64,000 nt of DNA from Roseiflexus sp. RS-1 (GTDB lineage Bacteria; Chloroflexota; Chloroflexia; Chloroflexales; Roseiflexaceae), in NCBI RefSeq assembly GCF_000016665.1, contig NC_009523.1, forward strand, positions 5,021,501 through 5,085,500. Reading direction: 5' to 3'. The notes below the pieces were generated by a model, which worked only from the letters and a program-made list of their open reading frames with translations, did not search any database and was not told where the DNA came from. A program made the translations under genes and the position numbers. Of the stretch, positions 1 to 64,000 are shown in pieces. Numbering within the stretch: position 1 is the stretch's first letter; each line of letters starts with the position of its first letter.

Positions 1-2097
1 GGCTGTCTGATCTTCTTCGTTGATCGAGAGGATTTCTCCGGTTAACCCGACCGATCGCACGCGGACGACATCACCGGGTTGCAGACGCGCGACCTGTTCA
101 GCAGCGGGCGCCGGGTGTCCGGCGGGTTTACCGGGCGGAACAGCAGGCAGGCTTGCACGCGCTTCCTGCAAACGCCGTTCCGCCTCTTCGAGCCATCGGC
201 GCGACGCCGCTACCGAGCGAGACTCGTCGCGCAACCGGCGCACCTCGTTGCGCACCTGGCGCAGTTCTGCCTCGATCGCTTCACGCGCAGCCTGCCAGGC
301 CTCATCACGCTGCTCCTCAAATGCGCGCAACTCAGCGGCAAGTCGGTCACGATACTTCTCGGCATCGGCGCGCACTTCCATTGCTCGCTGCAACTCTGCC
401 GCCGCAGCATCGCGCTCACGATGGATACCCGCCAGCAGATCTTCGACCTGCACATCCTCTCGCGCCATTGTTGCACGGGCGCGCTCAACCAGGTCGGGGG
501 CGAGTCCCAGGCGCGCCGCAATCGCCAGTGCATTCGAGCGCCCTGGTAAACCGATCGTCAGTTTGTAGGTTGGTGCAAGTGTTTCGACGTCGAACTCGAC
601 CGACGCATTCTCAACGCCGGGTGTGGCATAGGCGAACGCCTTCAATTCAGCGTAGTGCGTCGTTGCCACACCCAGCACACCGAGTTCGAGCAGTCGCTCG
701 ATGATCGCGCGCGCCAGCGCCGCACCCTCGACCGGATCGGTGCCGGCGCCGAGTTCATCGAGCAGCACCAGCGCTGGCATGCGCCCCAAGCGCTGCGTGT
801 CAGGAGGCATTGTTTGGGTTGAGCCGGAGACGGATGTTTCGGCAGGCGCCACGTCCGGTGCGTCTTCAAGCGCACGCAGAATGCGGATGATATTCGTCAT
901 ATGCGACGAGAAGGTCGAAAGGCTCTGCTCGATGCTCTGCTCATCGCCAATGTCGGCGAAGATTTGCGCGAACACCGGCAGGCGCGACGGTTGGGATGCA
1001 GGGATGTGCATCCCCGCCTGCGCCATTAGCGCCAGCAGACCGGTTGTTTTCAGCGCCACGGTCTTGCCGCCGGTATTGGGACCGGTGATCAGCAGCAGGC
1101 GAAACCGACCGCCGAGGCGCATATCGATCGGGACGACCTTTTGCGGATCGAGGAGCGGATGGCGCGCAGCGGTCAGCAGCAGCAACGGTTCATCAGGCGG
1201 CAGCGGCGGATCGACAATCTCCGGCATTACGCAGCGCATCGCCGCCGCATACTGCGCCATTGCGAACGCCAGATCGAGCGTCGCCAGCGCCTCGACGCCA
1301 GCAGTGATCGCACCGGCATGATCGCCGACGAGCGCAGAAAGTTCCGCCAGAATGCGTTCGACCTCTGCCTGTTCGGCGAGTTGCAGTTCCCGCCAGGCAT
1401 TGTTCAGTTCCACGATCGTCAGCGGCTCGATGTACAGCGTCGCGCCGCTGGCCGACTGGTCGTGCACCAGACCGCGAATGGCGCGGCGGTGTGTGGCTTT
1501 CACCGGCACAACATATCGCCCGTTGCGCACAGTGATGATCGGTTCCTGCAACACATCACCGTGCGTCATGATCAGGTTGTGCAGTTTTTCCTGGAGGCGG
1601 TTGAACGCCGTGCGCACCTCAGAGCGCAATCGCGCCAGTTTCGGACTGGCGCTGTCGAGCACCTGACCGTCCTCGCCAATTGCGCGGGCGACGGCATCCT
1701 CAACCTCCGGCAGCAGCGGCAGATCGACGGCAGTCTCGTGCAGCAGCGGGAAGGATGCTGCGTCGAGTTTCCGCAACGTGGCGCGCAGACGGCGGGCGCT
1801 TGCAAGTGTGGCGGCGATTTCGATCAGCGCCTCCGGATCACACACCCCGCCGCGTCGCGCCAGACCAACCGCTGGACGCACATCTCGCGCCCCGCCAATA
1901 CTCACATCAGGCATCGCGTCGAGCAGCCGACGCGCCTCATCGGTCAGGCGCAGACGACGACGCACCTCGAAGGGATCGACCGACGGCGTCAGATTGAGTG
2001 CGAGTTCACGTGAAGCGGAGAACGCCGTGTACCGCGCGAGTTGCAGGCGCACTTTGGGAAACTCGAGGGTTTCGAGCGTCTGGAGAGCGATAGCCAC
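1..2097 (-). CDS. mutS2: Endonuclease MutS2, C-terminal end outside the window
   Basis: About 699 codons are in the window and the reading frame is still open at position 1. The visible part holds the MutS-like core. The Walker A motif GPNTGGKT lies near plus-strand 1080 and the Walker B motif LLDELGAGTDP near 760. A long Arg/Glu-rich coiled coil follows (about 200-480). The final residues (QPGDVVRVRSVGLTGEIL) begin the KOW-like region that precedes the Smr nuclease domain, which is not visible. MutS2 proteins bind branched DNA or collided ribosomes and act in recombination control or ribosome rescue. I chose the GTG start at 2097 because GAGGT lies seven bases upstream and no better ATG fits the MAIALQTLETLEFPKV N-terminus. 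cvpA lies 47 bp upstream on the same strand, a common pairing, so the two probably form an operon. Confidence 0.95.
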   Translation of the reverse strand, partial: MAIALQTLETLEFPKVRLQLARYTAFSASRELALNLTPSVDPFEVRRRLRLTDEARRLLDAMPDVSIGGARDVRPAVGLARRGGVCDPEALIEIAATLASARRLRATLRKLDAASFPLLHETAVDLPLLPEVEDAVARAIGEDGQVLDSASPKLARLRSEVRTAFNRLQEKLHNLIMTHGDVLQEPIITVRNGRYVVPVKATHRRAIRGLVHDQSASGATLYIEPLTIVELNNAWRELQLAEQAEVERILAELSALVGDHAGAITAGVEALATLDLAFAMAQYAAAMRCVMPEIVDPPLPPDEPLLLLTAARHPLLDPQKVVPIDMRLGGRFRLLLITGPNTGGKTVALKTTGLLALMAQAGMHIPASQPSRLPVFAQIFADIGDEQSIEQSLSTFSSHMTNIIRILRALEDAPDVAPAETSVSGSTQTMPPDTQRLGRMPALVLLDELGAGTDPVEGAALARAIIERLLELGVLGVATTHYAELKAFAYATPGVENASVEFDVETLAPTYKLTIGLPGRSNALAIAARLGLAPDLVERARATMAREDVQVEDLLAGIHRERDAAAAELQRAMEVRADAEKYRDRLAAELRAFEEQRDEAWQAAREAIEAELRQVRNEVRRLRDESRSVAASRRWLEEAERRLQEARASLPAVPPGKPAGHPAPAAEQVARLQPGDVVRVRSVGLTGEILSINEEDQTA

Positions 2098-2144
2098 GGA
2101 AATGACCTCAACCGTGCCGGCAGGAAACGTTCCGCCGGGATTAT

Positions 2145-2699
2145 TTATCGGATGAGAAAGATGATCTCGGTTTCACGCGGCAAAACTGGCTTCACCGTTG
2201 CGTAGATCAACGGCAGAATATTATTGGCGAAGAAACTCACCAGCGTTGAGCCGCGCACACCGCTCTGAAATGCTTTTACAATCGGAAATGTCACCGTGCC
2301 CGCAGTATCGCGGAAGACAAACAGTTGTTCGAGCAGAATCGCAAGCATTCCTAAAAAGAGCGCCCCAAGCACCAGACCAAGCAATGTTCCGACGATTTTA
2401 TCGACGAAATCGAGACTGGCGGGCATTTTTGCATAACGAAATGTATAGAGACCGGCAGTTGTTATCAACAAAAAGGCAACCAGCAAAATAATGCCGAACG
2501 CAACAATCTGCGCTACATCGAATGTTGTGCCAAAACGCTCGCGAAAGAAACGCCCGAGTGACTGGAAGTAGAGACTTGCCAGGATAATGCTGATATAGAA
2601 CGAAATAATGGCTATTGCCAGCCTGATGGTTCCCTGGAAGAATCCAAGGGCAAGACCGCCGAGCACGCCAAGCAAAAACAGAATATCGATCAGATTCAT
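2145..2699 (-). CDS. cvpA: CvpA family inner-membrane protein
   Basis: This 184-residue protein has four hydrophobic segments (about residues 5-25, 28-48, 66-88 and 105-127) and the CvpA-type opening MNLIDILFLLGVLGGLALGF. The family is linked to colicin V production in Escherichia coli and to envelope homeostasis; its exact activity is unknown. An AGGAGGG ribosome-binding site precedes the ATG, and a TATAAT-like -10 box on the minus strand lies at 2742-2737. It is the first gene of a two-gene unit with mutS2, and cvpA-mutS2 adjacency is frequent in many phyla, which supports both calls. Confidence 0.85.
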   Translation of the reverse strand: MNLIDILFLLGVLGGLALGFFQGTIRLAIAIISFYISIILASLYFQSLGRFFRERFGTTFDVAQIVAFGIILLVAFLLITTAGLYTFRYAKMPASLDFVDKIVGTLLGLVLGALFLGMLAILLEQLFVFRDTAGTVTFPIVKAFQSGVRGSTLVSFFANNILPLIYATVKPVLPRETEIIFLIR

Positions 2700-3017
2700 T
2701 GCGCCCTCCTATCCGCTATCCGACGGCGCGTGCTGCATTATAGCATATCGGCGTGCGCTTCTTCCTGAAGGTCAGACACGCATGTTGCCCGTGCGTGCGA
2801 CCCATTGCTCGTACCTGCACGAATACGAACACATTTCGCGTGACGTGCGAACCACCAAACGACACACCGGGAATAACGCGAAGAGGCGGGGGAATCGCAC
2901 CCCGCCTCCTCAGCCGAAAGCGCTTCGCCGCAGACGGAACGGTTGATGCCTCACAATTCAACGTCAGGCGCCGCCTCTGTCGGGCAGAAACATCGAGACC
3001 GAAGACGTACCATCCGG
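2700..3017. other. Intergenic region with a strong hairpin
   Basis: This stretch carries the cvpA promoter side (2700-2765) and has no convincing gene. A 9-bp perfect hairpin, GAGGCGGGG (2883-2891) with CCCCGCCTC (2900-2908), lies downstream of the CPBP protease gene on the minus strand. It could end that transcript, but no U-tract follows in either direction, so I do not call it an intrinsic terminator. A minus-strand open frame at 2716-3021 lacks a ribosome-binding site and any recognisable domain. Confidence 0.5.
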
Positions 3018-3905
3018 TCATCCATATCGCTGTTCCTGTCTCGAAGCCGTTGGAACCCCCGGCGCCTCCAGACGGTTGAGGAACAGGGAGGCTGCCAGCG
3101 CGGCGACCAGCAGCGAAAGAAGCGCATACGCTGCGTCCAGTTCAGAAGCGACGAACAATGCCAGCGCCGGTAATGCCCCGCCCTCATACCCGGCAATGAT
3201 CAGACCAAACAGATTATTGACAGCATGAATGCCCAGCGCGTAATCGAGACTTCCGCTGCGCAGCGTGATGAGTGTAGCAAAAAAGCCGAAGACAAACCAG
3301 TTCAGACCTGCCAGCACAGCATTGCTTTCCGCCTCTGGATTGGCGAGGTGCGGCAGGGTGAACACCACGCCGTTGATGACGCTCAACATCCACACGTTGC
3401 GCGTCAGACGACCGGTGGCCTGCAACAGATACCCGCGAAAGAATACCTCTTCAGCACTGGTCTGAAGGGGGATCAGGAACAGCCCCACCAGGAGCAATGA
3501 CAGATTCTGGAAGAAAGCCGGGTTCAACATGTATTGCCCGGGACGGAGGAGGGCATCAACCAGGGTTGCCAACCCCGCCAGCACAAGCCAGAGCAACGCG
3601 CCGACACCAATGCGTCGCCAGTTGAGGCGCCGCTCCGGACCCACCAGCGTCGCAACCGGGCGTCCATGAAGCCAGCGGGTCACCAGCATCGGTCCCAACA
3701 ACATCGGCGCGAACGTCAGCAGCGCAAGCGCCAGACCAAAGGGCGATGCTTCACTGACGATCTGGAGCGTCACCGGGATGAGGATGATCGCCGTGCCAAT
3801 CATCCACATCATCAGCACCAGCAGCACTCCCAGTACATAGCGCCACCAGGCGTTTTTGCCCGTGGCGGCAAGTTCAAGAAACGGGTTCGACATCTCCATG
3901 CTCAC
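3018..3905 (-). CDS. CPBP family intramembrane metalloprotease
   Basis: This 295-residue polytopic protein has about eight hydrophobic segments and the CPBP (Abi/CAAX protease) motifs in order: SAEEVFFRGYLL (motif 1, paired glutamates and arginine, about residue 150), FTLPHLAN (motif 2 histidine, about 183) and HAVNN (motif 3, about 228). These residues form the intramembrane active site in Rce1-type enzymes. Bacterial members process prenylated or unknown peptides, or give immunity to bacteriocins; the substrate here is unknown. The gene overlaps the upstream winged-helix regulator gene by 32 bp, so the two are co-transcribed and probably translationally coupled. The start at 3905 (MSMEMSNPF) is less certain than a start at the internal ATGs two and four codons later. 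Confidence 0.88.
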   Translation of the reverse strand: MSMEMSNPFLELAATGKNAWWRYVLGVLLVLMMWMIGTAIILIPVTLQIVSEASPFGLALALLTFAPMLLGPMLVTRWLHGRPVATLVGPERRLNWRRIGVGALLWLVLAGLATLVDALLRPGQYMLNPAFFQNLSLLLVGLFLIPLQTSAEEVFFRGYLLQATGRLTRNVWMLSVINGVVFTLPHLANPEAESNAVLAGLNWFVFGFFATLITLRSGSLDYALGIHAVNNLFGLIIAGYEGGALPALALFVASELDAAYALLSLLVAALAASLFLNRLEAPGVPTASRQEQRYG

Positions 3906-4446
3906 TTTCCTGGTTCATTGTCGTGGTCAACATTGGATGAGCAATAACGAACATGCGCCGTTGCGTGCGTCCCGGCGCAGGCGGTTGTTGTTCCATCTCC
4001 TGCAGCAAAGCGTAGATTGCCTTGCGCAAACGGGTAAACTCCTCCTCGGTGGCATAGAAAATATAATCGCGCGCTGCAATGTTGGTCAGATCAGGAACAC
4101 CGCGCCGGATCACATACTGCGCCAGCGCCTGCGCAACCACTGCGCCATACGTGCTCACGTGCGCGGCGAACTTTTCTATGCCGCCTGGCTTTTCAAGTTC
4201 AGCCGGATCGATCAATCCTTCAACGGATGTATAAAAGCGCTCCTCGATGCCATTGATACGCCGGGTCGCGGCTACACGGATCAGTCCTGATTCCTGCAAC
4301 TTTCTGACGTGGCGGTACAGGGAGGGCCTGGGCACGTCGGTCAGCAGGTCGGCGATCTGATGGATGGACAGTTGATTGCCGTACAGCAACTGGAAGATGC
4401 GCATCCGTACCGGATGGTTGATGGCATCGAACTTTTGTTCATACAT
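3874..4446 (-). CDS. ArsR-like winged-helix transcriptional regulator
   Basis: This 190-residue protein has a winged helix-turn-helix in residues 1-70. The segments IFQLLYGNQLSIHQIADLL and PRPSLYRHVRKLQESGLI look like the positioning and recognition helices of ArsR/HTH_20 regulators. The C-terminal half is helical, with no cysteine metal site visible, so the signal sensed is not a typical ArsR metal. AAGGGGG precedes the ATG. A consensus promoter lies upstream, and a perfect palindrome overlaps the expected transcription start, which suggests autorepression. It also controls the overlapping CPBP protease gene and may control the divergent oxidoreductase gene. Confidence 0.85.
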   Translation of the reverse strand: MYEQKFDAINHPVRMRIFQLLYGNQLSIHQIADLLTDVPRPSLYRHVRKLQESGLIRVAATRRINGIEERFYTSVEGLIDPAELEKPGGIEKFAAHVSTYGAVVAQALAQYVIRRGVPDLTNIAARDYIFYATEEEFTRLRKAIYALLQEMEQQPPAPGRTQRRMFVIAHPMLTTTMNQESEHGDVEPVS

Positions 4447-4458
4447 GGCACCCCCTTA

Positions 4459-4511
4459 TTATCAATTATGATAAAGATACTAATTATAATACTCGCTCCA
4501 ACGGCTGTCAA
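4459..4511 (-). promoter_or_regulatory. Consensus promoter with perfect operator palindrome
   Basis: On the minus strand, TTGACA (4511-4506) and TATAAT (4488-4483) are separated by exactly 17 bases, giving a predicted start near 4476. The perfect palindrome TTATCA-ATTA-TGATAA occupies 4459-4474, immediately downstream of that start and just before the ribosome-binding site. This is the position expected for an autorepressor operator used by the winged-helix gene that follows. The promoter is read directly from the sequence; the operator role is inferred. Confidence 0.8.
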
Positions 4512-4535
4512 GATCGCTCTACCGGAATGCAGGAA

Positions 4536-4573
4536 ATGACAACCGGCAGCGTCTGTGGGTATAATCAGATTAT
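4536..4573 (+). promoter_or_regulatory. Divergent promoter of the oxidoreductase gene with palindrome
   Basis: ATGACA (4536-4541) and TATAAT (4560-4565) are 18 bases apart and face the molybdopterin oxidoreductase gene. A perfect 13-bp palindrome, ATAATC-A-GATTAT (4561-4573), covers the -10 box and start site. It shares the TTATCA half-site letters of the operator at 4459-4474, so one regulator could act on both divergent promoters. Confidence 0.6.
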
Positions 4574-4608
4574 CACCCTCATGTTCCCCGAACCGCAAAG
4601 GAGGCGCT

Positions 4609-6903
4609 ATGAAACTACGCGGCTTCAACTCCGCAACGTGGGTCAGCCTGGTTCCCAATGGGCTGGGGCACGTGAAGCCGAACCATTACTGGGAGATCGT
4701 GCGCACCATCTGGGAGAACCGCGACAACCTGGGCACGGCGTGGCGGATCCTGCGCGATGGCGTGTGCGATGGGTGCGCCCTCGGCACAACCGGACTGCGC
4801 GATTTTACGATGGACGGCATCCACCTCTGTACGGTGCGCCTGAACCTGCTCCGGCTCAATACCATGCCGCCGCTCGATCTGCGCCACCTCGACGATGTTT
4901 CCCGGTTGCGTTCCCTGAACAGCCGACAATTGCGCGCCCTCGGTCGGTTGCCCTATCCGATGCTGCGACGACGCGGCGACGCCGGATTCCGGCGCATCTC
5001 GTGGAACGAGGCGCTCGACCTGATTGCTGCCCGCATTCGCGCAACCGATCCGCGACGTATTGCGTTTTACCTGACGTCGCGGGGGATCACGAATGAGACC
5101 TACTACGTGGCGCAGAAGGCGGCGCGTTTTCTCGGTACGAACAATGTGGACAACGCCGCGCGATTGTGCCATGCTCCCAGCACGACGGCGATGAAGCAGA
5201 CGCTCGGCGTGGCGGCATCCACGTGCAGTTACCGCGACTGGATCGGAACCGATGCGCTGGTCTTTATCGGCAGCGACACGCCGAACAATCAACCGGTGAC
5301 GACGAAGTATCTCTACTATGCGAAGCAGAAGGGCACGCGCATTTTCGTCATCAATCCGTACCGCGAGCCAGGGTTGGAACGCTACTGGGTGCCGAGCGTC
5401 TTTGAAAGCGCGCTGTTCGGCACCCGACTCGCCGACCGCTTCTTCCAGATACATACCGGAGGCGACATTGCCTTTCTCAATGGAACGCTCAAACATCTGA
5501 TCGAAAATGACTGGATCGACCGCGCGTTCGTTGCGGCGCATACGAATGGCTTTCCAGAGACGAAGGCGCATCTGGAGACGCAATCGTGGGATATGCTGGA
5601 ACACGCCAGCGGTGCAAGCCGCGAAGAGATGCGCACATTTGCAGAAATTCTGGCGCAGGCGAAAAGCGCCGTCTTCGTCTGGAGCATGGGGATCACCCAG
5701 CACGAGTATGGCGTCGAGAATGTCAAGACAATCCTGAACCTGGCGCTGGCACGCGGGTTCATCGGGCGCGAGTTCTGCGGCGTTATGCCCATCCGCGGGC
5801 ACAGCGGCGTTCAGGGGGGCGGCGAGATGGGATGCACCGCCACTACCTTCCCCGGCGGTCGTCCGATCACTGTTGAGCACGCGCGCTGGTTGAGCGAGCA
5901 GTGGGGCTTCGATGTACCGGCGTGGAAAGGACTTACCTGCGGCGACATGCTCGACGCAGCATATGCCGGGGAGATCGACGTGTTCTATGCCGCAGGCGGC
6001 AACTTTCTCGACACGCTGCCCGATCCGGAGTACATCCGCACCGCACTGGAGCGTCCGGCGTTGCGGGTGCACCAGGACATCATCCTTTCTTCACAGATGC
6101 TGGTTGATCCGGCGGATACCGTGCTTCTGCTGCCCGCTGCCACCCGCTACGAGCAGCGCGATGGCGGAACCGAGACCAGCACCGAGCGCGAAGTCATCTT
6201 CTCACCAGAAATTGTACCGCCGCCTGCGGAAGCGCTCAGCGAATGGGAAATCTTCATGCGCGTGGCGGAACGGGCGGCGCCGGATCGCGCACCTCTTATC
6301 CACTATGTGAGCGGGCAGCAGATCCGGGAAGAAATAGCGCGCATCGTGCCGGAATACGACGGCATCCAGCGGCTGCATCGCACCGGCGACCATATGCAGT
6401 GGGGCGGGCGCATCCTGTGTCGCAACGGCATCTTCGCCACACCCGACGGTCGCGCGGTAATGACGCCGCTCACGCCGCCAGACCCGACGTTGCCCGATGG
6501 AGCATTCGTGCTCAGAACCCGTCGCGGGAAACAGTTCAACTCGCTCATCCACAGCGAGCGCGATCCGCTCAACGGGGCGCGACGTGATGATCTCCTCATC
6601 AACCCGGACGATGCGGCTGCGCTCGGTGTGCGCGAAGGCGATCCGGTGCTCATCCGGTCGGAGGCAGGGGAAATGCGGGCGCGGGTGAAGTACGCGCCGA
6701 TGAAGCCACGCAATGTGCAGGTTCACTGGCCCGAAGGGAATGTGCTGATCGCCCCTCGTCGCCGCGATCCGGGTTCCGGCGTACCGGCGTACAAAGCGGT
6801 CGTCACGCTGCACCCGATCCGCATTGCGAACCAGACCACACCCATCGTTGCTGGACCGCAGGGCGCGAGCGCCGGAGACGCGGAATCGCACAGGGAACAG
6901 TGA
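4609..6903 (+). CDS. FdhF/YdeP-type molybdopterin oxidoreductase
   Basis: A 764-residue catalytic subunit of the formate-dehydrogenase-like Mo-bisPGD family. The N-terminus has CDGC and a further Cys (GIHLC) that could hold a small Fe-S cluster, but the classic four-Cys ferredoxin motif is incomplete. [12 protein letters not shown] (about residue 190) carries the Cys-His pair that ligates molybdenum in formate dehydrogenases, with Cys instead of selenocysteine. Cofactor-binding blocks such as [12 protein letters not shown] follow, and the C-terminal molydop-binding domain is near residues 630-740 ([25 protein letters not shown]). The start ATG at 4609 follows AAAGGAGG; an upstream in-frame GTG at 4555 has no such site. 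fdhD follows closely, which supports a formate dehydrogenase-like role, but the physiological substrate of YdeP-type enzymes is often unknown. No twin-arginine signal is seen, so it is probably cytoplasmic. Confidence 0.88.
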
Positions 6904-6955
6904 AACGCAGCGGCGCGGGGAAGAGCGGATCGGCAACGACAGAAAGGAAGAACCC

Positions 6956-7822
6956 TTGTTGACGCAGCCAAACGTGCAACGGCGCACCATCGTCAAAGTG
7001 CGCGACAAACGGTGGCGCCGTGAGAAGGACGCGCTGGTCGTTGAGGAACCGCTGGAGATCCGCCTGACGGTCTCCGTCGCCGATGGTCGCCAGACCATCC
7101 CGCTGACCACGATCATGCGCACGCCGGGCGAAGACTTCGAACTCGCCGCCGGGTTTCTGTTTGGCGAAGGGATTGTGCGCGAACGGCGCGAGATTGCGAC
7201 GATTCGCTACTGCAACGATGCGACGATCAGCGATGAAGCGAGGTTCAACACCATTACCGTTGATCTTCACCCCGATGCCCACCCCGACCTGACCGGCGCT
7301 CAACGCATGTTCTACGTCTCATCTTCGTGCGGCGTCTGCGGCAAAGCGTCGCTGGAGACGCTGCTTGCGCGCGGTTGCGCCCCGCTGTCCGATGATACGC
7401 TGCGCGTCGGGCTGCCGGCGCTCACAGGCATCGACGCTGCGCTCCGACAGGCGCAGGCGCTCTTCCACAAAACCGGCGGTCTCCACGCGGCTGCGCTGTT
7501 CGACGCCGACGGCGCGCTGCTGGCGCTGCGCGAGGATATTGGACGGCACAACGCCGTGGACAAACTGATCGGCGCGCATCTGCTGGAGGGACGTCTATCG
7601 GCGCTCACGCAGGCGATTCTGCTGGTCAGCGGACGCGCCGGGTTCGAGATCATGCAGAAAGCGTTGACGGCGCGCATACCGGTGGTGGCTGCGGTGGGCG
7701 CGCCCTCGACACTGGCGGTCACACTGGCGCAGCGTTTCAATATGACCCTGATCGGGTTCCTGCGTGGCGCGTCGCTGAATGTGTACGCCGGTGAACAGCG
7801 GATCGAATGGGTGGGGGAGTAA
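6956..7822 (+). CDS. fdhD: FdhD, formate dehydrogenase sulfurtransferase
   Basis: This 288-residue protein has the FdhD signature SSCGVCGKAS (about residue 124), whose cysteines carry sulfur from a desulfurase to the molybdenum centre of formate dehydrogenase. It also has the conserved REDIGRHNAVDKLIG block and the SGRAGFEIMQKA segment. The start is a TTG at 6956, or the adjacent TTG at 6959, placed seven bases after AAAGGA; no ATG lies in a suitable position. It follows the molybdopterin oxidoreductase gene by 52 bp, so the pair forms an enzyme-maturase unit. Confidence 0.93.
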   Translation: MLTQPNVQRRTIVKVRDKRWRREKDALVVEEPLEIRLTVSVADGRQTIPLTTIMRTPGEDFELAAGFLFGEGIVRERREIATIRYCNDATISDEARFNTITVDLHPDAHPDLTGAQRMFYVSSSCGVCGKASLETLLARGCAPLSDDTLRVGLPALTGIDAALRQAQALFHKTGGLHAAALFDADGALLALREDIGRHNAVDKLIGAHLLEGRLSALTQAILLVSGRAGFEIMQKALTARIPVVAAVGAPSTLAVTLAQRFNMTLIGFLRGASLNVYAGEQRIEWVGE

Positions 7823-8064
7823 GCGCGTCCCTCATTCCCTCGACCCCCTTCTTCCACACGGGAGAAGGGGGAGTGTAGACGTCCTGCTGCGTTTACACCC
7901 TCTCATATTGCCCCGATTTGATAGAAGGTGGGGCTGCCGAAAGGGCTGTGATGAAGAAATGCTCACGACTCACAAGCAGTGGGGGCGGAAAGCCACACGC
8001 AACGCGGGTTGCTGACATGACCTCACATCGCTTTCTTTCCATCAAAGTGGGTCAGTATCAATAG
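7823..8064. repeat. Intergenic region with CCCCCTTCT hairpin repeat
   Basis: No gene is visible. A long imperfect hairpin, ACCCCCTTCTTCC with GGGAGAAGGGGGA (7843-7872), lies 20 bp after the fdhD stop. The same hairpin, with the same preceding CTCATcCCC letters, recurs at 40745-40773 downstream of another gene, so it is a dispersed REP-like element. It may block transcription or stabilise the 3' end, but it has no U-tract. Confidence 0.6.
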
Positions 8065-8076
8065 TATAATTGATGT
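8065..8076 (+). promoter_or_regulatory. -10 box of an apparently leaderless operon
   Basis: TATAAT (8065-8070) ends six bases before the ATG of the SWIM gene, so transcription would begin at or next to the start codon. No Shine-Dalgarno sequence is present. The -35 region (about 8041-8047) does not match the consensus. This places the five-gene MoxR/VWA operon on a leaderless message. Confidence 0.55.
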
Positions 8077-9402
8077 ATGTCGTCCATCACTGCCGAAGAA
8101 GCCAAAGCCCTTGCCCCTGACCTGGCTTCGCTTAAAGCCGCTCAGGAACTGGCAGATATTTGTCATTGGGTCAGCCTGGGCGCCAACGAAGCAGCCTTGT
8201 GGGGTGAATGCAAGGGCAGTGCACAAAAGCCATACAAGGTGCAGGTAGATCTGTCCAATCGCGGCTTTGCCTGCACCTGTCCAAGTCGCAAATCTCCCTG
8301 TAAACATGTCCTGGGATTGATGCTGCTGGCATCGGCTTCGCCAACCATATTGAAAGATGCCACACCCCCTGCCTGGGTCTCTGAATGGCTGGAAAAACGC
8401 ACCGACCAGACGTCGGATCACGCGGGACAGGCTGAACCCGACACTGCTTCGTCGCAGTCGCGTCAGAAAGACGCTGCACGCCGCGCCGCCAGACGTGAAA
8501 AACTGGTTGCTGCGGGTCTCGAAACGCTCGACCTCTGGCTCAAAGACCTGATCCGCCAGGGCCTGGCTTTCGCCCAGAGTGCGCCGGCTTCGTTTTGGGA
8601 ACAGCAATCTGCCCGCCTGGTAGATGCCCAATTGCCTGGTGCGGCGCGGATGGTACGCGAGATGCGGGACATTCCCGGCGCCTCCCCCAACTGGACGGAA
8701 ATTCTGCTCCTGAAAATGGCGCGACTCCACCTGCTCATCCAGGCCTACCGTCGTCTGGAAAGCCTGCCCGAACCCTCACGCACCGATGTGCGCACCCTGC
8801 TCGGCTGGACTATCAATCGCAAGGAGTTGATCCTCTCTTCTCCCGCCCTGAGCGATGACTGGCTGGTAGTGGCTCAGACCCTCGAGGAAGACGAGACAAG
8901 TGGGTTGCGCACCCAAATCAACTGGTTGTGGGGCAAAACCAGCCGCAAACCTGCTCAACTTATCCTCTTCGCTTTCAGAACCAGACCCTTCGAAGATCAC
9001 CTTTTCCCTGGCCTGACCTTGCGCGGTGATCTGGTTTACTTCCCCAGCGCATACCCCTTGCGAGCCGTTTTCAAAAGCTACCGGAGGCTGGAATCCACTT
9101 TTGTTCCTGCTGGCTTGCCGAATTTTCTCGCCTTTCTCGATGCGTATTCTACCGCGCTCGGCCTCAACCCATGGTTAGAGCATTTTCCTGTCGTGTTGGA
9201 ACATGTGACCATTGAAAGGTTGGAAACAAACTGGCTTTTGTGTGATGGTGAGAATCAGGCAATCCCCGTATCCTCCCGTTCCCACTGTTGGGAACTTCTT
9301 TCTCTTTCTGGCGGTCACCCTCTCACCGTTTTTGGCTTGTGGGACGGATTCTCATTTTTCCCCATGACGGCCTGGGAGAACGAAAGGTTTGTTCGCCTAT
9401 GA
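8077..9402 (+). CDS. SWIM zinc-finger protein
   Basis: This 441-residue protein carries a SWIM-type zinc finger at about residues 65-82 (FACTCPSRKSPCKHVLG; pattern CxC...CxH). SWIM domains bind DNA or proteins and often occur in regulatory or conflict-system modules. The rest of the protein is helical with no recognised catalytic motif. It opens an operon in which each gene overlaps or abuts the next; its stop overlaps the following start as ATGA. Its constant partners here are a DUF5691-like protein, a MoxR ATPase, a DUF5682-like protein and a VWA protein. This fits the MoxR-VWA assemblies, where it may be a substrate- or DNA-recognition subunit (inference). Confidence 0.85.
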   Translation: MSSITAEEAKALAPDLASLKAAQELADICHWVSLGANEAALWGECKGSAQKPYKVQVDLSNRGFACTCPSRKSPCKHVLGLMLLASASPTILKDATPPAWVSEWLEKRTDQTSDHAGQAEPDTASSQSRQKDAARRAARREKLVAAGLETLDLWLKDLIRQGLAFAQSAPASFWEQQSARLVDAQLPGAARMVREMRDIPGASPNWTEILLLKMARLHLLIQAYRRLESLPEPSRTDVRTLLGWTINRKELILSSPALSDDWLVVAQTLEEDETSGLRTQINWLWGKTSRKPAQLILFAFRTRPFEDHLFPGLTLRGDLVYFPSAYPLRAVFKSYRRLESTFVPAGLPNFLAFLDAYSTALGLNPWLEHFPVVLEHVTIERLETNWLLCDGENQAIPVSSRSHCWELLSLSGGHPLTVFGLWDGFSFFPMTAWENERFVRL

Positions 9403-10835
9403 CTACCCTCAAGTCCCTTGCTCAATCTGCCATGCTGGGTTCGACCGACGAGTCGCTGCTCGCTTCGGCGATCCGTGTGGGGATCGCTGAATTGGGAGGA
9501 TATGTCCCGGTAGCTTTTACAGGAGAAAGGGCAATCTGTGGCACAGAAAGCCGGCCGCGAATGCCGGAGAGAGCGGGGAGATTGTTCAAACGCATGCTGG
9601 AAGAAGAAATGGATGAACTGCTACCGGAGTTTTTGCAAGGGGCCGCCGAACGCGGCTATATCGTTCCCCCCGAAACCTTGCCTGCGCTCCTGAGTCCTGG
9701 CAGAAACGCATGGCATTCCCTGATCCTCCCCGTCATCGGTGAACGCGGGAGCTGGCTGGCCGCGCACAATCCAGCCTGGGACTATGCTCGCAAACGTGAG
9801 CCACTAGAAGCCTGGGAAAACGGAACTCGCGCCGAGCGGGTCTTCGCCCTGGAACGCATACGTACCACTGACCCGGCCAGAGGGCGCGAATGGGTACAGA
9901 CCTGTTGGGAAACAGATTCACCCGAAGACCGTGCCGCGTTCCTGGCTACCTTTGCGATCGGATTGAGCATGGACGATGAACCCTTTCTCGAAGCCTGCCT
10001 TGATGACAAACGCAAAGAAGTGCGCCAGGCGGCGCGCAGATTGCTCCTGCGGCTGGAAACATCACGCTTCGTGAAACGGATGTGGACGCGGGTCAAGCTG
10101 ATCGTTCGCGTCCGCTCCTCTTTTCTAAACAAGGGAACGTTGGAAGTGACTTTGCCCGAAGAACTGGATTCCGCTGCAAAACGGGACGGTGTGGGTGAGC
10201 TTGCGTTGCCCAAAAAGATGGGTGAAAAAGCCAGCAGACTGGCGCAACTGATCGCACTGACCCCGCCAGTGTTATGGAGCCGTGAATTTAACCGTTCACC
10301 TGACCGATGGATCGCCATGGCGCTCACCTGCGAATGGAAAGAGCCGCTCCTTCTCGGCTGGCAAATGGCTGCCATCGGAACAGCAGATGCAGACTGGGCC
10401 GAGTCGCTGATCCTGCTATGGATGACACAGGAGGAGGCACAATCTTTCCTGGATATGAACGCGCTTTCGGCACTGGTTCCTCTCCTGCGCGCCGAAAAAA
10501 TTGAGGGGTGGGTCACCTCTATCGAACCCGGTGTCAGCGATACCCGCAGCACAAGAGCAATCGCGTTGTTAGAAATGTACCATCGGCCATGGACAGCAAA
10601 CCTCTCGCGCTGGGTCGTGAAGAGCGTACAGCAGCAATCCACCGTTTTCCATCAGCGCTTACTCCAGGCGCTACCCGGCTTTGCCCGCTGGATGCCTCCT
10701 GAACTGTCCGATGAATTTTCGCAGGGTTGGGAAGATGAACCTGGAAGCGGCTGGAACAAGAAAATCGGGTCCTTTTTGCAAATCCTGAAGTTCCGTAACG
10801 AGATCAAATCCAGCCTGGAGGAACAATCATCATGA
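9399..10835 (+). CDS. DUF5691-like helical-repeat protein
   Basis: This 478-residue protein fits, as I recall the family, DUF5691, which is encoded next to SWIM and MoxR genes. It starts at the ATG at 9399, overlapping the SWIM stop by four bases; the open frame extends upstream only through coding sequence of the previous gene. It has no catalytic motif. The segment FLEACLDDKRKEVRQAARRL (about residue 200) looks like a HEAT-type repeat, so a scaffold or adaptor role is likely. It ends with an ATGA overlap to the MoxR gene, which implies coupled translation and fixed stoichiometry. Confidence 0.75.
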   Translation: MTTLKSLAQSAMLGSTDESLLASAIRVGIAELGGYVPVAFTGERAICGTESRPRMPERAGRLFKRMLEEEMDELLPEFLQGAAERGYIVPPETLPALLSPGRNAWHSLILPVIGERGSWLAAHNPAWDYARKREPLEAWENGTRAERVFALERIRTTDPARGREWVQTCWETDSPEDRAAFLATFAIGLSMDDEPFLEACLDDKRKEVRQAARRLLLRLETSRFVKRMWTRVKLIVRVRSSFLNKGTLEVTLPEELDSAAKRDGVGELALPKKMGEKASRLAQLIALTPPVLWSREFNRSPDRWIAMALTCEWKEPLLLGWQMAAIGTADADWAESLILLWMTQEEAQSFLDMNALSALVPLLRAEKIEGWVTSIEPGVSDTRSTRAIALLEMYHRPWTANLSRWVVKSVQQQSTVFHQRLLQALPGFARWMPPELSDEFSQGWEDEPGSGWNKKIGSFLQILKFRNEIKSSLEEQSS

Positions 10836-11911
10836 ACCTGATTGTACGCGAACATGCCGAACAACAATTTGCCGAAGAACTGGCAGAACTGGCAAAGGTC
10901 GATACGCGCCCGCGTCCTCCAAACTGGAAACTCTCCCCGTGGGCAGTAACCACCTACATCCTGGGAGGTAAACTGGAAAATGGTTTTACCATTACGCCGA
11001 AGTATATCGGTAGCCGTCGAATCATCGAGGTGGCCGTAGCCACGCTGGCCACCGACCGGGCGCTGTTGCTGTTGGGCGTACCGGGCACAGCCAAGAGCTG
11101 GGTCTCCGAGCACCTGGCAGCCGCCATTTCCGGTGATTCAACCCTGCTCATTCAAGGAACAGCCGGCACAACAGAGGAAACTATCCGTTATGGCTGGAAC
11201 TATGCTCGCCTGCTCGCAGAAGGTCCGAGCGAGAAAGCGCTTGTTCCCAGCCCGATTATGATCGCCATGCAAAGGGGCAAACTGGCGCGTGTCGAGGAAC
11301 TGACGCGCATTCCCTCGGAGGTGCAAGACACGCTGATTTCGGTTCTTTCAGAGAAAACCCTCCCCATTCCGGAACTGGGGAGCGAAGTGCAGGCAGTTAA
11401 GGGCTTCAACTTGATTGCCACCGCCAACAACCGTGATAAAGGGGTGAACGATCTTTCCTCTGCTCTGCGACGGCGCTTCAACACCGTGGTCATGCCGCTG
11501 CCAGCCACGCTGGAAGAGGAAGTGGAAATCGTTCGCTACCGTACAGAGGCGCTTGGACGTGCTCTTGAACTGCCGGCTGAGCCACCCGCGCTGGAGGAAA
11601 TTCGCCGCATCGTGACCATTTTCCGCGAACTGCGCGCCGGAATGACCGCAGACGGGAAGAGCAGGCTCAAATCGCCAAGTGGCACGCTCTCCACAGCCGA
11701 GGCCATCTCCGTCGTCATCAATGGCCTGGCCCTCGCGGCCCATTTTAGCGATGGGAAACTTCGCGCCGGAGACGTGGCCGCCGGGCTGGTCGGCGCTGTT
11801 ATCAAAGACCCGCTCCAGGACCGAATCGTCTGGCAGGAATATTTGGAGACGGTGGCAAAAGAAAGAAAAGACTGGAAGGACCTGTATCGAGCCTGCAAAG
11901 AGATGGAATAG
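10832..11911 (+). CDS. MoxR-type AAA+ ATPase
   Basis: A 359-residue AAA+ protein of the MoxR/BchI-like clade. Walker A is GVPGTAKSWVSEHLA (about residue 74), the sensor-1 region is FNLIATANNRDKGVNDL (about 190) and the arginine-finger segment is SSALRRRFNT (about 207). MoxR ATPases act as chaperones or remodelers together with VWA-domain proteins, here encoded two genes downstream. The start overlaps the previous stop (ATGA), and GGAGG lies about 12 bases upstream. The protein probably forms a hexameric ring that drives the complex encoded by this operon; its substrate is unknown. Confidence 0.92.
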   Translation: MNLIVREHAEQQFAEELAELAKVDTRPRPPNWKLSPWAVTTYILGGKLENGFTITPKYIGSRRIIEVAVATLATDRALLLLGVPGTAKSWVSEHLAAAISGDSTLLIQGTAGTTEETIRYGWNYARLLAEGPSEKALVPSPIMIAMQRGKLARVEELTRIPSEVQDTLISVLSEKTLPIPELGSEVQAVKGFNLIATANNRDKGVNDLSSALRRRFNTVVMPLPATLEEEVEIVRYRTEALGRALELPAEPPALEEIRRIVTIFRELRAGMTADGKSRLKSPSGTLSTAEAISVVINGLALAAHFSDGKLRAGDVAAGLVGAVIKDPLQDRIVWQEYLETVAKERKDWKDLYRACKEME

Positions 11912-11916
11912 CCTCT

Positions 11917-14166
11917 ATGGTCACCCTTCTCGGCATTCGTCACCACGGGCCTGGCTCTGCCAGAAGCGTGCGCGCAGCGCTGGAGAAACTGCGTCCCGAT
12001 TGTGTCCTGGTCGAAGGACCTCCCGAAGCTGACGCCTTGCTGCCCCTTTTCGCCGACCCGGAGGCGATTCCGCCGCTTGCTCTGTTGATTTACCTGCCAG
12101 ACAACCCACAATATGCCATTTTCTACCCTTTCGCCGAATTTTCTCCCGAATGGCAAGCCATTCGCTACGCCCTGGCAAACAAGATCACGGTGAGGTTCAT
12201 GGACCTGGAACAAAGGCATCTCCTTGTTGCTCACCGTCCTGATCCAGAACAATCCCCGACGCCTGTTTTCCCGTCTTCAGATCCTTTTCAAATCCTGGCT
12301 CAGGCCGCTGGCTATTCAGACAGCGAACGCTGGTGGGAACGTTTCATCGAACAGCGACGCACCACGGAAGGCATTTTTAGCGGCATTCTCGAATTGATGA
12401 GCGCCCTGCGCGCCGAAGCGGAAAGTTTGGGACAGAACGAACCCCAGAACCTTGTCCGCGAAGCGGCGATGCGAAACATCATCCGTGCTGCCCAGGTCGA
12501 AGGCTACGAGAACATTGCAGTGGTTTGTGGGGCCTGGCACGCTCCGGCTCTTACCCATCTCGATACGGACCAGGCAGATGAGACGCTCCTGGCTGATTTT
12601 CTTCGTTCCATTGTTCCCGATCGCCGGGCCGGTTCATCCACCGGTCAGCCGGCGGTAAGCCTCATTCCCTGGACATATGACCGCCTTGCCCGCCGCTCCG
12701 GGTATGGCGCAGGGATAGATTCCCCCGGCTGGTACGAGCATCTCTGGCAGAGTGAAAGCAACATCGTCGAAGGCTGGATGGTCAAAGTGGCGCAACAGAT
12801 GCGCGCGGAAGGGCTGGAGGTCTCGCCTGCCCATGCCATCGAAGGGACACGCCTGGCCGAAACGCTGGCTGCGTTGCGCGATCTTCCTCTCCCCGGCTTG
12901 CCCGAAGTGGAAGAAGCCATCCGGGCCGTGTTTTGTTTTGGCGACGATGTTCCCTTGCGCCTCATGTATGAGAAGTTAATCGTGGGTCAGCGAATGGGCA
13001 AAGTGCCACTGGCTGCACCCACTGTTCCCCTCCAGCGCGACCTCTTCGCCGCCCAGAGACGCACCCGTCTCGAACCCTCCGCCACACCTCAAACTCTTGA
13101 CCTCGATCTGCGCAAACCGCTTCTGCTCGAACGTTCCCGCCTCTTGCACCGGCTCACCCTGTTGGGCATTCCCTGGGGCAGATTACAATCGGCGTCTGGG
13201 GGCAAAGGCACCTTCCACGAGATCTGGCACATTGAATGGAAGCCTGAATTTGCCGTCAACATCATCGAAGCCAGTATGTGGGGGAATACCCTCCTTGAAG
13301 CCGCGACCAACAAAGTCCAGGACGAAGCTGGCCGTGCCACCGAGTTGCCAGCGATCACTCGCCTGGTCGAGGTCGCTCTGCTGGCTGACCTGCCCGAAGT
13401 GATCCCACCCCTCCTGGAGCGCACCCAATCCCTCGCTGCTTCCAGCACCGACCTCTCACATCTGATGGATGCTCTCCCGCCACTCATCAACATCAGTCGC
13501 TATGGCAACGTTCGCCAAACCGACACCGCTCTGGTTCGTCACATTGTGGATGAACTGATCACTCGCGTTTGCATTGGCCTGCCCGCTGCCTGTTCTGCCC
13601 TCAATGAGGATGCCGCCCAGAAGATGTTCGCGCGCATTAGAGCGATCAATCGGGGTATTGATCTGATAGAGGGGATGGGGAACGGCGATCACACACAAGC
13701 CTGGCTGCGCACCCTGACGACCCTGGCCACACTGTCGGCCGGGCACGGGCTTATTCGTGGACTTGCCTCCCGCCTCCTCTACGATGCCCATGCTGACGAT
13801 GAGACGATCATCCGCATGAGCCTGGCACTCTCCCCTGGCGCACCCGCTGCCGACGCTGCCGCCTGGCTGCAGGGATTCCTCCATAGCGGCGGTCAGGCTC
13901 TGATTCACGATCCTGCCCTGTGGCAATTGCTGGATGAGTGGGTATTATCTCTGTCCGAGGCTTCCTTCATCACCATTCTGCCGATCCTGCGCCGTACCTT
14001 CAGCGCCTTTTCTGATCCGGAACGTCGCCAGATAGGTGAGCTCGCCAGAAACGCAGGAAGCCGCCTCTTTTCGACCAGCGAGATGAAACTCGACCCCGTC
14101 CGTGGAGAGAAAGCTCTGGCACTGGTCAATGTGATTCTGGGAGCAACGAACGATGAGGAGCGATAA
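11917..14166 (+). CDS. DUF5682-like protein
   Basis: This 749-residue protein begins VTLLGIRHHGPGSARSVRAA, followed by VLVEGPPEAD and, near residue 205, VVCGAWHAPAL. The spaced histidines and acidic residue resemble the catalytic pattern of the EreA/ChaN/TraB-type superfamily, so a hydrolase or peptidase-like activity is possible but unproven. I recall this architecture as DUF5682, which co-occurs with MoxR and VWA genes. The C-terminal 350 residues are helical with no motif. It starts 5 bp after the MoxR stop and overlaps the VWA gene by 14 bp. It may be the enzymatic effector of the operon. Confidence 0.75.
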   Translation: MVTLLGIRHHGPGSARSVRAALEKLRPDCVLVEGPPEADALLPLFADPEAIPPLALLIYLPDNPQYAIFYPFAEFSPEWQAIRYALANKITVRFMDLEQRHLLVAHRPDPEQSPTPVFPSSDPFQILAQAAGYSDSERWWERFIEQRRTTEGIFSGILELMSALRAEAESLGQNEPQNLVREAAMRNIIRAAQVEGYENIAVVCGAWHAPALTHLDTDQADETLLADFLRSIVPDRRAGSSTGQPAVSLIPWTYDRLARRSGYGAGIDSPGWYEHLWQSESNIVEGWMVKVAQQMRAEGLEVSPAHAIEGTRLAETLAALRDLPLPGLPEVEEAIRAVFCFGDDVPLRLMYEKLIVGQRMGKVPLAAPTVPLQRDLFAAQRRTRLEPSATPQTLDLDLRKPLLLERSRLLHRLTLLGIPWGRLQSASGGKGTFHEIWHIEWKPEFAVNIIEASMWGNTLLEAATNKVQDEAGRATELPAITRLVEVALLADLPEVIPPLLERTQSLAASSTDLSHLMDALPPLINISRYGNVRQTDTALVRHIVDELITRVCIGLPAACSALNEDAAQKMFARIRAINRGIDLIEGMGNGDHTQAWLRTLTTLATLSAGHGLIRGLASRLLYDAHADDETIIRMSLALSPGAPAADAAAWLQGFLHSGGQALIHDPALWQLLDEWVLSLSEASFITILPILRRTFSAFSDPERRQIGELARNAGSRLFSTSEMKLDPVRGEKALALVNVILGATNDEER

Positions 14167-15358
14167 CCCGTCTTCTTTTGATCCCGCTCAGGAAAGGTTG
14201 CGCCGCTGGCGTCTCATCCTGGGCGGCGAGGCGGATGGCACCGGCTTTTCTCTGAGCAACGAAACCGACCTGGGTATGGATCAAGCGCTGGCCGCGCTCT
14301 ATTCCCGCGCCGAACAGAAGGGGCGAGGCGGATTAAGCGCTTCCGCTCCCCACGTGGCGCGCTGGTTGGGAGATATTCGCACGTATTTTCCCGCCCCGGT
14401 TGTCCATATCATGCAAAAAGACGCCCTGGAACGGCTCAACCTGCGTCAAATGCTACTCCAACCCGAAATGCTGGAAGCCGTCACCCCCGATATTCATCTC
14501 GTTTCAACCATCCTTTCACTCAGCAAAGTTATCCCCGAACAGACCAGACACACCGCCCGTCAGTTGGTGCGCGCCCTGGTCGAACAACTGGAGAAAAAAC
14601 TGGAAGGACCCCTGCGCCAGGCTATTAGCGGCGCTCTCCACCGCGCTGCTCATCATCGCCGTCCGCGCTACGCCGACATGGACTGGAATCGCACCATCCG
14701 CGCCAACTTGAAGCACTACCAACCGAATTACAAGACCATCATCCCCGAAAGACGCATTGGCTATGAGCGCCGAAAGTCGGCCTCCAGATTGCGCGACATC
14801 ATTCTGTGCGTGGATCAGAGCGGCTCCATGGCTTCCTCAGTGGTTTATGCCTCGATCTATGCGGCAGTCATGGCCTCGCTCCCGGCTATTAAGACCTCAT
14901 TGGTATTGTTCGACACAGCAGTCATAGATCTGACTCCTGAATTGCACGACCCGGTGGACGTATTGTTTGGCGCCCAGCTGGGGGGTGGAACAGATATCGG
15001 GCAAGCCTTGACCTATTGTCAGAGCCTTATCCACGTCCCGAACGACACCATTTTGATCCTCATCAGTGACCTGTACGAAGGCGGTCATCCTGATCGTCTC
15101 CTGCGCCATGCAGCTTCACTGGTCAATGCTGGCGTCCAGGTCATCACCCTGCTGGCTCTCAGCGACGAGGGCCGCCCTTCTTTCCATCACCAGATTGCCG
15201 CCAGACTGGTTGCACTCGGCATCCCTTGTTTTGCCTGCACTCCTGATCAGTTTCCCGGTCTGATGGCTGCAGCCATCAAACGGGAAGACCTGCACGAATG
15301 GGCGGCAGGTGAAGGAATAGTCGCCGTTCGCGCCGGAGGCACCCCGTTTTCGAGCTAG
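14153..15358 (+). CDS. VWA-domain protein, MoxR partner
   Basis: A 401-residue protein with a C-terminal von Willebrand A domain from about residue 215. The MIDAS motif is CVDQSGSMASS (DxSxS) and the conserved acidic position is ISDLYEGG. The N-terminal half is charged and helical, including a basic stretch around HHRRPRYADMDWNRT before the VWA domain, as in the CoxE/YehL-associated VWA proteins that dock on MoxR ATPases. It is the last gene of the operon and overlaps the DUF5682-like gene by 14 bp. The VWA domain likely bridges the ATPase and its target through a bound metal ion. Confidence 0.9.
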   Translation: MRSDNPSSFDPAQERLRRWRLILGGEADGTGFSLSNETDLGMDQALAALYSRAEQKGRGGLSASAPHVARWLGDIRTYFPAPVVHIMQKDALERLNLRQMLLQPEMLEAVTPDIHLVSTILSLSKVIPEQTRHTARQLVRALVEQLEKKLEGPLRQAISGALHRAAHHRRPRYADMDWNRTIRANLKHYQPNYKTIIPERRIGYERRKSASRLRDIILCVDQSGSMASSVVYASIYAAVMASLPAIKTSLVLFDTAVIDLTPELHDPVDVLFGAQLGGGTDIGQALTYCQSLIHVPNDTILILISDLYEGGHPDRLLRHAASLVNAGVQVITLLALSDEGRPSFHHQIAARLVALGIPCFACTPDQFPGLMAAAIKREDLHEWAAGEGIVAVRAGGTPFSS

Positions 15359-15604
15359 TGTCCCTTGCTATCGCTGACAAACTGGCTCGTCAAAACCTCA
15401 AAAGCGTGTCATAATTTGCGTGATCGTGTGGTGGAAACCTGCTGCACTTGTTGCGAAGGCGTAGTCCGAAGGGGCGGCATTGCAGTGAGGTTTTGGCAAG
15501 AGGCGGCAAGGTACACTCAACCTTTCAACAGGCGATTGGTATAATGACCGGACAATAACCACATCGGGCAGCACAGCATGAATCCTGTGCCACGGGAGGC
15601 AACC
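15359..15604 (+). promoter_or_regulatory. Intergenic region with -10 box of the STAND gene
   Basis: TATAAT (15540-15545) lies 60 bases before the ATG at 15605; the -35 region is weak. GGGAGG (15594-15599) is five bases from that ATG and decides the start over the ATG at 15578. No terminator with a U-tract is visible after the VWA gene, so read-through from the MoxR/VWA operon is possible. No gene is seen in the remainder. Confidence 0.5.
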
Positions 15605-18600
15605 ATGCTGCTGGAACCGCTCTTCGCCGCTATCGCCGAAGCCGTCTTTGTCTACCTGCTCCAGGAGAGCACCCTGACAGAGCGCATCCGCGCCACCCTT
15701 GGTCTTGACCCAACGCGCCGCGCCTTCCAGACCGCGCTGGCACGGGCATACACTGTCTTCGCCCGCCACTACCCGGAATGGACGACAACCCTCTTCGATC
15801 AACCGTTTCTCACCAGTCCAACCGTCGTTCCGCTGCTGGCTGAACTGCTCACCCGCCGCGGTCAACCGGACCCGGCGCACCTGGCGCGTCTGTTCGCCGC
15901 ACACCTCGGGCATCCCGACCCCGACCGCTGGGAACGGCTGGGTGATGCCACCCGCGCCGCCGCCGACTTTTTGACCTGGCTGGAGGGCGAACTGGCACGC
16001 CAGGACGCTCTGCAACCCCTCTTCGACAGCCGTGCGCTGGAGCGCATTGCCGAACACACCGGGGCCATTCGCCGGGCGCTAGAAGCGCTGGCGCACAACC
16101 GGCAAACGGCAGCCGACCTCGATCTCCTGCGGCAGGCGCTGCGCGATGGTCAGGTCGCTCTGGCGACCGGCGAGCGCGCCGTGGCTCTCGGTAGCAGCGC
16201 CGACAGCGTGGTCATCGTTACTGGCGACGGCAATATCGTTCAGGTGCTGAATGTCCAACAGCGCACCGACCTGGAGCGCCTGCTGACCACCCGCCGTTAT
16301 AACCTCCCCTCGCTGCCGGAGCACTATGTCCTGCGTGAAGCAGACCTGGAACGGCTGCGGCAGGCGCTGCTGAACAATGGCGCCGTTGCCCTGGGCATTG
16401 TCGGCGTGAAGGGCATGGGTGGCATTGGCAAGTCGGTGCTGGCTGCTGCCCTGGCCCGTGATCTTGCCGTGCAGGCCGCCTTTCCCGATGGCATCGTCTG
16501 GCTGCCCATCGGTCGCGAGCCAAACCTGCCCGCCCGCCAGGAAGAACTCTACCTCTTTCTGACCGGTCAGCGCGAGAACTTTCGCGACGCGATCCAGGGC
16601 CGCAGCTTCTTGAGCGTTGCACTGGAGGGCAAGACCTGCCTGGTGATCCTGGACGACGTCTGGGACTCCAGCCACGCCGAAGCCTTTCCCGTGGTGACCG
16701 GTTCGGCGACCCGTTACCTGATCACCACCCGTAACGCCGAGGTCTTGCAGACGCTCAACGCGCCCCCCGTTTCGCTGGACGTACTCAGCCCGGATCAGGC
16801 ATTGAGTCTGCTGGCCGATTGGACCGGGCAACCCGTTGCGAATCTGCCATCGATAGCCTGCGAGGTAGCGCGGGAGTGTGGCTACCTGCCGCTGGCGCTG
16901 GCGATGGTAGGCGCCTTCGTTCGCCAGAACCCCGAAAGCTGGGAGCGGGCGCTGCACCGCCTGCAGACCGCTGACCTGGCGAAACTCCGTCGCCTCTTCC
17001 CCGGCTACGAGCACCCCACCCTGCTGGCGGCGCTCGAGGTGAGCGTCGAGGCGATGGCAGCGACCGACCGCGCCCGCTACCTGGACCTGGCCGTCTTCCC
17101 TGAAGAGGCCGCGATTCCGCTTCCCGTCCTGCACGCCTTCTGGCAGCCGCTGGGGCTGGACGAAGATGACGTAGCCGACCTGGCGGAGACCTTTGTGAAC
17201 CGTTCGCTGGCGCGTCGGGACGAGGATGGACGCCTGCGCCTGCACGACCTGCAGCACGACTACCTGCGCGCCTGCGCGGGAGCGAACCTGCCCGTCCTGC
17301 ACCGTCGCTTCCTGCTCGCCTGCGCCCGGAGTTTCCTGGGCGCCTCCGGTGAAACGCTGGAAGGGCTGCCCTGGCATCGGCTGCCATCGCAACCCAACTA
17401 CCTGTGGGATCGGCTGGTCTATCATCACCTACAGGCTGGCGCCTGGGACGCCATCTATGCCCTGCTGACCGATTTCGACTTCCTGGAAGCGCGCTGCCGG
17501 GCGACGACCGTCTTCGAGCTGGAAGCCGATTACCGACTGGCGCTGAACGCCTGGCCGCAGGAAGATACCGCACGGCGCGAGGTGCTGTCCGCTTTCGAGG
17601 AGCGCCTGCGCCTGGAAGCCTCGCGCATTGCCCAGGCGCCCGAATGGTTCTTCCCCGCTCTCTACAACCATCTGCGCTGGCTAGATGCACCGGATGGTGG
17701 TCCCCTGCATCGGCTGTGCGAAACCGCTGCATTCCACCGCACGAATTACCTGCGCTCCCGCCTCGACCCGCGGCCCGAACCGCCGCTCTGGCTGCGCTCC
17801 CTGGAAGGCCATACGCATTGGGTGCTGGCCGTGGCGGTCAGCCCCGACGGGCGCACCATCGTCAGCGGCTCTCATGACCGCACGGTGAAGGTGTGGGAGG
17901 CGGAAAGCGGGCGCCTGCTGCGCTCCCTGGAAGGCCATACGGGTTCGGTGCGGGCCGTGGCGGTCAGCCCCGACGGGCGCACCATCGTCAGCGGCTCTCA
18001 TGACCGCACGGTGAAGGTGTGGGAGGCGGAAAGCGGGCGCCTGCTGCGCTCCCTGGAAGGCCATACGGGTTCGGTGCGGGCCGTGGCGGTCAGCCCCGAC
18101 GGGCGCACCATCGTCAGCGGCTCTCATGACCGCACGGTGAAGGTGTGGGAGGCGGAAAGCGGGCGCCTGCTGCGCTCCCTGGAAGGCCATACGGGTTCGG
18201 TGCGGGCCGTGGCGGTCAGCCCCGACGGGCGCACCATCGTCAGCGGCTCTCATGACCGCACGGTGAAGGTGTGGGACGCCGCAAGCGGGCGCCTGCTGCG
18301 CTCCCTGAAAGGCCATACGGGTTCGGTGCTGGCCGTGGCGGTCAGCCCCGACGGGCGCACCATCGTCAGCGGCTCTCATGACCGCACGGTGAAGGTGTGG
18401 GAGGCGGAAAGCGGGCGCCTGCTGCGCTCCCTGGAAGGCCATACGGGTTCGGTGCGGGCCGTGGCGGTCAGCCCCGACGGGCGCACCATCGTCAGCGGGT
18501 CGTGGGATAACACGGTGAAGGTGTGGGAGGCGGAAAGCGGGCGCCCGCTGCGCTCCCTGGAAGGCCATACGGGTTCGGTGCGGGCCGTGGCGGTCAGCCC

Positions 18601-20176
18601 CGACGGGCGCACCATCGTCAGCGGCTCGGATGACCGCACGGTGAAGGTGTGGGAGGCGGAAAGCGGGCGCCTGCTGCGCTCCCTGGAAGGCCATACGGAT
18701 TGGGTGCTGGCCGTGGCGGTCAGCCCCGACGGGCGCACCATCGTCAGCGGGTCGCGTGACCGCACGGTGAAGGTGTGGGAGGCGGAAAGCGGGCGCCTGC
18801 TGCGCTCCCTGGAAGGCCATACGGGTTCGGTGCTGGCCGTGGCGGTCAGCCCCGACGGGCGCACCATCGTCAGCGGCTCTCATGACCGCACGGTGAAGGT
18901 GTGGGAGGCGGAAAGCGGGCGCCTGCTGCGCTCCCTGGAAGGCCATACGGATTGGGTGCGGGCCGTGGCGGTCAGCCCCGACGGGCGCACCATCGTCAGC
19001 GGGTCGTGGGATAACACGGTGAAGGTGTGGGAGGCGGAAAGCGGGCGCCTGCTGCGCTCCCTGGAAGGCCATACGGGTTCGGTGCGGGCCGTGGCGGTCA
19101 GCCCCGACGGGCGCACCATCGTCAGCGGCTCTCATGACCGCACGGTGAAGGTGTGGGACGCCGCAAGCGGGCGCCTGCTGCGCTCCCTGGAAGGCCATAC
19201 GGATTGGGTGCTGGCCGTGGCGGTCAGCCCCGACGGGCGCACCATCGTCAGCGGCTCTCATGACCGCACGGTGAAGGTGTGGGAGGCGGAAAGCGGGCGC
19301 CTGCTGCGCTCCCTGGAAGGACATACGGGCGGAGTGAACGCGGTGGCGGTCAGCCCCGACGGGCGCACCATCGTCAGCGGCTCGGATGACCGCACGGTGA
19401 AGGTGTGGGAGGCGGAAAGCGGGCGCCTGCTGCGCTCCCTGGAAGGCCATACGGGTTCGGTGCTGGCCGTGGCGGTCAGCCCCGACGGGCGCACCATCGT
19501 CAGCGGCTCGGATGACCGCACGGTGAAGGTGTGGGAGGCGGAAAGCGGGCGCCTGCTGCGCTCCCTGGAAGGCCATACGGGTTCGGTGCTGGCCGTGGCG
19601 GTCAGCCCCGACGGGCGCACCATCGTCAGCGGCTCGGATGACCGCACGGTGAAGGTGTGGGAGGCGGAAAGCGGGCGCCTGCTGCGCTCCCTGGAAGGCC
19701 ATACGGATTGGGTGCGGGCCGTGGCGGTCAGCCCCGACGGGCGCACCATCGTCAGCGGGTCGTGGGATAACACGGTGAAGGTGTGGGAGGCGGAAAGCGG
19801 GCGCCTGCTGCGCTCCCTGAAAGGCCATACGGGTTCGGTGCGGGCCGTGGCGGTCAGCCCCGACGGGCGCACCATCGTCAGCGGGTCGTGGGATAACACG
19901 GTGAAGGTGTGGGAGGCGGAAAGCGGGCGCCTGCTGCGCTCCCTGGAAGGACATACGGGCGGAGTGAACGCGGTGGCGGTCAGCCCCGACGGGCGCACCA
20001 TCGTCAGCGGGTCGTGGGACCACACGATCAGGGCCTGGAATCTGGAAAGCGGCGAGTCGTGCGTACTCTTCTGGAACGACGCTGCCATCCGCAGCCTGGC
20101 CCTTTCCGGCGATGGTCAACTGCTGGTATGCGGTGATGTGTCTGGGCGGGTGTGGCTGTTTGATGTGGTGGGGTAG
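15605..20176 (+). CDS. NB-ARC STAND ATPase with 18 near-identical WD40 repeats
   Basis: A 1,523-residue cytoplasmic signalling ATPase. Residues 1-200 form a helical N-terminal region of unknown class that ends in VIVTGDGNIVQVLNVQQ. The NB-ARC domain covers about 220-520: Walker A GMGGIGKSVLAAALA, Walker B CLVILDDVWD, then the TRYLITTRN sensor and the GLP-like CGYLPLALAMVGAF. A winged-helix/linker region with RLRLHDLQHDYLRA follows to about 730. Residues 730-1485 are eighteen 42-residue WD40 repeats and a final degenerate one. STAND proteins of this design oligomerise on ligand binding and trigger an effector; this family is strongly linked to prokaryotic immunity and self/non-self recognition. 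No catalytic effector domain is recognisable at the N-terminus, so it may act through a partner. It lies directly downstream of the MoxR/VWA operon on the same strand. Confidence 0.93.
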   Translation: MLLEPLFAAIAEAVFVYLLQESTLTERIRATLGLDPTRRAFQTALARAYTVFARHYPEWTTTLFDQPFLTSPTVVPLLAELLTRRGQPDPAHLARLFAAHLGHPDPDRWERLGDATRAAADFLTWLEGELARQDALQPLFDSRALERIAEHTGAIRRALEALAHNRQTAADLDLLRQALRDGQVALATGERAVALGSSADSVVIVTGDGNIVQVLNVQQRTDLERLLTTRRYNLPSLPEHYVLREADLERLRQALLNNGAVALGIVGVKGMGGIGKSVLAAALARDLAVQAAFPDGIVWLPIGREPNLPARQEELYLFLTGQRENFRDAIQGRSFLSVALEGKTCLVILDDVWDSSHAEAFPVVTGSATRYLITTRNAEVLQTLNAPPVSLDVLSPDQALSLLADWTGQPVANLPSIACEVARECGYLPLALAMVGAFVRQNPESWERALHRLQTADLAKLRRLFPGYEHPTLLAALEVSVEAMAATDRARYLDLAVFPEEAAIPLPVLHAFWQPLGLDEDDVADLAETFVNRSLARRDEDGRLRLHDLQHDYLRACAGANLPVLHRRFLLACARSFLGASGETLEGLPWHRLPSQPNYLWDRLVYHHLQAGAWDAIYALLTDFDFLEARCRATTVFELEADYRLALNAWPQEDTARREVLSAFEERLRLEASRIAQAPEWFFPALYNHLRWLDAPDGGPLHRLCETAAFHRTNYLRSRLDPRPEPPLWLRSLEGHTHWVLAVAVSPDGRTIVSGSHDRTVKVWEAESGRLLRSLEGHTGSVRAVAVSPDGRTIVSGSHDRTVKVWEAESGRLLRSLEGHTGSVRAVAVSPDGRTIVSGSHDRTVKVWEAESGRLLRSLEGHTGSVRAVAVSPDGRTIVSGSHDRTVKVWDAASGRLLRSLKGHTGSVLAVAVSPDGRTIVSGSHDRTVKVWEAESGRLLRSLEGHTGSVRAVAVSPDGRTIVSGSWDNTVKVWEAESGRPLRSLEGHTGSVRAVAVSPDGRTIVSGSDDRTVKVWEAESGRLLRSLEGHTDWVLAVAVSPDGRTIVSGSRDRTVKVWEAESGRLLRSLEGHTGSVLAVAVSPDGRTIVSGSHDRTVKVWEAESGRLLRSLEGHTDWVRAVAVSPDGRTIVSGSWDNTVKVWEAESGRLLRSLEGHTGSVRAVAVSPDGRTIVSGSHDRTVKVWDAASGRLLRSLEGHTDWVLAVAVSPDGRTIVSGSHDRTVKVWEAESGRLLRSLEGHTGGVNAVAVSPDGRTIVSGSDDRTVKVWEAESGRLLRSLEGHTGSVLAVAVSPDGRTIVSGSDDRTVKVWEAESGRLLRSLEGHTGSVLAVAVSPDGRTIVSGSDDRTVKVWEAESGRLLRSLEGHTDWVRAVAVSPDGRTIVSGSWDNTVKVWEAESGRLLRSLKGHTGSVRAVAVSPDGRTIVSGSWDNTVKVWEAESGRLLRSLEGHTGGVNAVAVSPDGRTIVSGSWDHTIRAWNLESGESCVLFWNDAAIRSLALSGDGQLLVCGDVSGRVWLFDVVG
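17794..20061 (+). repeat. 126-bp tandem repeats encoding WD40 units
   Basis: Eighteen direct 126-bp units are nearly identical at the DNA level, including synonymous sites. Differences cluster at a few codons: the pair after GHT (HW, GS, DW or GG), the next variable residue (L, R or N), the letter before D in the blade loop (H, W, D or R), R/N/H after D, and EAE versus DAA. Units 13 and 18 share the same synonymous variant (ggacatacgggcggagtgaac), and the combinations of variants recur in shuffled order. This is the pattern left by unequal crossing-over or gene conversion. Confidence 0.97.
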
Positions 20177-20470
20177 GGGCGCGGGGGCGGGGGCGACGAG
20201 GCGCAGGGGTGCGGCGACGGGGGCGCAGGGGCGAGGGCGCGTGATCACTATTCTGCCGTTCTCCACTTCGCCTGTGGCTTGATCGCCCTCCGTGCCGCCG
20301 GGTGATTCGGATCGGCGCTCAGCACGCAGAAGACCGGCATCCGGCGTTGCGTCACCTGTCAAGCCCGTCGGTCGCAGCTCAAGCGTGCACACGACCAGCC
20401 GCGATGCAGCAACAGCGCCCATCCAGAGAGCAAAACAGGCAATGCGTATCAGGAGAAGAAACTGGTACAT
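20177..20470 (-). CDS. Possible small membrane protein, 3' end uncertain
   Basis: On the minus strand, an ATG at 20470 opens MYQFLLLIRIACFALWMG, a good single membrane segment, then a charged region (residues 30-75). The array heptamer GTGGGAG abuts the ATG and could serve as its ribosome-binding site. The GNAT gene and the heptamer array lie upstream on the same strand, the same arrangement seen around other array-flanked genes. The frame stays open for more than 900 codons, but only because it runs antisense through the G+C-rich WD40 repeats; that part is certainly not protein. A G-rich low-complexity tract (20175-20240, GGCGCAGGGG-like) marks where the real gene may have been cut. It may be a truncated gene. 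Confidence 0.3.
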
Positions 20471-21155
20471 CTCCCACCTTCAACCTTCAACTTTCACCGT
20501 CCCACCTTCAACCTTCAACTTTCACCGTCCCACCTTCAACCTTCAACTTTCACCGTCCCACCTTCAACCTTCAACCTTTACCGTCCCACCTTCAACCTTC
20601 AACTTTCACCGTCCCACCTTCAACCTTCAACTTTCACCGTCCCAACCTTCAACCTTCAACTTTCACCGTCCCACCTTCAACCTTCAACCTTCACCGTCCC
20701 ACCTTCAACCTTCAACTTTCACCGTCCCACCTTCAACCTTCAACCTTTACCGTCCCACCTTCAACCTTCAACTTTCACCGTCCCACCTTCAACCTTCAAC
20801 TTTCACCGTCCCACCTTCAACCTTCAACCTTCACCGTCCCACCTTCAACCTTCAACTTTCACCGTCCCAACCTTCAACCTTCAACTTTCACCGTCCCACC
20901 TTCAACCTTCAACCTTCACCGTCCCACCTTCAACCTTCAACCTTCACCGTCCCACCTTCAACCTTCAACCTTCACCGTCCCACCTTCAACCTTCAACCTT
21001 CACCGTCCCAACCTTCAACCTTCAACTTTCACCGTCCCACCTTCAACCTTCAACCTTCACCGTCCCAACCTTCAACCTTCAACTTTCACCGTCAACCTTC
21101 AACATCCAACCTTCAACGTTGAACGTCCAACGTTGAACGTTCAACGTTCAACCTT
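20471..21155 (-). repeat. Array of GTTGAAG heptamers in a 28-bp higher-order unit
   Basis: About 22 tandem units read on the minus strand as GTTGAAG-GTTGAAG-GTGGGAC-GGTGAAA (four heptamers, 28 bp), with some 29-bp variants. Nearest the GNAT gene the units become plain GTTGAAC copies, and the first heptamers form the last codons and TGA stop of that gene. At the other end, GTGGGAG abuts the ATG of the small membrane-protein frame. The plus-strand translations of this array are low-complexity artefacts. Confidence 0.95.
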
Positions 21156-21684
21156 CAACCGGTATCATCACCGTCTCAGTCGTGGTTTTGTACGGACGGA
21201 ACCCGCGCGCCTGGTAGTTTGCCAGCGCATAGCGACCATCAAGGGTGCACGTATGAACCCATACGCGCCGCGCACCATCATCAAACGCGCGCTGCGCTCC
21301 CACCGACAGCAGATGTTTCCCCAACCCACGCCCGTGGAACATCGGCGCCAGCCCAAAATAGGCAACCTCGACATCCGGTTCTTCCGACTCCGCGTTGAGT
21401 TCGATGTACCCCGCAGGTGTGCCTTTGACATACATCACCAGCAGGGTGACCGACGGGCGGGAAAGATAGTCGTGCAACTGTTCATCGCTCCAATCGAGCC
21501 GCATCGTCCAGTGGTACGTTTCGCCAACCGCCCGATAGAGAAAGCGGTAGAATGCCGGAAACGGAATATGGGACTCGACAACGGTGACATCCGGGTCAGT
21601 TGTCCACCAGGGACGAAATGCCGCCCGGTCTGGCAGTTCGAGATAGGTGGTGACGACGGGAACAGGTTTTGCAACGGTTGTCAT
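21148..21684 (-). CDS. GNAT family N-acetyltransferase
   Basis: A 178-residue GNAT protein. The acetyl-CoA pyrophosphate-binding motif is LAPMFHGRGLGKHLL (about residue 118), preceded by the strand VEVAYFGL and followed by ALANYQARGFRPY (motif B). The substrate is not evident. The ATG at 21684 follows AGGA at five bases and is preferred over an in-frame GTG four codons upstream. The last codons, ending GTT-GAA-GGT-TGA, belong to the heptamer array that follows, so the repeat supplies the stop codon. It is a single gene divergent from the Crp-type regulator. Confidence 0.88.
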   Translation of the reverse strand: MTTVAKPVPVVTTYLELPDRAAFRPWWTTDPDVTVVESHIPFPAFYRFLYRAVGETYHWTMRLDWSDEQLHDYLSRPSVTLLVMYVKGTPAGYIELNAESEEPDVEVAYFGLAPMFHGRGLGKHLLSVGAQRAFDDGARRVWVHTCTLDGRYALANYQARGFRPYKTTTETVMIPVEG

Positions 21685-21964
21685 ACGTATCCTCACTGTG
21701 CAGACCCGGCGGAAGATACCGATGTAGAACCTTCGTCCGCAAACACCGGGACGGATCGGGCGCTATTCTACCGCATACTTCTCAGGAGCATTCGCCATCG
21801 TGCACCATCTATGGCGCCTGATACGAAACCAGATATGGTACAATATCATTGTGACACATTGCACGTATCCTGTCGATGAGTCCACTGTTCGCCAGCGTCC
21901 CTTGCCAGCAGGTTGTCAACAGCAGCGACGATCCAGAACGCAATCCTCATTCGATGGAGCAACC

Positions 21965-22615
21965 ATGAGCGCGACACCCTCTTCTTATGCTGATACCGCA
22001 TGGGCGATCCTGACCGATGGACGCGCAACTGAGCGTGCGGAGCGCGGAGCGCTGATCTACGCGCCTGACTATGTCGCCGATCATCTGTATGTGCTTCAAT
22101 CGGGCGCTGTCAGCCTGCAGCTGCGATCCGGCGAAGGGCGGGCATTGACGCTGCGCATTGTCGAAGCCGGGCAGTTGTTCGGGCATGCTGGCGCCGGTGA
22201 TGACACGCACTACGATACATTTGCCGAAGCGACCGCACCGGTGCGCTACGTCCGCATTCCGCGCAGCGAACTTGCCAGCCTGCTGGCGCGCACGCCAGAA
22301 CTGGGCATTGCGCTGGTGGAAGATATGGCGCAGCACCGTGCCGTGATCAGCCGTCGCCTCGACGAAGTGGCGTTCAAGTCGGTGCCAGCGCGTCTGGCTT
22401 CATTGCTGCTCGATCTTGCCCGGCGCCACGGCGGACCGCAGGCTGCCAGCATGCCGCGCCATAGTCATCGCCAGCTGGCGGAAATGATCAACGCCTACCG
22501 CGAAACCGTCACCAAGGTCATCAACCAGTTTCGCGATGCGCGTCTTCTCGAAATCGACCGCTCCAGCATTACGCTGGTGAATGTGCGCCGCCTTGAAGAA
22601 CTGGCGCAGAGTTGA
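21965..22615 (+). CDS. Crp/Fnr family transcriptional regulator
   Basis: This 216-residue protein has an N-terminal cyclic-nucleotide-binding-like barrel (residues 25-120, DHLYVLQSGAVSLQL and LRIVEAGQLFGHAG) and a C-terminal winged helix (PRHSHRQLAEMINAYRETVT, about residue 165). It lacks the four cysteines of FNR, so it is not an Fe-S oxygen sensor of that class. The barrel lacks a full cAMP signature, so the ligand is unknown. The ATG at 21965 follows GGAG; upstream in-frame codons show no domain. A TACAAT-like -10 box lies near 21839. Its 3' end overlaps the convergent SDR gene by 47 bp. Confidence 0.9.
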   Translation: MSATPSSYADTAWAILTDGRATERAERGALIYAPDYVADHLYVLQSGAVSLQLRSGEGRALTLRIVEAGQLFGHAGAGDDTHYDTFAEATAPVRYVRIPRSELASLLARTPELGIALVEDMAQHRAVISRRLDEVAFKSVPARLASLLLDLARRHGGPQAASMPRHSHRQLAEMINAYRETVTKVINQFRDARLLEIDRSSITLVNVRRLEELAQS

Positions 22616-23447
22616 CGAGCATGCGCTCGCTTATCTCCCACAAACGCGCCGCTGCTGCCATGTCCTGCGCCTGCGGCGCGGGCGAAGTCTCGCGTGATTT
22701 GACAAAATACCTGCCGCTGATTGCCGCAACCTCAGGCGCTGTAGCCAGGTAGATCGACGTTTGCGCACCTTCTTCTGGAGTGATAGCGAACAGGCGCTGC
22801 ATCAGCGCCATCAACCCGCCCCAGATGATACCATTGTTATGTGCGAAACGGGTGGCCACAAATCCGGGATGGAGCGCGTTCGAGGTCACGCCTGTGCCTT
22901 CCAGACGACGTGCCAGTTCGTTCGAGAAGAGGATATTCGCCAGTTTTGACTGTGCATAAGCCGCCCAGCCATTGTAGCCGCGGGTGAACAGGAGGTCATC
23001 CCAGCGCATGACGCCGCCGCGGTGCGCGTCTGATGAGACGTTGATCACCCGTGCTGGCGCGCTGGCGCGCAGAGTGTCGATCAACAGATTGGTCAACAGA
23101 AAGTAGCTCATATGATTCAGCGCCCATGTCAGTTCGATGCCATCGGCGCTGACCTGGCGCGAGGCGAAAAAACCGCCCGCATTATTGATCAGCACATCAA
23201 GGCGTCGATGCCGTTGCAAAAATGCTTCCGCAACCGAACGGACACCAGCCTGTGATGACAGATCGGCGATCAGCGTCTCGATCTCAACGCCGGTCGCCTG
23301 TTTGATGCGCGCAACCGTCGCAGCAACCCGCTCCGCGCTGCGCCCGACGATGACAACATGCATTCCCCGGCGCGCCAGTTCACGCGCGGTCACTTCGCCA
23401 ATGCCCGACGTCGCACCGGTGATGAGACAGATAGGTTTCTGGTTCAT
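22569..23447 (-). CDS. Short-chain dehydrogenase, retinol-dehydrogenase-like
   Basis: A 292-residue SDR with the NAD(P)-binding motif TGATSGIGEVTA (TGxxxGxG, about residue 10), the NNAG motif (LINNAGGFF, about 88), the catalytic serine in VINVSSDAHRGG and the YxxxK pair in AYAQSKLANIL (about 163). The arginines in VGRSAERV after the second strand suggest NADPH preference. The substrate is unknown. I start at the ATG at 23447 (MNQKPICLITG); the longer frame adds 15 residues with no fold. It ends inside the Crp-type gene on the opposite strand, an unusually large convergent overlap. Confidence 0.92.
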   Translation of the reverse strand: MNQKPICLITGATSGIGEVTARELARRGMHVVIVGRSAERVAATVARIKQATGVEIETLIADLSSQAGVRSVAEAFLQRHRRLDVLINNAGGFFASRQVSADGIELTWALNHMSYFLLTNLLIDTLRASAPARVINVSSDAHRGGVMRWDDLLFTRGYNGWAAYAQSKLANILFSNELARRLEGTGVTSNALHPGFVATRFAHNNGIIWGGLMALMQRLFAITPEEGAQTSIYLATAPEVAAISGRYFVKSRETSPAPQAQDMAAAARLWEISERMLVNSAPVLQGGAHSPA

Positions 23448-23600
23448 GGATGTTCCTGTTCTACTATACCTCTCCCGCCGGTCGGGAGTCATATTCGATC
23501 TACGACTCGGATACGCTTCAGCCTGTACTCTGGATGATACCAGGGTTTGAGGGCGGAGGTTGCCGGAAGTGTCAACCCTTTTTTCTCAATCACCTCAAAT

Positions 23601-23651
23601 TATGTCGAATATATCGAATACATTTTATTATCGTATGTCGAAGATATGCCG
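23601..23651. promoter_or_regulatory. Paired TATGTCGAAKATAT direct repeats
   Basis: TATGTCGAATATAT (from 23601) and TATGTCGAAGATAT (from 23634) are spaced 33 bp apart, about three helical turns, in an A+T-rich segment just upstream of the T-box promoter. The spacing and position fit an activator or repressor site acting on that promoter. The MerR-type protein encoded downstream is a natural candidate (inference). Confidence 0.45.
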
Positions 23652-23679
23652 ATAGATAATCCAATTTCTCGAGCAGATA

Positions 23680-23708
23680 TTGACAAGAGCGCAGAGCAGG
23701 TGTATACT
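23680..23708 (+). promoter_or_regulatory. Consensus promoter of the T-box leader
   Basis: TTGACA (23680-23685) and TATACT (23703-23708) are exactly 17 bases apart, a near-perfect housekeeping promoter. Transcription should begin near 23715, giving a leader of about 355 nucleotides before the ATG at 24070. Confidence 0.85.
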
Positions 23709-23714
23709 ACGGAG

Positions 23715-24055
23715 GAAATAGAACAGAAGTGTGATGCGCCTGACCGTGTCAGATACGTTTCCCTTTCACGCAAGGGACGTTCAGAACCGGAAAGGCGCAT
23801 CGTCACAGCAAAAGGGCGTAAACGTGCAACAGCGACTTCGGGAGGGTGGAAGCCGAAGTGCATTGTGCGCCTGTGTTCGGCTGTGATGCTCGCCAGGGAA
23901 AACCTGCCTCGCAGGGCGAACCTGGCCGTTCACGCGCGTTAAGCGTTTCGAGTGAGCAGAACGCGACCGTGTTCTGCTAAGCGGGGTGGTACCGCGGGTT
24001 GTGGTCAACCCGTCCCGGCGCGGTCTTCAACCATGCCAGGACGGGTTCCTTACTT
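23715..24055 (+). promoter_or_regulatory. T-box riboswitch
   Basis: The T-box sequence GGGTGGTACCGCG is complete at 23984-23996. Just before it is a perfect 8-bp stem III (AGCAGAAC 23955-23962 with GTTCTGCT 23971-23978), and after it a terminator (24007-24047). Near the 5' end, GTGTGATGCGCC pairs with GGCGCATCGTCAC (about 23729-23740 with 23794-23806), a plausible stem I closing about 50 nt. T-box RNAs bind an uncharged tRNA through a specifier codon and the acceptor end, and then switch off termination. I cannot fix the specifier codon; the 3' internal loop reads CAGAACCGGAAA, so Pro, Arg or Thr readings are possible. The controlled gene is a MerR-GAF regulator, which is unusual for a T-box. 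Confidence 0.88.
24007..24050 (+). terminator. T-box regulated terminator
   Basis: AACCCGTCC (24007-24015) pairs perfectly with GGACGGGTT (24039-24047), followed by CCTTACTT. The 5' arm follows the T-box motif closely, as in other T-box leaders where antiterminator and terminator exclude each other. The U-tract is weak, so termination may be partial. Confidence 0.75.
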
Positions 24056-24069
24056 GACAGGAGGATCCG

Positions 24070-26178
24070 ATGGCCACAAAACTGCTTGCTGATCGACCGG
24101 CACGCAGCACAGGTCAGAATGGCGCTGGAATCTACCGTAACGGTTCGCTTCCATTTCCAAACATCGTTTCCTCCGATCCGGAAGTAGCCGCATTGCTTGA
24201 TCGCGTCCTTCCCATGGTCGAAACATGGCGCGAGCATCTGACCGTCAGCATCGGGCGCGCAACGGAACTGACCGGTCTCAAAGACACCCAGATTCGCTAC
24301 TTTGAAGAATTGTACAGGCAGGAGCGCGATACCTCCACCCCTGCCGGCGCGACACGCTCCTATTCGCTGGCTGACCTCCGCCGGCTGGCGGTGTTTGCCG
24401 AACTGCTGAAGCAGGGGTACCGCCCGGCGCAGGCAGCTGAGGTTGTACGTTCATGTGCGCACTTAATCGACCGGGGAGCAACGCGCAACATCGCCGATGT
24501 CCTGCGTCGTGAAGGGGATGCGATCACCGACGGTTTTCTCCTTTCGCGCCTGGCGAGTCAGGTTATTTTTGCTGCCCAACTCGAACTGCGCGAGCGAGCG
24601 CCGAAAGCTGGAATTACGGCGATGTTTGTCGTCGAGCAGGTCATCGATCCCGCTTCGACCGCTGATGTGACCCGCATCGGCAGGGAACTCGCGGCAGATG
24701 CCCGGGATATGCTCGTCGCTCTGGATCGCGCGACCATTGTCGGTGAACAGTCTGAAAGCGGCGACAGTCTATGGTCTGACGATGAAAGCAGCATTGTGCT
24801 GTTCTACAGCCGCGAGTCGTGGAGCGTTCCCCTGCCGGACAACACGGCGTTTTGTTGCTATCGTCCGCCGTCGGCGCCTGAAACGACGGTCGTGTTTGCA
24901 GTTCAGCAGGTTGAGTCGGAAATCATTCCGCCAGCGCTCAATGTCGCACTCCCTGCACGCGCCCATTTGCTCGACTGGATGGTGCGCATGTGTCGCATCA
25001 TCTTCCCGGAATTTCGCCAGGCGACCCATGCGCACGGGTATCGTTACCGCTCCGACGGGTATCGGCTGGCGCACACCCGCGATGCTCTGAATCGCCTGAT
25101 GCAGCGCATGCGCAGCTTGATTTTCGGCGACGATGCAGACGCAAGTATGGCTTGTTTGCTGCTCCCCAACGATCTGTACAAGCCCTCGCACCTTTCGATC
25201 CTGGCGCATGCCGGCTACTCCGAAGAGATCGCGCGCCGTGTGCGACTCAGTCTCTCCGGCGAAGGGGAGGGGTTGAGCGGTCGGGCATTTCTGACGCGTG
25301 AGCCGTTTCTGACGCGTGATGCTGCGCACGACGAGCGCGTGTACGGCGCTCAGCATGAGGATTGCAAAGTGGCGCTGGCTGTGCCGCTCCTCTCCCACTG
25401 GGATACCTATCCGTTTGGCGTGCTCTACCTGGCGTCGCGGCGTCCTGCGTCGCCTCTGCTGAGTGAAACGGCGTTTGTGGCGCTGGTGTTCAGCAATATC
25501 CTTAGTGAGTTGCTTGGGCGCTGGTGGCTCACCCGTCTGCGTCGCAAGCACGATACGTTGCTGCACGACTATGTGACCGAGTACATCCGCTGGTTCAACG
25601 GGATGGATCTGCACGGTCCTGAGTTCGAAGAGGGTGTGGAACAGATCGAGCATATCTGGGAACGTGCTGCTGCAATGAGCGAGGCGGGCAGCGGACGCGC
25701 GGTTGTGGAACGTATGTCGCGTCAGTATGTGACCCTGGCAGTGCTCGATATTGATCGCTGCCGCAGTTATCACGATCGAGGGGATGAACCGTTCCTGCTG
25801 GCGGCGCAGCGTCACGTGCAAAAAGCGGTTGAGCAGATTCTCCCCGGTGTGCGGGGATACTGGTTCAAGAATGATCATACCCTGCTGGTGCTCGATGGGT
25901 GTTCGCTCGACGAGGCGGTTGTGCTGATCAGGCGGATCGCCAGCCGGGTGCAGATGGTGCCGGTTGTGATCGCCGGCAGGTCTGAACGCACCACGATCAC
26001 GATCAGCGCCGCATTGAAGACGCTTTCGTATCAGGAACTCTACGACCTTTCGCACCACGATCGGGATGTGCTGAAGTCCAGTCTGATCTCGATCATCGAT
26101 ACGCTGTACGAGCAGACCCATGGATGGGAACGAACTATTCGCGTGTTCCAGAATGGCGTCTGGGAAAATGTCTCCTGA
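24070..26178 (+). CDS. MerR-type HTH protein with GAF and cyclase-like domain
   Basis: A 702-residue soluble regulator. Residues 55-130 form a MerR-type winged helix (TVSIGRATELTGLKDTQIRY, then TRSYSLADLRRLAVFAELLKQG). A middle region (about 135-300) is followed by a GAF-type sensor domain (about 350-480; GEGLSGRAFLTREPF, CKVALAVPLLSHWD). A C-terminal domain (about 550-680; VLDIDRCRSYHDRGDEPFLLA, WFKNDHTLLVLDG) resembles a degenerate GGDEF fold without the GGDEF signature, so cyclase activity is unlikely. AGGAGG is five bases before the ATG. Its expression is governed by the T-box leader, which couples it to uncharged tRNA. A strong terminator follows at 26269. Confidence 0.82.
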   Translation: MATKLLADRPARSTGQNGAGIYRNGSLPFPNIVSSDPEVAALLDRVLPMVETWREHLTVSIGRATELTGLKDTQIRYFEELYRQERDTSTPAGATRSYSLADLRRLAVFAELLKQGYRPAQAAEVVRSCAHLIDRGATRNIADVLRREGDAITDGFLLSRLASQVIFAAQLELRERAPKAGITAMFVVEQVIDPASTADVTRIGRELAADARDMLVALDRATIVGEQSESGDSLWSDDESSIVLFYSRESWSVPLPDNTAFCCYRPPSAPETTVVFAVQQVESEIIPPALNVALPARAHLLDWMVRMCRIIFPEFRQATHAHGYRYRSDGYRLAHTRDALNRLMQRMRSLIFGDDADASMACLLLPNDLYKPSHLSILAHAGYSEEIARRVRLSLSGEGEGLSGRAFLTREPFLTRDAAHDERVYGAQHEDCKVALAVPLLSHWDTYPFGVLYLASRRPASPLLSETAFVALVFSNILSELLGRWWLTRLRRKHDTLLHDYVTEYIRWFNGMDLHGPEFEEGVEQIEHIWERAAAMSEAGSGRAVVERMSRQYVTLAVLDIDRCRSYHDRGDEPFLLAAQRHVQKAVEQILPGVRGYWFKNDHTLLVLDGCSLDEAVVLIRRIASRVQMVPVVIAGRSERTTITISAALKTLSYQELYDLSHHDRDVLKSSLISIIDTLYEQTHGWERTIRVFQNGVWENVS

Positions 26179-26268
26179 TCGTTGCCGCTCGTTCTGCTCC
26201 CGCTGATAGCGCATCGACGTTATGCGAGCGCGACGTCCGCGCTCCCGGGATGCGGCGCCTCGTACCCC

Positions 26269-26310
26269 GACAGGTGAACGCAATGCGGTCACCTGTCTGC
26301 TTTTTCATTT
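26269..26310 (+). terminator. Intrinsic terminator
   Basis: GACAGGTGA (26269-26277) pairs perfectly with TCACCTGTC (26289-26297), followed by TGCTTTTTCATTTTT. It ends the transcript of the MerR-GAF gene. The rest of 26179-26580 has no recognisable gene. Confidence 0.85.
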
Positions 26311-26580
26311 TTGCGTCCACTGCAAAAAGGGCAGGTCACCACTGCGGCGCAGCGTTCGCAGCGGCGGATTCCATCGCGAGTCACGCACCCGTATGTTGCG
26401 CAGGCCTGCATCATGGTTCGTTTGGAGGGTTCTCTGTGCCCTCGGCGTCTCAGCGGTGCGTGTTTGCAGCGAAGTCATTTTTGAAACATCGTCTATCCTG
26501 ATGTTAATGGAATTACAGCGAACGTGTGAAGGCGGACAACGTCTCGTCGATCTCATCCGGTTTTTTTAAAAAATATCAAC

Positions 26581-26609
26581 TTGACATTGGTGTTTCCCTG
26601 ATATACGAT
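26581..26609 (+). promoter_or_regulatory. Promoter of the membrane SARP-like gene
   Basis: TTGACA (26581-26586), a 17-base spacer and TACGAT (26604-26609) precede the GTG start at 26735 by about 120 bases. An A/T tract (TTTTTTTAAAAAA, 26561-26573) just upstream could act as an UP element. The leader begins with a short hairpin, GTGCG/CGCAC, near 26614-26634. Confidence 0.75.
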
Positions 26610-26734
26610 AGAAGTGCGTAGATAAGCGCACAGTACTCCGGCTCAATTCCTGGTTTTCTCCGACGAGGCGAACATGATACGGGTAAAGTTCGAGGTTGTC
26701 CGTATCCTCCCATCACTATGGAAGGAGCCTCATC

Positions 26735-28798
26735 GTGGACATCCCGTTATTGATCCATGTTGGCGGAAGTGTCGTCAGTTTTTGGGTCGGTCTGTTTCTG
26801 GGTAATCGCACCGCGTATCATCCCTCGACGCGATGGTTGCGCCTGACGTTTGTCCTCACCGGTTGCTACTTCCTCCTCAGAGCGATTGAATCCTTTCCCG
26901 ATCATCATGCCCAACTCCTCGCACAAATACAACTGGCGCTGGCGCTGGTTGCGCTGGCATGCTGGTACGGCTGGGTGATCGGCGTGCGCGGCATAACGCG
27001 TGCAGAGCGTCGGGCTCGCTGGATCTCTATTGCTCTGGCGGTCGGATGTGCGCTGATCGCTGCGCTCACCCTTGTGCCATCTGTGATCATCATCGGCGGG
27101 TACCTCGCCGTCACGCTGGCGAGCGTCTGGTTCAGGACCTGGCGACTGTACCGACGCGAAACGATCCTGCCAGCGCAGCGGGCAGCCGGAACGTTGCTCG
27201 TTGCGACCACAATCATCTGCATCAGTGTGGTGACGCTGGCAGCAGTCGCGTGGCTGCAATCAACGCCGTCGGAGATCGCCGGGATGTTGGTGCAGGCAGG
27301 TGAAGGGATGCTCTGTGGCGGCATTGCGCTGCTGGGGTATGGGGCGCTCATCTACACGCGTCGGCACGCAGGGCGCAACAGCGGTCGTGATTATCTGGTC
27401 AGCGGACTTGCCAGCCTGGGTATTGTGACAGTGTACGAGCTTATCCTGATTGCCTTTCACTACGTAACCCGGAGCGTGTTGACAGCGGAACAGGCGCTGG
27501 CGTTAGGGATCATCCTTGTGCCGGTGCTCATTGCCACCCACTTCGGGTTCGATCAACTGCGGGATGCGCTCGACTGGTTGCGTTTCGATCCGTCGTCGCG
27601 CCTGCTGCGCAGTATGATGCGTTCCTTCACCAGACAGATCGGCACGGAAAAACCGTGCGATCAGGTGGTGCGGGAGTGTCTGCAAACGCTCGCCTGTGTC
27701 GCCGACGTATCGCGCAGCGCGTTGTTCTGGTTCGAAGAGGACGAAGCGCGGTTGCTTGCATCATACGGGCATACACCGTCATATGCGCCCAAACAGAGCG
27801 ATCTTCTCGCCGTGCGGATGCAACCGTTCGATCAATGCGCTGACTACACCTATCTGCTGCCGCTCCGTGTGGCTCGAAAGCAGCGTGGCGCGCTGTTGCT
27901 CAGCAGTCCCGGTTATGGGCAATGGTCGCCCCGCGAGCGCGAGCAACTCAGTACACTCGGCATGTTGCTGGCGGCATATATCGATCACTCCCACTCCGAG
28001 CCGGTGACCATCCCGCAGCGCATTCACCGCCTCGAGGAGCAGGCGCGCGATGTGCAGCAACTGCACGCCGCATTGAGCGATGTGCAACCGCCCCTGGTGG
28101 TCATAACAACGCTGGGACGCTTCGAGGTTCAGGTCAACGGAACATCGGCGCAGTACCGGCGTATGCGCATTGGGCGGCATATGTTCCAGGGGATGTTGAT
28201 GTATCTCGTCGCTCACACAGGGCGTCCCGTTCGGCGTGATGTGCTGGTCGAGGTGGCGCTGGAGCATCGCCGTGGACGCAAACACGAAGATGATTTGCCG
28301 GACGAATCGCACTACATCTCCGGATTGCGCACAACCTTGCAGCATTGGGGGATGGGCGATGCACTGGAGGTGACTGCCGAAACTGTCACGCTGAAACGCC
28401 ATCCGTCCTGGACGACCGATACCGATCAGGTGCTGGCGTTGAGCAACAGCGCCCAACAGGATATCGCGCAGGGTCGGATTGAGGCGGCTGTGGCGGCGCT
28501 CGAAGAAGCGCTCAGTTTCTTCCACGGCGATTATTTGCCGCAGTACGACGCCCCTGACTATCGCATTGATCACGAACAACGAAGGTGGGAGCGTGAACGG
28601 GTGCAGATCGAGAAGTTCCTGCTCAGGTCTTACCTGCGCCTGCCAGACCTCTCCGCCAGGCAGCATGCTCCAAATATTGCAGACGCTATTCTGAGTCGGA
28701 ATGAAGATGATCCAGAGATGGTGCGCCTGGTACTGGATGTTGCGCAGCGTCTTCAGGACAATCATCTGCTTCAGCGCTGCCGATCCGTCCAGGGATGA
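26735..28798 (+). CDS. Membrane-anchored SARP/BTAD-type regulator with GAF region
   Basis: This 687-residue protein has seven to eight hydrophobic segments in residues 1-265 (7TM-type sensor), a GAF-like region at about 300-430 (VVRECLQTLACVADVSRSAL, YTYLLPLRVARKQRGALLL), and a short coil. A winged-helix plus BTAD-like tail follows from about 455 (VVITTLGRFEVQVNG, then the helical AVAALEEALSFFHGDYL). The LGRFEVxxNG opening is typical of SARP-like transcription factors, but placing it on a membrane sensor is uncommon. The GTG at 26735 is seven bases after AAGGAG and is preferred over an earlier in-frame start at 26696. It has its own promoter. The signal and targets are unknown. Confidence 0.8.
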   Translation: MDIPLLIHVGGSVVSFWVGLFLGNRTAYHPSTRWLRLTFVLTGCYFLLRAIESFPDHHAQLLAQIQLALALVALACWYGWVIGVRGITRAERRARWISIALAVGCALIAALTLVPSVIIIGGYLAVTLASVWFRTWRLYRRETILPAQRAAGTLLVATTIICISVVTLAAVAWLQSTPSEIAGMLVQAGEGMLCGGIALLGYGALIYTRRHAGRNSGRDYLVSGLASLGIVTVYELILIAFHYVTRSVLTAEQALALGIILVPVLIATHFGFDQLRDALDWLRFDPSSRLLRSMMRSFTRQIGTEKPCDQVVRECLQTLACVADVSRSALFWFEEDEARLLASYGHTPSYAPKQSDLLAVRMQPFDQCADYTYLLPLRVARKQRGALLLSSPGYGQWSPREREQLSTLGMLLAAYIDHSHSEPVTIPQRIHRLEEQARDVQQLHAALSDVQPPLVVITTLGRFEVQVNGTSAQYRRMRIGRHMFQGMLMYLVAHTGRPVRRDVLVEVALEHRRGRKHEDDLPDESHYISGLRTTLQHWGMGDALEVTAETVTLKRHPSWTTDTDQVLALSNSAQQDIAQGRIEAAVAALEEALSFFHGDYLPQYDAPDYRIDHEQRRWERERVQIEKFLLRSYLRLPDLSARQHAPNIADAILSRNEDDPEMVRLVLDVAQRLQDNHLLQRCRSVQG

Positions 28799-28981
28799 TC
28801 GCTTACCCTCCTCCTTCTAGAAACATTAGAAAATCTTTGTTTATCTCTAAATTTTCGAGATCACCGATATTTCTCGTCCGTATCTCAGTCATTTCTCAGC
28901 AGCATACCTAGAATGAAACTGTCACCGCAGGGGGCATTGCTCGTTGAGCAACGCCGTTCCGGTGGCAGAGAGGGGGCTGCG

Positions 28982-29437
28982 ATGACACCATCCGCACATT
29001 CCTTCGCTCGTGATCTGGTCTTTCGTCCACATCCGCACATTGTCGCCAGCAAGATTGTTGCGCTCCTGGGAATTGGCGGCGGCATGCTCCTGGCGGGCAT
29101 CATTCACGCTTCCGTACTGACGCTGCCAGCAGTGATCGTCGCGCTGGCGCTGGCGCTGCGCATCGCGTATCTGGAACTGGCGACATGCCTGATCGTGCGG
29201 GGCGACACACTGTTGCTGCGGTCTGGTTGGATCCTCCGCCGGGAAGAACGCATCGCCCTCTATCGCGCCGACGTGATGACAACGCAGAGTCTGGCAGGTC
29301 GCCTGCTGGATTACGGTCACATCACGTTTACCTGCGATGATCGAACGGTTGAGGTGCGCAACATTGCTCAATTTCGACGGTTGCAGGAGGAACTCGCTCG
29401 GTTACAACGCATTCCAGCCCTGTGGAGGTCCTCATGA
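28982..29437 (+). CDS. PH-domain (bPH2/DUF304-like) membrane protein
   Basis: A 151-residue protein with two adjacent membrane segments (about residues 24-60, GIGGGMLLAGIIHASVL and LPAVIVALALALRIAYL), followed by a bacterial PH-like domain (GDTLLLRSGWILRREERIAL, VMTTQSLAGRLLDYGHITFT, VEVRNI). The order is typical of DUF304 proteins. The ATG at 28982 follows AGAGGGGG; an earlier in-frame ATG at 28913 adds residues without structure. The stop overlaps the next start as ATGA, so it is co-translated with the kinase. Confidence 0.82.
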   Translation: MTPSAHSFARDLVFRPHPHIVASKIVALLGIGGGMLLAGIIHASVLTLPAVIVALALALRIAYLELATCLIVRGDTLLLRSGWILRREERIALYRADVMTTQSLAGRLLDYGHITFTCDDRTVEVRNIAQFRRLQEELARLQRIPALWRSS

Positions 29438-30510
29438 AGCGATTTGTGCAAGACCTGGCGAGACAATTTGCGTTCGCGTTGATAGTGGTGGCGTTGATCG
29501 TGCTGGTGCTGGGCGAGGAGGCGCGGCGCGCAGCAGATTTCGCGTTTCTGCTCGCGGTCGGTCTCGGTCTGCTGGGGATCGAGTGGATCGTCGCACTGTC
29601 CGACCGCATCCGCTGCAATGTGTCGTCCTGTCTGGTGTCTGACGTCTGTACGCGCGCGTCGAGTCGCTCAACGCCTTCACCGTGCGCGTTCAGGCAGCGT
29701 GGTCGCCATCAGGCGTCGGAGGGAGTGACCGTTCCCCTCTTCCGGCGTGCGTCGCAGGCGGCGCTCCAACATGCGTCCGTGTCGCGTCGCTTGCCGGAGT
29801 ACCGTGAGATGACGCATCTCCGCCGAACAGCGCTGCACGAGGTGCTGATGGCGCGCAATGCACATACCGGGCAGCGCGTGGTCATCAAGCGGGTGCTGCC
29901 CGGCGTTGCAAATCGTGATCTGAAACGCGAGGCGGGAATGCTCGTCTGGCTTGAACTGGAGCGTGTGCCGATCCCGGCGCCGCGCTATATCGATTACCAG
30001 GAGCGCGATGGGCGCAGCACCCTGGTGATGACGTACATCGAGGGACGCACGGTTGAGGAACTGTCGGCGACCGGGACGCTTTCCGCTCCGGTGATCGTCC
30101 GGCTGCTGGCGAGGATGTGTGTGGCGCTCGACGTGCTGCACCGCGCCGGGTATGCGCACCAGGATATCAAACCCGCCAATCTGATCCTGGAACCCGGCGG
30201 CTCGCTGGCGGTCATTGATTGGGGTTCGGCGCGGCGCATCCATATCCCCTACGATCCGGGCGCGATCACCTGCACGCCGGAATTTGCCAGCCCGGAGCAG
30301 TTGCGCGGACTGGTGCTGCCGGGCAACGACCTGTACGCTGTCGGGAAGACGCTGGCAGCCGTTATCCCGGCGCCGCCGCCAGCGCTGGCGCAGGTCATCG
30401 CCCGCGCGACCGGTCCTCTGTCGCGCCGGTACGCCACCGGCGCCGATCTGTCCCGCGCGCTGCTGACGGCGATGCGCATCGATGCAGCGTGGCAGGGCGG
30501 GGCGGCGTAA
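29434..30510 (+). CDS. Membrane-linked Ser/Thr protein kinase-like protein
   Basis: The 358-residue frame has two hydrophobic segments in residues 10-60, a low-complexity linker (about 65-100) and a kinase-like domain from about 110. Motifs: VVIKRVLPG (catalytic Lys), HQDIKPANLILE (HxDxxxxN) and VIDWGSARR (DWG in place of DFG). The lobe after the activation loop (FASPEQLRGLVL, NDLYAVGKTL) is short, so it is a compact Rio/Bud32-like or ABC1-like kinase. GGAGG lies five bases before the ATG at 29434. The linker reads like shifted sequence: another frame there gives LYARVESLNAFTVRVQAAW. A GTG at 29725, just after GGAGG, could be the real kinase start, with the membrane part a separate, frame-damaged gene. 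Confidence 0.75.
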   Translation: MKRFVQDLARQFAFALIVVALIVLVLGEEARRAADFAFLLAVGLGLLGIEWIVALSDRIRCNVSSCLVSDVCTRASSRSTPSPCAFRQRGRHQASEGVTVPLFRRASQAALQHASVSRRLPEYREMTHLRRTALHEVLMARNAHTGQRVVIKRVLPGVANRDLKREAGMLVWLELERVPIPAPRYIDYQERDGRSTLVMTYIEGRTVEELSATGTLSAPVIVRLLARMCVALDVLHRAGYAHQDIKPANLILEPGGSLAVIDWGSARRIHIPYDPGAITCTPEFASPEQLRGLVLPGNDLYAVGKTLAAVIPAPPPALAQVIARATGPLSRRYATGADLSRALLTAMRIDAAWQGGAA

Positions 30511-30570
30511 TCGAGGGGCGCAGGGGAGCATTGCTGACGGCGATGCGTATCGATGCAGCGTAGGAGGGCC
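30463..30570 (+). repeat. Duplicated 3' end of the kinase gene
   Basis: CTGACGGCGATGCGCATCGATGCAGCGT (from 30463) recurs with one change 71 bp downstream (from 30534), after the stop codon. The segment between holds GAGGGGCGCAGGGG, which resembles the G-rich tract at 20177-20240. A slipped-strand or short-repeat duplication at the gene end is the simplest reading. Confidence 0.8.
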
Positions 30571-30841
30571 GAGACGCTATTTCGCGCAGGTGGTTCTCTC
30601 AACTCTGTGGCATCAGTTGCGAGAACCATGTCGCGGCGTAGTACGTGCTGATTGGAAAGGAGCGGGTCAACTCCTGCGAATGTTTATGTGCCAGATCATC
30701 GAGCGAGATCCGCATCTTCCTGATGGATGGCATCCCGTTGGGGGCGGTGGATTCGATGACCTGAGCGATCCCCCCTCGCCAGGGCAAATGCTCCAATATG
30801 CATATGGAACTGGCAGCGCGGGGCCTTTTGCTCTTGTGTAC
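30571..30841. other. Intergenic remnant, nothing recognised
   Basis: A minus-strand frame (30599-30796, 65 residues, MEHLPWRGGIAQVIES) has no clear ribosome-binding site or domain. It may be a decayed gene or mobile-element end beside the MITE cluster that follows. Confidence 0.3.
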
Positions 30842-31083
30842 GGCTAATGGAGATTGAGAAATAAATCCGCTATATCGCGCTAGCCGTCGGGCTAATGGAG
30901 ATTGAGAAATAAATCCGCTATCCCGCGCTAGCCGTGGGGCTGAAGCCCTCGGCTAGCCAGGGCGAAGCCCGCCTGCGCGGGCTATACCGGAATAATTATT
31001 CAAAGACCATCAGCCCTCGGCTATGGAATGCGAAGCCCGCCTGCGCGGGCTATAGCGGAGTAATTACTCAAAGACCATTAGCC
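30842..31083. mobile_element. Two nested MITE-like palindromic elements
   Basis: Imperfect terminal inverted repeats begin GGCTAATGGagaTTGAgaAAT at 30842 and 30890. They are matched on the other side by GGCTgATGGTCTTTGAATAAT ending near 31015 and GGCTAATGGTCTTTGAGTAAT ending at 31083 (read on the minus strand). The core holds the palindromes CTAGCCGTGGGGCTGAAGCC and AAGCCCGCCTGCGCGGGCT. The arrangement left-left-right-right suggests one copy inserted beside or into another. A third copy lies at 42637-42761. No coding capacity. Confidence 0.85.
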
Positions 31084-31111
31084 TCTCTGCCCGGATACAC
31101 ACTAGACTTCA

Positions 31112-32169
31112 TCAAGATTCGTTTTGATTTTTGGACTGCTTTTTGCGTTTCAGCCAAATTCGGAAGTTATGCAGCCCGCAACATGTTTCCATGACCATAT
31201 CCCGAAATTCGGAACAACTGAAGCGGATAATGTCGTGAATGATTCGATACCGCTTGATATCGCCGATAACATGTTCAATACGAACGCGAACGGATGAGAT
31301 ACGCCGGTTTTCCTCCTTTTCCTGCGGCGTGAGGGTTCCATTGCGCGGCTTCTTCTTTGGCTGCATAATCTGGACGCCAGGCAGGGTAAATCCTTGAAAT
31401 CCGGCGTCTTGATAGAGAATGCTCGCGTTTGGAAGGGTGTATCCCGCTTCATCCGCAATACATTTATCGTGGACCCTTCCTTCGTAGGTGTCACTCAAAA
31501 AGTGAATAGAGCCAAACTCATCAATGATGAGAACGTTCTTAAGCGTATGTCGTTTCTTCTTACCGCTGTAATACAACTCCCGGTCGACTTTGTCGCTTGG
31601 ACGGCGAATGGGACGTTCTACGCCGTCATGGATAAAAAGGGGGGCGCTTTTGTCGCATGCGACGGTTCTTCACACGACGGTTCTTCACACGACGGTTCTT
31701 CACACGACGGTTCTTCACACGACGGTTCTTCACACGACGGTTCTTCACACGACGGTTCTTCACACGACGGTTCTTCCTGCAATCGCCTCGCCAGGTCGTC
31801 GGCAGTGCGCGCAGGCAGGAGATTTTGCTGTGAAAGCGCATAGTTCAGCGCTCCGTGCAAAAGATGCACCCATTTGCTTACGTTTGATTGGCTCATTTGA
31901 AAGAGGTGTCCGTGCATCACTTGCGTTGGGTTTTGTTTTAAGTAGGTCAAAATAAAGAGCAATTTATCTTCTGTTGTCGGAAGCGGCGAGTTTGCATACG
32001 AGACGTAGCGACGACAATATCGGACGCGGCCATCAATCGTGCGACGTTTCATATACGCTTCAAATGCGGCGTGGAAGATCGGAACCAGCGCGTGGAACTC
32101 TTCAACGGTCAGTCCGGTCATAGAGCGTAATTTCTCCGGATTTTCGATAATGGATCGATACTTACACAT
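31112..32169 (-). pseudogene. DDE transposase, frameshifted
   Basis: The first frame (32169-31618, 183 residues, MCKYRSIIENPEKLRSMTG) has the HTH of IS5-like transposases (QMSQSNVSKWVHLL). It ends soon after an EEPSC repeat in MTA-stop. The second frame (to 31112) continues with IHDGVERPIRRPSDKVDREL, the DDE-type segments YYSGKKKRHTLKNVLI and LYQDAGFQG, and the acidic RVRIEHVIGDIKRY. Joining them needs a -1 shift in the tract AAAAAGGGGGG (31634-31644, plus strand), read as CCCCCCTTTTT. This could be programmed or transcriptional slippage, or a mutation. The tract is not a standard slippery heptamer, so I favour a damaged or slippage-dependent gene. Confidence 0.8.
31661..31780 (-). repeat. 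15-bp tandem repeat inside the transposase
   Basis: Eight copies of GACGGTTCTTCACAC (plus strand; the last ends CCTGC) encode (EEPSC)n in the first transposase frame. The unit is a multiple of three, so copy number does not change the frame. It lies at the border between the HTH and DDE parts, next to the frameshift tract. Confidence 0.97.
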
Positions 32170-32387
32170 CGTTTTTCTCCATTTTCAGATTGTACAAAAA
32201 TAGTATATCACTAAATCTTGATGATGTCTACTGTAGAAGCGGTGTTTGTCAATGGCGATATTCTACAAGACGACGTAGCCGATAATGTGTTTGACCTGCT
32301 CCCCCCTCGCGACACCTTTCCATGTGAGCTACGCGCATTTGCTCAGGACGGTCATATGTTGTGCCAGTTTGGACGATGGAGGCACAA

Positions 32388-32648
32388 ATGAAAATCAGAC
32401 ATGTGATTACCTTCTTTTCTGTTATTCTGATTGTTTATTTTGCTCTCGGTCTTGCTTTTCATGTCAGGTGGAGTAATGAGCTGGTAAAGTGTAATGAAGT
32501 ATTGAGAGAACAAGGTGAGTTCGTAGAACCGGAGATGTTTAGAACCGCAACGGGATTTATCTTTAACGTGACATTTTGGCCTGTTTATTCTGCTGCCAAT
32601 ATCTATCATGATGGGACACCTTTTGCAACGCCATGCACTCACTCTTGA
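32388..32648 (+). CDS. Small single-pass membrane protein, unknown
   Basis: An 86-residue frame begins MKIRHVITFFSVILIVYFAL after GGAGG at five bases, so it is probably translated. One hydrophobic segment (residues 5-25) is followed by a short extracytoplasmic domain with two cysteines. The A+T content is visibly higher than in neighbouring genes, and it sits between two IS elements, so it may be acquired or part of an island. No family is recognised. Confidence 0.55.
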   Translation: MKIRHVITFFSVILIVYFALGLAFHVRWSNELVKCNEVLREQGEFVEPEMFRTATGFIFNVTFWPVYSAANIYHDGTPFATPCTHS

Positions 32649-32711
32649 TATCTCATCACATTGACAAACTGTTGATTTGTATTGCTACACAGCTTAGAGC
32701 GTGATCAAAAA

Positions 32712-33149
32712 CTAACATCTCGGATAGAGCCGATTCAGGAGCATTGCAATAGAACCGAGATAAAGAAAGGCTTCGCTTGATTCTGGGTTGCGGTTGTTGC
32801 GGCGAATAATTATTCGCCGCAACAACCGATTGCGTCCCGCCCACGCAATCGAGCGTTCCACCACCCATCGCTTCGGAATGACCGCAAATCCCGTTTGTCC
32901 AGGCGGTTTTTCAATAACATTCAGGCGTATCGCCGTGTTCTGTTGCAGCCATTCATCTAACCCTTTTTTGTATCCCTCATCCACGCGAATCTCGCGCATC
33001 CGGGGAAATGAGTGATGATGCGCGGCGAGAAGCCACTCGGCGCCTTCAGTATCCGAAATATCGGCGGGATGGACCAACACGCGCAACAAGAACCCATTTG
33101 TATCAACCCAGCATTGCCGTTTGCGCCCGTTGACCTTTGTTTCCCCCAT
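32712..33149 (-). CDS. IS5-family transposase, C-terminal frame
   Basis: A 145-residue frame holding the rest of the DDE domain: KVNGRKRQCWVDTNGFLLRV, the second Asp in VDEGYKKG and the Glu in RWVVERSIAW, ending RNPESSEAFLYLGSIAMLLNR. It probably depends on frameshifting from the first frame, because the ATG at 33149 has no ribosome-binding site. The shift signal GGGGGAAACAAAGG does not match a standard -1 slippery site, so the element may be inactive. Confidence 0.85.
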   Translation of the reverse strand: MGETKVNGRKRQCWVDTNGFLLRVLVHPADISDTEGAEWLLAAHHHSFPRMREIRVDEGYKKGLDEWLQQNTAIRLNVIEKPPGQTGFAVIPKRWVVERSIAWAGRNRLLRRIIIRRNNRNPESSEAFLYLGSIAMLLNRLYPRC

Positions 33150-33537
33150 CGTCGCCGCGTTCTCCGCCTGCTTCGGTCGTTGTGACGGATGGGGAGTCCA
33201 GGACGCTGATGGACGGCTCCGGATCGCGATTCAACGCCTGTCGCGCCAGTTTCCGCAGCGTATCATTGATTTTGATGAATGTTCCATCACGATTCCATTT
33301 GTCGAAAGAGTACCGAACGGAACTCATTGGCGGAACATCTTTCGGAAGCATGCGCCATTGGCAGCCCGTACGATTTTTGGAGAGCAGCGCGTTGACGATC
33401 GCGCGGCGATCAATTTCGGTCGGACGCCCGCCGTTGGGCGACGGCGCGGTGACGAGTGGCGCGATAGCGGCCCACTGTTCATCGGTCAGATCGGTCGCAT
33501 CCTTGGTTGGATAGGATCGAAGCGCACGTCGTGGCAT
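33103..33537 (-). CDS. IS5-family transposase, N-terminal frame
   Basis: A 144-residue product begins MPRRALRSYPTKDATDLTDE with DEQWAAIAPLV, the DUF4096-like head of this IS group, and reaches the first catalytic Asp in SVLDSPSV. It then leaves the family frame at GDDGGNKGQRAQ. The following frame overlaps by 47 bp. A +1 (or -2) shift near 33140 would restore the usual DGGKKVKGRKRH-like junction. Confidence 0.85.
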   Translation of the reverse strand: MPRRALRSYPTKDATDLTDEQWAAIAPLVTAPSPNGGRPTEIDRRAIVNALLSKNRTGCQWRMLPKDVPPMSSVRYSFDKWNRDGTFIKINDTLRKLARQALNRDPEPSISVLDSPSVTTTEAGGERGDDGGNKGQRAQTAMLG

Positions 33538-33715
33538 ACGAAATTGCTCCTCATCAGAACGGCATGGTCGCCATCATGATACCACAAATCCGGTTTTCTG
33601 ATCGCCCTCTTACACGGGTTTCTGTCACACCATACATACCGTATTCGATTTAATCAACTGAAAGCCAGAAATGTCATGTATCGAACTCAATGGATTACAG
33701 TTGCACTGTCGATCC

Positions 33716-33909
33716 CGGTGGGGCGGCCGCCCTTCGGTGAGGTAGTTGTGACGATTGGCGCAATGGCAGCCCATTGCGCATCGGTCAGATCAATCGCATC
33801 CTGCGTCGGATAGAGGCACGCTCACGTTTCGGAAGGATGTGCTTCTCCGCATCAGAAAGCCATATTCACCATCATAATACCACAGACCCGAGTCTTTGAT
33901 CACGCTCTC
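33716..33909 (-). mobile_element. Relic of a second IS5-family element
   Basis: Minus-strand sequence encodes YPTQDAIDLTDAQWAAIAPIV, homologous to the head of the transposase at 33537. The flank to 33909 ends in AGAGCGTGATCAAAGACT, the inverted repeat of the same family. Only this end remains; the left end and catalytic region are missing. Confidence 0.85.
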
Positions 33910-33980
33910 AATGAAACCCTGGAGGCAATTGGCGCGTCCTATGGCTGCCGGTTTGCTACGTAGAACGAAAGGGGCGCCGG

Positions 33981-34574
33981 ATGCACACACTGACATTGCG
34001 CGCACGGCTGATCGCCGCTGGCTGCGCTGCTGCCGCACTCTGGGGAATTGGGGCAGGCGCATGGGCGATCAGCCAGTCGCTGGCGCCCCTGATCTTCTTC
34101 GGGTATCTGGGAACGATTATCGCACCGGGAATACTGTTCTACCTGGGTCTGCCACCGGCGAAACGCAGCGCTGGACGTCGCCCGCTGGTGGCTGCTATTG
34201 GCATAGGGATGCTCGCTGCGGCGCTGGCGCGCGTTCTCGCACAGCACTCGATTGTGGCAGTCGAGGGGTTCTTCTTCGAGTTGTTCAGCGGTGCCGCGTC
34301 GCAATCGCGCTCCAGCGCCTGGTGCAGCGTCGTGCGCAGCGTCAGCAGTTCACGCACTTCCTGCACCTTGCCGCCAGTCGCCGTCGCCATATACCATCCG
34401 ACCGCCCACGGCGCTGCGCAAAGCGTCCGCCACTCCTCTGGCGTTACCTGTTCCTGGATCATTGCACATCCCACTTTCTGTCATTGCTGTGCACTTCTAT
34501 CATACACCCAACATTCAGTTCCTGGATTTCCCGCACTCCCATGTCTCGCTGTCGCCGTTCATCGAAGCAGGTGA
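33981..34574 (+). CDS. Membrane protein with probably foreign C-terminus
   Basis: The frame of 197 residues opens MHTLTLRARLIAAGCAAAAL, with three hydrophobic segments up to about residue 95, and then changes to Ser/Cys-rich sequence. The part from about 34275 is antisense to a recognisable gene start on the minus strand (see the pseudogene at 34275-34462). I infer that the original 3' end was lost by rearrangement at about 34270. No clear ribosome-binding site precedes it. Confidence 0.4.
   Translation: MHTLTLRARLIAAGCAAAALWGIGAGAWAISQSLAPLIFFGYLGTIIAPGILFYLGLPPAKRSAGRRPLVAAIGIGMLAAALARVLAQHSIVAVEGFFFELFSGAASQSRSSAWCSVVRSVSSSRTSCTLPPVAVAIYHPTAHGAAQSVRHSSGVTCSWIIAHPTFCHCCALLSYTQHSVPGFPALPCLAVAVHRSR
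34275..34462 (-). pseudogene. Truncated gene start, hypothetical family
   Basis: Minus-strand ATG at 34462 opens MIQEQVTPEEWRTLCAAPWA, then VGWYMATATGGKVQEVRELL. This looks like the conserved N-terminus of a real, uncharacterised family. After about 60 residues (ERDCDAAPLNN) the sequence becomes the antisense of the plus-strand membrane protein, so two truncated genes meet tail to tail. Confidence 0.5.
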
Positions 34575-34611
34575 GACAATCGCGCCCCGAACGCCGAGCC
34601 TGTACGTTCCC

Positions 34612-34723
34612 GGTTCCTGGTTCCTGGTTCCTGGTTCTCGGTTCCTGGTTCTCGGTTCTTAGTTCTCGGTTCCTGGTTCTCGGTTCTCGGTTCTCGGTTC
34701 TTGGTTCTCGGTTCTCGGTTCTT
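34612..34723 (+). repeat. GGTTCYY heptamer array, 16 units
   Basis: Sixteen uninterrupted heptamers (GGTTCCT, GGTTCTC, GGTTCTT or AGTTCTC). The array stops exactly where the AGCCTATCC element begins and resumes as AGTTCTC at 35065, so that element probably split a once continuous array. Confidence 0.95.
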
Positions 34724-34725
34724 AG

Positions 34726-35061
34726 AGCCTATCCGAATAACCCGGCGGCACGCACGGCGATCACGCCACAGGCGAAAAGGTTCCAGTGGTTCGGATAGGC
34801 GCTGAGCACACCGGGTTGCATGACGGTTTCGCGTGGCGGAACGACGAACCTGGTGCGACAGGGTGGTTCCGCTCGCCGCCTGGCGACTGAAGTCGCGGCT
34901 GGCAGGCGGGAAGCCCGCCTGCGCGGGCTTGCGGGAGCGCATCCCGCTCGCCCGTAGACAAGCCCGTCGGACTTCCACGTCTTAGAGCCTATCCGAAGAA
35001 CCCGGCGGCGCGCACGGCGATCACGCCGCAGGCGAAAAGGTTACCGTTGTTCGGATAGGCT
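34726..35061. mobile_element. Pair of 76-bp MITE-like elements (AGCCTATCCGAA ends)
   Basis: Two copies (34726 to about 34800, and 34986-35061) share ends AGCCTATCCGAA...TTCGGATAGGCT and the interior CCCGGCGGCRCGCACGGCGATCACGCC. The second copy is flanked by CTTAG on both sides, a likely 5-bp target duplication; CTTAG also precedes the first copy. The 185-bp spacer holds a palindrome with AAGCCCGCCTGCGCGGGCT, the same core as in the MITEs at 30842 and 42637. Confidence 0.85.
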
Positions 35062-35064
35062 CTT

Positions 35065-35155
35065 AGTTCTCGGTTCTTAGTTCTCGGTTCTCGGTTCTCG
35101 GTTCTTGGTTCTTGGTTCTCAGTTCTTGGTTCTCGGTTCTTGGTTCTCGGTTCTC
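35065..35155 (+). repeat. GGTTCYY heptamer array, 13 units
   Basis: Thirteen perfect heptamers beginning AGTTCTC and ending GGTTCTC 38 bp before the phosphoesterase ATG. It continues the array at 34612-34723 across the inserted element. Confidence 0.95.
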
Positions 35156-35193
35156 ACCATACACTACCCCAACTTCTGGTATCCTATATCTTG

Positions 35194-35901
35194 ATGAAAG
35201 CACTGATCCTTTCCGATGTTCACAGCAATGTCATCGCACTGGAAGCGATCTGGGCGCGCGAAGGCGATGCCGACGCGATCTACTGCGCTGGCGACCTTGT
35301 GGATTACGGGGTGTATCCGCGCGAAACGCTCGCCTGGATACGCGCGCACAATGTCGTGTGCGTGCAGGGCAACCATGATCGTCAGGTCGCCGAGACATTT
35401 CAGGAACCGGCGCTCTGGCATGTCCCTGAGAGCGCGTTGCAGTGGCGCCATCACAACGCCCGACGATTGAGCGCATCCGACGTTGATTTTCTGATGTCGC
35501 TGCCGGAAGCGGTGACGTTTGAACTCGACGGTATCCGCTATGGCATGACCCATCTCTACCGCAATTACGATCTTATTCTGAGTCGCCACGCATATCGATC
35601 ATTCTGCCGCACCCGCTTTCCCGACAGCGCGATTGATCGCCTGATCCTGGGGCATACTCATCGTCAGGGTATGATGATCCTCGGCGAACGCGAAGTCTGG
35701 CTCAATCCCGGCAGCGTTTCCTACCGTCGGCAGGACGATCCGGATCGGGAGGCGCACTATATCGTCATCGAGGATGGCGCCGTCTCGTTGCGCAGCGTTC
35801 CTTACGACCACGACGCTGTCTATGCCGAGGTCATGCGGCAACGGGTGGCAGCCGATGAAATGCGCGCTGTGCAGTGGTGTTTCGGTCCACGGCATGAATA
35901 G
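35194..35901 (+). CDS. YfcE-like metallophosphoesterase
   Basis: A 235-residue calcineurin-like phosphoesterase with all metal-binding blocks in order: SDVHSN (Asp-His), CAGDLVDYG (GDxxD), QGNHDR (GNHD), and the histidines of MTHLYRN and LGHTHRQ, then NPGSVSYRR. Such enzymes hydrolyse phosphodiesters; the substrate here is unknown. The ATG at 35194 has no Shine-Dalgarno site. A TATCCT/TATATC -10-like box ends four to nine bases upstream, so the message may be leaderless. It follows the heptamer array. Confidence 0.92.
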   Translation: MKALILSDVHSNVIALEAIWAREGDADAIYCAGDLVDYGVYPRETLAWIRAHNVVCVQGNHDRQVAETFQEPALWHVPESALQWRHHNARRLSASDVDFLMSLPEAVTFELDGIRYGMTHLYRNYDLILSRHAYRSFCRTRFPDSAIDRLILGHTHRQGMMILGEREVWLNPGSVSYRRQDDPDREAHYIVIEDGAVSLRSVPYDHDAVYAEVMRQRVAADEMRAVQWCFGPRHE

Positions 35902-35943
35902 CGGCGGAACAGCGACGTTTCGCCTGTTTGCAAGGAGGCATCT

Positions 35944-37218
35944 ATGGCAGAGCGCAAACCGGAAGGATACCTGAATGGACGACCGCTGCACCCTGAAAGC
36001 CTGATGATGAGTTATGGCTACCGACCCGAATGGTCAGAAGGCGCCGCCAAGATCCCGATCTTCCAGACCTCGACATTTATCTTCACGTCTGCCGAAGAGG
36101 GCAAAGCGTTCTTTGAACTGGCGTATGGTCTGCGGTCACAACGCGATGGGGAGCAGATGGGGCTGATCTACAGTCGCCTCAACAACCCCGATCTCGAAAT
36201 TCTCGAAGACCGCCTGACCCTGTGGGACGACGCAGAAGCTGCGGCAGTCTTCGCCAGCGGCATGGCAGCGATCACCACCACGCTGCTGACCTTTCTGCGT
36301 CCGGGTGATGTGTTGCTCCACAGCGAGCCGGTGTACGGCGGCACTGATTTCCTCTTCAAACACATTCTGCCGCAGTTTGGCATCCGCGTGGTTGGATTTC
36401 GCGCCGGTACGCCGCCGGAACAGGTGGAACTCCACCTTCGTCGCCTCGGGCTTATCGAACGCCTGGCGCTGATCTTCATCGAAACGCCCGCCAACCCGAC
36501 GAACGACTTGGTCGATATTGCTGCTTTCGCTGCGCTGGCGCGGCAACTGAGCAGTGCACGCCGCATCCTCACCGCCGTGGATAACACCTTCCTGGGTCCG
36601 CTCTGGCAACAACCACTCAGGTACGGCGCCGACCTGGTGCTCTATTCCGCCACCAAATACATCGGCGGGCACAGCGATGTCATTGCCGGCGTCTGCCTGG
36701 GAAGCCGCGAATTGCTGGCGCAGGTCAAAGTGCTGCGCACCATCTTCGGCACCATGGCCGGACCGCATACCGGCTGGTTGTTGCTGCGCAGCCTGGAAAC
36801 ACTCAAGTTGCGCATGACCGCGCAGATGAAAACCGCACGCCATGTAGCCGCATTCCTGACCGACCATCCAAAGGTGGCGCGTGTCTATTACCTGGGCAAT
36901 CTGACCGGGGACGACCCGCAGTACGCGGTGTACCAGCGTCAGTGCAGCGCTCCGGGCGGTATGATCTCGTTCGAGGTCGTCGGTGGCGAAGCAGAGGCGT
37001 TTCGACTGCTGAACGCGCTCAAACTGATCCGTCTGGCAGTCAGTCTGGGAGGCACTGAGTCGCTTGCAGAGCATCCGGCAACAATGACCCACGCCGATGT
37101 CGATCCGGAAGAGCGACTGGAACTGGGAATCACCCCGGCAATGATCCGCCTCTCGGTTGGCGTCGAGCATCCAGACGACCTGATTGCTGATCTGGCGCAG
37201 GCGCTGGAGGCAGTGTAA
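35944..37218 (+). CDS. Cys/Met-metabolism PLP-dependent enzyme
   Basis: A 424-residue trans-sulfuration family enzyme (cystathionine synthase or lyase, or methionine lyase type). YSRLNNPDLEILEDRLTLW is the substrate-site block, FASGMAAITTTL binds the PLP phosphate, AVDNTFLGPLWQQPLRYGAD holds the PLP-pyridine Asp, and YSATKYIGGHSD carries the Schiff-base lysine. SLGGTESLAEHPATMTHAD is the conserved C-terminal block. The long N-terminal tail (MSYGYRPEW) occurs in methionine gamma-lyase-like members, but the exact reaction cannot be set from sequence alone. AAGGAGG precedes the ATG. It follows the phosphoesterase by 42 bp and may share its transcript. Confidence 0.9.
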   Translation: MAERKPEGYLNGRPLHPESLMMSYGYRPEWSEGAAKIPIFQTSTFIFTSAEEGKAFFELAYGLRSQRDGEQMGLIYSRLNNPDLEILEDRLTLWDDAEAAAVFASGMAAITTTLLTFLRPGDVLLHSEPVYGGTDFLFKHILPQFGIRVVGFRAGTPPEQVELHLRRLGLIERLALIFIETPANPTNDLVDIAAFAALARQLSSARRILTAVDNTFLGPLWQQPLRYGADLVLYSATKYIGGHSDVIAGVCLGSRELLAQVKVLRTIFGTMAGPHTGWLLLRSLETLKLRMTAQMKTARHVAAFLTDHPKVARVYYLGNLTGDDPQYAVYQRQCSAPGGMISFEVVGGEAEAFRLLNALKLIRLAVSLGGTESLAEHPATMTHADVDPEERLELGITPAMIRLSVGVEHPDDLIADLAQALEAV

Positions 37219-37368
37219 ATGGTCACGTGCACACCGGTTATGTATTGGTGATACAATCAGGTGTAATAGCGGCTGATCGCCTGGTCTGCGATCAGTACGC
37301 TGACTACGCGGTCAAGATATTTGCCTGAAATGGCAAATGTCTTGGCCTGTTGTGTTTGGGGGTCATCG
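37219..37368 (+). promoter_or_regulatory. Intergenic region with ATTTGCC palindrome
   Basis: A perfect 7-bp inverted repeat, ATTTGCC-TGAAAT-GGCAAAT (37319-37338), lies between the PLP enzyme and the histidine kinase, about 30 bases before the kinase ATG. It may be an operator or mRNA hairpin. GGGGG (about 37359) serves as the ribosome-binding site for the ATG at 37369. Confidence 0.5.
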
Positions 37369-40300
37369 ATGGTCTGGTTGCTGCCGGTTTTTGTTTCGCT
37401 TCTCATTGTCGCAGCCCTGATCGAAGCCGCAGTTGCGCTGTACGCCTGGCGTCAGCGCATGACTGCCGGGGCGATGCAACTGGTGGCGCTGATGGCAGCG
37501 GCCATTATCTGGACGCTGGCGTATGGTCTGGAACTGGTCAGCACGTCGCTGGCGATCAAAATGGTCTGGAACGGCATTGCGTATCTTGGCGTCGCATTTC
37601 TGCCCATTCTCTACCTGCGCTTCATTATCGCCTACACTCAACGCGCAACATGGCTCCTGCGCTGGCGTGGCGCACCCTGGTACATCATTCCGATAGCCAC
37701 GATTGCGCTCAACTGGACGAATAGCGCCCATGGTCTGTACTATCAGCAGGTCACACTGGTGAACGAAGGACCGCTTGTGCTCCTCAGCGTTACGCCTGGT
37801 GCGTGGCTATGGGTGTTTGCTCTGTATTGCTACATCTCGATAGCACTTGGCGCTGTTCTGTTCTGGCGTGCAGCCCGTGATACGTCGCCGTTGCAGGGCG
37901 GACGCTCCGTCATGGTTGCTATCAGCACATTCGCGCCATGGATCGCCAATCTGCTGCAACTCTTCGAACTCCATCCCTTCATACTGCTGGACATCACTCC
38001 GCTTGCTGTTGCATGTTCAGGGCTGGCGATTATGTGGGGTATGTTTCGCTATCGGCTCTTTTCGCTGGCGCCGATTGCGCGTGAGCATGTTGTCGAGATG
38101 ATGAGCGATGCGGTCATCGTTGTCAATGCGCGCAACCGGATCATCGATCTGAACCCGACGGCGCAGCACCTCTTCGCTCCTGATGGCAGTTCACTCTTCG
38201 GTCAACGGATCGAGACGCTGCTGGCGCCGTGGCCCGTGCTGAAGCAGGCGTGCCGCGAGCCGGTCGAACAGGTGTTAGAGGTCGAATATGACCGATCAAC
38301 CCGGCAGCTCTTCGAGGTCAAAATCAGCCCGCTTGTCGGTGACGGCGGCAGGATCAACGGGCGGCTCCTGATCTGGCGCAATATCACGCAGCGCAAGCGC
38401 AATCAGGCGTTGCTCCGCGATCGGTTGCGGTTCATTCAGTTGATCCAGCACGCCGCCAACGATTTCGTGCGCTGCGAAGTGACGCAGATCGACGAACAGA
38501 TCGTCGCCATGCTGCAGAAAGTCGCTGTCTTCACCGGCGTCGAGCGCAGTTATATCGCCCTGATTACGCCAGAGGGCGACCGCGCGACCATTGCCTATGA
38601 GTGGCTGCATCCGGCGGCGACATACAGCGATGAACGGTTGCAACCGGTTGTCCTGTCGAAGTTCGCCCGCTGGGTCGAACAGTTGCGGCGGGGCGAAGTT
38701 GTTGCGCTTCAGTATGCCGATATTCCCGAAACACCTGAGTATGAGGTGCTGCGACAGGCACTCCATACACTCCAACTCAAAACGATGGCGGCTATTCCGC
38801 TGTTTGTTGGTGCAACGTTCATCGGGTGGATCGGCTTTGACACAATGAGCTACGCATATGAGCTCTCTGAAGCCGCAATAGAGGCGTTTCAGTTGACCGG
38901 CCAGTTAATCGCCAGTGCCATTCATCGCCAGCGCACCGAAATGGCGCTTCGCCAGCGTGAGCAGTACTTCCGTTCGCTATTCGACAATATGCTGGAAGGG
39001 GTGGCGCTGCACCGGCTGATCTACGATGAGCGCGGCAGGGCCATCAATTATGAGATCATCGATGTCAACCATCAGTACGAGCGCATCCTCAATCTGCGCC
39101 GCGATGATGTCGTCCATCGCCTTGCAACCGACGTCTACGGCACATCCGAACCCCCCTACCTGGCAGAGTTCAGCGCTGTGGCGGCGACCGGTCAACCGGC
39201 GCATTTCGAGGTTTATTTTGCGCCAATGCAGAAACACTTCTTCATCTCAGTCTCACCGCTTGGACCAGACCAGTTCGCAACGATCTTCTTCGACATGACC
39301 GCGCGCAAACAGGAAGAAGCCGAACGAGAGCAATTGCAGATGCAGTTGATGCAGGCGCAACGTCTGGAGTCCGTGGGGCGGCTGGCGGGCGGCATCGCCC
39401 ACGATTTCAACAATATCCTGACGGTCATCAGCGGTAGCGCCGACCTGGCGCTGGCAATGATGCCTCCCGACTCTCCGGCATATGCAGATGTGCAGACGAT
39501 CCAGCAGGGGGCCAGACGTGCTGCGAATCTGGTGCGCCAGTTGCTCGCCTTTGCCCGACGTCAGCCCGGTCATCCCCAGACGGTTGATGCAAACGAGGTG
39601 ATTGAAGGGATGCTCCCGCTCGTGCGGCGCTTGATCGGCGAGGATATTCGCTTCGTGTGGGCCCCGGCGCCGTATCCCTGCGTAATCATTATCGATCCAC
39701 ATCAATTCGAGCAGGTGGTGATGAACCTGATTGTCAATGCGCGCGATGCCATGCCGGATGGCGGTGCACTGACGATCACCACATCCGTCACCGAGATGGC
39801 TGCCGGGGATGAAGATTCGGCAGAGACGCCGTTTGTTTGTATTACGGTTGAAGATACCGGCGTCGGCATGGATGCGGAGGTCATGGCGCATATTTTTGAG
39901 CCGTATTTCACAACGAAAGCCCCCGGTCAGGGTACCGGTCTTGGTCTGGCGACCTGTCTGGGCATTGTCCAGCAGTATGCCGGCTTCATCCGCGTCGAGA
40001 GCGAACCAGGGGAGGGTAGTCGGTTCGAGGTCTTTCTCCCCTATGCTCCTGGTCTGACGACACAGGTGGACGAGAGCCAGAGCGATGCCCAACCGGAAGG
40101 AGGACTGGAAACAATCCTGGTTGTCGAAGATGAACCGACGGTACGGCAACTGGCGGTGCGGATACTGCGTGATTATGGCTATACCGTGTTCGAAGCGGGC
40201 AACGGGCACGAGGCGCAGCAGGTTGTTACCACGCTGGCTGGCGCACCTGTTCATTTGCTGTTGACCGATCTGGTCATGCCCGGCATGAGCGGCGTTGAAC

Positions 40301-40488
40301 TGGCAACGTGGTTTCAAACGCGCTATCCTGGCGCGAGTATTTTGTTCATGTCCGGGTATGCGCGTCAACTGCCGGATGGCGTCGACAATCCAACCATCGC
40401 CTTCTTGCAGAAGCCGTTCAGCCGCCATACCCTGTTGACCCAGGTGCGCCGCCTGCTCGACGCGGTGGCGACACATGTTTCCGCCTGA
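37369..40488 (+). CDS. Hybrid sensor histidine kinase with 7TM sensor
   Basis: A 1,039-residue membrane kinase. Residues 1-225 form a seven-helix N-terminal sensor (7TMR-HisKA type). A PAS domain (about 240-340, VVNARNRIIDLNPTAQHLF), a GAF domain (about 355-520), and a second PAS domain (about 530-640) follow. The kinase core has H-box GGIAHDFNNILTVISG, N-box NLIVNARDAMPDGG, G1 DTGVGMDAE, F-box FEPYFTTK and G2 GTGLGLATCLG. The C-terminal receiver has EDEP, phospho-acceptor LLLTDLVMPGMSG and lysine LQKPF. The HDFNN H-box and attached receiver fit the family that passes phosphate through its own receiver. Earlier in-frame starts at 37321 and 37330 lack a ribosome-binding site. Confidence 0.93.
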   Translation: MVWLLPVFVSLLIVAALIEAAVALYAWRQRMTAGAMQLVALMAAAIIWTLAYGLELVSTSLAIKMVWNGIAYLGVAFLPILYLRFIIAYTQRATWLLRWRGAPWYIIPIATIALNWTNSAHGLYYQQVTLVNEGPLVLLSVTPGAWLWVFALYCYISIALGAVLFWRAARDTSPLQGGRSVMVAISTFAPWIANLLQLFELHPFILLDITPLAVACSGLAIMWGMFRYRLFSLAPIAREHVVEMMSDAVIVVNARNRIIDLNPTAQHLFAPDGSSLFGQRIETLLAPWPVLKQACREPVEQVLEVEYDRSTRQLFEVKISPLVGDGGRINGRLLIWRNITQRKRNQALLRDRLRFIQLIQHAANDFVRCEVTQIDEQIVAMLQKVAVFTGVERSYIALITPEGDRATIAYEWLHPAATYSDERLQPVVLSKFARWVEQLRRGEVVALQYADIPETPEYEVLRQALHTLQLKTMAAIPLFVGATFIGWIGFDTMSYAYELSEAAIEAFQLTGQLIASAIHRQRTEMALRQREQYFRSLFDNMLEGVALHRLIYDERGRAINYEIIDVNHQYERILNLRRDDVVHRLATDVYGTSEPPYLAEFSAVAATGQPAHFEVYFAPMQKHFFISVSPLGPDQFATIFFDMTARKQEEAEREQLQMQLMQAQRLESVGRLAGGIAHDFNNILTVISGSADLALAMMPPDSPAYADVQTIQQGARRAANLVRQLLAFARRQPGHPQTVDANEVIEGMLPLVRRLIGEDIRFVWAPAPYPCVIIIDPHQFEQVVMNLIVNARDAMPDGGALTITTSVTEMAAGDEDSAETPFVCITVEDTGVGMDAEVMAHIFEPYFTTKAPGQGTGLGLATCLGIVQQYAGFIRVESEPGEGSRFEVFLPYAPGLTTQVDESQSDAQPEGGLETILVVEDEPTVRQLAVRILRDYGYTVFEAGNGHEAQQVVTTLAGAPVHLLLTDLVMPGMSGVELATWFQTRYPGASILFMSGYARQLPDGVDNPTIAFLQKPFSRHTLLTQVRRLLDAVATHVSA

Positions 40489-41095
40489 CAGCATTCGGTT
40501 TCACTCAGGAGATGCATCGCTCCCATACGTGCGGAAGCGAGAACGTCTCTTACCTCATGTGAAGACATGACCGGTTGTCCTCGTCCTGACACGCCTGTAT
40601 CCTGCGTCTTGTCTGATCCCCAGGATGGCGCTGTGAACCTGGGAGCGCGGGCATTCTGCCCGCGTGGGCTCTCAAGGGTGAAGTTCCTGGAAGAGATGAG
40701 CGGTTTTCTGCATTCTCGCGCGTTTTTGCCCCTCATCCCCCCAACCCCCTTCTCCCACAAGGGGAGAAGGGGGATTTTGGGCTTCCTGATAACTGAAACG
40801 AGAGAAGGATCGCAGAGGCTTCCCAAATTCGATACCCTCACCCCCATGACACGGTCGCATCGCTGCATGCGGGCGAGACGCCCATTCACCCAGGCGATGC
40901 AGAGACGCGCGCTGTTCCAGCGCGCCAGGAACATTCCAGAACGACTCAAGCAATGAATCACACGTGTATCAGCCAGCTTCTATCGGTAAATGTCTCACGC
41001 TCGACTATAATAGTGGCGGTCTGCTGACACCGTTGCCGGCACAGTCAGCAGGATGCTCAATGGCAGTCTTTCGTCTGGATCGAAGGAGCAAAGCA
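40489..41095. repeat. Intergenic region with two dispersed hairpins
   Basis: No gene is supported; a plus-strand frame at 40567-40956 consists mainly of repeat sequence. The hairpin CGCGGGCA-ttc-TGCCCGCG lies at 40646-40664. The hairpin CCCCCTTCTCCC/GGGAGAAGGGGG (40745-40773), followed by ATTTTGG, matches the element at 7843-7872. Both look like REP-type elements left in a 600-bp gap. Confidence 0.7.
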
Positions 41096-42445
41096 GTGAA
41101 GATTCCTCTCTCCTGGCGTCAGGTAGCGCTTATTGCGCTGCTCGGCGTGCTGACGCCACTCTTCGCCGCGTGCGGCGGCGCGCCTGCATCACAGGGAACC
41201 ACGCTGCCGACCGCGGTTATCAATGCGCCAACGTTGCCGCCTGTGGCGGCGACGGTCAATCCTATCTCTCCAGTGCCCACCGCAACCTCAGATAATCCAG
41301 CGCCGACGCCTGTTCCTCCATCGCCCACGGCAGCGCCGGTTGAGTTGACATTCCCGCTCCGCTTGCCGCAGCCGGAACACGGAGTCGTGGCGCACCTCTA
41401 CTACACCGATCGTGAGCGGGTGTTGACGCTCACCGAAATTGCCGGGTATACCTGGGTGCGCCAGCAGATCCAGTGGAAGGACATCGAAGGACCGGAACCG
41501 GGCGATTACAAGTGGGGCGAACTCGACAACATCGTCGACGACGTTGCCGCGCGAAACCTCAATCTGCTGATCAGCATCGTCAAGGCGCCATCGTTCTACA
41601 ATCCGACGAACGGCTTGCCGCGTGATCCGGTGACTATGGGGAACTTCGTCGAGGCAATGGTTCGACGGTATGGCACAAAGATCAAGGCGATCGAGATCTG
41701 GAACGAACAGAATCTGGCGGTCGAAAACGGCGGCCGCGTGACTGTCGAGGATGCCGGGCATTATGTCGAAATCCTGGTCGAATGCTACAAGCGGATCAAA
41801 GCAGTCGAGCCGCGCATTTTTGTGCTGTCGGGCGCACCCTCGTCAAGCGGCGTTGACGAGCCGTCGCTGGCAGTCTCCGACGAGCGTTACTACCGGGCGA
41901 TGTATGAATATAAAGGCGGGCTGATCAAGGACTATTTCGATGCCCAGGCAGTGCATCCCGGCGGCGCCGCCAATCCGCCCGACACCCTCTGGCCCGAAAA
42001 GCCGAGTTACATCCAGGGATGCAAACCGGCGCCAGATCGCTGCTGGAACGACCATCCGACGCACTACTTCCGCCATGTCGAGAATGTGCGCAAGTTTATG
42101 GTCGAGGAGGGGGTTGGCGATCATCAAATCTGGATTACCGAATTCGGATGGGCGACGCCGAACAATACTCCCGGCTATGAGTTCGGCAACTATGTATCGC
42201 TTGAACAACAGCGCGACTATATCATTACTGCAATGAAGCGCATCGATGAACTCTATCGCGCGCCGGACGGCAAGCCGTGGGTGGGGGTTGCATTTCTGTG
42301 GAATATGAACTTCGCAGTACTCTGGGGAGCGCAGGGCAATCCGGATCACGAGCAGGCGTCGTTTGGCATCCTGAACCCCGACTGGAGTCCACGCCCCTCG
42401 TTCCTGGCGATCCAGAGTTACCTGGCGGAGCGCAAACGGCGGTGA
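41096..42445 (+). CDS. Lipoprotein glycoside hydrolase (clan GH-A-like)
   Basis: A 449-residue secreted protein. The GTG at 41096 is seven bases after AAGGAG and opens a signal peptide ending in the lipobox LFAAC (cysteine at about residue 24). A Pro/Thr-rich linker (about 30-85) leads to a TIM-barrel catalytic domain. The acid/base Glu is in IEIWNEQNL (about residue 203) and the nucleophile Glu in WITEFGWAT (about 348), the arrangement of clan GH-A beta-glycosidases such as GH5 and GH39. The substrate is unknown, but envelope or exopolysaccharide turnover is plausible given the polysaccharide genes that follow. A longer upstream start is possible but would bury the signal peptide. Confidence 0.85.
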   Translation: MKIPLSWRQVALIALLGVLTPLFAACGGAPASQGTTLPTAVINAPTLPPVAATVNPISPVPTATSDNPAPTPVPPSPTAAPVELTFPLRLPQPEHGVVAHLYYTDRERVLTLTEIAGYTWVRQQIQWKDIEGPEPGDYKWGELDNIVDDVAARNLNLLISIVKAPSFYNPTNGLPRDPVTMGNFVEAMVRRYGTKIKAIEIWNEQNLAVENGGRVTVEDAGHYVEILVECYKRIKAVEPRIFVLSGAPSSSGVDEPSLAVSDERYYRAMYEYKGGLIKDYFDAQAVHPGGAANPPDTLWPEKPSYIQGCKPAPDRCWNDHPTHYFRHVENVRKFMVEEGVGDHQIWITEFGWATPNNTPGYEFGNYVSLEQQRDYIITAMKRIDELYRAPDGKPWVGVAFLWNMNFAVLWGAQGNPDHEQASFGILNPDWSPRPSFLAIQSYLAERKRR

Positions 42446-43104
42446 GGCGGCAGCGGGTGAGAGAACCGGAAACGTAGAACAATATATTACGTTGACCATC
42501 GTCCAGGTCCGCCGTGTTGCGCGAGGCGCCCGCTTCCGGCAGAGCGTAGACCGAAATTCATTTCGGTCACCGTGTGGGGAGCGCGATTCCAGGAAAGTTC
42601 AACCTCGTCCACGGGGTTGAACCTCTGTGAGAACTGCTTAATGGAGATTGAGAATTTATTCCGCTATCCCGCGCTAGCCGTGGGGCTGAAGCCCTCGGCT
42701 ATCTAAGGCAAAGCCCGCCTGCGCGGGCTATATCGGATTATTTATTCAAAGACCATAAGCCCTGGCTGAGGTCGGGTAGGTCCTGCGGGCTGGATCAACC
42801 CGGCGCCCCCCGGCATAGGGAAAGGTGGCAGGTACGCCAGCCCCGCAAGGGCTTCCTATGCGCTCAGGGAGGGTTTGAGCCCGCACGAGCGGAGTCGCGC
42901 GCCTGACGAAGGACGATGGCGGATGGCTTCTCTCCAACCGCCACGCAAGGCAGTCGCCGCACGGGGAGCGTGAGCGTGACTGTGTTTGTTCGAGGAGGTT
43001 CAATCTCTATGAGAACTGCTATAATTCTTCAAACTCATCAACGTGAACATATCAGACTGCTGAGCTCGCAACGATGCGCTGCCATCTGATCGTCGAGCAG
43101 ACGC
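42446..43104. other. Non-coding region with flanking direct repeats
   Basis: This 659-bp stretch has no supported gene. Two 23-bp direct repeats (42616-42638 and 42998-43020, GAGAACTGCT ends, 20 of 23 identical) bracket it. The MITE-like element lies immediately after the first repeat. The rest is G+C-rich sequence without a domain; a short minus-strand frame at 42746-43003 is not convincing. Confidence 0.6.
42637..42761. mobile_element. MITE-like element, third copy
   Basis: The left end TAATGGAGATTGAGAATTTA, the palindromic core GCTAGCCGTGGGGCTGAAGC and AAGCCCGCCTGCGCGGGCT, and the right end CAAAGACCATAAGCC match the elements at 30842-31083. It is a 125-bp single copy, the simplest version of this family in the window, and contains no coding sequence. 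Confidence 0.85.
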
Positions 43105-43488
43105 TCAGTGCAGCACGTCGCGCACAATCTGTTCGAGCCGGTCGAGGGGAAAGGGCTTGGGCAGGTAATAATCGACGCGCTGCTCACGGGCGCGCTTCTC
43201 CAGTTCGGGGGTGGCGTATGCCGTAATGAGCACGACGCGCGTATCGGGAGATGTTTCTTTGATCGCAGTGGTTAACTGCAACCCATTCATCCCCGGCATA
43301 TTATAGTCGGTGATAACCAGGGGCACCGGACGCAGCGCGATTTGCGCCAGCGCTTCGGCGCCGCTGCTGACCGTTACAATATCATATCCTCCGGTGAGAT
43401 CGCGCATCAGGCGATGAAGGATGATAAGAATATCAGGCTCATCCTCCACCAGAACAACTGCCGGATTTCGGATTGAATAATCAGGCAT
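43105..43488 (-). CDS. Stand-alone receiver-domain response regulator
   Basis: A 127-residue CheY-like protein with no output domain. Acidic residues EDEPD (about 17), phospho-acceptor Asp in PLVITDYNMPGMNG (about 60), and switch positions LITAYAT and YYLPKPFPLDRL (lysine about 112) are all present. It probably passes phosphate from a histidine kinase to a partner or acts by protein contact. It lies upstream of, and on the same strand as, no direct partner; the exopolysaccharide genes begin 157 bp away on the same strand. Confidence 0.9.
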   Translation of the reverse strand: MPDYSIRNPAVVLVEDEPDILIILHRLMRDLTGGYDIVTVSSGAEALAQIALRPVPLVITDYNMPGMNGLQLTTAIKETSPDTRVVLITAYATPELEKRAREQRVDYYLPKPFPLDRLEQIVRDVLH

Positions 43489-43644
43489 GGTGCGATCTCC
43501 ATCGCTCTGCGTCAGGATTGCAACGCCAGTCTGCCGAAAACACGACCGCGAACGACTCTCGTCTCACAACTGGCGCACACGATTGACAGTACGGCTATTG
43601 TATCACAGGGCGCGGAGTCGGGCAATATGCCGAAACCGTATGGC

Positions 43645-44319
43645 TCATGCATAGTAGCCGTATTCGCCGTCAAACCGCGCACTGTTCAACACCACGCCAA
43701 TAATGTTGGCTTTGACCTTCTCCAATATCTCCCGCGCCCGTCGCGCCCGGTCGCGGCGCGTGCGTCCGGCTTCGAGCACCAGCAGCACGCCATCGACGCG
43801 TGTCGCCAAAACAGCGGCATCGGTGACTGCGATGACCGGCGGTGTGTCGAAAAGGACCATATCGGCCATCCCGCGCAACCGCTGGATGATTGCTTCCATC
43901 CGACGTGATCCGAGGATATCGGCGGGGCGCGGCGGGAGAGGACCGCTTGCCAGCAGGCTCAACCCGGGCACCCCTGTTTCCTGGAGCGGCGGCGGCGCAT
44001 CATTGTGCGCCAGGATCATATTGGTCAGCCCGATGTCGTTCGATAGCCCAAACAGGGTGTGGAGCGAGGGTCGGCGCAGATCGCAGTCTACCAGAATAAC
44101 CCGCTGTTCCGCCTGAGCAATCGTTACCGCCAGGTTCGCCAGCGTAGTCGATTTCCCTTCATCGGGTGCAGTACTCGTCGCCAGCAGGGTTTGCAGCGGC
44201 TTGTCGAGGCTGGAAAACTGGATGTTGGTGCGCAGCGTCCGATATGCTTCGGCTGCGGGCGAACGCGGGTCGCGCAGCGCGATCAGCGGAGAGTCGGCGT
44301 ATCCGTTGGTGTGATTCAT
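43645..44319 (-). CDS. CpsD/CapB-type tyrosine kinase for exopolysaccharide
   Basis: A 224-residue BY-kinase. Walker A is STAPDEGKSTTLANLA (about residue 42), Walker A' is VILVDCDLRRPSLH (about 72), and Walker B is MVLFDTPPVIAVTDA (about 150). The C-terminal GEYGYYA tyrosine cluster is the autophosphorylation tail. Such kinases work with Wzz-type membrane activators to set polymer length in capsule or exopolysaccharide export; two Wzz-like genes lie upstream on the same strand. The ATG at 44319 (MNHTNGYADSP) is chosen because longer frames have no matching sequence. Confidence 0.88.
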   Translation of the reverse strand: MNHTNGYADSPLIALRDPRSPAAEAYRTLRTNIQFSSLDKPLQTLLATSTAPDEGKSTTLANLAVTIAQAEQRVILVDCDLRRPSLHTLFGLSNDIGLTNMILAHNDAPPPLQETGVPGLSLLASGPLPPRPADILGSRRMEAIIQRLRGMADMVLFDTPPVIAVTDAAVLATRVDGVLLVLEAGRTRRDRARRAREILEKVKANIIGVVLNSARFDGEYGYYA

Positions 44320-44513
44320 CTGTTCACTGCACTTCAGTCGCCTGTGCGCCGGGCACGCGGCGTTCTTCCGAAACCTGAGCGCTTTCTTGCGTTGTGTCTT
44401 GCCCCGTTGATGTGGGCAACATACGAAACCTGGCTTCCACAACGCTCATCGCATAGTGCTGCGCTGTCAGACCGACAATGCACGCCGATCCTTGCGGCAC
44501 GCAATCGTTGTTG

Positions 44514-45236
44514 CTACGGAACAACTTCCAACTCTTCATTTTTGCGCGCACGTCTCGCCGTGAATGTCGCTCCTCTGGAGTCGCTGCTCACTGCAGGAAT
44601 AGCGCCGAGCGTCGCCAGTTGAACATACCGTTCGACATCAGACGGCGTTTTGATGGTGTCGTCGAGCGCCTCCAGCACAAATGCCAGCAGCACGCCGAGC
44701 ACCAGACCAAGCACTGCGCCAGCAAGCATATTGACGCGCGTCTGCGGGCGGTGGAGCACCGGCGGCGTTGCCGGTTCCAGAACCGTCATGCTGATCCGAT
44801 CCGTTCCTTCAAGAAAGTTGTTCCGTGCGCTGACCAGCGCAACCATATTGTTGCCGATCGCGTCCGCCAGTCGCTGCGCCGTTGCCGGATCGGGGTAGTC
44901 GACCTGCACAATCATCTTGCGTTCGTCCGGGCGCGGCTGGATCGCAACACGCTTCAGCAACCATTCGGGCGTCCGGTCGAGTTTGAGTTCGTCGCTGATC
45001 TTCTGCAACTGCGGTCGCGCCAGCGCCATCTCGCGGAAACTGCTCATACTGTTCTGGAGCACAATCGATAGCCCATTGTCGATCCGGTTTGGCACGACCA
45101 GGTAACTCGCCTCTGAGCGGTAGATGCGCTCCTGGAGGCGACTGAATATCAGCGCGCTTGCCACTGCCACCACCATCGTCAGCAGGATAACCCACCAGCG
45201 ACGCCGCAGCACGGCAAGATAATCAGACAATTGCAT
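44514..45236 (-). CDS. Wzz/YveK-type chain-length determinant protein
   Basis: A 240-residue two-pass membrane protein with a membrane segment near the start (RRWWVILLTMVVAVASALIF) and one near residue 170 (NMLAGAVLGLVLGVLLAFV), enclosing a periplasmic coiled region. The tail after the second segment is the cytoplasmic part that activates the BY-kinase encoded downstream. It abuts the preceding Wzz-like gene by one base and lies about 195 bp before the kinase, probably one transcript. Confidence 0.85.
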   Translation of the reverse strand: MQLSDYLAVLRRRWWVILLTMVVAVASALIFSRLQERIYRSEASYLVVPNRIDNGLSIVLQNSMSSFREMALARPQLQKISDELKLDRTPEWLLKRVAIQPRPDERKMIVQVDYPDPATAQRLADAIGNNMVALVSARNNFLEGTDRISMTVLEPATPPVLHRPQTRVNMLAGAVLGLVLGVLLAFVLEALDDTIKTPSDVERYVQLATLGAIPAVSSDSRGATFTARRARKNEELEVVP

Positions 45237-45237
45237 G

Positions 45238-45864
45238 TCATCCTCCTGTTGCCCGGTCTGACGAGGCGTGCGCGATTTCCCGCCAGTACGCGCCGAGAGC
45301 GATCAGAGCGCCAACTGCCAGCCCGGCCAATCCGCGCAATGCCGCCGAGACGACGCCTGCACGCCAGTCATTGGTTCGCACTGCCGGACCGGGCGGTTCG
45401 AGCACAACCACGTTGACCAGGGTGCGTTCGGGTGTCGCCGAGGGATCGCCCCACAGCGCCAGTCCACGTCGCTGCACCACTTCGACCGCTGCTACGGTCA
45501 GTGCTTCCGACAGCGCCGGATCCCCGGTTTCCGCCCATATCTGCACCACACGCCGCCGGTTTGATGCACCCAGCGCCGCGCGCGCCTGTTCCGGCGAAAG
45601 TACGATACCGGCGCGCGCTAACGCGCTACTGATCTCGATGCTGAACGGCACACCCTTAATGATTGCAGGTAGATCATACGCCAGAGCGTCTTCGGTGTCA
45701 AAACGGCGATCCTCACTGCGCGTGATCAGGAGATCGGCGGACGACCGGTAGCGCGGCGGTTCGATAAACGCCACGCCCAGGCTGATCACTGATGCGATGA
45801 TCGCCGGAGTGAGAACCAGCAACCAGCGATGCCGCAGAATGGAGATGTAGGTTGCAACAGGCAT
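45238..45864 (-). CDS. Second Wzz-like polysaccharide co-polymerase protein
   Basis: A 208-residue protein with hydrophobic segments at about 15-37 (RWLLVLTPAIIASVISLGVAF) and 175-195 (ALRGLAGLAVGALIALGAYW), the Wzz arrangement. The ATG at 45864 is one base after a GGTTCTC heptamer of the upstream repeat array and has no recognisable ribosome-binding site. The longer frame starting at 45957 is repeat-derived and not real. It may form a mixed complex with the 44514-45236 product, with which it shares a one-base gap. Confidence 0.8.
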   Translation of the reverse strand: MPVATYISILRHRWLLVLTPAIIASVISLGVAFIEPPRYRSSADLLITRSEDRRFDTEDALAYDLPAIIKGVPFSIEISSALARAGIVLSPEQARAALGASNRRRVVQIWAETGDPALSEALTVAAVEVVQRRGLALWGDPSATPERTLVNVVVLEPPGPAVRTNDWRAGVVSAALRGLAGLAVGALIALGAYWREIAHASSDRATGG

Positions 45865-45868
45865 AGAG

Positions 45869-46086
45869 AACCGGGAACCGGGAACCAGGAACCGAGAACC
45901 AAGAACTGAGAACCAAGAACCGAGAACCAGGAACCGAGAACCGGGTTCAACCTTCAACCTTCAACCTTCAACCTTCAACCTTCAACCTTACAACCTTCAA
46001 CCTTCAACCTTACAACCTTCAACCCCCAACCTTCAACCTTCAACCTCCAACCTTCAACCCCCAACCTTCAACCTTCAACCTTCAAC
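45869..46086 (-). repeat. GTTGAAG and GGTTCYY heptamer arrays between GT4 and Wzz genes
   Basis: Read on the minus strand, GTTGAAG-type heptamers (about 46086-45951) follow the GT4 gene and are then succeeded by GGTTCYY-type heptamers (about 45950-45869) that end at the Wzz-like ATG. The TGA stop of the glycosyltransferase lies inside the first GTTGAA heptamer. The order matches the arrays at 53583-53689 and 61325-61715. Confidence 0.92.
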
Positions 46087-47164
46087 GGTTATATGCCTCT
46101 GCAACGAACGACCGCATTCGCGCAAGAAACGCTTCCTTTCCGAAGCGCTCGGCGTGGCGCCGGATGGCGTGTGGGTCGTGGCGTTCCGTCAGCATCGCGG
46201 CGACTGCGTCCATCAGCGCCTCGACTGTGTGTTCACGGAAGAAACGACCAGTTATTCCCTCAATCATCGTTTCCAGCGCACCTCCGGCGGCGTAGGCAAT
46301 CACCGGACGACCGGCAGCCATCGCTTCAAGCGGTGCAATGCCAAAATCTTCCTCACCCGGAAAGACGAAGGCGCGGCAACCGCTGAACAACGCACGTCGT
46401 TCTGCTTCGCTCACGCGCCCCAAAAATGTGATATTCGGTCCCGCCATTGCCTGCAAGCGCGGGCGATCACGCCCATCGCCAAAGATTTTGAGCGGCAAAC
46501 CCAGCCGCGTGAATGCCTGAACTGCAAGATCGAGCCGTTTATACGGGATCAAGCGTCCACCCGCCAGGAAGTAAGCGCCAGGCGGCGTGTCGCAAAATGG
46601 CGGCAGATCGACCGGCGGCGGAATGACAACCGCCTCGCGCCCGTAGTAGCGCCTGATACGTCGGGCAACGGCGTGCGAGTTGGCGATGAAGGCATCCACC
46701 CGTTGTGTCGATACGACGTCCCACAGGCGCAGCAGCGTAAGCGGCAGGGTCAGCGCCGCGCGGCGTGCAGCGCCGAATCCTTCGCGCGCCAGGTAATCCG
46801 GGGTGCGCCAGGCGAATCGCATCGGTGTGTGGCAGTAGCACACATGGATCGCATCCGGCTGCGGGATCACGCCTTTGGCAAAGGCGCTGCTGCTGCTGAT
46901 CAGAAGATCATAAGCGCTCAGGTCAAAACTCTCGAACGCCAGCGGATAGAGCAGGACATACGCGCGAAACAGGCGACGCCAGGCGGGGAGACGCTGCATC
47001 CACGACGGACGAATATCCCACGTGCGGTAGACGTCGGGCATCGCAGCGGGATCGTAGATCGACGTATACACCGGCGCTTCGGGAAACAGGTCGTGCAGCG
47101 CCTCAAGTACCCGTTCGGCGCCGCCGTACTGGTTCAGGTAATCGTGAATAATCGCAACGCGCAT
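46082..47164 (-). CDS. GT4 family glycosyltransferase
   Basis: A 360-residue GT-B enzyme. The N-terminal domain opens MRVAIIHDYLNQYGGAERVL with the glycine-rich acceptor loop. The C-terminal donor domain has FLAGGRLIPYKRLDLAVQAF and the EX7E motif EEDFGIAPLEAMAAGRPV (about residue 275), which binds the nucleotide-sugar. It likely builds the exopolysaccharide repeat; the sugar is unknown. The next genes on the strand are the two Wzz-like proteins and BY-kinase, and the stop codon is supplied by the heptamer array. Confidence 0.9.
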   Translation of the reverse strand: MRVAIIHDYLNQYGGAERVLEALHDLFPEAPVYTSIYDPAAMPDVYRTWDIRPSWMQRLPAWRRLFRAYVLLYPLAFESFDLSAYDLLISSSSAFAKGVIPQPDAIHVCYCHTPMRFAWRTPDYLAREGFGAARRAALTLPLTLLRLWDVVSTQRVDAFIANSHAVARRIRRYYGREAVVIPPPVDLPPFCDTPPGAYFLAGGRLIPYKRLDLAVQAFTRLGLPLKIFGDGRDRPRLQAMAGPNITFLGRVSEAERRALFSGCRAFVFPGEEDFGIAPLEAMAAGRPVIAYAAGGALETMIEGITGRFFREHTVEALMDAVAAMLTERHDPHAIRRHAERFGKEAFLARMRSFVAEAYNR

Positions 47165-47275
47165 GGTTCATCTTTCGCTTTTCTCAACAGGGTGCATTAT
47201 ATATGCGACAGAGAGTTGCTCTGTGCGATCCCTGCGGTCGGGATGACAGGCGGCGGATGGTGGTATGATGCTTCT

Positions 47276-48322
47276 ATGGATATTGTTGAGTTTTCACCAG
47301 ACATACGGATTGGTGCTATGAGCGACACTCCCAATGATGCTGCCCGGATGTTCGCTCTTGCGAGCATGGGACATGCCGCATACCATCTCTGGGCGGAACA
47401 GGCGCGTCGGGATCGCTGTTTCAACATTGCGCGTCTGTTCGAGGCGTTGAGCGCTGCGCGTCTGGCGCGCGCCGGGAACGCCTTCCGCCGTCTGGGGCTT
47501 GTGCGTTCGACGGCGGAGAATGTTGCCAGCGCTTTTTCCGGTGCAGGCATCGGCGACATTCCTGCCGACCGGATCACCGGCGTGACGCCGTTTGCGCGGG
47601 AACTGCTGGCGCGGGCGCAGCGCGCCGTGGCTGAAGGGCGCGATCTGCGCGCCGGCGAACTGGGTGATCTCTTCGTCTGCACCACGTGCGGCGAGATCCG
47701 CGAAGGTGCGCTCGAAGGCGCGTGTCCGCGCTGTGGCACAGTTCCTGAAGCGCACAAAGCGTTCCGCGCCATCGAAGCAATGGGAACGCTTGGTCCGCAC
47801 GCAATTATGACCTTTCTGGAACATACGGAGGAGGCGATCCGAACGCTGGTGGCAGGGCTGGACGAGGAGATGCTCTCCCGGCGCCTGAATGAAACCACAC
47901 CGTCGTTGAAAGAGGTGATCGGGCATCTTGCCGATATGGACGCAATCTTTCGTCAGCGCGCCTGGTTGCTGCTCGAGACCGTGCGACCGGTTCTTCCGCC
48001 AGCGCATCCTCCAACCCTGGAATCGGCGGATGTGTATCGTGACCAACCGATTGACCGGGTGATGGAAGCCTATCACGCAACGCGGGCGCAAACCCTGAAC
48101 CTGCTGCGCGGATTGACCAGCGCGGCGTGGCATCGGGAAGGGGACCACGAGGTGTATGGAGTGATCAATCTGTTGCATCAGGCGAACTGGCTTATATCGC
48201 ACGAACGTGCGTATCTCGTTGAAATGGCGCAGATCCGTCATAACCTGATCGCCGCCGATCGGCGCTATTGCGAAGCGGAAGTGACCGATATCGTTGTGAC
48301 CGGCTCGCACGAAGGAGAGTGA
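47276..48322 (+). CDS. Rubrerythrin-like and DinB domain fusion protein
   Basis: A 348-residue protein. The N-terminal 110 residues are ferritin-like and resemble rubrerythrin (MFALASMGHAAYHLWAEQA, FEALSAARLARAGNAFRRLG), but only part of the di-iron ligand set is visible. At about residue 135 a rubredoxin-type knuckle CTTCGEI...CPRCGTVPEAHKAF occurs. From about 170 a DinB/YfiT-like four-helix domain follows (LEHTEEAIRTLVAGL, IGHLADMDAIFRQRAW, LLHQANWLISHERAYL). Histidines there may bind a metal ion. The fusion suggests a metal-dependent peroxide or thiol stress role (inference). TATGAT at 47263-47268 places the start codon near +1, a leaderless candidate; an alternative start is the ATG at 47318. 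Confidence 0.8.
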   Translation: MDIVEFSPDIRIGAMSDTPNDAARMFALASMGHAAYHLWAEQARRDRCFNIARLFEALSAARLARAGNAFRRLGLVRSTAENVASAFSGAGIGDIPADRITGVTPFARELLARAQRAVAEGRDLRAGELGDLFVCTTCGEIREGALEGACPRCGTVPEAHKAFRAIEAMGTLGPHAIMTFLEHTEEAIRTLVAGLDEEMLSRRLNETTPSLKEVIGHLADMDAIFRQRAWLLLETVRPVLPPAHPPTLESADVYRDQPIDRVMEAYHATRAQTLNLLRGLTSAAWHREGDHEVYGVINLLHQANWLISHERAYLVEMAQIRHNLIAADRRYCEAEVTDIVVTGSHEGE

Positions 48323-48335
48323 GCATCTCAGTTCT

Positions 48336-49037
48336 ATGGAACGTGAAGGCAAGCCATACGATATCGAGGAGATTGCACCGGGACGGTTTATCGTGCGCGA
48401 CCCGCGTGCAAATACCATCCTGAAACGTGAGGGCGATCTGGAAGGTCAATTCTTTACGCTGCGCTCGTGGCGCCGCGAGGGATTGCTGGCGCGGTTGCGC
48501 GGGCGCGGATTTCGCGTCCTGACGCTTGAAGATCGCATCCGTCGCCTTCCGCCGCTTCCGGCGCCGCTTCCAACAGGATCTTCGTTCTGGCTTCCACTGC
48601 CGGACGACGAACGCTGGAGCGTGTTCGATCCGCAACACCTCGACTGGACCCCTGTCCCTGTCGAGATGCGCGACGGGATTGCCGGTTGCGTCATTCGCCA
48701 GGGACAGGTGATCCGGAGGCGGCGCGGGCGCGGCGTCCCGCGTTATGCGCTGGTTGCCGCTGGCGCGACGCTGCGCACCATCGACGAGACTGAAGCGCTG
48801 CTACACGGGTATGCCAGGGCGACCCCGGCGCGCCTGACGGCGCGACGCGACGGGGAACGCATCGTGCTTCCGGCGCACCCGCTGCCGCCGCCACACCGTC
48901 GTCTGCTGCGCGAGATGGCGATCGACACACTGGACGACTGCCTGGTGATCGAAACCAAAGCCTGGGCGCTGGCACAGGAAATATACGCCGGGTTGGGCAT
49001 CTTGCTCACCCTGGAGAAGCAGGCAGAAGCGAAATGA
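48336..49037 (+). CDS. Hypothetical protein
   Basis: A 233-residue basic, Arg-rich protein that I do not recognise. It follows the rubrerythrin/DinB fusion by 13 bp on the same strand and probably shares its transcript. Visible features are MEREGKPYDIEEIAPGRFIV at the start and a Pro-rich segment LPPLPAPLPTGSSFWLPLP near residue 72. No membrane segment or catalytic motif is evident. Confidence 0.6.
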   Translation: MEREGKPYDIEEIAPGRFIVRDPRANTILKREGDLEGQFFTLRSWRREGLLARLRGRGFRVLTLEDRIRRLPPLPAPLPTGSSFWLPLPDDERWSVFDPQHLDWTPVPVEMRDGIAGCVIRQGQVIRRRRGRGVPRYALVAAGATLRTIDETEALLHGYARATPARLTARRDGERIVLPAHPLPPPHRRLLREMAIDTLDDCLVIETKAWALAQEIYAGLGILLTLEKQAEAK

Positions 49038-49085
49038 CCGCCCGCGGCGCCCGGATCACGTGGAGCGGCAGGAGCGCCCGTCCCG

Positions 49086-49886
49086 CTACTCTGATCGTCG
49101 TCCGAGGACGCGACGGGTCACTTCATGCGCCGCCGCCTCTGTGCCGCTGCGCCACTGCGTATCATACGCCGAACGTACAATCAGGTCACGCACCTCATCG
49201 ACCGAGTCGCTGACAATCAACAGATCGATGTCGGCAGCGGCGATCTTGCGCGCCGGGAGCACCGTTTCGCGCATCCAGTTCAGCAGCCCGTTCCAGTACG
49301 TGCTGTTGAACAAAATGATCGGAAAGTTGCGCACCTTCCCGGTTTGCACCAGCGTCAACGCCTCGAACAACTCATCGAGCGTGCCGAATCCGCCAGGGAA
49401 GATCACGAACGCCTGAGCATACTTGACCAGCATCATCTTGCGCACGAAAAAATAGCGGAACGTCACCGATGTATCGACATACGGATTGAGATGTTGTTCA
49501 AAGGGGAGTTCGATATTGAGACCGACCGACCGCGCTCCCGCTTCGCGCGCGCCACGGTTGCCCGCCTCCATAATGCCGGGTCCGCCGCCGGTAATAATCG
49601 CAAAACCCGCCTCGCCGAGCGCCCGCGCCACGTCCACTGCCGCCTGATACATCGGGTCATCAACGCCGACGCGCGCCGATCCGAAAATCGTGACCGCCGG
49701 ACCGACATCCGCCAGCATCTCGAAGCCATCGACAAACTCCCCCATAATCCGCAGCACCCGCCAGGTGTCGGTGCTGAGGAAATCGGTGTTGGCGCGGGGA
49801 CGCGCCAGCAAACGCTCATCTTCGGTTTGCCGTTTATTGCGTCGTGTCCGCCCCCTGGTTGCATCGTCCTTTGTTGCGTCGTCCAT
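49086..49886 (-). CDS. LOG-family Rossmann protein (TIGR00730 type)
   Basis: A 266-residue protein with the family motifs GGGPGIMEAGNRGAREAG (about residue 100) and PGGFGTLDELFEAL (about 165). LOG-family enzymes hydrolyse nucleoside 5'-monophosphates, releasing the base from ribose 5-phosphate; plant homologues activate cytokinins, while bacterial members may act in nucleotide clearance. The charged N-terminal tail (MDDATKDDATRGRTRRNKRQ) is longer than the core family. It is a monocistronic gene, convergent with the hypothetical gene at 48336-49037. Confidence 0.9.
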   Translation of the reverse strand: MDDATKDDATRGRTRRNKRQTEDERLLARPRANTDFLSTDTWRVLRIMGEFVDGFEMLADVGPAVTIFGSARVGVDDPMYQAAVDVARALGEAGFAIITGGGPGIMEAGNRGAREAGARSVGLNIELPFEQHLNPYVDTSVTFRYFFVRKMMLVKYAQAFVIFPGGFGTLDELFEALTLVQTGKVRNFPIILFNSTYWNGLLNWMRETVLPARKIAAADIDLLIVSDSVDEVRDLIVRSAYDTQWRSGTEAAAHEVTRRVLGRRSE

Positions 49887-50012
49887 GGTATGGTGCTCCC
49901 TGGATTATGAATCCTTTGTAATGTTTTGGTAATAGACCGCCGTATACTGAACCGCGATACGGCGATTATTCATTTGGGGAGACCATTATTGCACAATGGA
50001 AGGGAGAAACCG

Positions 50013-50702
50013 ATGGAGATCCTGGTGGCTGACGATGATCTGGCGAGCGTCAAACTGACGTCCTTTCTGCTCGAAGACGCCGGGTACAAGGTCATTAAGG
50101 CATACGACGCCACTGGCGTGTTGCAGGCGGTGGAACAGCGTTCCCTCGACCTGGTGCTGCTCGATGTGGGTATGCCGAAGGTGAGCGGCTTCGACATCTG
50201 CCGCCAGATCCGTCGCATATCGGACGTTCCGATCATTTTTGTCACCGGCAGCGGTCAATTACAGGATCGCGTGACCGGGTTGCAGATCGGCGGTGACGAT
50301 TATCTGGTGAAGCCCTTCGAGCCGGCGGAACTGCTGGCGCGCGTCGAAGCAGTGTTGCGCCGACGCAACAGCGACCTGGTCAACCCGGTGACGCGCATTT
50401 CGCAGGGTCCGTTGACGCTCGATCCAATCGAACATACCGTGCTGTTTGAAGATGGGCGGAGCGTCGTCCTTACCCCGATCGAGTTTCGTTTGCTCTACTA
50501 CCTGATGCAGAACACCGGGCGCGTGTTGAGCGCCAGTCAGATTCTCAGCAAGGTATGGGGGTACGACTACGAAGGCGAAAGCAATCTGGTCGCCGTCTAT
50601 ATTCGTCGATTGCGCGCCAAGATCGAACCCGATATCGATGCGCCGCGTTATATCATCACTGTACGCAACCTCGGCTATAAATTCGTTGTGCAGGATCGCT
50701 AG
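50013..50702 (+). CDS. OmpR/PhoB-type response regulator
   Basis: A 229-residue two-domain regulator. The receiver (about 1-118) has acidic ADDD, phospho-acceptor LVLLDVGMPKVSG (Asp about 51) and YLVKPFEPAEL (lysine about 101). The winged-helix DNA-binding domain (about 130-225) has the ALTPIEFRLLYYL-type start (VVLTPIEFRLLYYL), VLSASQILSKVWGYDYEGES and VYIRRLRAKIEPD. The ATG at 50013 follows GGGAG and is preferred over the start at 49926, which adds unstructured residues. No histidine kinase gene is adjacent, so its partner is elsewhere. Confidence 0.93.
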   Translation: MEILVADDDLASVKLTSFLLEDAGYKVIKAYDATGVLQAVEQRSLDLVLLDVGMPKVSGFDICRQIRRISDVPIIFVTGSGQLQDRVTGLQIGGDDYLVKPFEPAELLARVEAVLRRRNSDLVNPVTRISQGPLTLDPIEHTVLFEDGRSVVLTPIEFRLLYYLMQNTGRVLSASQILSKVWGYDYEGESNLVAVYIRRLRAKIEPDIDAPRYIITVRNLGYKFVVQDR

Positions 50703-50731
50703 TCTTCATTGATCAGGAGCGCGTGGGAACC

Positions 50732-51091
50732 ATGCCATACCCATACGAACTCGCACAAACCTATGCGCCGCGTCCCGATTTTGCAGAGCGGATCGCAACC
50801 GTCGCTCCGACGCCGGTTGAGTTTTGCCGGCTTGCTGGTCTGCCCTACGCCACGTATATGCGCGTCTTGCGCACGAAGCGGACCAGCAAGCGAACTGCGC
50901 TGCGGATCGCCAGAGTCTATGCCCTGACCCACGATCATCTGACGATCCGCGAGGCGCTCGACACCCTCTTCGAGCCACGACCGAGGGTTGTGATGGAGCC
51001 GGTACCCGGCACGAACCGCTATCGCCGCCGTGCCGACGCATCTTCCAGCGGTGCGCATCCCGCAGGCAACGGTTGCGCCGCCGGTGAATGA
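50732..51091 (+). CDS. Small helix-turn-helix-like protein
   Basis: A 119-residue protein with a likely DNA-binding segment EFCRLAGLPYATYMRVLRTK, then TSKRTALRIARVYALTHDHL (about residues 27-70), which looks like a Cro/C1-type or MerR-like HTH. The C-terminal half is basic and low in complexity. It is 29 bp after the response regulator and may be co-transcribed. The start is ambiguous: the ATG at 50732 is 12 bases from AGGAG, while the GTG at 50723 lies three bases from it. Confidence 0.55.
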   Translation: MPYPYELAQTYAPRPDFAERIATVAPTPVEFCRLAGLPYATYMRVLRTKRTSKRTALRIARVYALTHDHLTIREALDTLFEPRPRVVMEPVPGTNRYRRRADASSSGAHPAGNGCAAGE

Positions 51092-51239
51092 TCACGGCGA
51101 TAGGGGAAACAGCGCCAGGATTGCGGAGCGATTGTCTCCTCATTGATTCTCGTCAGGGCTGCACCCGCAGCAGCAGCAGGCGTTTCAATCGTTCATGCTG
51201 TTCCCACAGGTGCGTCCAGGGAGAACCGGTGTTTTGCGC

Positions 51240-52058
51240 TCAAAATCCCACATCGCCGGTGTGAATCGTATGGAGGACGCCAGCAGCATCACGCAGCAGC
51301 AATGTGCCATCTGCTGCCACGTCCTCTGCAATGCCACGCAACTCGCCGTTGGGCAGGGTCACCGTCACCGTTTCTCCCAGGTACGCCAGACGCGCGCGCC
51401 AGTCGGCAAACAGTGTCGCACGCTCCCCTGATCGCAGGAGCGCGTAGCGTTCATCAAGGCTCGTCAGCAGCGTTTCCAGCAATGCAGTGCGGGAAATACG
51501 CTGACCGGCCGCCGCGCTCACACTTGTCGCCGTCTGCTGGAGATTGCGCCCATTGACAGCGCCGGTTGGAGCCTGATTGACGTTCAGTCCAATGCCGATG
51601 ATCGCCCATTCGATAGCATCACCGGCAACGCTGATCTCGGTCAGGATACCGGCGCCTTTGCGCCATGCGCCATTGGCAAACAGGAGGAGATCGTTGGGCC
51701 ATTTCAACTGCGCGCGCACCGCCGCAACCTGCTCAACTGCTTCACACAACGCAACACCTGCCAGCATCGTGAGGGTAAACGCTTCGCCAGGCGGCAGCCA
51801 CACCGGTCGCAGCAGCACCGACATCAGCAGCGCATCGCCGTAAGATGCCACCCAGTTGCGTCCCAGGCGCCCGCGCCCTGCCGATTGTTCTTCCGCCAGA
51901 ACAATCAATCCTTCGGCAGCGCCGCTACGCGCGCGTTCTCTGGCGATGTCGTTTGTTGACGCGACACGCTCGTAGCGCATCAGCACATTGCCGATGATGC
52001 GGGTTGCAATACGGCGGCGGAGAGTGATCAGATCAAGATCTTCGGGAAGCGCATCCAT
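51240..52058 (-). CDS. birA: Biotin-protein ligase without DNA-binding domain
   Basis: A 272-residue BirA of the group lacking an N-terminal HTH. VASTNDIARERA opens the catalytic domain, GRGRLGRNW (about residue 60) forms the biotinyl-AMP loop, and LKWPNDLLL (about 118) is the conserved lysine-containing strand. The C-terminal SH3-like domain (GETVTVTLPNGELRGIAEDV) completes the enzyme, which attaches biotin to acetyl-CoA carboxylase-type carriers. It is divergent from the arg operon. An AAGGA site precedes the ATG at ten bases and a TATGATATACT -10 region lies further upstream. Confidence 0.92.
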   Translation of the reverse strand: MDALPEDLDLITLRRRIATRIIGNVLMRYERVASTNDIARERARSGAAEGLIVLAEEQSAGRGRLGRNWVASYGDALLMSVLLRPVWLPPGEAFTLTMLAGVALCEAVEQVAAVRAQLKWPNDLLLFANGAWRKGAGILTEISVAGDAIEWAIIGIGLNVNQAPTGAVNGRNLQQTATSVSAAAGQRISRTALLETLLTSLDERYALLRSGERATLFADWRARLAYLGETVTVTLPNGELRGIAEDVAADGTLLLRDAAGVLHTIHTGDVGF

Positions 52059-52355
52059 ACGTCATTCTGTCCTTCACCAGAATAGTTGCCAGTATATCAT
52101 ACGTACAATTCGGGATACGCGGCGACTCCTGTCGTTGCGCAACGTCAATGGGGACTGGATGCCCGTTGTTCGCAACCGCGTAGTGTGTGGTCCTTTGAAT
52201 GGATGCGATCGGGCTATGCAACCAGGGCAATGAGGGCGATTGCATCTTCCATTCCGAGCACACGTTCGAAGGAGGTGTCATTGAGTGCGGCATTACCCTA
52301 TCTGGCGCTCCAGCGCAATCAATGTAATCGCCCTGGGAGATACAATAAGAACTAC
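52059..52355. other. Intergenic region with long-range inverted repeat
   Basis: No gene is seen between birA and the arg promoter. AGGGCGATTGCAT (52233-52245) and ATGTAATCGCCCT (52322-52334) form a 12-of-13 inverted repeat about 76 bp apart, ending 20 bp before the -35 box. It could be a paired operator for an arginine regulator (inference). Confidence 0.4.
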
Positions 52356-52384
52356 TTGACAACCCGTATAATCGGCGCTATGAT
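52356..52384 (+). promoter_or_regulatory. Consensus promoter of the arg operon
   Basis: TTGACA (52356-52361), a spacer of exactly 17 bases, and TATGAT (52379-52384). The predicted transcription start near 52391 lies only a few bases before the leader-peptide ATG at 52395, so the leader is essentially leaderless. Confidence 0.9.
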
Positions 52385-52394
52385 TACCCTCGCT

Positions 52395-52469
52395 ATGAAT
52401 CAGATGCCTGACAGTCTGCGCACATTGCGTCGCTTCCGTCGTCCGGGATGCACCGGTCTGGAGGGTTAG
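52395..52469 (+). CDS. Arginine-rich leader peptide
   Basis: A 24-residue peptide of a ribosome-mediated attenuator. Its codons 9, 12, 13, 15 and 16 are Arg (CGC, CGT, CGC, CGT, CGT), giving LRTLRRFRRP. It ends at TAG 52467-52469, directly after the segment 52455-52466 that pairs with the terminator arm. When arginine is plentiful the ribosome reaches this stop and covers that segment, so the terminator forms. When arginyl-tRNA is scarce it stalls at the Arg codons and leaves the segment free. Alternatively translation begins at the second ATG (52404), leaving the same Arg codons. It has no function other than sensing. Confidence 0.85.
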   Translation: MNQMPDSLRTLRRFRRPGCTGLEG

Positions 52470-52535
52470 CCGCGCGTGCGCAGCACACGAATGCATCGGG
52501 CAAACAGCGTCAGCGTGATGATACACCCTTCGGAC
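52455..52535 (+). promoter_or_regulatory. Antiterminator pairing of the arg attenuator
   Basis: GTCTGGAGGGT (52456-52466) pairs with ACCCTTCGGAC (52525-52535) over 11 bp, with two G-U pairs. The second strand is the 5' arm of the terminator, so the two structures exclude each other. The first strand overlaps the last codons of the leader peptide and is masked by a ribosome at the stop codon. Confidence 0.8.
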
Positions 52536-52564
52536 ACACAAACCAGTCCGAAGGGCTTTTCTTT
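52526..52564 (+). terminator. Intrinsic terminator of the arg leader
   Basis: CCCTTCGGAC (52526-52535) pairs perfectly with GTCCGAAGGG (52546-52555) and is followed by CTTTTCTTT (52556-52564). It stands just before the GGAGGG ribosome-binding site of argC, so it attenuates the arg operon before its first gene. Confidence 0.95.
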
Positions 52565-52573
52565 GGAGGGTGC

Positions 52574-53587
52574 ATGATTCGCGTCGGTGTTTTTGGCGCC
52601 ACCGGGTATGCCGGTTACGAATTGCTGCGATGGCTGCGACGCCATCCAGAAGCGCGCGTGGTGTTCACAGCGTCCGAGTCGTCAGCCGGGGCGTCGCTCG
52701 CCGATGTTGTGCCGGGTCCGCTCGACGCGCCATTGATTGCACCCGATGAAGCGCCGCTGGCGGATGTCGATCTGGTTTTCCTTGCGCTACCGCATGGCGC
52801 TGCCGGGAAGATGGCGCGACGCGCACGCGCCGCCGGGGTGCGGGTCATCGATTTCTCCGCCGACTTTCGCCTGACGACGCCTGAAGCGTACCGGCGCTGG
52901 TATGGGCATGAACACCCGGCGCCTGAGTTGCTGCCAGCGCCTTATGGTCTGCCGGAACTCAATCGCGCCGCTCTGCGCAACGCGCCGCTAATCGCCAATC
53001 CTGGCTGCTATCCGACCGGTGTGCTGCTCGGTATCGCGCCGCTGCTGATGATGGGCGCGTTGACCGATCCGCTGATCATCGTCGATGCCAAGTCAGGGGT
53101 GTCGGGAGCGGGCCGCGCGCCGAAACAGAATACGCACTTCGTCGAGGTGAACGAAAACCTTGCGCCGTACAACATCGGTCAGGTTCACCGACACGTCGGC
53201 GAAATGATGCAGGAAGCACAGCGCATCGCCTGCGGCATAACGCCGGAGATTGTCTTCACGCCACAACTTCTGCCAGTGAGTCGCGGCATTCTGAGCACAA
53301 TCTACCTGCGCATACCGGACGACTGGAGCGAAGATCGGGTGCGGGCGCTGTACTGCGAACAGTACGCTGACGAGCCATTCGTGCGGGTGCTGCCGACGGG
53401 CGCGCTGGCAACCCTGGCGCACACGACACATACCAACGTCTGCGCCATCTCACTGACCCTGGCGCGACCCGGGTTGCTCATCGTGGTCTCCAGCGAGGAT
53501 AATATGGTCAAAGGCGCAGCCGGGCAGGCGATCCAGAACATGAACCTGATGTTCGATCTGGAGGAGACGACCGGGCTGATGGGTTGA
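52574..53587 (+). CDS. argC: N-acetyl-gamma-glutamyl-phosphate reductase
   Basis: A 337-residue enzyme that reduces N-acetylglutamyl phosphate to the semialdehyde with NADPH in arginine synthesis. The nucleotide-binding fold opens VGVFGATGYAGYELLRWL, the catalytic cysteine is in NPGCYPTGVLLG (about residue 147), and a C-terminal histidine lies in QVHRHVGEM. GGAGGG (52565-52570) precedes the ATG at 52574; an earlier in-frame GTG belongs to the leader region. It is the first gene after the attenuator. Its TGA stop is provided by a GTTGAAC heptamer, and argB follows after an array. Confidence 0.96.
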   Translation: MIRVGVFGATGYAGYELLRWLRRHPEARVVFTASESSAGASLADVVPGPLDAPLIAPDEAPLADVDLVFLALPHGAAGKMARRARAAGVRVIDFSADFRLTTPEAYRRWYGHEHPAPELLPAPYGLPELNRAALRNAPLIANPGCYPTGVLLGIAPLLMMGALTDPLIIVDAKSGVSGAGRAPKQNTHFVEVNENLAPYNIGQVHRHVGEMMQEAQRIACGITPEIVFTPQLLPVSRGILSTIYLRIPDDWSEDRVRALYCEQYADEPFVRVLPTGALATLAHTTHTNVCAISLTLARPGLLIVVSSEDNMVKGAAGQAIQNMNLMFDLEETTGLMG

Positions 53588-53689
53588 ACGTTGAACGTTG
53601 AACGTTGAACGTTGACCCCGGTTCTTGGTTCTCGGTTCTCAGTTCTTGGTTCCTGGTTCCTGGTTCTTGGTTCTCGGTTCTCGGTTCTC
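53583..53689 (+). repeat. GTTGAAC and GGTTCYY heptamer arrays between argC and argB
   Basis: Five heptamers of GTTGAAC type (53583-53617; the first contains the argC TGA stop) are followed by ten GGTTCYY heptamers (53620-53689, no indels). Nineteen bases later comes the argB ATG with its own ribosome-binding site GGAGAGAGGAG. The array sits inside an operon and is transcribed. Confidence 0.95.
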
Positions 53690-53708
53690 GATACAGGGGA
53701 GAGAGGAG

Positions 53709-54494
53709 ATGACAGACCCGGCACACCACGATGATCGACCGACACTGGTCATCAAAGTTGGCGGCAATGATCTCGACGACGCCACATTCGTTGCGGAACT
53801 GGCGCGTGTCGTGGCAGCGATTCGCCCACTTCCCGTCCTGGTGCATGGCGGCGGCAAGGAGATCGGAATCCTGCAAGAGACGCTGGGCAGCACACCACGC
53901 TTCGTTGGCGGGTTGCGTTACACCGATGCCACTGCGCTCACAGCGGCCGAGATGGTTCTATGCGGTAGTGTGAGCACGCGCCTGGTGGCGGCGCTCATTG
54001 CTGCTGGCGCTGATGCGCTCGGCATCTCCGGCGTGGATCGCGGACTGATCCGGGTCGTGAAACAGGAGCATCCGGCAGGCGATCTGGGGCGCGTCGGGCG
54101 CCCAACCGCAGTGCGTGGCGAGGTGCTGCGCGACTTGCTTGACCACGGCGTTATACCGGTGATTGCACCCATTGCGCTCGGACCCGATGGACCGTACAAC
54201 GTTAATGCCGACGAAGCGGCCGGCGCCGTTGCAGCAGCACTTGGCGTCAGCGAGGCAGTATTCGTCACCAATGTGCCTGGCGTGCTGGTCAAAGGCGATG
54301 TCATGCGCTATTTGACGCGCAGCGAGATCGAACGGTTAATCGCTGATGGCACGATCAGCGGCGGCATGATCCCCAAAGTGCGCGCTGCTCTCACCGCACT
54401 CGACGCTGGCGTACATGCCGCGCGAATCACCAATCTGGAGGGATTGCTGAACCAGGGAACAACGATCATCACGGAAAGGGAACCACACGAATGA
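53709..54494 (+). CDS. argB: Acetylglutamate kinase
   Basis: A 261-residue amino-acid kinase that phosphorylates N-acetylglutamate. LVIKVGGNDLDD (residues 12-23), VHGGGKEIG, VGGLRYTDATAL (substrate loop), IAPIALGPDGPYNVNADEAA and the lysine-containing ISGGMIPKVRAA all match. It lacks the long N-terminal helix of arginine-inhibited hexameric enzymes, so feedback by arginine may be weak (inference). AGAGGAG precedes the ATG at 53709. Its stop overlaps the argA-like start as ATGA. Confidence 0.95.
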   Translation: MTDPAHHDDRPTLVIKVGGNDLDDATFVAELARVVAAIRPLPVLVHGGGKEIGILQETLGSTPRFVGGLRYTDATALTAAEMVLCGSVSTRLVAALIAAGADALGISGVDRGLIRVVKQEHPAGDLGRVGRPTAVRGEVLRDLLDHGVIPVIAPIALGPDGPYNVNADEAAGAVAAALGVSEAVFVTNVPGVLVKGDVMRYLTRSEIERLIADGTISGGMIPKVRAALTALDAGVHAARITNLEGLLNQGTTIITEREPHE

Positions 54495-55006
54495 CCGTCC
54501 ACGTCCGCGAGTCACAGGTTTTTGTCGTACCGCCGCGCACACCCGAAATCATTGTGCGTTGCGCCGAAGAGGACGACGTTGCTGCTATCGTCGCTATTGT
54601 CGCCGAACATGCCCGCCAGGGGCACCTGCTGCCGCGGAGCGCCGATAATATCCGCGCCACCCTCTCGTCGTGGCTGGTTGCAGAGGTGGATGGCGCCGTG
54701 GCGGGCATCGGCTCGCTGGTGCAGATGAGTCCAACACTGGTCGAGGTGCGTTCGCTGGCGGTTCTGCCGCAGTATCGCGGGTTGCGCATCGGACAGACCA
54801 TCGTGCGCGGGCTGGTCGATGAGGCGCGTCGGCGCGGATTTCCGAAAGTGTTCGCATTGACGCGCGCGGTTCCGTTCTTTGAAAAATTGGGCTTCCGGAT
54901 CACATCGAAGGATGATTTCCCGGAAAAGGTCTGGCGCGACTGTGCAATCTGCCCGCTCCAGCATGCCTGTGACGAGACGGCGGTGGTGATAGAGGTTGAA
55001 TGTTGA
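54491..55006 (+). CDS. ArgA-like N-acetyltransferase of arginine synthesis
   Basis: A 171-residue single-domain GNAT protein. [20 protein letters not shown] (about residue 90) is the acetyl-CoA loop, [17 protein letters not shown] (about 120) is motif B, and the tail [13 protein letters not shown] (about 155) carries three cysteines, characteristic of the short ArgA-type L-glutamate (or glutamine) N-acetyltransferases rather than the long ArgA. This fits its position between argB and carA; it would supply acetylglutamate beside the ArgJ cycle. The stop TGA lies in a GTTGAAC heptamer (three heptamers at 54995-55015). Confidence 0.8.
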
Positions 55007-55041
55007 ACGTTTCAAGTTCCACTCAATCAAGAGGTTGCTTC

Positions 55042-56202
55042 ATGACGACACGGACGCGCGCACTGCTGGCGCTGGAAGATGGCACGATCTGGCATGGATA
55101 TGCGCTGGGCGCGATTGGCGAACGGGCTGGTGAAGTGGTGTTCAACACCTCGATGACCGGCTATCAGGAAGTGTTGACCGATCCGTCATACTATGGTCAG
55201 ATCGTGGTGATGACCGCGCCGCATATTGGCAACACTGGGGTCAACCGGGAAGACGAGGAGAGCCGTCACCCGTGGGTTGCCGGGTTCGTTGTGCGCGCTG
55301 CCAGTCCATACGTCTCCAACTGGCGCGCCGCGCAGTCGCTCCACGAGTATCTGGCGGATCATGGCATCGTGGCAATGACCGGCGTCGATACGCGGGCGCT
55401 GGTGCGGCATATCCGCACCCAGGGCGCAATGCGCGCGGTCATCTCGTCCCAAGACCCGGAACCGGATCGCCTGATCGCAGCAGCGCGCGCTGCGCCGTCG
55501 ATGAACGGTCTCGACCTGGTGCCGTATGTCACCTGCGCCGAACCGTACCACTGGGTCGAGGGCAATCCGGGAGAGTGGGGTAGGGGCGAAACACCGGCGC
55601 AACGTGGCGAGCCGACGTTCCACGTCGTCGCCTACGACTTCGGCATCAAGCGCAACATTCTGCGCCTGCTGGCGGAACATGGGTGTCGCGTCACCGTTGT
55701 GCCAGCCACCACGCCCGCTGCTGACGTGCTGGCGCTCGAACCGGACGGCGTTTTTCTCTCGAATGGACCAGGCGACCCGGCAGCGGTGACGTATGGCGTG
55801 CAGGCTGTGCGCGACCTGCTGGGCAAAACACCGGTGTTCGGCATCTGTCTCGGTCATCAGATCCTCGGTCTGGCGCTTGGCGGCACAACCTATAAACTGC
55901 ACTTCGGTCACCGGGGCGGCAACCAGCCGGTGCGCTTCAGCGATACCATGCGGGTGGAAATTTCGAGCCACAACCACGGCTTCGCCGTCGATGCGTCATC
56001 GTTGCCCGATGGTGTTGAAATCACCCATGTCAACCTGAACGATGGATGTGTCGAAGGATTGCGTGCGCCGGACAAACAGGCTTTCAGCGTACAGTACCAC
56101 CCTGAGGCGGCGCCGGGACCGCACGACGCGCGGTACCTGTTTCGCCAGTTTGTCGAACTGATGGCGCAGGCGCGGAACCGTCATCAGGCATCGAGCGGTT
56201 GA
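55042..56202 (+). CDS. carA: Carbamoyl-phosphate synthase small subunit
   Basis: A 386-residue glutaminase subunit. The N-terminal CPSase small domain (residues 1-150; [20 protein letters not shown]) is followed by a class I amidotransferase domain with the catalytic cysteine in [18 protein letters not shown] (about residue 272) and the His-Glu pair in [14 protein letters not shown] (about 355). It releases ammonia from glutamine for CarB. GAGG lies seven bases before the ATG at 55042. It sits within the arg operon, so the carbamoyl phosphate made here probably feeds arginine synthesis. Confidence 0.96.
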
Positions 56203-56244
56203 ATAAATGACGGAAACAAACCATAAGCGCCTGAGGAAAACGCT

Positions 56245-56703
56245 ATGTCACTCTATCAGCGCCTGCGTCCCCTGTACCACCGATCACCGCAAGAGCGTAT
56301 TCAGGTGATGCAGGCGGAACTTGCTGCACCGCTCGATGCCACACGTCGCGCCCTTGACCGATTGCTGCAACTGGACGCGGAACAGACAGCACCATTGATG
56401 CGGGGACGATACGATGAACTGCTCGACGTGCTGCGTGATTCGATGGCACGCCTCGAAACGCTCGTCGCTGAAGGAAGCGCACGCGCAGACGGCAGCATAA
56501 GCGACCGCGACCTGCACGTGTATCGACACGATCTGCTGACCCCGCTCGGCAATGTGCGTGGTGTCGCCCGCCTGCTGGTCCGTATCAATTCACCTGACCT
56601 GCCGCCCGGTTTCACGCAGGTGACCCGTGATCTGGACGATGCCTCCCGCGACGTGCTCGATGTCATCGATGCGCTGACGGCATCACAGGAGCGAACAGAA
56701 TAA
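56245..56703 (+). CDS. Orphan histidine-kinase DHp-like protein
   Basis: A 152-residue helical protein between carA and car[20 protein letters not shown] (about residue 90) looks like the H-box of a HisKA dimerisation domain, with a possible phosphorylatable histidine, but no ATP-binding domain follows. The N-terminal 70 residues are helical. GAGGA precedes the ATG. It may accept or buffer phosphate from a kinase elsewhere, or act as a dimerisation adaptor. I do not know a named family for it. Confidence 0.65.
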
Positions 56704-56774
56704 GATGCAGCAATTCCGACCAATCGCCCGGAGAGACATCAAAGAGACGCCGAGAAGAGAGAGTTGAACGATCA

Positions 56775-60112
<3,338 letters not shown>

Positions 60113-60116
<4 letters not shown>

Positions 60117-61336
60117 GCGCAAAAGTCAACAAAGTCGTTCTGGCATACTCCGGCGGTCTCGACACCAGCATCATCGTTCCATGGCTGAAGCAGAACTACG
60201 GCAATCCCGAAGTCATCTGCTACTGCGCCAATATCGGTCAGGACGATGAATTGAGCGGTCTGGAGGAGAAAGCCATCGCCACCGGCGCCTCGAAGTGCTA
60301 CGTCGAAGACCTGCGCGAAGAGTTTGTGCGCGATTTTCTCTTCCCGCTGCTCCAATCTGGCGCCGTGTACGAGCGCACCTATCTGCTCGGCACATCGGTA
60401 GCGCGCCCACTGATCGCCCGTCGCCAGGCGGAAATCGCGCTCCAGGAAGGCGCCGACGCCCTCGCGCACGGCTGCACCGGCAAAGGAAATGATCAGGTGC
60501 GCTTCGAATTGACCTACATGGCATTCGCGCCGCACCTGAAAGTGATCGCCCCCTGGCGCGAGTGGAATATCCGTAGCCGCGAGGACGCGCTCGACTACGC
60601 CGCCGAACATAACGTTCCGGTCACCGCCACGCTCAAATCGATCTACAGCCGTGACCGCAACATCTGGCATATGTCGCACGAGGGTGGCATCCTGGAGGAC
60701 CCGTGGAACGAACCGGAAGAAGCGATGTACACCCTGACGACGGACCCCGAAGCAGCGCCAGACGAACCGGAGTATGTTGTGATCGGGTTCGAGCAGGGAA
60801 CGCCGGTGAGCGTCAACGGTAAGCGCCTGGGACCGGTCGAACTGCTGCTGACCCTGAACGACATCGGCGCAAAGCATGGCATCGGACGCGTCGATCTGGT
60901 GGAAAACCGGCTGGTCGGCATGAAAAGCCATGGCGTCTATGAAACTCCTGGCGGGACGATTCTGCGAGTGGCGCACCAGGGGCTTGAGCAACTGACGCTC
61001 GACCGTGATACGCTGCACTACAAAGACGTGATCGCCCATCGCTACGCCGAACTGGTTTACTATGGGCAGTGGTACACACCGCTGCGCGAGGCGCTCGATG
61101 CATTTGTGCGCGTCACCCAGCGTAACGTCACCGGCGAGGCGCGCCTGAAACTGTATAAGGGGAATGCAACCCTGGTCGGGCGGCGCGCAGCGAAGAGCCT
61201 CTACAACCCCGACATCGCCAGTTTCACGATGAGTGACAGTTATAACCAGAAGGACGCCGAAGGGTTCATCAAGATTTTTGGGCTGCCGGTGAAGGTGCAG
61301 GCGCTGCTGGAGGGGCGGTCAAGGGGTGAACGTTGA
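60113..61336 (+). CDS. argG: Argininosuccinate synthase
   Basis: A 407-residue enzyme that joins citrulline and aspartate with ATP. The N-type ATP pyrophosphatase P-loop is [18 protein letters not shown] (about residue 8); citrulline and aspartate contacts lie in [16 protein letters not shown] (about 120); the conserved end is [19 protein letters not shown]. The ATG overlaps the carB stop. The final codons (AGG-GGT-GAA-CGT-TGA) read into the heptamer array, which supplies the stop and may have replaced the original C-terminal tail. Confidence 0.97.
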
Positions 61337-61715
61337 AGGTTGAAGGTTGAAGGTTGAAGGTTGCACGTTGCGCGTGGCACGTTGCACGTTGCGCGTGGCA
61401 CGTTGCACGTTGAAGGTTGCGCGTTGCGCGTGGCACGTTGCACGTTGAACGTTGAACGTTACACTACATTTTCTGTCAGTTCCTGGTTCCCGGTTCCTGG
61501 TTCTCAGTTCCTGGTTCTTGGTTCCGGGTTCTCAGTTCTCAGTTCTCAGTTCTCGGTTCTCAGTTCTCAGTTCCTGGTTCCCGGTTCCCGGTTCTCAGTT
61601 CCTGGTTCTTGGTTCCTGGTTCTCGGTTCTTGGTTCCTGGTTCCTGGTTCTTGGTTCTCGGTTCCTGGTTCCTGGTTCTTGGTTCTTGGTTCTCGGTTCC
61701 TGGTTCTCAGTTCTC
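61325..61715 (+). repeat. Twenty GTTGAAG-type and 34 GGTTCYY-type heptamers between argG and argJ
   Basis: Twenty contiguous heptamers run from 61325 to 61464 (GTTGAAG, GTTGCAC, GTTGCGC, GTGGCAC) without any indel; the argG stop is inside the second. A 13-bp gap follows, then 34 contiguous GGTTCYY/AGTTCYY heptamers (61478-61715), again without an indel. The argJ ATG follows exactly one heptamer length later (61723). The plus-strand open frames across this region (rich in LVLGSWF) are repeat artefacts. Confidence 0.97.
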
Positions 61716-61722
61716 ACAGCAT

Positions 61723-62946
61723 ATGCAGACAGACACATTCTCACTTGCGCGTGGTTTTACTGCCACTGCAACCGCCTGCGGACTGAAACCGAACGGTGCG
61801 CTTGATATGGCGCTGATCACCGCCGATGTTCCATGCAGCGCCGCCGGTCTCTTCACGACCAACCGCGTCAAGGCAGCGCCGGTGATCTACGACCAGGAGA
61901 TTCTGGCGACGAATGCCAGCGCCATTCGCGCCGTGATCGTCAATGCGGGGAATGCCAACGCCTGCACCGGACCGCAGGGCGCTGCGAGCTGTCGCGCGAT
62001 GGCGGAACTGACCGCCGAACGGCTCGGGTGCCGCGCCGATCAGGTACTGGTGCTCTCAACCGGCGTCATCGGTCGGCAACTCGACATGACAAAAGTGGCG
62101 CAGGGCATTGCCAGTCTGACCGGACCGACTGCTCATTCGGGCGCCGGCGCCGCCGCGCGCGCTATGATGACCACCGACACACACCCAAAAGTCGCTTCAC
62201 GCACCATCACCGTTGCCGAACGCACGGTCACGATTGCCGGGATGTGCAAAGGCGCCGGCATGATTCATCCCAACATGGCGACGATGCTGGCGATTGTGAC
62301 CACCGATGCGCACGCGCATCCTGCACAACTCGACCGCGCCCTGCGCATTGCCGCCAATCGCAGTTTCAACCGTGTCAGCGTTGATGGCGACACCAGCACC
62401 AACGATACCCTGCTCCTCCTGGCGTCTGGTGCGTCTGGCGTCCCCGTGAGCGACACTCCGCTCACGGATGGGCTTGCATTCGACGACTTCACTGCAACGC
62501 TCACGGATGTGTGCATCGACCTGGCGAAACAGATTGCGCGCGATGGCGAAGGCGCCACACGCCTGGTCGAAATCACGGTCAGCGGCGCGCAGGACGAGCA
62601 ACAGGCGCACCAGGTGGCAAATGCCATCGCGCGATCCCCGCTGGTCAAAACCGCGATCCACGGCGGCGACCCGAATTGGGGACGGATCCTGTGCGCCGCC
62701 GGGTACAGCGGCGCTGCCATCGACCCCGACCGCCTGGCACTCTGGTTTGGTCCGCCAGAAGCGTCGATCCAGCTTGTGGCGCATGGGTTGCCGCTCGACG
62801 CCGACCTGGCGGCAGCATCGGCGCTGCTGCGCCAGGACCCGGTCTTCATTACGCTCGACCTGGGGCTGGGCGACGCACGAACCACTGTCTGGACGTGCGA
62901 TTTCAGCAAAGAGTACGTCGAAATTAATGCCCACTATACAACGTAG
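61723..62946 (+). CDS. argJ: Bifunctional ornithine acetyltransferase / acetylglutamate synthase
   Basis: A 407-residue ArgJ. It self-cleaves before a threonine in KGAGMIHPNMATMLAIVTTD (about residue 180), producing alpha and beta chains; the N-terminal FSLARGFTATATACGLKPNG and NAGNANACTGPQG blocks and the C-terminal ILCAAGYSGAAIDP segment match the family. It recycles the acetyl group from acetylornithine to glutamate. The ATG at 61723 has no Shine-Dalgarno site and directly follows the repeat array. The membrane protein gene overlaps its 3' end by 20 bp. Confidence 0.95.
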   Translation: MQTDTFSLARGFTATATACGLKPNGALDMALITADVPCSAAGLFTTNRVKAAPVIYDQEILATNASAIRAVIVNAGNANACTGPQGAASCRAMAELTAERLGCRADQVLVLSTGVIGRQLDMTKVAQGIASLTGPTAHSGAGAAARAMMTTDTHPKVASRTITVAERTVTIAGMCKGAGMIHPNMATMLAIVTTDAHAHPAQLDRALRIAANRSFNRVSVDGDTSTNDTLLLLASGASGVPVSDTPLTDGLAFDDFTATLTDVCIDLAKQIARDGEGATRLVEITVSGAQDEQQAHQVANAIARSPLVKTAIHGGDPNWGRILCAAGYSGAAIDPDRLALWFGPPEASIQLVAHGLPLDADLAAASALLRQDPVFITLDLGLGDARTTVWTCDFSKEYVEINAHYTT

Positions 62947-64000
62947 GGGAATAGCAGTTCTTCTCCTCAGTCTGAGTGCGACGATCTTCCTCTGGCGTCC
63001 ACTCATTGGCGGCGAGGTCTTCCTGCCGCTTGATGCCCTGTTGCACCTGCATCCCTGGCGCTATTCGTATGAACGTGTGCCGGTCAACAACCACGTCTGG
63101 ACTGACCCGATCCGTCAGATCTACCCCCGACGCCTGCTGACGAACGCGATCGTTCGCCAGGGAGCGTGGCCCCTCTGGAACCCAACGATTCTGAGCGGTG
63201 TTCCGCTGTTCGATGACGGGCAGATCGCCTTCTTCTATCCGCCGAACCTGATCTTTCTCATCATGCCGCTCGATAAGGCGTTTGGCATCTATGCCTGGGT
63301 TCAGCTGATCATCGCCGGACTGGGAAGTTATTCATTTGCGCGACGGATCGGGCTGGATATGGGACCAGCGCTCCTGGCAGGGGTCTGCTACATGTTCACC
63401 GGGCATATGCTCACCTACCTGCCCTTCCCGGAATTGTCGGGCGCGACCGCCATGCTGCCATGGTGCTTCTGGGGCGTCGAGCGGGCGTTGAGCAGCGGCG
63501 CCTGGCGGAGTTGGGCAGTCGCAGCCGCGATGCTGGGACTCGTTGTGCTGGCGCAGATACAACTGGCGTTTTACACATACGTGGCAACCGGATGCTACGC
63601 GCTGTTTCGCATCATGCAGCACGATGAAGGGCGCACGGCAGCGCGCTGGCGCATGCTGACCGGTCTGGCGCTGGCATATGCGCTGGGTCTCGGATTGAGC
63701 GCCGTGCAACTGTTGCCTGCAATGGCGCTGTCGGCGCAGGGGCAGCGGAGCGACATCGGGTTCTCGCTGGCGCCGCCGGAAGAATATTTCGGCAGTATGC
63801 TGCGGCTTGTCTTTCCTGCGCTCGGCGGCTTCGAGCGGATAGGACCGCCACCCGCATGGGGACCGCCAACTTTCCAGGTGCCTTACCCCTACGTCGGGGT
63901 GACACCGCTGGCGCTGGCGATCATCGGTCTGGCGATTGCGCGTCATCGTCTGGCGGCGTTCTTCGGCATTGTCGCCGTAGCATCGTTCGCACTGGCAGTG
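62927..64000 (+). CDS. YfhO-like polytopic membrane protein, cut by window end
   Basis: About 358 codons of a large membrane protein. The start MPTIQRRGIAVLLLSLSATI is followed by DALLHLHPWRYSYERVPVNN and FYPPNLIFLIMPLDKAFGIY, typical of the YfhO/GT-C-like family whose extracytoplasmic loop precedes many membrane segments. YfhO proteins are linked to lipoteichoic-acid or glycolipid glycosylation in Firmicutes; the role here is unknown. The ATG at 62927 lies inside argJ, so translation may be coupled to it. The frame remains open at the window edge. Confidence 0.75.
   Translation, partial: MPTIQRRGIAVLLLSLSATIFLWRPLIGGEVFLPLDALLHLHPWRYSYERVPVNNHVWTDPIRQIYPRRLLTNAIVRQGAWPLWNPTILSGVPLFDDGQIAFFYPPNLIFLIMPLDKAFGIYAWVQLIIAGLGSYSFARRIGLDMGPALLAGVCYMFTGHMLTYLPFPELSGATAMLPWCFWGVERALSSGAWRSWAVAAAMLGLVVLAQIQLAFYTYVATGCYALFRIMQHDEGRTAARWRMLTGLALAYALGLGLSAVQLLPAMALSAQGQRSDIGFSLAPPEEYFGSMLRLVFPALGGFERIGPPPAWGPPTFQVPYPYVGVTPLALAIIGLAIARHRLAAFFGIVAVASFALAV

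Follow-up and report, generated by a model that had tools for sequence, protein, structure and literature searches.

The argC leader and the arginine gene cluster

The window, by which we mean the whole analysed stretch of 64,000 nucleotides, comes from the genome of Roseiflexus sp. RS-1 (5,801,598 bp in a single contig), whose nearest named relatives are Roseiflexus MAGs with ArgC identities of 92-95%. It holds a cluster of arginine genes in the order argC-argB-GNAT-carA-152-aa ORF-carB-argG-argJ-like ORF, all on the + strand (Table 1). The GNAT gene is a probable argA-type N-acetylglutamate synthase. An earlier note on this DNA had described a promoter, an Arg-rich leader, an 11-bp antiterminator, a 10-bp terminator, a U-tract and a ribosome-binding site in front of argC, and all of these are present where the note had placed them.

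Table 1. Positions in the window of the argC leader elements and of the genes that follow them
Feature	Position	Strand	Description	Support
Promoter	52356..52384	+	sigma-70-type, TTGACA - 17 nt - TATGAT; -35 box 52356-52361, -10 box 52379-52384	11/12 consensus matches
Leader ORF	52395-52466; stop TAG 52467-52469	+	24 codons, MNQMPDSLRTLRRFRRPGCTGLEG	5 Arg codons
1:2 hairpin	52432..52466	+	strand 1 (about 52432-52446, within the Arg codons) with strand 2	fold, RNAalifold consensus
Strand 2	52456..52466	+	antiterminator 5' arm, GUCUGGAGGGU; abuts the leader stop codon	pairing, covariation
Strand 3	52525..52535	+	partner of strand 2 (antiterminator) or, from 52526, of strand 4 (terminator)	
Intrinsic terminator (predicted)	52526..52564	+	10-bp stem (52526-52535 : 52546-52555), 10-nt loop, U-rich tail 52557-52564	
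argC	52574..53587	+	N-acetyl-gamma-glutamyl-phosphate reductase; first gene under the proposed control; ATG at 52574 preceded by GGAGG	TIGR01850 370.7 bits (cut-off 233.6)
argB	53701..54494 (start codon approximate)	+	acetylglutamate kinase	TIGR00761 194.3 bits (cut-off 151.3)
GNAT gene	54491..55006	+	GNAT N-acetyltransferase	top match NF005840, slightly below its cut-off; PF00583
carA	55042..56202	+		TIGR01368
152-aa ORF	56245-56703	+	between carA and carB	weak HisKA-like match only
carB	56775..60116	+		NF003671 / TIGR01369
argG	60113..61336	+	argininosuccinate synthase; 4-nt overlap with carB	genome position 5081631 = window 60131
argJ-like ORF	61720..62946 (start approximate)	+	which we take to be argJ-like; presumably the last arg gene	sequence and general knowledge

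Arginine codons occupy positions 9, 12, 13, 15 and 16 of the leader ORF. An in-frame ATG further upstream, at 52380, would give 29 codons but falls on the -10 box, and for this reason 52395 is the likely start. Its AUG lies 10 nt past the -10 box, with a predicted 5' UTR of ~3-4 nt. All 11 positions of the antiterminator are paired, two of them as G-U, and all 10 pairs of the terminator stem are Watson-Crick; the stem is followed by CTTTTCTTT. In the predicted fold the antiterminator strand is sequestered by the 1:2 hairpin, which an outer stem extends to about 52414-52484. We infer from all this the transcription start, the translation of the leader, the termination and the dependence on charged tRNA-Arg.

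Taken by itself, the argC locus is only modestly unlikely. Neither promoter-like matches (2 in the region against 3.0 in shuffles) nor terminator-like matches (8 against 8.4) are in excess, the fold of the whole leader has z = -1.9, and 10 of 500 shuffles match the antiterminator duplex. The case therefore rests on comparison among relatives, and this comparative evidence raises the attenuator far above chance.

Distribution of the element among relatives

The DNA upstream of argC was compared in relatives from four families of the order. In all 31 readable leaders from Roseiflexaceae (f1) and the Herpetosiphon-like part of f3, argC is preceded by an Arg-rich ORF, an intrinsic terminator and a strand-2 candidate; that relatives should keep the short Arg-rich ORF was what the earlier note expected. 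The same 31 leaders all carry TTGACA-17 nt-TAnnnT before the ORF and have their AUG 7, 9 or 10 nt past the -10 box. In the wider phylum, the same design is seen before argC, in the form of candidates, in 16 Anaerolineae-type genomes, two of which are weak (L057, without a clear promoter, and L142). Here the AUG is mostly 6-11 nt past the -10 box, with a few leaders outside that range. A distance of 6-11 nt, as most leaders have it, predicts a nearly leaderless mRNA whose UTR would not exceed a few nucleotides. In one Anaerolineae-type leader, MKNFTTRFVRRIRRRQTNGLVFSVV, GGUCUGG pairs with CCAGACC, and this core is identical to that of Roseiflexus. The automatic call of strand 2 is weak or misplaced in L009, L012, L013, L014, L060 and L142.

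Before argC of families f2 (where argC lies behind a GNAT gene) and f4 the element was not found. Upstream of argG, an Arg-rich ORF with a terminator behind it does occur in three f2 genomes (L173-L175) and in three f4 genera (g12, g17 and g21; L239, L245, L249, L251-L253), which are cases where argG heads its operon. The f4 argG leaders were read by eye, and L239 and L245 show the downstream part of the element only. In the g16 (Chloroflexus-type) genomes examined, the attenuator is absent at both argC and argG. L138 and L144, from the wider phylum, have no leader before argC, and none was found in the Dehalococcoidia-like genomes (L153-L172), where several start codons are poorly placed. In the genome of the window, argF, argH and argD have no such leader. 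At argF of another genome, G006 (L209), an Arg-rich ORF, MAHISDKNLRATTGAMPQLRRFFRRM, lies ~200 nt upstream and is followed by a strong terminator, a sequence arrangement which suggests that G006 may carry a second arginine attenuator there.

Family f1 has 15 members outside g8, and in 14 of them a covariance model of the Roseiflexus-type element detects a single copy per genome, which sits at argC wherever coordinates were comparable. In other families the model detects hardly any, and relatives there were traced from gene position instead. Matches to an Arg-rich ORF with a terminator in proteobacterial loci were discarded, as most of them look like rpsI read at its 3' end (...RRRKQFSKR), with the terminator of that gene behind it; three others lie in Lamprocystis-type genomes (L066-L068).

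The g16 genomes have something else upstream of argC: a conserved and strongly structured RNA of ~130 nt (L045:60-320; also L039, L040, L042-L044 and L048), which in the RNAalifold consensus forms a multi-helix junction with few double changes. After it, just before argC, comes a conserved 28-aa ORF, MFTRILNFLRRLGQIHPAVIAIAPDRTW. Neither the RNA nor the ORF has an Rfam or Pfam match. With at most one mismatch, the core pattern of the RNA is present in seven genomes and at no site other than argC; a further two matches, each with two mismatches, are located elsewhere. Since these genomes are without the Arg attenuator, the structured RNA may be a different control element.

Conservation of the leader ORF and covariation of the helices

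Several features suggest that the leader ORF is translated. Arg pairs in the arrangement RR..RRP are kept across genera, and the N-terminus of the leader varies freely. In the alignment, all indels inside the ORF are multiples of three; past the stop codon this is not so. Arginine is the most enriched residue of the leaders (22% against 8% in the proteins of the operon; the two remaining frames give 12% and 7%). As the ORFs were selected partly by their Arg density, the comparison of frames and the constancy between species outweigh the raw p-value.

Two further observations concern the leader and its start. Among the leader Arg codons of 29 representatives CGU accounts for 73 of 168, and the arg genes of the window use CGC for 114 of 206 and CGU for 20. 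The pattern TTGACA-N16/17-TAnnnT-N6/10-ATG occurs 22 times in the genome of the window (L256-L277), and its reversed form 0 times. Long ORFs begin at several of the 22 sites, which suggests that near-leaderless mRNAs may occur in this genome. One tRNA-gene-like site aside, the argC leader is the only one of the 22 where a short ORF is joined to a terminator.

The pairings are maintained across genera as well. Terminator 5' arms pair with their own leaders at a mean of -20.0 kcal/mol and with those of other species at -15.9 (28 representatives; z about -7), and in 20,000 permutations no sum was as good as the observed one. In alignment A1, 93.5% of the cells of the terminator are paired, with 23 double changes against 6.6 in shuffles; for the antiterminator the values are 87.4% and 8 against 3.2, A-U to G-C among its compensatory changes. 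These double changes are not independent events, since the rows of A1 are related. Sliding the register produces a sharp drop for both helices. Compensatory changes in both stems had been anticipated in the earlier note, and its reading of the leader as a ribosome-mediated attenuator draws support from conservation, covariation and alternative folds alike.

Between the last Arg codon of the cluster and strand 2 there are commonly 12-16 nt. This is about the stretch that the leading half of a ribosome covers ahead of the A site. The earlier note had also stressed that the stop codon directly follows strand 2. For Roseiflexus and its close relatives this is correct; elsewhere strand 2 lies further upstream, and in the g8 and Herpetosiphon-like leaders about 12-18 nt separate its end from the stop, so that a terminating ribosome would leave part of it uncovered. 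Because strand 2 is well upstream of the stop in several lineages, the 1:2 hairpin would have to take part in these. In g8 leaders this hairpin is predicted and shows double changes at several pairs. For g8 and the Herpetosiphon-like leaders, re-formation of the 1:2 hairpin behind the ribosome would be a likelier step than masking of strand 2.

Proposed mechanism and its alternatives

The two ribosome positions were compared by folding, for the Roseiflexus leader, only the RNA outside the ribosome, with a footprint taken from general knowledge. When the RNA is free from 52455, as with a ribosome on the Arg codons, the antiterminator folds (-37.9 kcal/mol). When it is free from 52482, as with a ribosome on the stop codon, the terminator folds. 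That the two states differ in this way agrees with what the earlier note proposed. In the absence of a ribosome, the 1:2 hairpin together with the terminator reaches -69.5 kcal/mol, against -52.8 with the antiterminator enforced.

We consider it highly probable that the argC leader is a ribosome-mediated transcription attenuator, with charged tRNA-Arg as its signal and the arginine cluster headed by argC under its control. It might act as follows. Transcription would start just upstream of the leader AUG, and a ribosome would trail the RNA polymerase closely. If tRNA-Arg is poorly charged, the ribosome would stall in the Arg cluster, with its A site no further than codon 16 (52440-52442) and its front edge ending about at the start of strand 2. 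The stall would leave strand 2 to pair with strand 3. Such pairing would block the terminator, and the polymerase would consequently enter argC and the genes beyond it. If arginine is plentiful, the ribosome would reach the stop codon and cover strand 2; the terminator could then form, and transcription would end near 52564. Without any translation of the leader, strand 2 would be held in the 1:2 hairpin, and termination is expected again.

Other explanations can be suggested for such a leader. In fungi, the arginine attenuator peptide halts the ribosome that makes it when free arginine is high. Were the Roseiflexus peptide to do the same from within the exit tunnel, the RNA folds would only report the stall; the peptide is indeed Arg-rich, and a ribosome terminating at the Roseiflexus stop codon would be in a position to matter. 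Residues other than Arg are poorly conserved, however, and the Arg pattern itself shifts between leaders (LRRFRRP, RRADRRRVR, LRLRRPR, RRIRRR, RDRRRR), both of which fit recognition by the tunnel badly, and the position of the stop codon relative to strand 2 varies. We regard arginine sensing by the nascent peptide as very improbable. There might also be no sensing of arginine at all, if the terminator is constitutive and simply lowers argC expression, or if the ORF serves translation coupling. The chance frequency of terminator-like sites in the region would fit this, and the arginine dependence of an attenuator is something that we infer. Yet a constitutive terminator would not account for three-way pairing kept across genera, for Arg codons that stay in frame, or for an element which precedes whichever gene heads the arg operon, and we give this explanation just as small a chance.

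Strong alternative folds exist without translation, and the same helices might for this reason belong to a riboswitch that binds a ligand or a protein, with the ORF being incidental. No Rfam family matches the leader, though, alignment A1 is without a conserved unpaired core, and the frame-preserving indels and the Arg enrichment indicate translation, which makes a riboswitch the least probable of these suggestions.

In bacteria, repressors of the ArgR type are generally held responsible for the control of arginine synthesis, and an arginine attenuator in Chloroflexota was called unusual in the earlier note on that premise. For Chloroflexia the premise holds: ArgR (PF01316) was found in none of 82 Chloroflexales genomes and in none of 158 Chloroflexia genomes over the cut-off, in a search where 9 of 14 control genomes were positive. 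No T-box or other cis-regulatory RNA of Rfam was matched in the window. The only Rfam matches there are CRISPR direct repeats (CRISPR-DR28), at 30961-31052 and 42707-42730.

With some hesitation, we incline to extend the attenuator from argC of Roseiflexus to a proposal for the phylum. An almost leaderless arginine attenuator may be ancestral in Chloroflexota, where it would replace ArgR. It would descend from the common ancestor of Chloroflexia and Anaerolineae, as the shared GGUCUGG / CCAGACC core suggests, and would stand before the gene that heads the operon, be it argC or argG. It would also exist in two geometries, one with strand 2 masked at the stop codon and the other with 1:2 re-pairing behind the terminating ribosome.

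If correct, a widespread Arg-codon attenuator in bacteria without detectable ArgR would explain how they control arginine synthesis. The leaders would further constitute a natural series with one logic and varied geometry, suited to tests of ribosome position, leaderless initiation and RNA folding in termination. The attenuator would also be a practical marker for annotating missed leader ORFs upstream of arg operons.

Comparison with known systems

Attenuation is known from textbooks for many amino acid operons. Arginine as a signal of classic attenuation is apparently undescribed: the open full-text literature yielded no description of attenuation at an arg operon, and priority is provisional because most subscription papers, notably the survey by Lopatovskaya et al. 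2010, lay outside the scope of the search. A survey of premature terminators (PMC2965389) is silent on arginine and on Chloroflexi. For Actinobacteria, a survey of attenuators names elements of trp, leuS, ilvB, cys and leuA, with no arginine case in the passages covered (PMC1262725). RegPrecise 3.0 counts, for Chloroflexi, 17 RNA regulogs; it also has 4 families of amino-acid attenuators, which go unnamed in the passages covered. Control by ArgR or AhrC also subjects the same genes to their end product, but does so through a DNA-binding protein, undetected in the Chloroflexia genomes searched.

The fungal arginine attenuator peptide (the arg-2/CPA1 uORF) would share with the Roseiflexus leader an arginine-responsive control of arginine (carbamoyl phosphate) synthesis by a leader peptide. 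It differs in that a conserved nascent peptide senses arginine, at the level of translation, in eukaryotes and with no terminator. Arg codons serve as sensors in two bacterial leaders. In the orf34-speF leader of Salmonella, two consecutive Arg codons of the leader ORF sense the arginine supply by ribosome pausing, but what is controlled is polyamine synthesis, via Rho and RNase G, with no intrinsic terminator and no arginine biosynthesis operon (PMC6386406). In the rbfL leader of Staphylococcus aureus, Arg codons of a leader peptide sense arginine limitation, but the outcome is of the opposite sign and at the level of translation, as the RBS of a biofilm regulator is blocked (PMC13009471). 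A precedent for so short a predicted 5' UTR is the ilvBNC attenuator of Corynebacterium glutamicum, which has three hairpins and a leader start codon 1 nt from the transcription start (PMC11857589). It senses branched-chain amino acids and belongs to another phylum, and the transcription start in Roseiflexus is a predicted one.

The classic attenuators of Proteobacteria and Actinobacteria (trp, his, thr, leu, ilv, phe) have much in common with the Roseiflexus element: a leader peptide rich in the end product, mutually exclusive antiterminator and terminator, a 1:2 hairpin and a U-tract before the first biosynthetic gene. What sets the Roseiflexus element apart from them is arginine as its proposed signal, its Chloroflexota host and a predicted 5' UTR that is almost absent.
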